Part shown: one piece after another, positions 1 to 34,378 of the stretch
Layout of the letters: the number at the start of each line of letters is the position of its first letter
How positions within the stretch are numbered: the first letter of the stretch is position 1
Assembly (NCBI GenBank): GCA_016180655.1
Contig: JACPAT010000127.1
Span: 1 to 34,378, forward strand
Length of the DNA stretch: 34,378 bases
From: Candidatus Methylomirabilota bacterium
GTDB lineage: Bacteria > Methylomirabilota > Methylomirabilia > Methylomirabilales > 2-02-FULL-66-22
Direction of reading: 5' to 3'
The notes under the pieces: model-generated
What the model was told of the DNA's origin: nothing
Database searches by the model: none
What the model saw: only the letters and a program-made list of their open reading frames with translations
Translations under genes and position numbers: made by a program

Positions 1-468
1 CAGCGGCACCATGAAGAAGAGAAACGCCAGCGGAAAGACGAGTCGGCGAGAGATCTCCTTGCCGAGGTGGAGAAGGGCGAGCCCGGCCAGGATCACGATG
101 AACGAGCTACGCATCAGAAATTCTTCGGCACCGACGTCCCCGAGGATCAGTGAGATGGCACCCACGAGGAGTACTGGGAGCCCGGCCCAGGTCCCCCGCG
201 GTATCAACCTCGCGAGTTCTCGGCGACGCCGCCAGATCAGAACGGCGCTGAACAGGGGCACCAGGAAGCCGTGGGAATAGTTGGGGTCATCCCACCACTG
301 CCAAACCAGCTCCGAAGAGGTCTTCCAGTAAAGTGCTCCAAGTATTCCGGCGAAGAGTGCGGCCGGCCTGCGGGCCAGCCGCCCGCCGTCGAAAGGCCGG
401 GCGCCGGCACGGAAAGTTCTTCTTCCAGGGACGCAGCAACAGACGGCAGCCGCGCGGCGGCCCCGCAT
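1..468 (-). CDS. Exosortase (EpsH/XrtA-like), N-terminal part, runs off the window
   Basis: This gene is absent from the ORF track because its stop lies beyond base 1. Reading the minus strand from ATG 468 gives a membrane segment ([12 protein letters not shown]), then [19 protein letters not shown], the hallmark N-terminal motif of exosortases, then [10 protein letters not shown], two more hydrophobic segments, and [12 protein letters not shown] at the window edge. Exosortases are polytopic membrane cysteine proteases/transpeptidases that process PEP-CTERM-type proteins and often accompany exopolysaccharide genes. The catalytic Cys, Arg and His expected further along lie outside the window, so activity cannot be judged. 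The start is uncertain: ATG 468 sits at the loop of an inverted repeat and has no clear Shine-Dalgarno; an in-frame TTG lies five codons upstream. The gene is divergent from rpoD. Family assignment is firm; subtype is not. Confidence 0.85.
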
Positions 469-479
469 AAGCGGGGCCG
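458..479. repeat. 9-bp inverted repeat between exosortase and rpoD
   Basis: CGGCCCCGC and GCGGGGCCG flank an ATAA loop. It lies in the short spacer between the divergent exosortase and rpoD genes and overlaps the best exosortase start codon. No T-run follows on either strand, so a terminator is unlikely; a regulatory or structural role is inference. Confidence 0.5.
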
Positions 480-511
480 TCAAGACGGCACCGGCTGCTG
501 CTCCCCCGGCG

Positions 512-2332
512 TTGAAAGGGCCGAAGACCGTTCTCCAAAAAAGCGCCGTCGCCGGGGCCAGGCCGGATACGGCCGCACCGGCGCGCCTCGAAGAGGTCAA
601 GGCGCTCATCGCCCTGGGCAAGAAGAAGGGCTATCTCACCTACGACGAGATCATGAGCCAACTGCCGGAGGATGAAACCTCGGCGGAGCGGTTCGACGAG
701 ATCTTTCGGGCCCTGGGGGAGATGGACATCGAGGTGGTGGACGCGCCCGAGCGCGCCAAGGGGAGCGACGGGGGCGAAGCACAGGGCGAGGAGGCCTCGC
801 CGGAGACGGAGCTCGACCTCACCCCGTCGCCCGTGGGTCGCACCGATGACCCGGTGCGCATGTACCTGCGCGAGATGGGCCGGACGCCGCTGCTCACCCG
901 TGAGGGAGAGATCCGGATCGCCAAGCGCATCGAGGAGGGCCGGAAGGAGGTGGCGGAGGCGGTCTGCCGGGCGGGCGTGGCCGTGCGCGAGGTGCTCTAC
1001 CTCGGCGAGCGGTTGGAGCAGGACCGGCTCCGGATCGGCGACCTCCTGGCCCTGAGTGAATTCGAGGAGCTCTCGGAGCAGAAGGAACGCGAGCTGGTCG
1101 CGGACGTGCGTCCCGTGATCCGCGGACTGCGGAACGAGCAGGCCAAGCTGGACGACCTGCGGCGCCGCCTGGCCAAGGCCCGGCCGCGCCTGAGCGCCCG
1201 GGGCCTGGCCCGCTTCGAGGCGGAGATCGCCCAGCGGAAGGCCAAACATGCGGAGCTCCTGCGCCGCCTCAACCTGAACCAGCGGGTGGTGGACCGGGTC
1301 GTGGCCCGCATGCGAAGTTTCCTGGAGCGGATCCAGGCGGGCGAGCGGGAGCTGCTGGAACTGGCCAAGAAGGCGCGCCTGAACCAGGCGGATGTGAAGC
1401 GCCTGGCCAGCGCGGACGGCCTGAGCCCGAATGTCCTGCGGGGCATGCTGCGGCGGTCCCGGCTGGCCAAGCAGGATGGGGAGATCCTCCGGCAGCAGTT
1501 CGCCGCGGTCCTGGAAAAGGTCCGGAGGGTGGAGCAGGAGGCGGATGCCCCCGCCAAGGAACTGCGCGCGTTGCTCGGCGCCATCACCGAGGGGGAGCGC
1601 AAGGCCCTGCAGGCCAAGAAGGAGATGGTGGAGGCCAACCTGCGCCTGGTCATCAGCATCGCCAAGAAGTACACCAACCGCGGCCTCCAGTTCCTGGACC
1701 TGATCCAGGAGGGGAACATCGGGCTCATGCGGGCGGTGGACAAGTTCGAATACCAGCGCGGGTACAAGTTCAGCACCTACGCCACCTGGTGGATCCGGCA
1801 GGCCATCACGCGGGCCATCGCCGACCAGGCGCGCACCATCCGGATCCCCGTGCACATGATCGAGACGATCAACAAGCTCATCCGGGCGTCGCGGCACCTG
1901 GTGCAGGAGTACGGCCGCGAGCCCAGCCCGGAAGAGATCGCCCAGAAGATCGACCTGCCCGTGGACAAGGTGCGCAAGGTCCTCAAGATCGCGCAGGAGC
2001 CCATCTCCCTGGAGACCCCCATCGGGGAAGAAGAGGATTCCCACCTGGGCGACTTCATCGAGGACAAGGCCGCCGTCTCCCCGCTGGAGGCGGTCATCGG
2101 GATCAACCTCGAGGGCCAGACCGAGGAGGTGCTGAAGAGCCTGACGCCCCGCGAGGAGCGGGTCCTCCGGCTGCGCTTCGGGATCGGGGACGGCTGCGAC
2201 CACACCCTGGAGGAGGTCGGACAGCAGTTCGACGTCACCCGCGAGCGAATCCGCCAGATCGAGGCCAAGGCCCTGCGGAAGCTGCGCCACCCGACCCGGA
2301 GCAAGAAGCTGAAGAGCTTCGTGGAGGGCTAG
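512..2332 (+). CDS. rpoD: RNA polymerase primary sigma factor (sigma-70, RpoD)
   Basis: The 606-residue product is the housekeeping sigma factor that directs core RNA polymerase to promoters. Region 1.1 is at about residues 28-80 ([20 protein letters not shown]). Region 1.2 starts at [11 protein letters not shown] near residue 113. A long charged, helical non-conserved region follows. Region 2 starts near residue 368 ([14 protein letters not shown]) with the -10-reading segment [17 protein letters not shown]. Region 3 follows, and region 4 fills the last 60 residues ([20 protein letters not shown]). The length and domain order suit a primary sigma rather than an alternative sigma. The start is TTG 512; there is no ATG or GTG before region 1.1, and upstream sequence in frame looks non-coding. 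No strong Shine-Dalgarno is visible. A long minus-strand ORF (287-2290) is a GC-rich shadow. Confidence 0.97.
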
Positions 2333-2365
2333 AAGGACGAGAGCAGGGTGAGCCTTACGGCAGTG

Positions 2366-2396
2366 CTGGACTCCGGATGGAGGGCTGGACTATACT
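2366..2396 (+). promoter_or_regulatory. Possible promoter for the tRNA transcript
   Basis: TATACT at 2391-2396 is a good -10 box; CTGGAC at 2366-2371 is a weak -35 at the long spacing of 19. It lies 35 bases upstream of the tRNA, with the 2401-2422 hairpin in between. Confidence 0.35.
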
Positions 2397-2400
2397 GAGG

Positions 2401-2430
2401 ATCGCCGCCTCTGGGCGGCGATTCTTCTCT
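2401..2430 (+). terminator. Hairpin after rpoD, probable terminator or tRNA leader stem
   Basis: ATCGCCGCC and GGCGGCGAT form a perfect 9-bp stem with loop TCTG, followed by the pyrimidine-rich TCTTCTCT. It fits a weak intrinsic terminator for rpoD. Because a possible -10 box lies just upstream, it could instead be the 5' leader of the tRNA precursor. Confidence 0.5.
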
Positions 2431-2507
2431 GGGCCCATAGCTCAGTTGGTCAGAGCCACCGGCTCATAACCGGACGGTCCCAGGTTCGAATCCTGGTGGG
2501 CCCACCA
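2431..2507 (+). tRNA. tRNA with anticodon CAT (elongator Met or Ile2)
   Basis: A full 77-nt cloverleaf is present. Acceptor strand GGGCCCA pairs with TGGGCCC. The D arm is GCTC/GAGC, the anticodon loop CTCATAA gives CAT, the T arm contains TTCGAAT, the discriminator is A and CCA is encoded. The anticodon stem has four clean pairs plus one A-A mismatch at its top. The sequence does not start with the unpaired first base typical of initiator tRNA, so it is elongator tRNA-Met or a lysidine-modified tRNA-Ile2; these cannot be separated by eye. Two degenerate copies follow it. Confidence 0.93.
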
Positions 2508-2523
2508 ACGTGCAGTTGAGAAT

Positions 2524-2604
2524 GCGCGCGATGCGCGCGTGGTCAGAGCCGTCCCGCTCCATGAGCGGGAACGGTCGCAGGTTCGAGTCCTGCTGGGCCC
2601 ACCA
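2524..2604 (+). ncRNA. tRNA-derived element, copy A (5' half replaced by a GC hairpin)
   Basis: The 3' two-thirds resembles the tRNA at 2431: TGGTCAGAGCC of the D arm, an anticodon-arm-like hairpin CCCGCTC-CAT-GAGCGGG, a perfect T arm (GCAGG-TTCGAGT-CCTGC) and the identical 3' end TGGGCCCACCA. The 5' acceptor strand and the left side of the D arm are missing. In their place stands GCGCGC-GAT-GCGCGC, a perfect 6-bp hairpin. A functional aminoacyl-acceptor stem is therefore not possible locally. It lies between the tRNA and the terminator at 2699, so it should be co-transcribed. It may be a pseudo-tRNA or a structured small RNA. Confidence 0.7.
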
Positions 2605-2620
2605 CGCCGTAATTGTTCTT

Positions 2621-2678
2621 GCGCGCAGAGCGCGCCTGGTCAGAGCCGTCCTGCTCGAGAGCGGGACTGGGCCCACCA
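2621..2678 (+). ncRNA. tRNA-derived element, copy B (also lacks the T arm)
   Basis: This copy has the same plan as copy A: GCGCGC-AGA-GCGCGC, one base, TGGTCAGAGCCGTCC, then a strong hairpin (GTCCTGCTC against GAGCGGGAC), then TGGGCCCACCA. The T arm is deleted, and the hairpin loop no longer contains CAT. The replacement of the tRNA 5' half by the same GCGCGC-NNN-GCGCGC hairpin in both copies shows they derive from one another, not independently from the tRNA. Confidence 0.65.
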
Positions 2679-2698
2679 TCCGAGAACCACCACGTGAG

Positions 2699-2729
2699 CC
2701 CTCGTGACGCACGGTCACGCGGGTTTTTT
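2699..2729 (+). terminator. Rho-independent terminator of the tRNA transcript
   Basis: The stem is CCC-t-CGTGAC, loop GCACG, GTCACG-c-GGG, with one mismatch, followed immediately by TTTTTT. It closes the unit containing the tRNA and both tRNA-derived elements. Confidence 0.88.
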
Positions 2730-2789
2730 GTTTGACCAGAAGACCAGGCAAGTCGAAGGGGGAACCACAGCGGGCGAGCCGGGCCTGGG

Positions 2790-2818
2790 TTGACCGTGCC
2801 GGATATCTGTGCGATACT
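2790..2818 (+). promoter_or_regulatory. Sigma-70 promoter of the zinc-ribbon/RNase H/dciA operon
   Basis: TTGACC (2790-2795), a 17-base spacer and GATACT (2813-2818) fit the consensus closely. The -10 box overlaps the GTG start of the ORF-track call at 2809, so the true start must lie downstream, at ATG 2860. Confidence 0.7.
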
Positions 2819-2859
2819 TCCCTGGCCAAATCTCCAAATCACCACCCAGGTTGCCAGGC

Positions 2860-3561
2860 ATGTGGAACGGACTGGATAAGCTCCTCGAGTTGCAGAGGCT
2901 GGATCAGGCCATCGCCCGGCTGGAGGCCGAGGGCCGGGCGATTCCCCAGGAGATCCAGGCGCTGGAAGCCCGCCTGACGGAAGCCAGGGCTGGCCTGGAT
3001 CAGGCCAAGGCCAAGGCGGACCAGATCCAGAAGGAACGGCGGGCCAAGGAACGCGAGCTGGATGAAGCCACCATCAACACCAAGAAGAAACAGGCCCGCC
3101 TCTTCGAGATCAAGACGAACGAGGAATACTCCGCCGTCCTCAAGGAGATCGAAAGCCTGAAGGAGAAATCCTCCAAGCTCGAGGAGGAGATCCTGAACCT
3201 TCTGGAACGGGGCGATGTGGCGGCCAAGACGGTGACCGACGCGGAAAAGGGGTTCAAGGCGGCCGAGGCGCTCCACCAGAACGAACGAACAGAGAAGGAA
3301 GGACAGCTCGCCAGGCTGCGGCAGGAGTTGGCCATTCTTCAGGAGGCCCGCAAGGGCCAGGCCAGCCGGCTGGATACTGACCTCCTGCGACAATACACCC
3401 GCCTGAGGAAGTCTCGCGGCGTGGCCGTCGTCGCGGTGAAAGACGGCTCCTGCGGCGGATGCGGCATCTCGCTGACCCCGCAGACCTACACCGAGGTCCG
3501 CCGCAACGACCGCATGTTCACCTGCAGCTCCTGCAACCGCATCCTCTATTTCGCCGGGTAG
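2860..3561 (+). CDS. Coiled-coil protein with C-terminal C4 zinc ribbon
   Basis: The 233-residue protein is nearly all heptad-rich coiled coil (LDKLLELQRLDQAIARLEAE onward, to about residue 185). It ends with a C4 zinc ribbon, CGGCGISLT...CSSCNRILYF. This is the layout of the PF02591 family (C4-type zinc ribbon), which includes Helicobacter HP0958/FlgZ and chlamydial CdsZ; those bind nucleic acid or secretion partners, but most members are uncharacterised. The ATG at 2860 is preferred over the track's GTG 2809 because the latter lies on the promoter. It is followed after four bases by the RNase H gene, so they probably share a transcript. The specific function here is unknown. Confidence 0.85.
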   Translation: MWNGLDKLLELQRLDQAIARLEAEGRAIPQEIQALEARLTEARAGLDQAKAKADQIQKERRAKERELDEATINTKKKQARLFEIKTNEEYSAVLKEIESLKEKSSKLEEEILNLLERGDVAAKTVTDAEKGFKAAEALHQNERTEKEGQLARLRQELAILQEARKGQASRLDTDLLRQYTRLRKSRGVAVVAVKDGSCGGCGISLTPQTYTEVRRNDRMFTCSSCNRILYFAG

Positions 3562-3565
3562 CGGC

Positions 3566-4192
3566 GTGGATGCCGCAGACCTCCTCTCCCGGCTCCGCCG
3601 GCTGAGCCACGCCCTCCCGCGTGCCGGCATCTTGCAGTTGCCTCCCGGTCTCTCCGCGGAAGAAGCCATCCAGACCATCCGGGCCGCACTGAAGGCCCTG
3701 GAGCCGCGACTCACCGTCCGGGCGAAACGGGCCCAGGCGGGCGGTGTCGCGCGGATCCATGTTGACGGCGCCGCCCGCGGCAACCCGGGCCCCGCCGGTG
3801 TGGGTGTCCTGATCATCGGGCCGGACGGCCAGGTGGCGGAGCGAGTCCACCGCTCCATCGGCGAGGCGACCAACAATGTGGCGGAATACCGCGCCCTGCT
3901 CCTGGCGCTGGAACGAGCCCAGGCCCTGGGGTACACCGACCTCGAGGTCTTCTCGGACTCGGAACTGCTGGTGCGCCAGCTCCAGGGACGCTACCAGGTG
4001 AAGCATCCCGCGCTCCGAAAGCTGTATACGATGGTCAGGGAACGCGTCGGAGCCTTCAGCCGCTTCGACATCCAGCACGTCCCCCGCGAGCAGAATGCCG
4101 AGGCGGACGCCCTGGCGAACCTGGGCGTCGATGAGTCGCGCAGGCCGGGCCGCCGTGCTGGGGAGCCGGACGGATCGGGGGGGGCCGGATGA
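3566..4192 (+). CDS. RNase HI-family ribonuclease with N-terminal extension
   Basis: The 208-residue protein has a short helical N-terminus (about 1-55) and then an RNase H fold. The first catalytic Asp is in IHVDGAARGNPGPAG, the Glu in NNVAEYRALLLALE, the second Asp in VFSDSELLVRQLQGRYQV, and the last acidic site in HVPREQNAEADALAN. All four acidic positions are present, so it should cut the RNA strand of RNA-DNA hybrids. It belongs to the single-domain 'RNase H-like / reverse transcriptase-like' group common in many phyla rather than to classical RnhA with its basic protrusion. The start is GTG 3566, four bases after the previous stop. Its stop overlaps the ATG of the next gene (ATGA), so translation is coupled. 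Confidence 0.9.
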   Translation: MDAADLLSRLRRLSHALPRAGILQLPPGLSAEEAIQTIRAALKALEPRLTVRAKRAQAGGVARIHVDGAARGNPGPAGVGVLIIGPDGQVAERVHRSIGEATNNVAEYRALLLALERAQALGYTDLEVFSDSELLVRQLQGRYQVKHPALRKLYTMVRERVGAFSRFDIQHVPREQNAEADALANLGVDESRRPGRRAGEPDGSGGAG

Positions 4193-4680
4193 GCAGACCC
4201 GCCTGGCGCCGGCCGGTTCGGATCGGGGAGGCGGTTCCCGGCGCGTTTCAGCGCCTGGGACTCGAGATCCGGTTCCGCCAGAGCGAGGTCTGGAGGGTCT
4301 GGCCCACGGTGGTGGGCCCCCAGATCGCGCGCCATGCCCAGCCGCACGCCGTCTGGCACGGCCGCCTGATCGTCCACGTCACGGATCCCGTGTGGTTGCA
4401 CCACCTGAGCATGATGCGCCACCGGGTGATCCCCGCCCTCAACGAGAAGCTCCGCACCACGGTGGTGCGAGAGCTGATCCTCCGGGTCGGGGAGGTGCCG
4501 GACCTCCCCACGGACCTCCCGGGCTCACCTCGCCAGACCGAGGGGCCCCCGCCAGACCCGGACCAGGTTGCCCGGGTCGAAGCCCTGCTGGAGCCCCTGG
4601 GGGATGTCCCTTTTCGGGACGTCCTGTACCGCCTGCTCCTCCGCGCTGCTCGACGCCCCGGCCCCGATTCGTCCCGGTAA
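4189..4680 (+). CDS. dciA: DUF721 family protein, DciA-like replicative helicase operator
   Basis: The 163-residue protein has the DUF721 core: GAVPGAFQRLGLEIRFRQSEVW near the start, then WPTVVGPQIARHAQPHAVWHGRLIVHVTDPVWLHHLSMM and a helix ending around RELILRVGE. The C-terminal third is Pro-rich and probably disordered. DciA is the ancestral loader/operator of DnaB helicase in bacteria lacking DnaC or DnaI, and this KH-like fold with a loose tail matches that family. The ATG overlaps the RNase H stop by four bases. Assignment to DUF721 is firm; the helicase-loading role is from the family. Confidence 0.82.
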   Translation: MSRPAWRRPVRIGEAVPGAFQRLGLEIRFRQSEVWRVWPTVVGPQIARHAQPHAVWHGRLIVHVTDPVWLHHLSMMRHRVIPALNEKLRTTVVRELILRVGEVPDLPTDLPGSPRQTEGPPPDPDQVARVEALLEPLGDVPFRDVLYRLLLRAARRPGPDSSR

Positions 4681-4899
4681 AAGCGCCACAATCCGTTGCA
4701 GTTCAACCACAGAAAACGCCGTTTCAGGGAAGCGTTGAGATTTGTCATGGTCAGAAGACAAATCTTCGCTTGTCTTTTCGAGAGGTTAGGATGGCAGCAG
4801 CGTGTCGGAAAATGGTATCCGCCTTGCAATTCCGAACCTCGATTCGGTTTGTGCGCGCCCCATGCAATTCGTCCCCTGCGAGCACGAAGGGAGACAATC
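4681..4899 (+). promoter_or_regulatory. lpxC leader region with an 8-bp inverted repeat
   Basis: This spacer is clearly less GC-rich than its neighbours. GATTTGTC (4739-4746) and GACAAATC (4757-4764) form a perfect 8-bp stem with a 10-base loop. No convincing -35/-10 pair was found. The lpxC frame happens to stay open back to 4696, but the codons look non-coding. Confidence 0.4.
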
Positions 4900-5826
4900 T
4901 TGAGCCACCAGCGAACCCTGGAACGGCCGGTCCGGTGTGAGGGGATCGGGCTCCATACCGGGGAGAAGGTCGCCATGACCCTCTGCCCGGCCCCGGCCAA
5001 CCGCGGCGTGGTGTTTCGCCGGACGGATCTCCCCTCTGTCCCAACGATCGAGGCCCGGCCGGAACACGTGGTGGATACGCAGTACGCCACGACCATCGCC
5101 AAGAACGGCGCCTCGGTGAAGACGATCGAGCACTTGATGTCCGCCCTGGCCGGCATGGGGGTGGACAACGTCCAGGTGGACCTCACCGGCCCCGAGGTGC
5201 CGATCCTGGATGGGAGTGCGGCCCCCTTCGTGGAGCTGCTCCGGCAGGCGGGCTTGCGCCGGCAGTTTGCCCCCAAGACGTTCCTGAAGGTCCGGCAACC
5301 CATCACGGTGGAGGTGGGGACCCGGATGCTGCGGATCGTGCCCTCGCAGCGGCTCAAGGTGATCTACACGATGTGCTTCGATCACCCCGTGCTGGGTGAG
5401 CAGACGGTGGCCATGGAGATCGGCCGCGACCGCTACGCCCGCGAGGTGGCGCCCAGCCGCACCTACGGCTTCGTGCGGGACCTGGACATACTCTCTCGCC
5501 TCGGCCTGGCCAAGGGCGGATCCCTGGAGAACGCCGTGGTCATCGGCGAGGACGGTGTCCTGAACGGGCCGCTCCGCTTCCCGGACGAGCTGGTCCGGCA
5601 CAAGATCCTGGACCTGCTGGGCGATCTGTACCTCTTGGGCAAGCCGCTGGTGGGCACGATCATCGCCCACGGCGCGGGCCATCAGCTTCATCTGCAACTC
5701 GTGCATCGCATCCAGGAGCACCTGGGGGTCGAGCCCGAGCCATTCAGCCTCTCGGCGGCTGCCGTGGAGCAGTGGGTCTCCCCACTTCTGCCACCTTCCC
5801 GCCCGCTGAAGGCCGCCGTGATCTGA
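4900..5826 (+). CDS. lpxC: UDP-3-O-acyl-N-acetylglucosamine deacetylase (LpxC)
   Basis: The zinc deacetylase catalyses the committed step of lipid A synthesis in the cytoplasm. The 308-residue product starts QRTLERPVRCEGIGLHTGE. The metal ligands of the family are present: His in TIEHLMSALAGMGVDN, and His/Asp in HKILDLLGD, with the catalytic His in HGAGHQLH. The start is TTG 4900, because GAAGGGAG lies six bases upstream and the length then equals the usual ~305 residues; the track's start at 4696 would add 68 non-conserved residues. A strong terminator follows directly after the stop, so the gene is the last of its transcript. Its presence shows an LPS-bearing outer membrane. Confidence 0.96.
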   Translation: MSHQRTLERPVRCEGIGLHTGEKVAMTLCPAPANRGVVFRRTDLPSVPTIEARPEHVVDTQYATTIAKNGASVKTIEHLMSALAGMGVDNVQVDLTGPEVPILDGSAAPFVELLRQAGLRRQFAPKTFLKVRQPITVEVGTRMLRIVPSQRLKVIYTMCFDHPVLGEQTVAMEIGRDRYAREVAPSRTYGFVRDLDILSRLGLAKGGSLENAVVIGEDGVLNGPLRFPDELVRHKILDLLGDLYLLGKPLVGTIIAHGAGHQLHLQLVHRIQEHLGVEPEPFSLSAAAVEQWVSPLLPPSRPLKAAVI

Positions 5827-5853
5827 CCCCGCCCCCGGCCGGGGCGGGGTTTT
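5827..5853 (+). terminator. Rho-independent terminator after lpxC
   Basis: CCCCGCCCC and GGGGCGGGG form a 9-bp stem with loop CGGCC, followed by TTTT. It starts at the base after the lpxC stop. Confidence 0.9.
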
Positions 5854-5856
5854 GCC

Positions 5857-5886
5857 TTGCCTTCTCCTTCACCCATCCCCTATACT
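5857..5886 (+). promoter_or_regulatory. Promoter of the ntrY-ntrX unit
   Basis: TTGCCT (5857-5862), an 18-base spacer and TATACT (5881-5886). It sits directly after the lpxC terminator. The leader to ATG 6034 is about 140 bases. Confidence 0.6.
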
Positions 5887-6033
5887 CTCCGCGAGTTGTG
5901 CCCCGGGCGGCGCAGCGCCCCTCCGTCGCAACGTGTGCCCGCCGTACGGGGACAGGCGGGGCGGTCCCGGTCGCCCCGTGCGCTCCCCGCCGGGCCGGCG
6001 TCCTGGCGGACACCCGCATCTTCACCCGAGCCA

Positions 6034-8262
6034 ATGACGGAGTTTCCACAGAGCGACGCGGCAGCGCGCACCCGCCGGAACCGCATCATCCTGGTCTCGG
6101 TCCTGGCCCTGGTGGTGGCCCTGACCGCAGTGCAGGTCCTTATCCAGCAACTCCGCGTTCCCAGCCCGATCGCCTCCAACATCCTCATCTTCGCCCTGGT
6201 CAACATCAACATCGTCCTCCTGCTCCTGCTGGTGCTCCTGGTCTTCCGCAGCCTGTTCAAGGTGTACCTGGAGCGGCGGGAGAACGTCCTGGGTTCCAAG
6301 TTCCGGGTGAAGCTGGCGATCGCCTTCGTCAGCCTGGCGCTCCTGCCGGCGGCCCTCCTGTTCCTGGTGGCCAGCAACCTGATCACGACCAGCGTGGACA
6401 GCTGGTTCAACATCCAGGTGGAGGAGTCCCTGGACAAGGCCTTGGAGGTCGCCCAGACCTACTCGCGCGGCAGCCAGGAGCGCACGCTGAACCAGGCGCG
6501 CCAGGTCGCGGCGCGGCTGGGCGAGGCGCTCACGTCCGGGGGTGGCCTGGAGGCGGCGCGCCGAGTGGGCAGCGAGAAGTTCCGGGAGTACGGGCTGGAC
6601 GGGGCGCAGCTTTTCAGCCGGCAGCGGGTGGAGCTGGCGCAGTGGCGCGGGCCGAAGGTTCCGGAGGAGGCCATGCTGTCTCCCGCCTCGCGGCTGGTCC
6701 GACAGGGACTGGACGGCGAGGCCTTCGCCACGGTCCAGTCCATCCCCCAGGGGGACCTGATCCGGGCGCTGGCGCCCGTCGTGCGGCCGGGGTCTCCCCA
6801 GGAGGTGCTGGGCGTGGTGGCCGTCACGGCCTACGTGCCGGAGGCCCTCCTCACCAAGGCGACTGAGATCGGCACCGGGGTCAAGGAGTACCAGCAGCTC
6901 CGCATGCTGAAGAACCCCATCAAGGGCATCTACCTGATGCTCTTCCTCATGGTCACGCTGGTGATCATCTTCGGCGCCATCTGGGTCGGCGTGTATCTGG
7001 CCCGGGGCATCACGGGGCCGATCCAGGAACTCGCCGAGGGCACGCGCAAGGTGGCGGCGGGCGACCTGAACTTCAAAGTGCAGATGAAGGCGGACGACGA
7101 GATCGGGATGCTGGTGGAGTCGTTCAACCAGATGACCGCCGACCTCTACCGGAGCAAGGCGGCGCTGACCCAGACGTACCAGGAGCTGCAGGCCTCGAAC
7201 GTGGAGCTGGATCGTCGCCGGGGCTACATGGAGACGGTGCTGGAGTCGATCGCCGCGGGCGTCCTCTCCCTGGACGCCGAGGGCCGGCTGAACACGGTGA
7301 ACCGGGCGGCCGCCCGCATGCTGGGCCGGCGGGCCGACGAGCTCCTGCATCGTCCCTACCCCGAGGTCTTCGCGGGCGAGGCGCTGGCGCCGCTCCGCCA
7401 GCGGGTGGCCCGCCTGGTGGATGACGGCCAGGAGACCACGGACGAGCAGGTCAGCCTGACGTTGGACGGGCGGCCGGCCACCCTGGTGGTCACCGTGAGC
7501 GGCCTGCGGAGCCCCGAGGGGCAGACGCAGGGACTGGTGGTGGTGCTGGACGACGTGTCGGATCTGATCCGGGCCCAGCAGGCCATGGCCTGGCGCGAGG
7601 TCGCGAAGCGCATCGCCCACGAGATCATGAATCCCCTCACCCCCATCAAGCTCTCCACCCAGCGCCTGCGGAAGAAATTCGCCGAGGGGGCCCCCGACGT
7701 GGAGCGGGTGTTTGACGAGTGCACCCGGACCATCATCCAGGAGGTGGAGGGGCTGAAGAATCTGGTGGACGAGTTCTCGCGCTACGCGCGCATGCCCAGC
7801 GCCCATCCCCGCCCCGGCGATCTCCACGCGGTGGTGCGGCAGGTGGCGCAGCTCTACGCGGGCGTCCGGGTCGGGATCCGGCTGCGGACCGAACTGGATC
7901 CCACGGTTCCCCCCGTCAACCTGGACCCGGATTACATGAAGCGTGCCCTCATCAACCTGGTGGATAACGCCGTGGCCGCCATCCCCGAGGAGGGCGAGAT
8001 CGTGATCCGCACGCAGTTCCTCGCGGGCGTGGGGCGGGTCGTGCTGGAGGTCGCCGACACGGGCCAGGGCTTCCCGTCGGAGGACCGGGACCGCCTCTTC
8101 CTCCCATACTACTCGACGAAGCGCCCGACGGGGGGACTGGGCCTGGCCATCGTCAACCGGATCGTCCTGGAGCACGGCGGGCAGATCCGGGTGGAGGAGA
8201 ACCAGCCGAAAGGCACCCGGCTGGTCATCGAGCTGCCGGCGCTGGCGCCGGTCGCAGCCTAG
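6034..8262 (+). CDS. ntrY: NtrY-type membrane sensor histidine kinase
   Basis: The 742-residue kinase has three closely spaced N-terminal membrane segments (IILVSVLALVVALTAV, ILIFALVNINIVLLLLLVLL, LAIAFVSLALLPAALLFLVA). A periplasmic sensor region runs to about residue 295, then another membrane segment and a HAMP domain (LARGITGPIQELAEGTRKVA). A PAS domain lies around residues 395-510. The HisKA motif WREVAKRIAHEIMNPLTPIK contains the phospho-accepting His. The ATPase domain shows the N box (LINLVDNAVAAIP), the G1 box DTGQGF and the G2 box GGLGLAIV. This architecture is that of NtrY, the kinase of NtrX, linked to nitrogen and redox or envelope signals. The ATG at 6034 is chosen because the track's upstream extension is Pro/Ser/Arg-rich and overlaps the promoter. 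Confidence 0.9.
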   Translation: MTEFPQSDAAARTRRNRIILVSVLALVVALTAVQVLIQQLRVPSPIASNILIFALVNINIVLLLLLVLLVFRSLFKVYLERRENVLGSKFRVKLAIAFVSLALLPAALLFLVASNLITTSVDSWFNIQVEESLDKALEVAQTYSRGSQERTLNQARQVAARLGEALTSGGGLEAARRVGSEKFREYGLDGAQLFSRQRVELAQWRGPKVPEEAMLSPASRLVRQGLDGEAFATVQSIPQGDLIRALAPVVRPGSPQEVLGVVAVTAYVPEALLTKATEIGTGVKEYQQLRMLKNPIKGIYLMLFLMVTLVIIFGAIWVGVYLARGITGPIQELAEGTRKVAAGDLNFKVQMKADDEIGMLVESFNQMTADLYRSKAALTQTYQELQASNVELDRRRGYMETVLESIAAGVLSLDAEGRLNTVNRAAARMLGRRADELLHRPYPEVFAGEALAPLRQRVARLVDDGQETTDEQVSLTLDGRPATLVVTVSGLRSPEGQTQGLVVVLDDVSDLIRAQQAMAWREVAKRIAHEIMNPLTPIKLSTQRLRKKFAEGAPDVERVFDECTRTIIQEVEGLKNLVDEFSRYARMPSAHPRPGDLHAVVRQVAQLYAGVRVGIRLRTELDPTVPPVNLDPDYMKRALINLVDNAVAAIPEEGEIVIRTQFLAGVGRVVLEVADTGQGFPSEDRDRLFLPYYSTKRPTGGLGLAIVNRIVLEHGGQIRVEENQPKGTRLVIELPALAPVAA

Positions 8263-8265
8263 CTT

Positions 8266-8338
8266 GGCAACTGGGCAACTGGGCACTCTGGTAATCCGGA
8301 ACCCCTGGTTGCTGGAGTGCCCGATTGCCTGATTGCCG
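8266..8338. repeat. Inverted-arm word repeat in the ntrY-ntrX spacer
   Basis: The left arm is a tandem run of GGCAACTG-like units (8266-8288). The right arm (8315-8338) is its imperfect reverse complement, with GGGCACTC/GAGTGCCC as a perfect 8-bp core. The spacer is otherwise featureless. Confidence 0.65.
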
Positions 8339-8350
8339 GTGTGGTAGAGC

Positions 8351-9730
8351 ATGAGCCACGAAGAGATCCTGGTCGTTGACGACGAGAAGAACATCCGGGG
8401 CTCCCTGGAGGGGATCCTCAAGGACGAGGGGTACCGCGTCCGCGGGATCGCCACGGGAGAGGAGCTGCTGAAGCAGGTCGGGCAGGCGGTCCCCGATCTG
8501 GTGATCCTGGACGTCTGGCTTCCGGGGATGGACGGGCTCCAGACCCTGGAGGAGGTGAAACGGCTCCACCCCGAGCTGCCGGTCATCATGATCTCCGGCC
8601 ACAGCACAGTGGAGGCGGCGGTCAAGGCGACCAAGCTGGGGGCCTACGATTTCATCGAGAAGCCGCTCAGCCTGGAGAAGACGGTCCTGGCCGTGCGCAA
8701 CGCCCTGGACCGGCAGCGCCTGGAGCTGGAGAACCGGGCGCTCCGCCAGACACTGGAACAGCGCTACGAAATCGTCGGGGAGAGCCCGACCATCCAGGCC
8801 CTACGCGCCCAGATTCAGTCGGCGGCGCCCAGCCACGGTCGGGTCTTGATCCGGGGGGAAAGCGGCACCGGAAAGGAGCTGATCGCCCGGGCCATCCATC
8901 GGCAAAGCCTGCGCCGGGACAAGCCCTTCGTCGAGGTCAACTGCGCCGCCATTCCGGACGAGCTGATCGAGAGCGAGCTATTCGGGCACGAGAAGGGCGC
9001 CTTCACCGGGGCGACCACCAAGCGGCGCGGGAAGTTCGAACTGGCGGACGGGGGCACCATCTTCCTGGACGAGGTCGGGGACATGAGCCTGAAGACCCAG
9101 GCCAAGGTTCTCCGCGTCTTGCAGGAGCAGACCTTCGAGCGGGTCGGGGGCACCGAGACCCTCAGCGTGGACGTCCGGGTGATCGCCGCCTCCAACAAGG
9201 CCCTGGAAGAAGAGATCCAGAAAGGCACCTTCCGCGAAGACTTGTTCTACCGGCTGAACGTCATCCCCTTCGAGGTTCCGCCCCTGCGGGAGCGGAGGGA
9301 GGACCTTCCCCTGCTGGCGGCTCATTTTCTCCGGCTCTTCTCCGAGGAATACGGGAAGCGGGAGAAGAGTCTGAGCCCGGGGGCCATGGACCTGCTGTTG
9401 CAGCATCCGTGGCCGGGCAACGTGCGGGAACTCCGCAACGTGATGGAGCGCATGGTGATCATGGTGCCGGGGGACACCATTCAGGACTCGGATCTGGGGC
9501 CCTCGCTCCGCGCCCGCCCGGCGGCGGAGGTCGAGGCGCCGGCCGACCGGGTGATGGAGTGGGATGGGACGCTCCGGGAGGCCCGGGAACGCTTCGAGCG
9601 ACAATACATCCTACGCCGCCTCGGAGAAGCCAACTGGAACATCACCCGCACGGCCGAGCGGCTGGGGATCGAGCGGAGCAACCTGCACCGCAAGCTGAAG
9701 GCGTACGAAATCGAATTGCCGAAACGATAG
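8351..9730 (+). CDS. ntrX: NtrX-type sigma-54-dependent response regulator
   Basis: The 459-residue regulator has a receiver domain (residues 1-120) with acidic pair DD at 10-11, phospho-acceptor Asp54 (VILDVWLPGMDG) and Lys in FIEKPL. A central AAA+ domain (about 140-375) shows Walker A GESGTGKE, the sigma-54-contacting loop GAFTGA, Walker B GGTIFLDEVGD and the R-finger region. A Fis-type helix-turn-helix ends the protein (NITRTAERLGIERSNLHRKL). It should be phosphorylated by the NtrY-like kinase encoded 88 bases upstream and then activate RpoN promoters. NtrX is the best name because of the partner; NtrC-like is the safe broader call. Confidence 0.92.
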   Translation: MSHEEILVVDDEKNIRGSLEGILKDEGYRVRGIATGEELLKQVGQAVPDLVILDVWLPGMDGLQTLEEVKRLHPELPVIMISGHSTVEAAVKATKLGAYDFIEKPLSLEKTVLAVRNALDRQRLELENRALRQTLEQRYEIVGESPTIQALRAQIQSAAPSHGRVLIRGESGTGKELIARAIHRQSLRRDKPFVEVNCAAIPDELIESELFGHEKGAFTGATTKRRGKFELADGGTIFLDEVGDMSLKTQAKVLRVLQEQTFERVGGTETLSVDVRVIAASNKALEEEIQKGTFREDLFYRLNVIPFEVPPLRERREDLPLLAAHFLRLFSEEYGKREKSLSPGAMDLLLQHPWPGNVRELRNVMERMVIMVPGDTIQDSDLGPSLRARPAAEVEAPADRVMEWDGTLREARERFERQYILRRLGEANWNITRTAERLGIERSNLHRKLKAYEIELPKR

Positions 9731-9734
9731 GGAT

Positions 9735-9812
9735 GAGAGCCAAGAGCCGAGCGCCGAGAACGGAGGGCCGAGCGCCAAGCGCCGAGCGCCGAGAACGGAG
9801 AGCCAAGAGCCG
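9735..9812. repeat. Degenerate tandem GAGCC/GAGCGCC repeat before the HAD gene
   Basis: GAGAGCCAAGAGCCG occurs at 9735-9749 and again at 9798-9812. Between them lie GCGCCGAGAACGGAG-type units in tandem. The run starts just after the ntrX stop and translates to a low-complexity Arg/Ala/Ser stretch, so it is not coding. Confidence 0.65.
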
Positions 9813-9852
9813 GGATGACGACTCGGATTTTCGACGGCCGGGAACTGAGCGC

Positions 9853-10524
9853 GTGACCAACGATCGCGGGGTGATCTTCGATTTCGACGGTGTGCTGATT
9901 GACAGCGAGCCGCTTCATCTCCGGGCCTTCCAGGAAATTCTGCCGGCGTTCGGTCGGAAGCTGACGGAGCAGGAGTATTACGCGCAATACATCGTCTACT
10001 CGGACCGGGAGGTGCTGGAGCGGCTGCTGCCGGCGGGGGAGACGCTGGAGGCGGCCCTGGTGGCCAAGGAGCGCCGCTACCGGGAGCTGGTGGAGGCCGG
10101 CGTCCCCGTCTTCCAGGACGGCCTGACGCTGCTTTCCCAAACCGATGGGTGGCGAGTGGGGCTCGCCACCGGATCCCTGCGGCCCGAGGTCGAGCGGATC
10201 CTCCGATCCCTCGGCATCCGCGAGCGCTTCGGCACGATCGTGACGCGGGAGGATTGCCGGAAGGGCAAGCCCGATCCGGAGCCCTTTCTCCTGGCGGCCC
10301 GCGCGCTGGGGCTCGCGCCTCACCGGTGTGTCGCGATCGAGGATACCCCCGGAGGCGTCCAGGCGGCCAAGGCCGCCGGCATGGCCTGTGTGGCCGTGAC
10401 CCATTCCTGTCGGCGGGACAGCCTGGTCGGGGCGGATCTGGTGGTGGATGATCTCGCCGCCGTGCCGCTGGCCGCGGTCCTGGGCGACGGAGGGCCCCGT
10501 GACCCAGTCCACGATGCTGGATGA
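9853..10524 (+). CDS. HAD-superfamily phosphatase, beta-phosphoglucomutase-like
   Basis: The 223-residue protein has all four HAD motifs. Motif I is FDFDGVLIDSEP with the nucleophile Asp and the second Asp. Motif II is LATGS, motif III the Lys in RKGKPDPEPF, and motif IV the acidic pair in CVAIEDTPGGVQAAKAAGM. A helical cap lies between motifs I and II, as in the subfamily I phosphatases and beta-phosphoglucomutases. The substrate is unknown. GTG 9853 is the chosen start; GTG 9871 is a second option only six codons on. The track's start at 9409 merely extends through ntrX. The end overlaps the next gene. Confidence 0.85.
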   Translation: MTNDRGVIFDFDGVLIDSEPLHLRAFQEILPAFGRKLTEQEYYAQYIVYSDREVLERLLPAGETLEAALVAKERRYRELVEAGVPVFQDGLTLLSQTDGWRVGLATGSLRPEVERILRSLGIRERFGTIVTREDCRKGKPDPEPFLLAARALGLAPHRCVAIEDTPGGVQAAKAAGMACVAVTHSCRRDSLVGADLVVDDLAAVPLAAVLGDGGPRDPVHDAG

Positions 10525-11041
10525 GGCGATCCGCCATCGCCTGCGGGCTGTCCTGGGTCCCCTGCGGGTGGTGTACGGGGCTATGGTCGGTTCGATCCTG
10601 GTTTACTGGATCGTGGTGCAGGTGATCCGGAAGGTCGGCCAGATCCCGCGAGGGCGCGACGCCTTCGCCGCCGTGGACTGGCTCCGCTATCCCCTGTACG
10701 CCCTCGGGGTCGTCGCCTGCGTGGTCGTCCTGGTGCTGCGCCGGCGCCTGTTCGACCCCGAGGGGGTGATCCGGCGGGCGCGGGGCCAGAACCTGCCAGA
10801 GCTCCTCTCCACGCTCTCCTCGAACCAGGTGCTGGTCTTCGCCGTGGGCGAGGTTCCGGTCATTCTGGGCCTGGCGCTCTACTTCGTGGGGGGATACCTG
10901 CTGGACTTCTACATCCTGGCCGGACTGTCGGCGGTGGCCTTTGCCCTCGCCTTCCCGTCGGCGGTGGAGTGGGAGCAAGTCCTCATCCGGGTCCGGACCT
11001 TCCGGCCGGAGCTGTTCACGCACCCCGGCTCCTCTGGATAG
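10499..11041 (+). CDS. Four-TM membrane protein of unknown function
   Basis: The 180-residue product has four hydrophobic segments: VVYGAMVGSILVYWIVVQVI, YPLYALGVVACVVVLVL, VFAVGEVPVILGLALYFV and FYILAGLSAVAFALAF. It has no recognisable domain. The start is GTG 10499, with GGAGGG a few bases upstream, and it overlaps the end of the HAD gene by 26 bases. ATG 10514 is a second option. The cation transporter gene starts nine bases after its stop, so all three may share a transcript. I do not recognise the family. Confidence 0.75.
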   Translation: MTQSTMLDEAIRHRLRAVLGPLRVVYGAMVGSILVYWIVVQVIRKVGQIPRGRDAFAAVDWLRYPLYALGVVACVVVLVLRRRLFDPEGVIRRARGQNLPELLSTLSSNQVLVFAVGEVPVILGLALYFVGGYLLDFYILAGLSAVAFALAFPSAVEWEQVLIRVRTFRPELFTHPGSSG

Positions 11042-11050
11042 CGTCCTCGC

Positions 11051-12481
11051 ATGGCCAGCGGAACCGACGCGCCCATGCCGGTGGGTCTCGAGGCCAGCGG
11101 GCGCAAGCTCCGGGTAGCCCTGACCTCGGTGATCGCGGCTGTCGGCCTCACCGCCACCAAGGGCATCGTGGGCTGGCAGACGGGGAGCCTGGGCATCCTG
11201 TCCGAGGCGGCGCACTCCGGCCTGGATCTCGTGGCGGCCCTCATCACCTTCTTCGCCGTCCGGATGGCTGACCGACCGGCCGACCAGGACCATCATTACG
11301 GCCACGAAAAGGTCGAGAACCTCTCTGCCCTCGTCGAGACCGCCCTCCTGCTTCTGACCTGCCTCTGGATCATCTACGAGGCGCTGGAGCGCCTGTTCTG
11401 GAAGCACGTGGAGATCGAGCCGAGCTGGATCGCCTTCGCCGTGATGATCGGGTCCATCCTGGTGGACGCCTCCCGCTCCCGGGCCCTGGCCAAGGTCGCG
11501 GCTACCTCCGGCAGCCAGGCCCTGGAGGCGGATGCCCTCCACTTTCAGACCGACGTCTGGGGGTCGCTCACGGTGCTGGTCGGCCTGGCAGTGGTCTGGG
11601 CGGGACGGCAATGGGGTGTCGCCTGGTTGTTCCTGGCGGACGCGCTGGCGGCCATCCTGGTCGCGGCCATCGTGTTGGTAGTGGGCGGTCGGCTGGGCAA
11701 GCGCGCCGTGGACGCCCTGCTGGACCGTGCCCCCCTCGACCTCATGGAGCGGCTCCGGGCCGCCGTCAAGAGTGTGCCGGACATCCAGGGACCCGTGGAG
11801 CTACGAGCGCGCAGGGCCGGCTCTCGCCTCTTCGTGGATGCGGCCGTCTCCATCGGCCGCGGTGCTTCCTTCGAAGGCGCACACGCGGTCGTGGATCAGG
11901 TGGAGGAGCGCATCCGGGCCGTCGCTCCGGATGCCAGCATCGTCATCCACGCGGAGCCCTGGCGGACCGCGAATGAAAGCCTGGGGGAAGCCATCCGGCT
12001 CATCGTGTCCCGCCACGCCGCCGGCGCGCACGACATCTTCATTCATGAGACCGGGGGGAGGCCCGGCGTGGATCTGCACCTGGAGGTGCCCGGGGATATG
12101 ACCCTGGCGGAAGCCCACGCCCTCACGGAGATGATCGAGGCGGACCTGCGCAGGGAGATCCCGGGCGTGGGGCCGGTCCACATCCACGTGGATCCCCTGC
12201 GGTCGCCGAGCGAGGGCAGCATCCGGGCGGACGGTGAAGCCGGCAGCGTGGCCGCTCGCCTGCGGCGCCTGGCCCTCTCCATTCCCGGGATCCACGACTG
12301 CAGCCACATCTCGGTCCGGCAGGTGGGGGGACGAACCTGGATCGCCTGCCAGTGCGCCATGGACGGCAGCCTCTCGGTGGCGGAGGCCCACGAGCTGGGT
12401 CTGGAGCTTGAGCGACAGGCGCGGAGGAAAATCCCCGGCCTGGACCGGGTCAGCGTCCACGCCGAGCCCGCCCAACCCTGA
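11051..12481 (+). CDS. Cation diffusion facilitator exporter with three C-terminal domains
   Basis: The 476-residue protein starts with a CDF membrane domain of six segments (about 20-215). It carries a His/Asp metal site in SEAAHSGLDLV (TM2) and ALHFQTDVWGS (TM5), the HxxxD pair typical of zinc-type exporters. A His-rich cytoplasmic loop, QDHHYGHEK, is also present. After the membrane part come three repeats of about 75 residues, each a ferredoxin-like CDF cytoplasmic domain. They end in SIVIHAEP, PVHIHVDP and RVSVHAEP respectively. Normal CDF proteins have one such domain, so this is an expansion. The protein should export Zn2+ or a similar divalent ion by proton antiport; metal choice is inference. 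Confidence 0.9.
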   Translation: MASGTDAPMPVGLEASGRKLRVALTSVIAAVGLTATKGIVGWQTGSLGILSEAAHSGLDLVAALITFFAVRMADRPADQDHHYGHEKVENLSALVETALLLLTCLWIIYEALERLFWKHVEIEPSWIAFAVMIGSILVDASRSRALAKVAATSGSQALEADALHFQTDVWGSLTVLVGLAVVWAGRQWGVAWLFLADALAAILVAAIVLVVGGRLGKRAVDALLDRAPLDLMERLRAAVKSVPDIQGPVELRARRAGSRLFVDAAVSIGRGASFEGAHAVVDQVEERIRAVAPDASIVIHAEPWRTANESLGEAIRLIVSRHAAGAHDIFIHETGGRPGVDLHLEVPGDMTLAEAHALTEMIEADLRREIPGVGPVHIHVDPLRSPSEGSIRADGEAGSVAARLRRLALSIPGIHDCSHISVRQVGGRTWIACQCAMDGSLSVAEAHELGLELERQARRKIPGLDRVSVHAEPAQP

Positions 12482-12485
12482 AGCA

Positions 12486-12620
12486 CACCACAGATTTCGC
12501 AGATTACACAGATTATTCCGAAGTATTCCCCCCGTGAAATCTGCGAAATCTGCGTAATCTGTGGTTGAATGCGGGGTCTTTCCTCGGACTCCTGGAAGTA
12601 TTCCTGAAATCTGTGGTTTG
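12486..12620. repeat. GCAGATT word repeat with inverted arms, locus 1
   Basis: The left arm (12488-12514) is a tandem of CAGATTTCG, CAGATTACA units. The right arm (12535-12566) is its reverse complement with the same units. A third fragment, GAAATCTGTGGTTTG, follows near 12608. AAGTATTCC also occurs twice. The same family recurs at 14061 and 33319. Confidence 0.8.
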
Positions 12621-12639
12621 CTGCCTGATCGAATTGGCC

Positions 12640-13127
12640 ATGGACCAGCCACCGCCCACGACAGACGATACGGGTCGCGAGCCTCCTGGCTTCCGCGTCC
12701 GCGAGGCGACGCCCCAGGACAACGTAGCCTTGCTCGCGCTGGATCGGGAGTGCGTGGTGGCCGCCGCCACGCCGGTGGCCTTCGACCGGTCCCCGGACTT
12801 TTTCGCGCGCTCCCGGCCGTATTCTCGCTGGCGGGCATACGTGGCCATGGAAGGGAATGTGGCGTCGCTATGCCTCTGGGATTTCGCGGAGTGGCAGGTG
12901 GGGCCGAGGCGGTGCGGCTGGCCGCGGCGCTTCTTCGGCGAGAATCGGGACCAGGGGCAGCCCGCGTCCTGGCGGTGCCGCACGACCTCGCGGATGCCGC
13001 GTACGCGGGGTTGGATGAGTTTCGGCCCATCCGGCTCGGCTTCAAGATGTTCGGCCTGGAATTGGGCGGGGCGCGTGGCCCCTCCCTCGGCAGCCGACCG
13101 GTGTTTGTGGACCCTGCCGATCTGTGA
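12640..13127 (+). pseudogene. GNAT-family acetyltransferase remnant (frameshift and core deletion)
   Basis: From ATG 12640 one frame gives a normal acetyltransferase start, FRVREATPQDNVALLALDRE, then AFDRSPDFFARSR and WRAYVAMEGN. After about 12870 this frame becomes low-quality Arg/Trp/Ser sequence. The neighbouring frame then gives sensible protein: ARVLAVPHDLADAAYAGLDE, LGFKMFGLEL and the ending RPVFVDPADL at 13127. The acetyl-CoA-binding core expected between the two parts is missing. So the gene has lost its middle and is out of frame. The track lists the two halves as separate ORFs (12565-13194 and 12561-13127). Identity as GNAT rests on the N-terminal half. Confidence 0.6.
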
Positions 13128-13170
13128 ACCTCAGGGGTTCTTGAACAGCCGAACTACCGAACAGCCGAAC
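13126..13170. repeat. GAACAGCCGAAC tandem repeat before mutM
   Basis: GAACAGCCGAAC occurs at 13143-13154 and 13159-13170 (period 16). It is preceded by the small hairpin GAACC-TCAGG-GGTTC (13126-13140). Confidence 0.65.
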
Positions 13171-13197
13171 CCTCGAACGCTTTTTGCCGTGTGAGTC

Positions 13198-14016
13198 ATG
13201 CCTGAACTCCCCGAAGTCGAGGTGATCCGTCGGGATCTGGTGCCCCATGTTGAGGGGCGCCGGATCCGGAGTGCCAAGATCACCGAATCACGCCTGACCC
13301 GCCGCCGCGGTTCGCCGCGCGAGGTCGAAGCGGCTCTGGTCGGTCAGCGGGTGAAGGCCCTGCGTCGCCGCGGGAAGTTCTTCGTGTTCGATCTCGGCCG
13401 GGACAGTCTGGTCGTTCGGCTGGGAATGACGGGACAACTGCTGTGGTGGGGAAGCGAAGACAGGTTTCGTCCGGATCAGCACACCCACGCCCAATTGGTC
13501 ATTGCCGGGGGTGGGATCCTGTCGTATCGCGATATCCGAAAGTTCGGCGAGATGTTCATCCTGCCCACGGAAAGCGTGGAGCAGATGCTCAGGCTCGGGG
13601 TCGAGCCGCTGGGCCCCGCATTCACCGCGGAGGCGCTGCGGAGGATCTGCCGCGGTTCCACGCGGATCAAGTCCCTCCTGCTGGACCAGACGAAGATCGC
13701 TGGCATCGGGAATATCTATGCGGACGAGGCTCTTTTCCGGGCAGGCATCCGGCCCACGAGACGGGCAAATTCCCTTCGCCTGGAGGAGATCCGATCCCTG
13801 CAGCGGGCCATCCGTGCGATCCTTCAGGCTGGGATCCGGCATCGGGGCAGTTCCATTGCGAACTACCGGGACCCCTGCGGACAGCCCGGCCGCTTCGTGG
13901 CCCTTCACCGGGTGTACCACCGCCAGGGGAAGCCCTGCCTGTCCTGTGGGACGCCGGTCCGCAGGATCGTCCTGGGCCAGCGCGGCACCCACTTTTGCCC
14001 GACCTGCCAGCGGTGA
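13198..14016 (+). CDS. mutM: Formamidopyrimidine-DNA glycosylase (Fpg/MutM)
   Basis: The 272-residue bifunctional glycosylase/AP lyase removes 8-oxoguanine and ring-opened purines. It starts MPELPEVEVIRRDL, giving the catalytic N-terminal Pro and Glu. The conserved Lys in the beta region is in RRRGKFFVFDL. The helix-two-turn-helix is at QTKIAGIGNIYADEALFRAGI. The C-terminal zinc finger is CLSCGTPVRRIVLGQRGTHF followed by CPTC. Length and all motifs are normal. The upstream spacer holds a word repeat; a second one follows the stop. Confidence 0.97.
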   Translation: MPELPEVEVIRRDLVPHVEGRRIRSAKITESRLTRRRGSPREVEAALVGQRVKALRRRGKFFVFDLGRDSLVVRLGMTGQLLWWGSEDRFRPDQHTHAQLVIAGGGILSYRDIRKFGEMFILPTESVEQMLRLGVEPLGPAFTAEALRRICRGSTRIKSLLLDQTKIAGIGNIYADEALFRAGIRPTRRANSLRLEEIRSLQRAIRAILQAGIRHRGSSIANYRDPCGQPGRFVALHRVYHRQGKPCLSCGTPVRRIVLGQRGTHFCPTCQR

Positions 14017-14060
14017 GAACCGAAACCGCCGCAGAAACCGAGGTAGGAACTACAATCAAT

Positions 14061-14162
14061 TTATCCGCAGATTACGCAGATTGCGCAGACCCCCTCCGCC
14101 TCCCTCCCCCTCAGAGGGGGAGGGCCAGGGTGGGGGTGGCATCTGTGAAATCTGTGGTTTCT
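14061..14162. repeat. GCAGATT word repeat, locus 2, with a nested CCCTCCCCCTC hairpin
   Basis: The left arm (14061-14089) is identical over 29 bases to 33319-33347. The right arm ends in GAAATCTGTGGTTT near 14160. Between them lies a different element, CCCTCCCCCTC-A-GAGGGGGAGGG (14102-14124), an 11-bp inverted repeat. It looks like one repeat type inserted into another. Confidence 0.8.
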
Positions 14163-14174
14163 CCCAAGGGTGAG

Positions 14175-15257
14175 ATGATCGGGTCGAGGTCTGAATTGGA
14201 GATCCTCCCGGAATGGGTGCACGCTGCGGAGATGGTCCTGGGGCAGCCCGGGGTTGTCGTCCTGCTGGGCGGGTCAGATTCGGGCAAGACGACCCTGGGT
14301 CGCATCCTCACCGAGATCTGGACGACCGCCGGGCGAACCGTGGGTCTGGTTGACGGCGATATCGGCCAATCCTCCATCGGCCCACCCACCGCCATCGGGC
14401 TCGCGTTCATCTCCCCCAAGAATCCCCTTCCGCCTCACCCCTCACCCCTCACGATGTATTTCGTGGGTTCGACTTCGCCACCCGGTCACTTCCTTCCCCT
14501 CATCCTCGGGACCCAGTCCCTGGTCCAGACCGCGATTGCCCAAGGGGCGGAGATCGTGCTGGTGGATACGACGGGGCTGATCCAGGGGGCGCCCGCGGCC
14601 TCGCTCAAGTGGCACAAGCTTCAGGCGCTCCGGCCGCAGCACGTCCTCGCCCTCCAGCGCGAAGACGAGCTGGAGCCCATTCTGCGCCTGGTTGAGGGTC
14701 AGTCGGGCCTGGAGATCCACCGCGTGCCCGTCTCGTCCCGAGTCGTCCACCGAACCCAGGCAGCCCGCCGGGCCTTCCGGGAGGGGCGATTCCGGGAGTA
14801 CTTTGCCTCGGCCGTCCGACATGACTTGGAGTGGAAGGACCTTCGGTTCTCGCGACTGTGGCTCAACACCGGCCGCCGCCTTGATCGGGACGAGTTGAAG
14901 GTTGTTGGCGTGTCGTTGCAGACTATGCCGTTGTATGCGGAAGCAGGGGAGGAGGAGGGACTGGTCTTTGTCCGAGGTTCCTTCAGCCGAGCGGCCCTGT
15001 ATCAGGTTCGGAATGCTCTCCAGGTTTCGGACGTCCTGGTCATTGACGTGGAGGAACTGCGCGGGACTCTCTTGGGATTGCACGACGGGGACGGGGGGTT
15101 CCTGGCGTTGGGGATCCTCCAGGATTTCGACCCGGAGGGGGGGACGCTCCGGGTGCTGAGCCCACTCCAGGATCCCAGCCGGATCAGGGGCGTGGCTTTC
15201 GGATCCCTCCGCCTGGAGGCGAGCGGCAAAGAACTGGGTGACGCCCCCTGGCGTTGA
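14175..15257 (+). CDS. Clp1/Grc3-like polynucleotide 5'-hydroxyl kinase
   Basis: The 360-residue P-loop protein has Walker A GGSDSGKTT, then GLVDGDIGQSSIGPPTAIGL, which matches the D-x-D-x-G-Q segment of the CLP1_P domain, then YFVGSTSPPGHFLPLI and Walker B EIVLVDTTGLIQG. The C-terminal half resembles the small beta domain of this family. Relatives phosphorylate the 5'-OH of RNA or DNA during tRNA splicing and rRNA processing in eukaryotes and archaea; bacterial members are less studied. ATG 14175 is preceded by AAGGGTGAG. The track's start at 13443 lies inside mutM. A Pro/His/Ser stretch (LPPHPSPL) between the Walker A part and YFVGST is encoded by a CTCACCC tandem run and looks like an insertion. 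Confidence 0.8.
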   Translation: MIGSRSELEILPEWVHAAEMVLGQPGVVVLLGGSDSGKTTLGRILTEIWTTAGRTVGLVDGDIGQSSIGPPTAIGLAFISPKNPLPPHPSPLTMYFVGSTSPPGHFLPLILGTQSLVQTAIAQGAEIVLVDTTGLIQGAPAASLKWHKLQALRPQHVLALQREDELEPILRLVEGQSGLEIHRVPVSSRVVHRTQAARRAFREGRFREYFASAVRHDLEWKDLRFSRLWLNTGRRLDRDELKVVGVSLQTMPLYAEAGEEEGLVFVRGSFSRAALYQVRNALQVSDVLVIDVEELRGTLLGLHDGDGGFLALGILQDFDPEGGTLRVLSPLQDPSRIRGVAFGSLRLEASGKELGDAPWR

Positions 15258-15268
15258 TTGGAAACGTG

Positions 15269-15679
15269 TCAGGTGCGGAGTTGTTGCTTGACCCAAAGAG
15301 CGAATCGCTCGTAGTGGGTCCGCATACGGGCGATATCATTGGATGTGAAAGCATCCCCGGTGTAAGACACCCGGTTCTTCTCGTGGATGATTGCCTCGAA
15401 GTGGCGCAGGGCAGGGCCGAGACCCGCGGCGGTGGGCAACAGCTCGCGGACAAGATCAACTGCCTCCTGATGATGCTCTCCAGTGCTCTTCACGCCACCC
15501 GCCCGCACCGTGAGCGCGTCCGTGAGAGCAATGGCCGCATGTACCAGCAGGATGCCTGCGGCCCGGTACTTCCTCTCCCCCAAGATGGTGCACGCGCTGG
15601 CGTAGTTCTCCTCGGCGGCGGCGAGAAACCCGGTCCAATCCGAACGGTCAACGCGCTTGCGGGTTCCCCTACGCACCAC
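15269..15679 (-). CDS. HEPN-like protein, partner of the MNT nucleotidyltransferase
   Basis: The 136-residue, mainly helical protein contains FLAAAEENYASACTILGERK, AAGILLVHAAIALTDALTVR and a C-terminal helix RMRTHYERFALWVKQQL. This is the four-helix HEPN pattern (higher eukaryotes and prokaryotes nucleotide-binding), whose members are often RNase toxins. Its start overlaps the end of the MNT gene by 11 bases, the typical gene order of MNT-HEPN toxin-antitoxin pairs. The usual R-x4-6-H catalytic motif is not evident; the closest place reads HEKNRVSYTG. The protein might be inactive, or use other residues, or belong to a HEPN-like side family. Confidence 0.65.
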   Translation of the reverse strand: MVRRGTRKRVDRSDWTGFLAAAEENYASACTILGERKYRAAGILLVHAAIALTDALTVRAGGVKSTGEHHQEAVDLVRELLPTAAGLGPALRHFEAIIHEKNRVSYTGDAFTSNDIARMRTHYERFALWVKQQLRT

Positions 15680-16304
15680 GGCCGACTTCCTTCAGGGGGC
15701 GGCCTGCAAGGGGGATCCCATCACGGATGGCTGCCATGAACAGAGGGTGCTTCTCTCGGAGGTGCCGGCGGACCTGGGCCTCGGTGAAAGTGATGGGATT
15801 GAGGCGTATCCCCCAAGCGCGCGACAACTCGGACGCCAGATCGGAGAGAGCACGGGCCATTTGGCGACGCTCTCGGGCCTGCCCCAACACCACCAGCAGA
15901 TCGAGGTCGCTGGCCGGATTCTCGATCCCCCGTGCAACGCTCCCGAAGAGCGTGGCGCTCAGGCAGTGTGGCGCCACTGCCACTTCGACGGTCTGGAGGA
16001 CGGCGCGGAACACGGCCCGCTCGCCGTCCAAAAGCGGCCGGAGTAGACGGGTCAGAAGCGCGTGCTCAAGGTTGAGGGTGTAGAGGAAGGTCCGTCCTCG
16101 GCCCGCCCGCCGCACCAACCCCAATCCTTCGAGGCGGGCCAGCGCGGTGTTGGCGGCCTGATGGCTGAGCCCGGCCAGGCGGGCCAGTTCGCGCCCGCTG
16201 GCACCCTGGGGGGCCTCGAATAGGGCGCGCAGCAGGGCCAGATGGCTCGGGGCGGCGAACACCGCATCCAGGGGGCGGCGCAAGGTGCCGGTCAGGGGTC
16301 GCAT
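15669..16304 (-). CDS. Winged-helix plus MNT nucleotidyltransferase-domain protein
   Basis: The 211-residue protein has an N-terminal winged helix (about 10-85; HLALLRALFEAPQGASGREL, SHQAANTALARLEGLGLVRR) and a minimal nucleotidyltransferase domain with the signature LFGSVARGIENPASDLDLLV. MNT proteins are antitoxins that neutralise HEPN toxins, in studied cases by adding AMP to them. The winged helix suggests autoregulation. ATG 16304 is chosen because the best -10 box ends just upstream, which would give a near-leaderless transcript; ATG 16319 and TTG 16331 are in frame upstream but overlap the promoter. Confidence 0.75.
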   Translation of the reverse strand: MRPLTGTLRRPLDAVFAAPSHLALLRALFEAPQGASGRELARLAGLSHQAANTALARLEGLGLVRRAGRGRTFLYTLNLEHALLTRLLRPLLDGERAVFRAVLQTVEVAVAPHCLSATLFGSVARGIENPASDLDLLVVLGQARERRQMARALSDLASELSRAWGIRLNPITFTEAQVRRHLREKHPLFMAAIRDGIPLAGRPLKEVGRGA

Positions 16305-16310
16305 GTGGCT

Positions 16311-16359
16311 ACTATACATGCCAACTGGCAAGAATACAAGACAGCCCGGATGGAGTCAA
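16311..16359 (-). promoter_or_regulatory. Overlapping promoters and palindrome of the MNT-HEPN pair
   Basis: On the minus strand, TTGACT-17-TATTCT and TTGTAT-17-TATAGT overlap. TGCCA-AC-TGGCA (16319-16330) is a 5+5 inverted repeat within the second promoter. It is a natural operator for the winged helix of the first gene. Confidence 0.6.
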
Positions 16360-16412
16360 AACCAGCGGAAGTTGGAAACCGGTCTAGGGCGCCTCAGCGG
16401 GCCGGTGACCCC

Positions 16413-16436
16413 GGTGGGGCCGCGGGGATTTGAATC
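16413..16436 (-). other. Possible tRNA 3'-end remnant
   Basis: On the minus strand, TTCAAATCCCCGCGGCCCCA followed by CC reads like a tRNA T loop, T-stem 3' strand, acceptor 3' strand, discriminator and CC. No matching 5' half is present. Such fragments are left by integrative elements at tRNA genes, but the match is short. Confidence 0.25.
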
Positions 16437-16446
16437 TCTTGATAGT

Positions 16447-16480
16447 TGGTAAGGGACGTTGCGTGGTAAGGGACGTTGCG
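16447..16480. repeat. Perfect 17-bp tandem direct repeat
   Basis: TGGTAAGGGACGTTGCG occurs twice head to tail, downstream of the PIN gene. The rest of the 16360-16573 spacer holds no gene that I can support. Confidence 0.8.
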
Positions 16481-16573
16481 GCTTTGGTGGCTTTACGGAA
16501 CCTTCGGGAACTGCGGATACATGTCGGGCACTGTTCTCGGCCAGGTCATATACCAGGATGACCGTATCCCTGG

Positions 16574-16990
16574 CTAGCGTTGCTGCTGTCGGGTCCAGCG
16601 ATCCAGGAACGAGGCCGGATCCATGACCGGTATTCCGTGGCGGACCCGGGCGGGGTAGTGACGGGTGTTGCCCGTGATGAGGGCATCGGCATGGGCGGCC
16701 ACGGCCACCTCAAGGAAAGGTGCGTCGTCGGGATCAGGTAGAGGGGATCTCAGTGGGAGGGCGACCACCGGCACACCCTCAGCCTCAGTCTGGTCGAGGA
16801 AGGCCCGAATCTGCTCGGAGGAGAAGGGGAATTTGGGCCGCCTCAGCACTTCGCGGTATTCCGCAAGAATGCGTTCGTCGTACGCGACACGGAGCACTCC
16901 TGTGGCCACCAGTCGGAGGATCGTCGCTGGCTTGCTATGAGGTCGGAGAAGGCCCGATACCACGACATTGGTGTCGAGGACGATTATCAC
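16574..16990 (-). CDS. PIN-domain RNase toxin (COG1569 type)
   Basis: The 138-residue protein begins MIIVLDTNVVVSGLLRPHSK, with the first PIN acidic residue and Asn. Conserved Glu is in ERILAEYREVL, and the acidic pair in LPDPDDAPFLEVAVAAHADA followed by LITGNTRHYP. PIN toxins are Mg2+-dependent ribonucleases that cut RNA when freed from the antitoxin. Its ATG overlaps the antitoxin stop by four bases, giving coupled translation and the normal antitoxin-first order. Confidence 0.88.
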   Translation of the reverse strand: MIIVLDTNVVVSGLLRPHSKPATILRLVATGVLRVAYDERILAEYREVLRRPKFPFSSEQIRAFLDQTEAEGVPVVALPLRSPLPDPDDAPFLEVAVAAHADALITGNTRHYPARVRHGIPVMDPASFLDRWTRQQQR

Positions 16991-17274
16991 CGGGCCCGGC
17001 TCCGCCGGACCGCCCTAATCTCGCCCTCAATTTCGGCATCTGACAACCGGTCCGTGCCAGCCGCGACGGATCCTCGTTGCATTTCCTCCACGGCCATCAG
17101 TGCACGGGCGCGGCGAACGGCTGCGATCGTCTTTTCAAAATCTTCCTCGTTGACCCGGGTGAGAAGGGCGATCGGCTTGCCGTTCGAGGTGAGAATTATC
17201 TCCTTGTCGCGATCAAGACGCTCCCAAACTAGACCGGGCTTCAAGCGAAAATCCCTCACGGCAACAAACTTCAT
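16987..17274 (-). CDS. Phd/YefM-type antitoxin
   Basis: The 95-residue protein begins MKFVAVRDFRLKPGLVWERL and continues with EIILTSNGKPIALLTRVNEE, the N-terminal DNA-binding fold of the Phd/YefM family. The C-terminal half is charged and probably wraps the PIN toxin. ATG 17274 is preceded by GGGAGGAA at ideal spacing; the track's start at 17433 adds 53 unlikely residues and would cross the promoter. The gene overlaps the PIN toxin by four bases. Confidence 0.88.
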   Translation of the reverse strand: MKFVAVRDFRLKPGLVWERLDRDKEIILTSNGKPIALLTRVNEEDFEKTIAAVRRARALMAVEEMQRGSVAAGTDRLSDAEIEGEIRAVRRSRAR

Positions 17275-17286
17275 AGATTCCTCCCG

Positions 17287-17358
17287 GCAGGCCGATCGGC
17301 TGCATTTGTTTACGGATCCTGCCACGAAATGTCTACAATAGGTTAGCCAAAAAGTCAA
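17287..17358 (-). promoter_or_regulatory. Promoter and candidate operator of the Phd-PIN operon
   Basis: On the minus strand TTGACT (17353-17358), 17 bases and TAGACA (17330-17335). A perfect 10-bp palindrome, GCCGATCGGC (17291-17300), lies between the promoter and the ribosome-binding site and could bind the antitoxin. Confidence 0.55.
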
Positions 17359-17540
17359 CAGCGCTGAACCCTGGGCAGCAGTTTGACCGTCACCGAGCGT
17401 CACGGGTCCTCTCCGGTCCCTCTGCGCGTACAAACACGTACCGGGTTCTGCAAGGAGAGCAGGATTGCAGAGGCCGAGGCCGACACCTTATCTCCCGATG
17501 CCATCTGGGCGGTCGGACGCTCCTTGGTCCTTGGCACTTA

Positions 17541-17569
17541 TTGTCGCGGTTCGGGACCGGTGCTAAGAT
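17541..17569 (+). promoter_or_regulatory. Probable promoter of the radical SAM gene
   Basis: TTGTCG (17541-17546), 17-base spacer, TAAGAT (17564-17569). The expected start of transcription is about ten bases before ATG 17587. The rest of the 17359-17586 spacer holds nothing else that I can support. Confidence 0.45.
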
Positions 17570-17586
17570 GAGACCCGGGATGAGCC

Positions 17587-18495
17587 ATGTCCTGGCCGGC
17601 GTATCTTGAGCTGCACCAAAGGGGAGAGCTGGAGCGGCGGGCGAAGGCGGCGGAAGCGCTGCTGGAGGCGTGCCGCGTCTGCCCGCGGGAGTGCCTGGCG
17701 CAGCGCCTTCAGGGGGAGACTGGCATCTGCGGCGTTGGCGAGCAGGCCATGGTCGCAAGCTACGGGCCGCACTTCGGCGAGGAGCGACCCCTGGTCGGCG
17801 TCGGCGGCTCGGGGACGATCTTTCTAGCCCACTGCAACCTCTGCTGCGTCTTCTGCCAGAACTTCGAGATCAGCCAGCAGGATGGGGGGCGGATCGTCTC
17901 GGCCCGGGAGCTGGCCGGGATGATGCTGGAACTTCAGCGCATGGGCTGCCACAACATCAACTTCGTGACGCCCACGCACCAGGTCCCGCAGATCCTCCGG
18001 GCGCTGCCCATCGCCGTGGACGGCGGCCTGCGGATTCCCCTGGTGTACAACTGCGGCGGCTACGAGTCCCTGGAGACGCTTCGGCTCCTGGACGGCGTCT
18101 TTGACATCTACATGCCGGACTTCAAGTACGCCGACGCTCAGGTGGCAGAGCGGTATTCCAGGGTGGAGAGCTATCCAGATGTGGCAAAGGCCGCGTTTCT
18201 GGAGATGCATCGCCAGGTGGGGGACCTGTCGCTGGATGGGCGGGGGATCGCCCGCCGCGGCTTGCTGGTGCGTCACCTGGTTCTCCCCAACGACCTTGCA
18301 GGCACGGGCGAGGTCGTTCGGTTTCTGGCGGGTCTGTCGAAGGAAACGTACGTGAACATCATGGACCAGTACCGGCCGTGCTACCGCGCGCACGAGTACC
18401 CGGTCCTGACCCGGCGACCGACGCGAGCGGAGTTCGAGGAGGCGTTCCGCATGGCCCGGGATGCGGGGCTCCACCGCCTCGACGGGTACTGCTGA
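17587..18495 (+). CDS. PflX-like radical SAM protein (COG1313)
   Basis: The 302-residue protein has an N-terminal Cys pair (CRVCPREC), a third Cys (GICGVGE) and then the radical SAM triad CNLCCVFC, in which Cys-x3-Cys-x2-Cys binds the [4Fe-4S] cluster. NINFVTPTHQVPQILRAL and FDIYMPDFKYAD are typical of the PflX branch of pyruvate formate-lyase activating enzyme homologues. The substrate of PflX proteins is not established; no glycyl-radical enzyme gene is nearby. The length is normal for the group. ATG 17587 lies just after the candidate promoter and has only a weak ribosome-binding site. Confidence 0.87.
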   Translation: MSWPAYLELHQRGELERRAKAAEALLEACRVCPRECLAQRLQGETGICGVGEQAMVASYGPHFGEERPLVGVGGSGTIFLAHCNLCCVFCQNFEISQQDGGRIVSARELAGMMLELQRMGCHNINFVTPTHQVPQILRALPIAVDGGLRIPLVYNCGGYESLETLRLLDGVFDIYMPDFKYADAQVAERYSRVESYPDVAKAAFLEMHRQVGDLSLDGRGIARRGLLVRHLVLPNDLAGTGEVVRFLAGLSKETYVNIMDQYRPCYRAHEYPVLTRRPTRAEFEEAFRMARDAGLHRLDGYC

Positions 18496-18500
18496 ACTGC

Positions 18501-18555
18501 AAACCACCAAGACACCGTTGAATGAAGCCTTGGCGTCCTTGGCGCCTTGGCGGTT
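18501..18555. repeat. CCAAGGCG word repeat with inverted arms
   Basis: AAACCACCAAGACACC (18501-18516) faces a right arm of tandem CTTGGCG units (18528-18555) that is its imperfect reverse complement. It fills the space between the radical SAM stop and the truncated polX. Confidence 0.75.
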
Positions 18556-18575
18556 GATCCAAGAATATCGCGGCG

Positions 18576-20168
18576 ATGGTCGAGCGGGGGGCGCTCCTGG
18601 AGGTCCCGGGCATCGGGAAGGATCTGGCGGCGAAGATCCAGGAGTATCTCGCCAAAGGCGAGATCGAGTATCTGGAAGGCTTGCGGAAGGAGATTCCGGC
18701 TGGCGTGATCGAGCTGATGGGAATCCACGGGGTCGGCCCCAAGACGGCCAACCTCCTGTATGAGCAGATCGGCGTGGATTCGGTGGAGAAGCTGGAGGAG
18801 TTGGCCAAGGCGCACAAGCTGGCGGGCCTGCCCGGCATCAAAGCCAAGACCGAAGAGAACATCCTCAAAGGGATCGCGGTCTGGCGCGGCGGGCGGGAGC
18901 GCATGCCGCTGGGCACGGCCCTGGTCCTGGCCGAGGCAATCCTCGGGGAACTCCGAGTGTTGAAGGAAGTCAACGAGATCGCCGCGGCCGGAAGCCTCCG
19001 CCGGATGAAGGAGACGGTGAAGGACATTGACATCCTCGTGACCTCGAGGAAGCCGGCCCGGGTCATGGAGGTGTTCGTCGGCCTTCCCAACGTGGCCGAG
19101 GTCCTGGCCCACGGGGAAACGAAGTCGAGTGTCCGCCTGCGCGAGAACATCCAGGTGGACCTCCGGGTGGTGGAGCCGGATTGCTTCGGCGCGGCGCTGC
19201 AATACTTCACCGGGTCCAAGCAGCACAACATCCGCGTCCGGGAGCTGGCCCAGCGGAACGGGTTGAAAGTCAACGAGTACGGGGTCTTCAACGAAAAGAC
19301 GAACCGGCGGGTGGCGGGCCGCACCGAGGAAGAGGTCTACGGGGCGGTCGGCCTTCCCTTCATCCCGCCCGAGTTGCGCGAGGACGGCGGCGAGATCGAA
19401 GCGGCCCTGGAGGGCCAGCTCCCCACACTGGTGACGGTGGAGGACATCCGGGGCGATCTCCAGATGCACACGACCTGGAGCGACGGGAGCCATTCGCTGG
19501 CGGAGCTGGCGGAGGGGGTCAAGGCCAAGGGCTACGAGTACATGGCGGTGACCGACCACTCCAAATCGACCACGGTGGCCGGCGGCATGCAGGAGGAGCA
19601 GGTGCTCAAGATGATCGCCGAGGTCCGGGCCCTCAACAAGAAGATGAGGGGCTTCCGGATCCTGGCCGGCTGCGAGGTGGACATCACGGGGGACGGGAGC
19701 CTGGACTTTCCCAATGAGATCCTCCGCCAGCTCGATCTGGTCCTGGTGTCGGTTCACTCGCGCTTCAAGATGAGTCGGGAGGAGATGACGGCGCGCATCG
19801 TGCGGGCGGTGCAGCATCCCCTGGTGCACCTGCTCGGCCATCCCACCGGTCGTCTCATCGGGGAGCGCGGGGCGTACGAGGTGGACATGGAGGCGGTCCT
19901 GGCGGCGGCCCGCACGGCCGGCACGGCCGTGGAGATCAACGCCTCGCCCTCCCGCCTGGACCTGAACGATCTCCATGCGCGGCGGGCCAGGGAGCTGGGC
20001 ATCCCGATCGCGATCGATACCGACGCGCACACGATCGACCAGTTGGAGTACATGCGCTTCGGCGTCTCCGTGGCGCGCCGGGGCTGGCTGACGCCCGGGG
20101 ATGTTCTGAACGCCCTACCGGAAAAACAATTGGTCGCCTGGCTGGAGCAGAAGCGGTCCCGGCAGTAA
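18576..20168 (+). CDS. polX: Family X DNA polymerase/3'-5' exonuclease (PolX), 5'-truncated
   Basis: Bacterial PolX is a base-excision-repair polymerase with a C-terminal PHP exonuclease domain. Helix-hairpin-helix motifs LLEVPGIGKDLAAKI and IHGVGPKTANLLYEQIGV are near the start. The nucleotidyl-transfer site is GSLRRMKETVKDIDILV with third Asp in VDLRVV. The PHP metal sites are DLQMHTTWSDG, VTDHS, GCEVDI, LLGHPTGRL and DTDAH. Usual proteins are about 575 residues and start some 45 residues earlier. Here the 530-residue ORF starts at ATG 18576. The same frame reads KNIAA just upstream, which fits PolX, but a TGA at 18555 and the word repeat follow. So the first half of the 8-kDa domain is lost. 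The polymerase and PHP parts look intact. Confidence 0.88.
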   Translation: MVERGALLEVPGIGKDLAAKIQEYLAKGEIEYLEGLRKEIPAGVIELMGIHGVGPKTANLLYEQIGVDSVEKLEELAKAHKLAGLPGIKAKTEENILKGIAVWRGGRERMPLGTALVLAEAILGELRVLKEVNEIAAAGSLRRMKETVKDIDILVTSRKPARVMEVFVGLPNVAEVLAHGETKSSVRLRENIQVDLRVVEPDCFGAALQYFTGSKQHNIRVRELAQRNGLKVNEYGVFNEKTNRRVAGRTEEEVYGAVGLPFIPPELREDGGEIEAALEGQLPTLVTVEDIRGDLQMHTTWSDGSHSLAELAEGVKAKGYEYMAVTDHSKSTTVAGGMQEEQVLKMIAEVRALNKKMRGFRILAGCEVDITGDGSLDFPNEILRQLDLVLVSVHSRFKMSREEMTARIVRAVQHPLVHLLGHPTGRLIGERGAYEVDMEAVLAAARTAGTAVEINASPSRLDLNDLHARRARELGIPIAIDTDAHTIDQLEYMRFGVSVARRGWLTPGDVLNALPEKQLVAWLEQKRSRQ

Positions 20169-20306
20169 TGGCCAGCCGGACCCGCGGCCCTCGCACGGGC
20201 CGGCACCTCGGGGTATCGCTATCTCCACACCGACCAGGATCTGCAGACCGTGGCAGAGCGATGCGCCACGGACGCGCCCACCTACGTTCTGTTCAACCTT
20301 TTTCCG

Positions 20307-20338
20307 TTGACAACTCCCGGCAACGCAATCAGCATAGC
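20307..20338 (+). promoter_or_regulatory. Weak promoter candidate upstream of the YjbQ-like gene
   Basis: TTGACA at 20307-20312 is a perfect -35 box; CATAGC around 20333 is only a poor -10 at long spacing. The rest of the 20169-20421 spacer holds a 6-bp GGCCC-type hairpin after polX and no gene. Confidence 0.25.
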
Positions 20339-20421
20339 CCGGTCCTTTGGCCAGGCGGACCCGGGTTTCGGGAGTCGTCAGTCCCCCGCGACACGTCCCA
20401 ACTGGCAATTGGAGCCCTGGT

Positions 20422-21488
20422 ATGCATCCCAAAGAAATCACCCTCGCATTGGTTCCGCAAGCACGTTTCGACGTCATTGATGTGGCGCAGAAGATCACGC
20501 TGGACTTCGGCGATCTCCTGTCCCAATACCGCAAGGCCCTCTATTGCTCGTACCACACGACGGCTGGCTACCTGGAGCAGAGTCTGTGTGCCAGGCTTCG
20601 ATACAGCCGGGAGCATGTTGCACCGTTCATGAGAGCCTTTCAAAAACTGTTTCCTCCAGGGGAGAATTATCGCCATGATCAACTCCAATTCCGAGCCGAA
20701 CTGACGGAGGAACAACGCCAGCGCGAGCCATGCAACGCCGATTCCCACCTGACCTTCATCGGCTCAGGATTGCGAAATTGTGTGACCTACCTGAACCGGC
20801 CGGGTACTCCAGTCTATTTTATCGACTTGGATGGGATCCATGAAAAGGGCCGCCGCATCCGACAGACGACGGTGCTGGCCTAGAACGAAGAGGAGATTGT
20901 CCACCGGACCCAGGTGGCGGTACCCGTATCAAAACACCCGATCGATTCCGTGAATCTCACGGATCCGCGGAACGGATTCATGCCCCAACTGGCGGGGCTG
21001 GTCGAGCGGAGTGGCCTTGACAAGGGCAGGATCGACATTGCACTGGACCCAACCGAGCGGCATGTGGGCCTGACGGTCAATGAATACGAAACCCTGCTGA
21101 TGCGCTATGATCTCGCGGACGTGTTGCGCGATCCCCTGAGGCTCGTGGCGAAGCAGGGGATGCATATGCTCAGCGATCCGATGGCCATTCCCAGCAAGAC
21201 CATGGGCTATGCCAAGTATGACCTCGTCCAAGTTTTCAATGAGCTCATGGATGCCTTCCGCGTGAGCGAGTCCGTTGTGGAAAAGATCCTGGCATCCTTC
21301 ATCAGAGTCCCGGCGGCCCGCTTCCTCCGCATGAAGCGCAGCATCAGCTTCCTTGTCTCGGACAGTGAAGACAGGAGAAGGGGCCGGATCGTCCAGGGGA
21401 CCTACCAGAGCCCGATTCTGGTGCAGTGGCAGCGGGCCGACCATCAGGTGCGCCGCCTGGACACGTCACGATCACACGATTCAAATGA
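20422..21488 (+). pseudogene. YjbQ/UPF0047-like gene broken by an in-frame TAG and a late frameshift
   Basis: ATG 20422 has GGAG seven bases upstream. The first part (to 20880) resembles the YjbQ/UPF0047 fold: YHTTAGYLEQ, PPGENYRHDQ, NADSHLTFIGSG and YFIDLDG. At 20881 a TAG follows TTVLA. In the same frame the protein then continues sensibly: NEEEIVHRTQVAVPVSKHPI, RNGFMPQLAGLVERSGLDKG, ERHVGLTVNEYETLLMRYDL, GYAKYDLVQVFNELMDAF and VQGTYQSPILVQW. The track splits it into 20347-20883 and 20914-21636. Near the end the frame degrades after RRLD; skipping two bases (AC at 21463-21464) restores VTITRFK and TGA at 21486. Thus two lesions are inferred. The second part has no function I recognise. Confidence 0.65.
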
Positions 21489-21631
21489 GCCTGACCTTTC
21501 TCAGGTGAACGATGCGGCACCCCACCGCAGGGTACAGACCCCGGTGATCCGGAACGCGCGTTCCACTCCTTGCCAGAGTCACCGCTTACCGCCTGCCCAC
21601 AACAATCTGCGTCACAGGTGTCCTTCTGAGC

Positions 21632-21637
21632 TATAAT
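21632..21637 (+). promoter_or_regulatory. Consensus -10 box of the MFS gene
   Basis: TATAAT is a perfect -10, though no good -35 lies 16-19 bases upstream. The track's ATG at 21636 lies inside this box, so ATG 21678 is the more likely start. The leader contains a CCCGCC/GGCGGG hairpin. Confidence 0.5.
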
Positions 21638-21677
21638 GCCCGGCGTATGCCCCGCCACGGGGCGGGACAACGTTGCC

Positions 21678-22817
21678 ATGAAACCATCCGGATCCCATAG
21701 CCTCCACGACGCCTTCCGCAAGGCGAACGCCGCGACGTTCCTCTTCAGCACGTCAGGTGCGTTCTTCCTCCTGCTGCCGGTCTATCTGCAGCAGAGCGGG
21801 AGTTCTCCCGCCCAGATCGGCCTGGTGGCCGGTCTCCTGAGGGCGAGTTCGCTGCTGGCGCGGCCACTGGCGGGCCGCCTTCTCGATCGCTTCGGCCGGC
21901 GGCCCGTCACTGCGGCCGGCGCCGGCCTGGCCATCGTTGGGGTTCTGTCGTTGTTTGTTTTCCCCCGGGTGGGTATTCCCTTCCTGACCATGCGGATCCT
22001 CCAGGGGATCGGAACCTCCCTGGTGGATTCCGGGCTTGGTGCCACGGTGGCCGATCTGAGCCCGCCTGCGGCCCGGGCCCGGGTATTTTCCATCTACACC
22101 GCCTGGATGAATCTCGCCAGTGCCCTGATGCCCGGTGCGGGAGAGGCGATCGCGCGCCAGGGCGGGTTTCCCTCCCTGTTCGGAGCGGCCGCGCTCGCGC
22201 TGATGGGCGGACTCGTCATGGTCGAGCGGCTGCCGGAGACTGCACCGCCGCACCACGAGCAAGCGGAGCCCCTTCGAGGTCTGATCAAGGGGGCGGCACC
22301 GCTCCTGCTTGGAGGGGTGGTGATCGGCTTCGCCTACGGAGTGCTCAGCGTATTCGTTCCGGTGGCCAGGATTGCGGCAGCGCCCGGGCGGGTGGGGATG
22401 TTCTTCTTCGCGTACTTCGTGGGGCTGATCGGCGTGCGGCTGGCGGGTGGTCTCGGCCTCGAGTGGTTGACGCGTCCGAGGGTTCTGCTTCCCGGCTACG
22501 GCCTGATGGCCGCCGGTCTGGCCGCCCTGCCGCTGGGTGAGTCGCCCATCCTCTTGGTGAGCGTCGGTCTGATTTGTGGGGCCAGCCACGGGATCCTGAT
22601 GCCAGTCCTGTATGCCCTGCTGCTGTTCGGGGTCCCACGCGACCGGCGCGGGTGGGCGGTGGCGCTCCTGGCGGCTGCCTTCGATCTTGGCAACGTCGTG
22701 GGCGCGATGGGGCTGGGTCTGGCAGCGGAAGGTCTGGGATACCGGGGGATCTTCGCCCTGGCAGCGGTAGCCGTGGCCGCGGGGGCAGCAACGGCCCACT
22801 GGTGGGGCCGTCGCTGA
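21678..22817 (+). CDS. Major facilitator superfamily transporter
   Basis: The 379-residue protein has twelve predicted membrane segments in two halves. The MFS signature of the loop between segments 2 and 3 is RPLAGRLLDRFGRRP. The TM5 region LSPPAARARVFSIYTAWMNL is typical of drug/sugar efflux branches. The central loop contains PETAPPHHEQAEPLR. The substrate cannot be predicted. The gene stands alone: the upstream gene is broken, and the next gene is convergent on the minus strand. Confidence 0.9.
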   Translation: MKPSGSHSLHDAFRKANAATFLFSTSGAFFLLLPVYLQQSGSSPAQIGLVAGLLRASSLLARPLAGRLLDRFGRRPVTAAGAGLAIVGVLSLFVFPRVGIPFLTMRILQGIGTSLVDSGLGATVADLSPPAARARVFSIYTAWMNLASALMPGAGEAIARQGGFPSLFGAAALALMGGLVMVERLPETAPPHHEQAEPLRGLIKGAAPLLLGGVVIGFAYGVLSVFVPVARIAAAPGRVGMFFFAYFVGLIGVRLAGGLGLEWLTRPRVLLPGYGLMAAGLAALPLGESPILLVSVGLICGASHGILMPVLYALLLFGVPRDRRGWAVALLAAAFDLGNVVGAMGLGLAAEGLGYRGIFALAAVAVAAGAATAHWWGRR

Positions 22818-22907
22818 GCGGGGAATGGCCACGGGTCACGCCTGCTGCCAGGAAGGGCTGAGAGTTCCGGGGCCCCCGCCGGCAATGGCCTGCGTGATGT
22901 GCCGTGC

Positions 22908-24026
22908 CTAGTCGGGGAGCTCCGTCGGGCGAACCTCGATGGTGATCCCCTCCCCGTTGCGAATGAGCTGAACGACGAGGGGCTCCCCGATGCGGTGACG
23001 ACCCAGGGTCAGTTGGAGATCGTCCAGGGACCCGATGGGGCTGTCCCCGAGAATCACGATGAGATCTCCCGGTCGAATCCGCGCCCGCTCTGCGGCGGTC
23101 CCGGCATGGACTTCCGCCACCCGGACCGCGGTGGGCGCTTCGATCCGAAACCGGACCGCGAGCCGACGCTCGAGGCTGACCGTCTGCCCCATGATCCCCA
23201 GGTAGGCGCGTCGCACGCGGCCCTCGCGAATGAGGGCCGAAACCACCCACTTGGCAGCATTCACGGGGATGGCAAAACAGATTCCCTGGGACCCTGCGAT
23301 CACCGCGGTGTTGATCCCGATCACCTGCCCGCGGGAATCCACCAGCGGCCCCCCGGAGTTGCCAGGGTTCAGTGGCGCATCGGTCTGAATCACGTTCTCG
23401 ATGAGCCGACCTCTTTCCGTGCGCAAGGTTCGTCCAAGGGCGCTGATGACCCCGGCGGTCACCGTCGCCTGGAACCCGAGGGGGTTGCCGACGGCCACTA
23501 CGAGCTGGCCTACCCGGAGCCGGGAGGAATCGCCCAATTCGGCTGCCGGCAGGCCCGAGTCCAGGACCCGGAGCAGGGCCAGGTCACTGTGCGGGTCATC
23601 GCCAACGATGTTCGCGGGAAGCATTCTTCCATCCTGGAGGTGGAGCTCGATCCGCTCGGCCGAGCGCACGACATGGCTGTTTGTGAGCACATAGCCATCC
23701 GGGGCAATGATCACACCGCTTCCGGCCCCACGAAGCTCGGGGAGCCCGCGACGTTGGAGTTCTGCCGGTGCGCGCTTGGCGATGCCCACGCTTACCACGC
23801 TCGGTCCGATGAGTTCCACCGCCCGGATAACGGCCTGGGAGTAAGCGTCCAGCGCCTCCGCCTCGGTGGGTCGCGCCGTTCCGGCCGAATGGCGGTGATC
23901 GGTGTCGGCGAGCAGCTGCTCTAGTTGCACCTGAGCCACCTCTGCATTTGTGGCCTGTTCAGTTTGAACCCGCCAAACCGGACGCCGCACACCTTCGCAG
24001 GGGTCGGGTGTCAGCGGGATCCGCAT
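22908..24026 (-). CDS. HtrA/DegP-like S1C serine protease with one PDZ domain
   Basis: The 372-residue protein has a trypsin-like domain (about residues 70-260) with catalytic His in YVLTNSHVV, Asp in DDPHSDLALLRV and Ser in APLNPGNSGGPL. One PDZ domain follows (RAYLGIMGQ ... RIRPGDLIVILGDSPIGSLD). All catalytic residues are present. The N-terminus (MRIPLTPDPCEGVRRPVWRV) has no signal peptide or membrane anchor, unlike DegP or DegS, so the protein may be cytoplasmic unless the start is wrong. The gene is convergent with the MFS gene, with 90 bases between stops. Confidence 0.88.
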   Translation of the reverse strand: MRIPLTPDPCEGVRRPVWRVQTEQATNAEVAQVQLEQLLADTDHRHSAGTARPTEAEALDAYSQAVIRAVELIGPSVVSVGIAKRAPAELQRRGLPELRGAGSGVIIAPDGYVLTNSHVVRSAERIELHLQDGRMLPANIVGDDPHSDLALLRVLDSGLPAAELGDSSRLRVGQLVVAVGNPLGFQATVTAGVISALGRTLRTERGRLIENVIQTDAPLNPGNSGGPLVDSRGQVIGINTAVIAGSQGICFAIPVNAAKWVVSALIREGRVRRAYLGIMGQTVSLERRLAVRFRIEAPTAVRVAEVHAGTAAERARIRPGDLIVILGDSPIGSLDDLQLTLGRHRIGEPLVVQLIRNGEGITIEVRPTELPD

Positions 24027-24161
24027 TCCATCTTAGAGTAGGGCACGAAGCCTCGCTCGTCCACCTTCGAGCCGGGAGCGGCCTACCCCCTGCCGAATCC
24101 TCGCCCGGCCGGGCTCGCCGCAGCCCAGCGACGCACCCAGCCGGGACCCCACTCCCCGGCC

Positions 24162-24785
24162 TCAAAACCGCTGCGCGGCCGCCTGAGCCATCCTGGTCGC
24201 CGCGGCCAGGTTCTCCTCCGCGGCGGGACGCATGGTGGGCTCCACCAGTAGCGTGCGGATATCGGTGAACCCGATGAAACCGAAGATGAGTTCCAGGTAC
24301 GGTCGCTGATGGTCGAAGCCGGCAGATTGGGTCCCCTGGGGATACTCACCGCCCCGCGCCAGGATAAGCTGGACGGGGCGGCCTGTGACGAGCCCCGAGT
24401 ATCCCGTCTTGGGGTCGTAGGAGAATGTCAGGCCAGGTTGCACCAGGACATCGATATACTGCTTCAGACGGTAGGGAATACCGAAATTCCACATGGGAGA
24501 GGAGACGAGGACCTTGTCGGCCGACTTAAAGTGATCAACCACTTCCACCACCCGCTGCCAGGCGCGTCCTTCCCCATCGGCGTGAGGCAGTCCCCGCATC
24601 ACCTTGTACTTCCCCGAGGCCGCGGTGAAATCGAAGGCCGGGATATCAGCCTTCCACAGGTCAAGGGTTTCCACCGGGTCGGCGGGGTGGGCCTTCCGGT
24701 AGGTGTCAAGAAAGGCCCTCGCGGTACGTACCGAAAACGACAGATCATCCATGGGGCTCGTCTGAATATGCAGAAGCTTGGCCAT
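24162..24785 (-). CDS. azoR: FMN-dependent NADH:quinone reductase/azoreductase (AzoR)
   Basis: The 207-residue flavodoxin-like protein begins MAKLLHIQTSPMDDLSFSVR and carries the FMN-contact motif SSPMWNFGIPYRLKQYIDVL and ILARGGEY, both typical of AzoR. AzoR reduces quinones and azo dyes by two electrons using NADH and FMN, and protects against thiol-reactive quinones. The ribosome-binding site GAGGAGG lies eight bases upstream of ATG 24785. The DoxX stop is only 14 bases upstream, so this is the last gene of the marR operon. Confidence 0.92.
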   Translation of the reverse strand: MAKLLHIQTSPMDDLSFSVRTARAFLDTYRKAHPADPVETLDLWKADIPAFDFTAASGKYKVMRGLPHADGEGRAWQRVVEVVDHFKSADKVLVSSPMWNFGIPYRLKQYIDVLVQPGLTFSYDPKTGYSGLVTGRPVQLILARGGEYPQGTQSAGFDHQRPYLELIFGFIGFTDIRTLLVEPTMRPAAEENLAAATRMAQAAAQRF

Positions 24786-24799
24786 TGTTCCAATCCTCC

Positions 24800-25219
24800 T
24801 CAGGTCCGGCTTTTCGTCAGGAGTCTATCCACCGATGCCTCGCCGCCCCCCAGCAGGGCCAGGGCCACGTTCGCGGCGAGGAGCGTCAGGGCGAACTCGT
24901 ACCCGTTGGGGAGGAAAAAGCCGGCCTGCAGGTGGACGGTGAGGATCGCCACCGCCATGTTGATCGCCAGCGGAATGGCCGCCCAGCGAGTGAACAGGCC
25001 CAGCAGGAGGGCCAGTCCGCCCAGGAGCTCCACCAGCGTGACGATCACGGCGGCCAGCATGGGTGCCGGAATCCCCACCTGCCCGAGGAACCCAGCCACG
25101 CCCCCGAACCCCCAGACGAAAAGCTTCTGCCCGCCGTGCACCAGGAAGACGATCCCGACCACCACCCGCAGGACGGTGATCCCCCAGCCCTGCAGTTGCG
25201 TCAACCCATTGGAATTCAT
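24800..25219 (-). CDS. DoxX family membrane protein
   Basis: The 139-residue protein has four membrane segments with the DoxX signature RVVVGIVFLVHGGQKLF in the first and LVELLGGLALLLGLFTRWAA in the second half. DoxX proteins act in quinone-linked or thiol-redox stress defence and are repeatedly paired with azoreductases (catD/mhqP in Bacillus). ATG 25219 has AGGAG seven bases upstream. It lies 90 bases after the pirin stop. Confidence 0.92.
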   Translation of the reverse strand: MNSNGLTQLQGWGITVLRVVVGIVFLVHGGQKLFVWGFGGVAGFLGQVGIPAPMLAAVIVTLVELLGGLALLLGLFTRWAAIPLAINMAVAILTVHLQAGFFLPNGYEFALTLLAANVALALLGGGEASVDRLLTKSRT

Positions 25220-25309
25220 CGCTGCTCCTTTCTCGGCTGTGCCGGAAACCTCCGCGCTGCCGCTATGTGCTCCTGATTGGGGCTGCTAGGTGAAAACCTG
25301 GGACGGTCC

Positions 25310-26008
25310 TTACGGAAGATCCAGGAGGATCAGCTCTGCGTCCTCTACCGCCTTCAAGGTGAGTTCCGGCTCGTCGGCGATCCGCGCCTGATCCCTTGAA
25401 GCGAGCGGCGTGCCGTTCACGATCAGCCCGCCCCCGATGACGAAGAGGTAAGCCTTCCGGCCGGCTCGACTCGTGTGGACCACTGCCTGGCCGGCCCGCA
25501 GGGCGGACACATAGATCGTCGCGTCTTGATCAATGGCTAGCGTCTCCGGGAGTTCACCCGAGGACACCATTGGAAGAAGAATTCCGGTGCGGTCCGCAGC
25601 GGTGAACTGCCGCTGTTCCCATCGGGGCTTCAACCCCTTCGTCCGGGGGATGATCCAGAGCTGGAGGAGATGAACGGGGCGTTCTTTCGAATGATTGTAC
25701 TCGGAGTGAACGATCCCGGTCCCGGCCGACATGACCTGCACCTCGCCAGGGCGGATGACCCCAGTGTTCCCCTGGTTATCGCGGTGTTCCAGTTCTCCCT
25801 CCAGGACGTACGTGACGATTTCCATATCCCGGTGCGGGTGCATTCCGAATCCCTGGCCGGGCTGAACCACATCGTCATTGAAGACTCGCAAGGCCCCCCA
25901 GTTCATGTTCGAGGGGTCATAGTAGGTGTCGAAAGAGAAATGCCAATATGTGGATAGCCACCCCATATCGGCATGAAATCGGTCCTCGGACTTGACGATT
26001 GTGATCAT
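25310..26008 (-). CDS. Pirin-family bicupin (YhhW-like)
   Basis: The 232-residue protein starts SEDRFHADMGWLSTYWHFSF and has the N-terminal cupin metal site in GFGMHPHRDMEIVTYVLEGE and GIVHSEYNHSKE, which gives the three His and one Glu/Asp ligands of pirins. The C-terminal cupin lacks metal ligands, as usual. YhhW has quercetin 2,3-dioxygenase activity in vitro; the biological substrate is unknown, and pirins are often induced by electrophiles. ATG 26008 has AGGGGGG upstream. It is the third gene of the marR operon. Confidence 0.93.
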   Translation of the reverse strand: MITIVKSEDRFHADMGWLSTYWHFSFDTYYDPSNMNWGALRVFNDDVVQPGQGFGMHPHRDMEIVTYVLEGELEHRDNQGNTGVIRPGEVQVMSAGTGIVHSEYNHSKERPVHLLQLWIIPRTKGLKPRWEQRQFTAADRTGILLPMVSSGELPETLAIDQDATIYVSALRAGQAVVHTSRAGRKAYLFVIGGGLIVNGTPLASRDQARIADEPELTLKAVEDAELILLDLP

Positions 26009-26051
26009 GTGTGCCCCCCTGCGCGGATCTCCCTCGCGCTCCGCGTGCCAG

Positions 26052-26312
26052 CTACGGTAGATGGACCGGTTTCCCGACCATCGTGGGGTCCAGATCCCGC
26101 TGCCACTCCCAGCCCCACTCGGAAAGGGGAGGGCCTCCGCCCGCCTGGCCCGCGGTCATGTTCTGCTCCGATGCGGCCGGGTTCAGGCGTCCCGTCCTGG
26201 CGTGAGTCCCGGATGAGACCGCAAGCCCAGCCGCGAGGACCGCCAGGAGCACCAGGCCGAGAACCCACCAGCCATCCGTCAGCCACTGCATCCCGCGTGA
26301 TGCCTTCCCCAT
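26052..26312 (-). CDS. Small single-TM protein in the marR operon, unknown function
   Basis: From ATG 26312 the product is about 86 residues: a short N-terminus (MGKASRGMQWLTDG), one strong membrane segment (WWVLGLVLLAVLAAGLAV) and a polar tail ending EWGWEWQRDLDPTMVGKPVH. A GTG at 26324 would add four residues. There is no known domain. Position between marR and pirin, and the operator-like sites just upstream of its start, support it as a real gene of the regulon. The alternative frame ORF (26005-26286) has Arg/Gly-rich composition and is rejected. Confidence 0.6.
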   Translation of the reverse strand: MGKASRGMQWLTDGWWVLGLVLLAVLAAGLAVSSGTHARTGRLNPAASEQNMTAGQAGGGPPLSEWGWEWQRDLDPTMVGKPVHLP

Positions 26313-26323
26313 GAGATTCCTCA

Positions 26324-26352
26324 CGTTGTAACGGTAGTCGTGTAAACGACTA
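26324..26352 (-). promoter_or_regulatory. Candidate MarR operator pair before the small TM gene
   Basis: CGTTGTAACG (26324-26333) matches the site in the marR promoter. Next to it TAGTCGT-GTAA-ACGACTA (26335-26352) is a perfect 7-bp inverted repeat. Both lie between the marR stop and the next gene. Confidence 0.6.
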
Positions 26353-26369
26353 TCTCCGCAAAATAACGC

Positions 26370-26840
26370 TCAGCGACGCTTCGCCCGTGCTGTCTCCAGC
26401 AGGGTGATCAGCGATCGGAGCCGCTGGTCTCCCAGGTGCCTCAACTGCTCGGCGTGGAGCTGGGCGACCGGCTCATCCAGTTCGTTCAGGAGGGCCACTC
26501 CCTTTTTCGTGATGCGGGTCGTGATGACCCGCCGGTCCGCGCGGTCCCGTGTCCGCGTGACGAGGCCGCGCTCCTCCAGCCGGTCGAGCAGCCGGGTGAC
26601 GTCCGGATCCTTCGTGATCATCCGCTCCCCGATTTCCCGGCACGCCAGCCCGTCGGGTCCGGCCCCCCGGAGGATGCGGAGGACATTGTACTGGGTGGGG
26701 GAGAGGCCCGCCGGCTTCAATGTGGCCGCCACCCCTTGCATCAAGGCATCGGCCGTCCGCTGGAGATTCACAAATGCCTCGTGCTCGATGCGGCGGAAGG
26801 GCTTCTGTTGCTTGATCTCTCTCCGAATCCGTCCCGTCAT
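26370..26840 (-). CDS. MarR-family transcriptional regulator
   Basis: The 156-residue protein has the dimerisation helices (EHEAFVNLQRTADALMQGVA) and a winged helix (LSPTQYNVLRILRGAG, REIGERMITKDPDVTRLLDR, wing TRDRADRRVITTRITKKG). ATG 26840 lies just downstream of a near-perfect promoter; the track's start at 27047 lies beyond that promoter. It heads an operon of small TM protein, pirin, DoxX and azoreductase, as quinone-sensing MarR proteins (MhqR, QsrR) control DoxX and azoreductase genes. No Cys is seen in the ORF, so a simple Cys-based sensor as in QsrR or YodB is unlikely apart from the single Cys in ACREIG. Confidence 0.92.
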   Translation of the reverse strand: MTGRIRREIKQQKPFRRIEHEAFVNLQRTADALMQGVAATLKPAGLSPTQYNVLRILRGAGPDGLACREIGERMITKDPDVTRLLDRLEERGLVTRTRDRADRRVITTRITKKGVALLNELDEPVAQLHAEQLRHLGDQRLRSLITLLETARAKRR

Positions 26841-26846
26841 GGGCAG

Positions 26847-26875
26847 AATATAATCGTTACAACGACTGTTGTCAA
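26847..26875 (-). promoter_or_regulatory. marR promoter with overlapping inverted repeat
   Basis: On the minus strand TTGACA (26870-26875), 17-base spacer, TATATT (26847-26852). The spacer contains TCGTT-GT-AACGA, an inverted repeat covering the space between the boxes, as expected for autorepression by MarR. Confidence 0.85.
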
Positions 26876-26943
26876 GAGGATTTTTTCGGCCCCCGGAGGA
26901 CCGGCGGGAGGAGCCCGCAATGCGCCGTCCGCCAAGAGAGAAA

Positions 26944-26965
26944 GGGCGCCCGCGGTGGGGCGCCC
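26944..26965 (-). terminator. Terminator downstream of yceI
   Basis: GGGCGCCC, 6-base loop, GGGCGCCC. On the minus strand the stem is followed by TTTCTCTCTT. It separates yceI from the marR promoter; the stretch 26966-27056 holds no gene. Confidence 0.65.
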
Positions 26966-27056
26966 CTGATGCGGTGTGGAGGGGACTCAAATCGGCCTGG
27001 GTCTGAGAATCGGATCTGAAGTGGCGGGGGTCCCGGGTAGGATCCACCGGGCCGAT

Positions 27057-27701
27057 TTACTGCCGAACGAGAGTCAGATCCGTCTCGAGCTGGATATCGT
27101 TCGAGAGCTTCAGGAACAGCAGCTGGGGGATCTGCATACCGTGATTGGTGAACGTGCTGTTAAATTTGGCCTTCACCCGCACGTTATCGGCAGTGAACCC
27201 GAACCGTTTCTGTGTCTCGAGCTGGTCCGGCGTAAGCTTTATGTAAGTGACCTGCGCGTCGGCCGCCACCTCGACCGGCTTTCCCTTGATCGTCAGGATA
27301 CCCTTCAATCTTGCCGGCATCTCCTTGCCGGGCTGAAGCACCCCTCCTATTTCGACTCCTTTAAGCTCGAATACCGCATACCGATTGACCTCAGTGTCGG
27401 TATCTAGATAATCCTTGCCCCGCATATCCGCGTCGCGCTTCTCGATTCCCGTCTTGAGCGTGGTGAGGTCAACCCTGATGGTACCGGAGGCCGCCTGCGG
27501 TTTGGCCGGGTCACCCATCACCGTCCCGCTGACAGCCGGTCCCGACGTATTCCCGATCACCGTCTCCAACGCGGCGTCGGTCTTGAACGTGGCACGGGAG
27601 TTCGGGAGGACCCTGAAGGTCATCTGTTGGGCAAGGGCGGGAACTGGCGCGACGGCGAGCAGGACTAGTACCACACTACATAGCCCGATCCGTGATTTCA
27701 T
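27057..27701 (-). CDS. YceI-family exported protein
   Basis: The 214-residue protein has a clear signal peptide (MKSRIGLCSVVLVLLAVAPV, predicted cleavage after ALA). The mature part is a YceI-type lipocalin-like barrel: FRVLPNSRATFKTDAALETV, GTIRVDLTTLKTGIEKRDAD, DYLDTDTEVNRYAVFELKGV and ARLKGILTIKGKPVEVAADA. YceI proteins bind isoprenoid or other hydrophobic molecules in the periplasm; ligand unknown. ATG 27701 has GGAGGAGAT upstream. Confidence 0.9.
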   Translation of the reverse strand: MKSRIGLCSVVLVLLAVAPVPALAQQMTFRVLPNSRATFKTDAALETVIGNTSGPAVSGTVMGDPAKPQAASGTIRVDLTTLKTGIEKRDADMRGKDYLDTDTEVNRYAVFELKGVEIGGVLQPGKEMPARLKGILTIKGKPVEVAADAQVTYIKLTPDQLETQKRFGFTADNVRVKAKFNSTFTNHGMQIPQLLFLKLSNDIQLETDLTLVRQ

Positions 27702-28341
27702 CTGATCTCCTCCTGAGACGCGGGTTGTTCGATGACACCGGGGAGTCGATTTCAGCGTCGGGTCACCGTCCGTCCTGAGGCAGGCAAAACCCTGGGAAAG
27801 CGGGTTAGGCTGGCTCCGGGTGGCTCGTTCGCCTGCGGGTCAGCGTGCCCGGGGCCGGTTTCCGATCTGGTGCGGGGTCGGGAAAGGGGGTTCCGAACGG
27901 CCCCAACTTGCAAACCAGGAGCCTTGCCAGGACGTTCTCGTCCGCCACACCCCCCGGACGGTCCCGTAGGACTATGCGATTTTTCCAACCAAACGAGGCC
28001 GAAAAGGGGTCGGGATAGACCGAGGGGGTCCATGGGTTTCAAGTATAAATAACGCTCCTGTGGCAGGAATGGTTCCAACGGAGCCACAACATACCACGGT
28101 AAGGGGATTCGACAAGCCCGGGGTGCCGGCGTTCTCCCTGAGGCAGCCATTTCAAATCAACCCTTCCGGATGTAGAATTCCTGCGCGCTGATCCGTGACC
28201 CGGGGGCCAGGACCCCTGGCGGTGTGCTGCGCATCTCGCTTGGCAACCCCCTCGTTGAACCGGCGGGCGTCGAGGCAGCAGCCTGCGAGGTTTCGTGTCC
28301 GGATGGAGACCTTTCCCATCGCATCCGATCCAGGCCTGACC
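27702..28341. other. Long non-coding stretch between yceI and queG
   Basis: No credible gene is seen in these ~640 bases; both ORFs of the track here are low-complexity. TATAAAT at 28044-28050 could be a -10 box for queG but lacks a -35. A nested inverted repeat, GTGGC-GGAA-TTCC-GCCAC (28060-28087), follows it. Around 27780-27870 there is a dense GC-rich stretch with AACCC/GGGTT pairing and a GGGAAAGC loop that looks structured, but it fits no RNA family I know. Confidence 0.4.
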
Positions 28342-29475
28342 ATGCGGACGCTGGCCCAGCGGATCAAGGCCCAGGGGACGGCCCTCGGCTTCGACCTGGT
28401 GGGAATCTCGCCGGTCCACCCACCCGCCCACGGTGACTCCTTCGCCGAATGGCTCCGCCGCGGGTATGACGGGGAGATGGAATACATGGCGCGGACGGCG
28501 GAGAAGCGGCTCCACCCGGGCGAATTCCTGCCCTGGGCCAGGTCGGTCGTCTCGGTCGCGCTGAACTACAACACTCCCCATGGCCGGGAGGCGAAGGCGG
28601 AGGGGATCCGCGGCTGGATCTCCCGGTACGCCTGGGGAAATGACTACCATGACGTGATGCACGTGAAGCTCACGCGGTTGCTGGAGTATGTGCGGGCAGA
28701 GGCGGGGACGGAGGTCCAGGGCCGCATCTTCGTGGATGCCGGGCCGGTCCTGGACCGGGAGGCCGGAGCGCGGGCCGGGATCGGCTGGTACGGGAAGAAC
28801 ACGAACCTCCTGTCCATGACAATCGGCTCGTTCTTCTTCCTGGGCGAGCTGTTCCTGAGCCTGGACCTGGAATGGGACCGGCCGATCCGGGACCGGTGTG
28901 GGCAGTGCCGGCTGTGCCTGGATGCCTGCCCGACCAACGCCTTCGTGGGCCCCTACGTCCTGGATGCCCGCAAGTGCATCTCGTATCTCACCATCGAGCT
29001 GAAGGGGGCCATCCCCCGCGAGCTGCGGCCGCTCATGGGGAATCATATCTTCGGCTGCGATATCTGCCAGGACGTCTGCCCCTACAACACCAAGGGCAAG
29101 CCGACCAAGGAGCAGGCCTTCCATCCCCGCGAGGGGCTGCATGCGCCGGAACTCATTCCCCTCCTGTCGCTCAGCGAGGCGGAATTCAAGGCGAAGTTCG
29201 CGGGGAGCCCCATCCTGCGGGCCAAGCGCCGAGGATTCCTGCGGAACGTCTGCGTGGCCCTGGGGAATCTGAAGCGACCCGAGGCGATGCCCGCGCTGAT
29301 CCGGACGCTCCAGAGCGATCCCGACCCGCTGGTCCGTGGGCACGCGGCCTGGGCCCTGGGACAGATCCGTGCCCCCGAGGCGGAAGCCGCGCTCTGCGCC
29401 ACCGGTTCCCGCGAAACCGACCCCACCGTCCGCGAGGAGATCGAATCCGCGATAAGCACCCTCGACCAAAGTTGA
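28342..29475 (+). CDS. queG: Epoxyqueuosine reductase (QueG)
   Basis: QueG is a cobalamin- and [4Fe-4S]-dependent reductase that makes queuosine from epoxyqueuosine at the tRNA wobble base. The 377-residue protein starts MRTLAQRIKAQGTALGFDLV. The cobalamin/substrate region is FVDAGPVLDREAGARAGIGW. The two ferredoxin-type cluster motifs are CGQCRLCLDACPTNAF and CDICQDVCPYN. A HEAT-like segment ends the protein (DPLVRGHAAWALGQI). ATG 28303 in frame upstream is a second option. The track's start at 28195 reads into the non-coding region. Confidence 0.95.
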   Translation: MRTLAQRIKAQGTALGFDLVGISPVHPPAHGDSFAEWLRRGYDGEMEYMARTAEKRLHPGEFLPWARSVVSVALNYNTPHGREAKAEGIRGWISRYAWGNDYHDVMHVKLTRLLEYVRAEAGTEVQGRIFVDAGPVLDREAGARAGIGWYGKNTNLLSMTIGSFFFLGELFLSLDLEWDRPIRDRCGQCRLCLDACPTNAFVGPYVLDARKCISYLTIELKGAIPRELRPLMGNHIFGCDICQDVCPYNTKGKPTKEQAFHPREGLHAPELIPLLSLSEAEFKAKFAGSPILRAKRRGFLRNVCVALGNLKRPEAMPALIRTLQSDPDPLVRGHAAWALGQIRAPEAEAALCATGSRETDPTVREEIESAISTLDQS

Positions 29476-29528
29476 CGCCTTCCCTCGCTCGGTCTAAGAT
29501 CCGGGCGATTGTGAATGAGGGACGGGCC

Positions 29529-30926
29529 ATGAACTATCCGATCTGGGACCTGCCGATCCTGGGAGGCGGGGTGCTGATCGGCACCATCGCCATCCTGCAC
29601 GTCTTCGTCTCCCACTTCGCCATCGGCGGCGGCCTGTTCCTTGTCCTGACGGAACGCAAGGCATACCGGGACAATGACGCGGACCTCTTGGCCTACCTCC
29701 GGACCCACTCCACATTCTTCGTCCTGGTGGTCCTGGTCTTCGGCGCGGTGAGTGGGGTGGGGATCTGGTGGAGCATCGGGCTGGTCAGCCCGGCGGCCAC
29801 TTCGACCCTGATCCACGTCTTCGTCTGGGTCTGGGCCATGGAGTGGGTGGCGTTTTTCACCGAGATCGCCGCTGCCTTCGTCTACTACTACGGCTGGGAC
29901 CGGCTGAGCCGCCCCACGCACCTGGCCGTCGGGTGGATCTACTTCGGGGCAGCCTGGCTCAGCCTGTTTCAGATCAACGGGATCCTGACCTTCATGCTGA
30001 CGCCGGGCCAGTGGCTGCAGAGCCGATCCCTGGTGGATGCCTTCTTCAATCCCACGATGTGGCCCTCGGCTGTGATCCGGACGGCGGTCGCGGTGGCGCT
30101 GGCCGGCCTGTACGCGCTGGTCACGGCCTCGGTGAACCCGTCGGCCGACCTGCGGCAGCGCCTGACCCGGTACGCGGCGAAATGGCTGCTGCTGGGCGCG
30201 GCGGTGATCCCGGTCGGCGGCCTCTGGTATATCGCCTCGCTGCCCCCGCTGGCGCGAGAGATCTCCATGGGCGGCGCGCCGGCAGTCACGATCTTCGCCG
30301 GGTTGACGATTCTCTTCTCGGCGCTCCTGGTTGGATTGATCTTCGTGTCCGGGTACCTCTACCCGCGGAGCTTCAACATCGGCCTGGCCCTGATCGCCGT
30401 GGTCATCGGCCTGATGACCACGGGAGTGACGGAGTGGGTGCGGGAAGCCGTGCGGAAGCCGTACATCATCTACGGCTACATGTGGTCCAACTCCATCCGG
30501 GTGGCCGACGAGTGGACGCTGCAAGAGAGCGGCCTGCTGCCCCGCGCGAAATGGGCGGCCGTCTCGGACGCCAGCGTGGGAAGTCAGCTCCGGGCCGGCG
30601 AGGAGGTCTTCCGGGTCGCCTGCCAGAGCTGCCATACCGTTCATGGCTACAACGGGATCCGGGTCATGGTGAAGGGATGGCCGCGGGCCCTGATCCGGTA
30701 CAGCCTGGACCACCTGGACGAGCTGAAGGGCTTCATGCCGCCCTTCATCGGGAGTAACGCGGAGCGGGAGGCCCTCACCGACTGGCTCTACGCCATCGGC
30801 CGGCCGGCCACGCCCTCCGCAGCCCAGCGGGTGTCAAGCCGGTTCCCGCTCCCGGCCCAGGTGTGGGCCCAGATCCACGGGGAACTGCGTGGCGCGGAGG
30901 CCGTTCCCGGGAGGAGGAAGCCATGA
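29529..30926 (+). CDS. CydA-like cytochrome bd-type subunit fused to a c-type cytochrome domain
   Basis: The 465-residue protein has about eight membrane segments and a C-terminal haem c domain. The N-terminal helix ILHVFVSHFAIGGG aligns with the CydA helix bearing the haem ligand His19. EWVAFFTEIAAAFVYYYGWDRL corresponds to the CydA proton-path Glu helix and its conserved GWDRL. FFNPTMWPSAVIRTAVAVAL and TEWVREAVRKPYIIYGYM match the later CydA helices and its GRQPW-type segment. CQSCHTVHGYNGI (Cys365) and the likely distal Met in FMPPF give the haem c site. No long quinol (Q) loop is seen, so the donor may be a cytochrome c or another carrier. The next gene overlaps it by four bases. It resembles the 'OR-C' groups of the bd superfamily. 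Confidence 0.75.
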   Translation: MNYPIWDLPILGGGVLIGTIAILHVFVSHFAIGGGLFLVLTERKAYRDNDADLLAYLRTHSTFFVLVVLVFGAVSGVGIWWSIGLVSPAATSTLIHVFVWVWAMEWVAFFTEIAAAFVYYYGWDRLSRPTHLAVGWIYFGAAWLSLFQINGILTFMLTPGQWLQSRSLVDAFFNPTMWPSAVIRTAVAVALAGLYALVTASVNPSADLRQRLTRYAAKWLLLGAAVIPVGGLWYIASLPPLAREISMGGAPAVTIFAGLTILFSALLVGLIFVSGYLYPRSFNIGLALIAVVIGLMTTGVTEWVREAVRKPYIIYGYMWSNSIRVADEWTLQESGLLPRAKWAAVSDASVGSQLRAGEEVFRVACQSCHTVHGYNGIRVMVKGWPRALIRYSLDHLDELKGFMPPFIGSNAEREALTDWLYAIGRPATPSAAQRVSSRFPLPAQVWAQIHGELRGAEAVPGRRKP

Positions 30927-32101
30927 ACGTGGGGGCGCTTCCAGGCCTGGCCTCTCCCCTGATCTTCCTACAGGCCGTCGTGGCAGCGATCCCGGATCCG
31001 GATCCCATTCCGCTGCCCGCCCCCACGGGGGTGTTCGTCTTTCTCCTGGTCCTCACCTTCCTCCTGCATCTGCTGGCCATGAATTTCGTGCTGGGCGGGA
31101 GCCTGATGATGGTGTTCGCATACGCCCAGGGGCGAATGGCGGCCGAGGAGATCGCCCGCCATCACCGGCGCCTGATCGAGATCCTGGCCCGGGCCTTTCC
31201 CGCGACCATCGCGTTCACCATCACGCTGGGGGTCGCCCCCCTCCTGTTCATTCAGGTGCTGTACGGACAACTCTTCTTCAGTTCGTCCATCCTCATGGCG
31301 TGGCCCTGGTTGGCGGTGGTGGGACTCTTGCTGGTGGGCTACTACGCGGCCTACTGGCACGCCTATCGGCACGCGGCGCTGGGGCAGGCGGCGGCCTGGG
31401 TGGCCCTGTTCGTTGCTGCCACCTTCCTGCTCATCGCGTTCCTCTTCGTGAATAACTTCAGTCTCCTCCAGAACCCGGAGGCATGGCGGCCCCTGTACCT
31501 GTCCGACCGGCGCGGGGTACACCTGTACGCGATCTGGGATGCCGGCGTGTTCCCCCGGTACCTGCACTTCGGGTTTGCCGCGCTGGCAATGACGGGCCTG
31601 GTTGTGGCCATGATCGGGCTGCGCCGGCGAGCGCGAGAGCCGGAATTCGCCTGCTGGACCGTGGCGCATGGCGGACGGTGGTTCCTCGGGGCGACGGTGC
31701 TGCAGATGGCATCCGGCCTCTGGCTCCTGTCGAGCCAGCCGGCGCGGGTCCGGGACGCACTGCTCGGCGGCAACTCGCGAGACGCTCTGTTGTTGGCCGT
31801 CGCAGTCGGGTGTGCCCTCGTGGCCCTGGCGGTGCTGGCTCCGCCCTCACGAATCTCTGCCGGGCGACTCGTCGTCGGCTCCGCTGCTATCGGGGTCACG
31901 GTGGTTCTGATGGTCCTGCTGCGCCAGCGGGTCCGGACCCTGTGGCTGGAGCCCTACTTCCGTTACGAGCAGCTTCCAGTGGCTCCCCAGTGGGGGGCCA
32001 TCCTGGTGTTCCTGGGGCTCCTGGCTGTGGGGATCAGCCTCGTGGGTTGGATGGTGTGGCAGTTCTTCTGGCGATCTTCCGATGCACCTGCACAGACCTG
32101 A
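30923..32101 (+). CDS. Second membrane subunit of the bd-like complex, CydA-like
   Basis: The 392-residue protein has about ten membrane segments. LTFLLHLLAMNFVLGGSLMM, with His49, has the same H-x-x-x-x-x-F-x-x-G-G pattern as the first subunit, which suggests the two are ancient paralogues. FARAFPATIAFTITLGVAPLL-type helices and the pair HAYRH and FGFAALAMTG follow. It contains no Cys-x-x-Cys-His. Its ATG overlaps the stop of subunit one (ATGA), with GGGAGGAGGAAG upstream, so the two are made together. It would play the part CydB plays in classical cytochrome bd, though it looks more like CydA. Whether it binds haem is unknown. Confidence 0.65.
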   Translation: MNVGALPGLASPLIFLQAVVAAIPDPDPIPLPAPTGVFVFLLVLTFLLHLLAMNFVLGGSLMMVFAYAQGRMAAEEIARHHRRLIEILARAFPATIAFTITLGVAPLLFIQVLYGQLFFSSSILMAWPWLAVVGLLLVGYYAAYWHAYRHAALGQAAAWVALFVAATFLLIAFLFVNNFSLLQNPEAWRPLYLSDRRGVHLYAIWDAGVFPRYLHFGFAALAMTGLVVAMIGLRRRAREPEFACWTVAHGGRWFLGATVLQMASGLWLLSSQPARVRDALLGGNSRDALLLAVAVGCALVALAVLAPPSRISAGRLVVGSAAIGVTVVLMVLLRQRVRTLWLEPYFRYEQLPVAPQWGAILVFLGLLAVGISLVGWMVWQFFWRSSDAPAQT

Positions 32102-32193
32102 CGAACCCCTCCCGTGCCTGGGACGCCGTCCCCGGTCGCGCCGCGGGGCGATACCCTCCTGATTCCCTCCACCTCCTTCCCATGCTGATCGTA

Positions 32194-32250
32194 TGGTATA
32201 GTCCATCCTTGCCGGGACGGCGGTTCGACGCCAGCGGGAGGCGCTGGCGT
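32194..32250 (+). promoter_or_regulatory. Extended -10 promoter and leader hairpin of the amidohydrolase
   Basis: TGGTATAGT (32194-32202) is an extended -10. In the leader ACGCCAGC (32228-32235) and GCTGGCGT (32243-32250) form a perfect 8-bp stem. Confidence 0.5.
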
Positions 32251-32330
32251 GGCTGTGACGACAGATGGCGGGCGGGGACGATCGCGAAGTCGGGGAGACG
32301 CAGCACTCGGTTCGCATTGGGGGAGGGATC

Positions 32331-33304
32331 ATGAGAACTGAACTCGGCGAGATGCGGGTGATAGATGCCCATGCGCATTTCTTCTCGTACCCGTTCTTCA
32401 TGCAGTTCGTGGAGGCGCTCAGGCAGGGCCTGCCCCGCGACGACCCGTATCGCGGAGTGGCGGAGCGGCTGGGGTGGGAACTGCCCACACCGGACCACAC
32501 GGCCCTGGGCAGGCGCTGGATTCAGGAGATGGACAAACACGGTCTGGACCGGATGGTCCTGATCGCCAGCCTCCCGGGAGACGAGGACTCCATCCTGGCG
32601 GCGGTGCGCACGTTCCCACGGCGGATCATCGGGTACTTCATGCTGGACCCGACCCGGGCCGATGCGGCGGAGCGGACCAAGAAGGCACTGGCGGACGGGC
32701 TGCGGGGGGTCTGCCTGTTCCCGGCAATGCACCACTTCCACGTGTGGGAGGAGCGATGCTATCCAGTGTACGAGGCGGCGCAGGAAGCCCGGGCGATCGT
32801 CTTCACCCACTTCGGCATCCTGAAGATCGGTGTCCGGGACAAGCTGGGCTTGCCCAGCCGGTTCGACATGCGCTTCTCGAACCCCATCGACCTGCACCGG
32901 GTGGCCAAGGACTTCCCCAAGACCACCTTCGTCATGCCCCACTTCGGCTGCGGCTTCCTGCGGGAGGCGCTGATCGTGGGGGATCAGTGTCCGAACGTCT
33001 GCGTGGACACCTCCAGCTCCAACGCCTGGGTGAACACCATGCCCACTGCGTGGACACCTCCAGCTCCAACGCCTGGGTGAACACCATGCCCACCCCGCTC
33101 ACCCTGACGGATCTCTTCCGGGCGGCCCTGCGGGTGTTCGGGCCGGAGCGGATCCTGTTCGGTACCGACTCGACCTTCCTTCCGCGGGGGTGGCGCCGGG
33201 ACATCTTCGATGCCCAGGTGCAGGCCCTCAAGGCGCTGGAGGCGACGACCCAGCAGGCGCGGCTGATCTTCGGCGGAAACCTGGCTCGCCTGCTGCAAGT
33301 CTGA
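32331..33304 (+). pseudogene. Amidohydrolase (Amidohydro_2 type) broken by a 47-bp tandem duplication
   Basis: ATG 32331 has GGGAGGG upstream. The TIM-barrel metal hydrolase starts MRVIDAHAHFFSYPF, with the metal-binding His-x-His, and continues VFTHFG and TFVMPHFGCGFLREALIVGD. After NVCVDTSSSNAWVNTMPT the frame ends early at 33080. The neighbouring frame supplies the rest: PLTLTDLFRAALRVFGPERI, LFGTDSTFLPRG with the catalytic Asp, and RLIFGGNLARLLQV to the stop at 33304. The two frames overlap in an exact duplication of 47 bases. Removing one copy restores a single 308-residue protein. If the duplication is real, the gene is off; if it is an assembly slip, the gene is intact. Confidence 0.85.
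33000..33093. repeat. Exact 47-bp tandem duplication
   Basis: Bases 33000-33046 and 33047-33093 are identical (both start TGCGTGGACACCTCCAGC). 47 is not a multiple of three, so it shifts the amidohydrolase frame. Confidence 0.97.
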
Positions 33305-33318
33305 GACGCGGACATCAC

Positions 33319-33388
33319 TTATCCGCAGATTACGCAGATTGCGCAGATTTCTCGGATTAACGGGAACCACGTAACCGCAGATTTCTTG
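33319..33388. repeat. GCAGATT word repeat, locus 3
   Basis: TTATCCGCAGATTACGCAGA and nine further bases match 14061-14089 exactly. The run continues with CAGATTTCTC and ends with ACCGCAGATTTC at about 33386. Confidence 0.85.
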
Positions 33389-33710
33389 GAAGCAAAACGG
33401 CCCGATCCGGCGGTGGATCGGGCCGTTTTACTTCAGGATGACGGATCTCGGAAGAGTATGCGGTGGGCGGGTCCAGTCCGCACTCCCCGGTCTTGAAGTG
33501 GAAGTCATAGCCGTGCCACGGGCAGACGATCCGCAGTCCCTCGATCACCCCGTCGGCGAGCGGGCCCCCCTCGTGAGGGCAGGCGGCCTCCAGCGCGTAA
33601 TAGCGTCCCCCGACGTAGAAGAGGGCGATGCGCTGGCCGTCCACCTGAACCACCTTGGCCTGGCCGTCGGCCAGGTCACCCACCCTCCCCACTTTGACGA
33701 ACTTCGCCAT
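33357..33710 (-). CDS. Small Rieske-type ferredoxin, altered C-terminus
   Basis: From ATG 33710 the product starts MAKFVKVGRVGDLADGQAKV and has the Rieske [2Fe-2S] motifs CPHEGGPL and CPWHGYDF. It is close to the neighbouring Rieske protein. After GECGLDPPTAYSS the sequence no longer resembles a Rieske tail; the ORF reads on through the terminator hairpin (EVKRPDPPPDRAVLL) and into the word repeat. So the last beta strand has been lost or replaced. A GTG at 33740 overlaps the stop of the upstream Rieske gene and is another start. The protein would pass electrons to an unknown oxygenase or reductase, none of which is encoded nearby. Confidence 0.75.
   Translation of the reverse strand: MAKFVKVGRVGDLADGQAKVVQVDGQRIALFYVGGRYYALEAACPHEGGPLADGVIEGLRIVCPWHGYDFHFKTGECGLDPPTAYSSEIRHPEVKRPDPPPDRAVLLPRNLRLRGSR
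33394..33429. terminator. Bidirectional terminator
   Basis: AAAACGGCCCGATCC and GGATCGGGCCGTTTT form a perfect 15-bp inverted repeat with a 6-base loop, with T-runs in both directions. It lies between the convergent amidohydrolase and Rieske genes, but inside the 3' end of the Rieske ORF. Confidence 0.92.
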
Positions 33711-33736
33711 GCGTAGAGCCGTCGGGGGCGATCCGG

Positions 33737-34045
33737 TCACGCCACCTCGATGAGAAGGTCATTCCCCTCGGTCTTGACGATGTAGGTCATGACCCGGAGA
33801 TCGGAGTCGACGGAGCACTCGCCCGTCTTCACGTTGAAGTCATATCCATGCCACGGGCAGATGATCGAGTCGCCATCCACCTCGCCCTCGTGAAGCGGCC
33901 CTTCTTCGTGCGGGCACACGGCGCCCATGGCATAGTAGGTACCGTTCACATTGAAGAGCGCGATGTCCTGCCCATCCACCTGAACCAATTTTCCCTGACC
34001 GGGCGTGAGTTCGTTGATCTGGCCGACCTTGATCACACGAGCCAT
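33737..34045 (-). CDS. Small Rieske-type ferredoxin
   Basis: The 102-residue protein starts MARVIKVGQINELTPGQGKL and carries CPHEEGPL and CPWHGYDF, the two Cys-His pairs that bind the [2Fe-2S] cluster. The tail (DSDLRVMTYIVKTEGNDLLI) is a normal Rieske end. This is the NirD/biphenyl-dioxygenase-ferredoxin type, an electron carrier in the cytoplasm. ATG 34045 has GGAGG about ten bases upstream. It is followed by the second Rieske gene and preceded by the small helical gene. Confidence 0.92.
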   Translation of the reverse strand: MARVIKVGQINELTPGQGKLVQVDGQDIALFNVNGTYYAMGAVCPHEEGPLHEGEVDGDSIICPWHGYDFNVKTGECSVDSDLRVMTYIVKTEGNDLLIEVA

Positions 34046-34112
34046 GTTCCGCAGGCCTCCGGCCGTGATCGGGACACCCGCGTGCCCGTCGTGCGGGCGA
34101 GACGGTATCACA

Positions 34113-34136
34113 GGAGTTTGCCGAAGGCAACACTCC
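34113..34136. other. Hairpin between the small helical gene and the Rieske gene
   Basis: GGAGTTTGCC-GAA-GGCAA-c-ACTCC forms a 10-bp stem with one bulged base, directly after the stop of the minus-strand gene. No T-run follows, so an mRNA processing or stability element is as likely as a terminator. Confidence 0.5.
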
Positions 34137-34325
34137 TCAGTCCCGCACCAGGGCGTCCAGGCGCTCCTTGGCCTGGCGCGCCGTCTCGATGTGGTGCCCG
34201 CAGATCTGCATGATCTCGTTCCGCAGGGTCGGTCGAAGGGTCATCATGAAGTTGATGAGGCCGCCCAGTGCCTCGTCCAATGCCTGGACGGCCGCCTGGA
34301 TTTCCTCGCGTGCCTTGGCATCCAT
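34137..34325 (-). CDS. Small helical protein upstream of the Rieske pair, unknown function
   Basis: The 62-residue protein (MDAKAREEIQAAVQALDEAL ... RNEIMQICGHHIETARQAKE) is all helix and has one CGHH motif. ATG 34325 has GGAGG at ideal spacing, which supports it as real. I do not recognise a family. It is 91 bases upstream of the Rieske gene on the same strand and could share its transcript. Confidence 0.7.
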   Translation of the reverse strand: MDAKAREEIQAAVQALDEALGGLINFMMTLRPTLRNEIMQICGHHIETARQAKERLDALVRD

Positions 34326-34378
34326 ACTGCCTCCGGCGAGTGAGCAGGGTGGGAGTGGCAGCCCGGGCCGGGCTGCTG

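Follow-up and report, generated by a model that had tools for sequence, protein, structure and literature searches.

The window, a 34,378-nucleotide stretch of Candidatus Methylomirabilota contig JACPAT010000127.1, carries two adjacent genes, SU1 and SU2, whose positions and conserved features are collected in Table 1. A purine-rich stretch resembling a ribosome-binding site lies 5′ of both starts, and the overlap of stop and start codons agrees with the translational coupling proposed in a preliminary description of this DNA. The pair is flanked by a QueG-type gene upstream and an amidohydrolase gene downstream, neither of which has any bearing on the function of SU1-SU2, and no bc genes adjoin the pair in the window.

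The genome from which the window derives is 82% complete, and its wider content was probed by family searches. At this completeness SU1 is the one PF01654 protein found. A COX1-type oxidase is also encoded, as are two Rieske-cytochrome b pairs located elsewhere in the genome.

Within the amidohydrolase gene (32325-33304), a perfect 47-base tandem duplication (32999-33093) shifts the reading frame. The corresponding gene of a sister species (L002) reads through and does not contain the duplication, which could be either an assembly error or a real mutation. The minus strand at 33360-34111 holds a small Rieske-type ferredoxin gene (PF00355) next to another of the same kind, and the DNA of the two is similar.

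Table 1. Genes, signals and conserved codons of the SU1-SU2 locus (window coordinates)
Feature	Position	Strand	Basis
Promoter-like site TTGACG-17-TAAGAT, directly 5′ of SU1	29472..29500	+	Consensus scan only; 1 found against 0.3 expected
SU1 gene	29529..30926	+	ATG 29529 to TGA 30926; 465 aa; ORF intact
H24 codon (E. coli CydA H19)	29598..29600	+	CydA alignment; His in 64/66 SU1
E105 ... E112 (E. coli E99, E107)	29841..29864	+	E in 64/66; E or D in 66/66
E302-R305-E306-R309-K310-P311-Y312 motif	30432..30464	+	E302, R305, P311 in 66/66; E306, R309 in 64/66
CQSCH haem c attachment site, residues 365-369	30621..30635	+	PF13442; C365, C368, H369 each in 64/66
ATGA stop/start overlap, SU1/SU2 coupling	30923..30926	+	Read from sequence
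SU2 gene	30923..32101	+	ATG 30923 to TGA 32101; 392 aa; ORF intact
SU2 H49 codon, invariant TM1 His (CydA H19)	31067..31069	+	His in 65/65 SU2
SU2 H215 codon, aligned with CydA H186 (b558 ligand)	31565..31567	+	hhalign: H215 ~ SU1 I183; CydA alignment: I183 ~ E. coli H186

A CydA homologue with a haem c domain and its CydA-type partner

SU1 belongs to the cytochrome bd superfamily by Pfam, profile and fold. It matches PF01654 (Cyt_bd_oxida_I) at 54.2 bits (cut-off 26.2) and PF13442 (Cytochrome_CBB3) at 32.4 bits (cut-off 27), and aligns to CydA profiles with an hhalign E of 1.4e-13. An AlphaFold model of moderate confidence (6-row alignment, mean pLDDT 67), folded without haems and without the partner, consists of eight membrane helices followed by the c domain. 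The best 10 Foldseek matches of this model in the PDB are all CydA chains, with CydB chains next. Of the two outcomes by which the preliminary description would have been refuted, a position outside the bd superfamily and a lack of every haem b ligand, neither occurred; SU1 falls with CydA by all three approaches and keeps the ligands of the active-site haems.

In E. coli CydA, H19 is a ligand of the active-site haem and E445 of haem b595, while E99 and E107 belong to the proton path and active site and, together with E445, are needed for proton-coupled O2 reduction. H186 and M393 are the ligands of haem b558, and K252 and E257 lie in the quinol loop. Residues were mapped onto E. coli CydA (NC_000913 b0733) and canonical CydA of the same phylum using 47 full-length SU1 sequences. 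The E. coli positions H19, E99, E107, E445, R448 and P450 correspond to H24, E105, E112, E306, R309 and P311 of SU1, and all six are kept in 47/47 sequences, save for a single E107-to-D replacement. Residues R184, E302 and R305 are invariant in these SU1 sequences and specific to them relative to CydA. Along with the CydA His, the preliminary description had recognized a GWDRL region and a GRQPW-like region, which map to residues 122-126 and to VRKPY (308-312). In the larger set of 66 loci, the pattern of kept residues breaks in two divergent rows only.

The quinol-related features of CydA are missing from SU1. None of the 47 full-length sequences has a residue in the K252 or E257 column, no SU1 in that alignment has His in the H186 column, and the M393 equivalent is not conserved among SU1 (T260 in the window). 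The residues named for checking in the preliminary description thus divide, with the equivalents of Glu99 and Glu107 kept and those of His186 and Met393 absent. The region of E. coli CydA from ~220 to 380 has shrunk to ~42 residues; the Q loop is therefore gone, as had been suspected.

The CxxCH cytochrome domain that had been read at the end of SU1 is the PF13442 domain, for which M403, kept in 64/66 sequences, is the probable sixth haem ligand. SU1 proteins contain one to three CxxCH motifs, or eight in L133, and only the two divergent rows, from which the other ligands have gone as well, have none. Two or three motifs occur in many Acidobacteriota SU1 (L059-L063, L065-L080, L083), and one in the clade with Rieske-cytochrome b genes. 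The N-terminus of SU1 has no positive charge, and positive charge is found mostly in loops 1-2, 3-4 and 5-6, a pattern by which the c domain and the C-terminus should face the periplasm.

Neither SU2 nor 8-9 of its relatives has a Pfam match, and the SU2 profile has no match among PDB sequences; SU2 is therefore placed only by profile-profile and fold comparison. Its profile aligns to that of SU1 with an hhalign E of 3.7e-15, and the two also cross-match in HMM searches. The match to CydA is weak (E 2e-4), and that to CydB has an E of 0.61 and a probability of 0.1. The AlphaFold model of SU2 (mean pLDDT 78) has about nine predicted TM helices, and nine CydA chains rank ahead of any CydB in the Foldseek comparison. 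Together, the profile and fold matches make SU2 a CydA paralogue. A CydB identity is ruled out by the profile and by the order of structural matches, which bears out the earlier proposal of two CydA-like subunits, one of them with haem c.

The TM1 helix that had been noticed in both subunits contains the motif LH49LLAMNFVLGG in SU2. H215, at the position of the b558 ligand, is His in 30/38 SU2 proteins from loci without Rieske-cytochrome b genes and in 1/27 from loci with them. SU2 also has an RxxxR motif (R334, R338), which hhalign shifts by four residues against R305/R309 of SU1; because this register is ambiguous, no haem claim for SU2 is built on it. In Thermus and Methylosinus, SU2 is annotated as ‘hypothetical protein’, and the comparison with SU1 gives context to a protein without a Pfam family.

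Pairing, operons and distribution

SU1 is accompanied by SU2 in 65 of the 66 loci examined. The order is SU1-SU2 in 37 loci, SU2-Rieske-cytochrome b-SU1 in 27 and SU2-SU1 in one, while one locus has no SU2; the pair thus occurs without adjacent bc genes in 38 loci. In L017 and L135, Pfam verified the identity of both the Rieske and the cytochrome b gene. Recurrence of the pair at this frequency, together with the SU1-SU2 profile match, excludes chance. Distances among SU1 and SU2 proteins correlate with an r of 0.91 over 64 pairs (0/1000 permutations as high), as expected for co-inherited partners, although shared ancestry alone could also yield this value. The suggestion that a c-type carrier feeds the enzyme gains support from the CxxCH motif in 64/66 SU1 proteins and from the Rieske-cytochrome b genes inside 27/66 operons.

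In the superfamily tree, long branches separate the families, and the tree is therefore read only within families. The Rieske-cytochrome b arrangement forms a single clade (SH-aLRT 89), and the SU1 of the window clusters with plain pairs from Acidobacteriota, Methylomirabilota and Kryptonium (support 98 and 95). In a search for conserved neighbors that covered mostly Acidobacteriota loci, the Rieske and cytochrome b genes were the only ones on the same strand. Other neighbor clusters were dismissed as shadow ORFs of these genes or as opposite-strand genes. In Methylosinus, a separate c-type cytochrome gene lies 3′ of SU2. On Agrobacterium and Methylosinus plasmids, the pair is followed by genes for a membrane histidine kinase of the PilS-like type and for a response regulator (L019:10757-12545, L021:11029-12925), which suggests dedicated redox or oxygen control. 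A gene for a DUF2231 membrane protein lies close to the pair in L003, which shares its contig with L014 (G032, Methylomirabilota).

Relatives are found in Terriglobia/Acidobacteria (Acidobacteriota), in Kryptonium and its phylum, and in Methylomirabilota, and plasmid-borne relatives in Thermus thermophilus, Agrobacterium and Methylosinus. For the phylum of the Terriglobia locus, 89 of 396 sampled genomes are positive at E <= 1e-40; the corresponding figures are 17 of 297 for the phylum of Kryptonium and 19 of 68 for that of L017. A single-sequence search of 95 Methylomirabilota genomes returned two intact and two partial or remnant copies, plus distant CydA matches. In the sister species G001 (L002, contig 336), sequence corresponding to window positions 30340-30453 is joined to 31740-31931 and then to 32229 onward. 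Compared over window positions 30340-33568, this remnant, located at the end of its contig, has deletions of ~1.3 kb and ~0.3 kb. The rarity of the pair in the phylum and the fragments in G001 indicate that the SU1-SU2 enzyme is dispensable in this lineage.

Two relatives, L135 and L136, have diverged much further. Neither CxxCH nor the equivalents of H19, E99 and E445 remain in their SU1, whose match to PF01654 is also gone; the SU2 there keeps its invariant His. These proteins are encoded in COX2-UbiA family-cytochrome c-SU2-Rieske-cytochrome b-SU1 operons (L135:2244-6389, L136:2168-6392), where a dead bd-type shell has apparently been retained alongside the bc genes and a subunit of a haem-copper oxidase. 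With ligands and CxxCH lost, SU1 can hardly be an oxidase in these organisms and must be structural, and its retention in the operon supports a physical association with the bc subunits. A CydA fold alone is consequently no proof of an oxidase. In L133 (4983-7688, order SU2-SU1), the SU1 relative is a protein of 902 aa with eight CxxCH, and its C-terminal part matches multihaem families (Cytochrome_C7, MtrC/MtrF-like).

Class assignment, proposed mechanism and alternatives

OR-C is said to be a family of the cytochrome bd superfamily in the work of Murali, Gennis and Hemp of 2021 (ISME J 15:3534), and its ‘C’ we take to denote the fused haem c. A 2021 review restates the classification of that year, with three families in the superfamily, one with a quinol site and others for which cytochrome c or another donor has been proposed (PMC8509429). 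According to the review, all biochemically characterized bd-type cytochromes are quinol oxidases, and a bd enzyme with another donor has yet to be obtained (PMC8509429). In the scheme as restated there, OR-C proteins keep the bd active-site residues, have no quinol site and are proposed to use cytochrome c, all of which resembles SU1 (PMC8509429). In the full texts searched, OR-C proteins are named with no further description.

The canonical CydAB enzymes (qOR) have the CydA fold and active-site residues in common with SU1. They differ in their quinol site (K252, E257), b558 ligands, Q loop and CydB partner, all of which are absent from SU1/SU2. The OR-C features, a bd active site without a quinol site and a fused c haem with a Met ligand, are all found. 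OR-C would be the best reading, a name assigned here by features. We know of no purified member of the SU1-SU2 family, which is of a known kind and widespread, though biochemically almost untouched and essentially uncharacterized. The SU2 partner and the Rieske-cytochrome b operon may or may not have been noticed earlier.

A heterodimer of two CydA-type paralogues, instead of CydA and CydB, is also found in the archaeal CydAA′ of Caldivirga maquilingensis, which SU1 and its paralogue SU2 resemble. CydAA′ has reportedly been shown to oxidize quinol and is not known to have a fused haem c. SU1, in contrast, has no quinol site and carries a fused cytochrome c domain.

The OR-N bd-like oxidases of Nitrospira and Nitrospina are likewise related to CydA, have no quinol site and are proposed to use a cytochrome c donor (PMC10839748, PMC3578206). 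They possess about 14 helices, against eight predicted TM helices plus a c domain in SU1. Here the OR-N label, applied to proteins of Rokubacteria-like genomes of the phylum, is given by likeness of description and not by reference sequences. One such protein, L011, has no CxxCH, and in the tree a very long branch leads to the OR-N-like rows, which group apart with a support of 99. A search with one OR-N-like protein produced matches in 60/95 genomes of the phylum, a few of the weak ones being canonical CydA, and found no such protein in the source genome. An OR-N identity for SU1 was rejected on its eight TM helices and fused c domain and on the separate clade.

From the observed homology, residue pattern, pairing and Rieske-cytochrome b operons, SU1-SU2 is likely a heterodimeric, cytochrome c-fed oxygen reductase of the bd type and of the OR-C kind, whose haem content, electron donor, topology and charge separation we infer as follows. 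SU1 would hold the catalytic b/d-type haem pair by means of helices 1-4 and the helix that contains E306, and its periplasmic cytochrome c domain would serve as the electron entry in place of haem b558 and the quinol site. SU2 would be a degenerate CydA paralogue in the structural place of CydB, as CydA′ is in CydAA′, and may itself bind a haem. Electrons would pass from quinol through a Rieske-cytochrome b complex to the periplasmic haem c of SU1, and from there to the diheme site and O2. In 27 loci the genes for the putative complex separate SU2 from SU1; the present organism encodes it away from the pair. Protons would be drawn from the cytoplasm past E105/E112. More tentatively, the role of b558 is perhaps split between the haem c of SU1 and a haem b of SU2, bound through the TM1 His and, in the plain pairs, the H186-equivalent His. 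The same tentative reading would unite all four subunits of the Rieske-cytochrome b clade in one quinol-to-oxygen bc-bd supercomplex.

Conservation of residues fits a diheme site but leaves the substrate unfixed, O2 being the presumed one. Such a site could also bind nitric oxide, and the sensor kinase and response regulator behind the pair in Agrobacterium and Methylosinus would suit a stress-induced enzyme. Nevertheless, a detoxifying reductase of nitric oxide or peroxide, fed by a c-type cytochrome, seems unlikely, as the E99, E107 and E445 equivalents are kept almost without exception and the Rieske-cytochrome b operons resemble an energy-conserving respiratory module. The ligand-less SU1 retained in the L135 and L136 operons would be in keeping with a pair that serves a bc complex mainly through structure or electron wiring and is no terminal oxidase; as an account of the pair in general this is quite improbable, given that all other SU1, including that of the window, keep their ligands and that no bc genes adjoin the pair in 38 loci.

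The rarity of the pair in the phylum and its remnants in G001 could also mean that the copy in this lineage was acquired recently or is decaying and does nothing important. This explanation is very improbable for the window, where both ORFs are full length and the coupling and otherwise invariant residues are intact. An ordinary quinol-oxidizing cytochrome bd that has merely gained a cytochrome c domain would account for the PF01654 membership of SU1, yet it is scarcely credible and already contradicted by the deleted K252/E257 loop, the absent H186 and M393, and a partner that is not CydB.

Some members of the family come from named strains: Thermus thermophilus SNM1-1 and SNM1-7, Methylosinus sp. 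C49 and Agrobacterium LN-1. Together with the fused donor domain and the quinol-oxidizing genes of 27 operons, these strains open the question of the donor to experiment. A widespread oxidase, encoded in 22% of sampled genomes of the phylum of the Terriglobia locus, is probably hidden where SU1 is annotated as ‘cytochrome c’.
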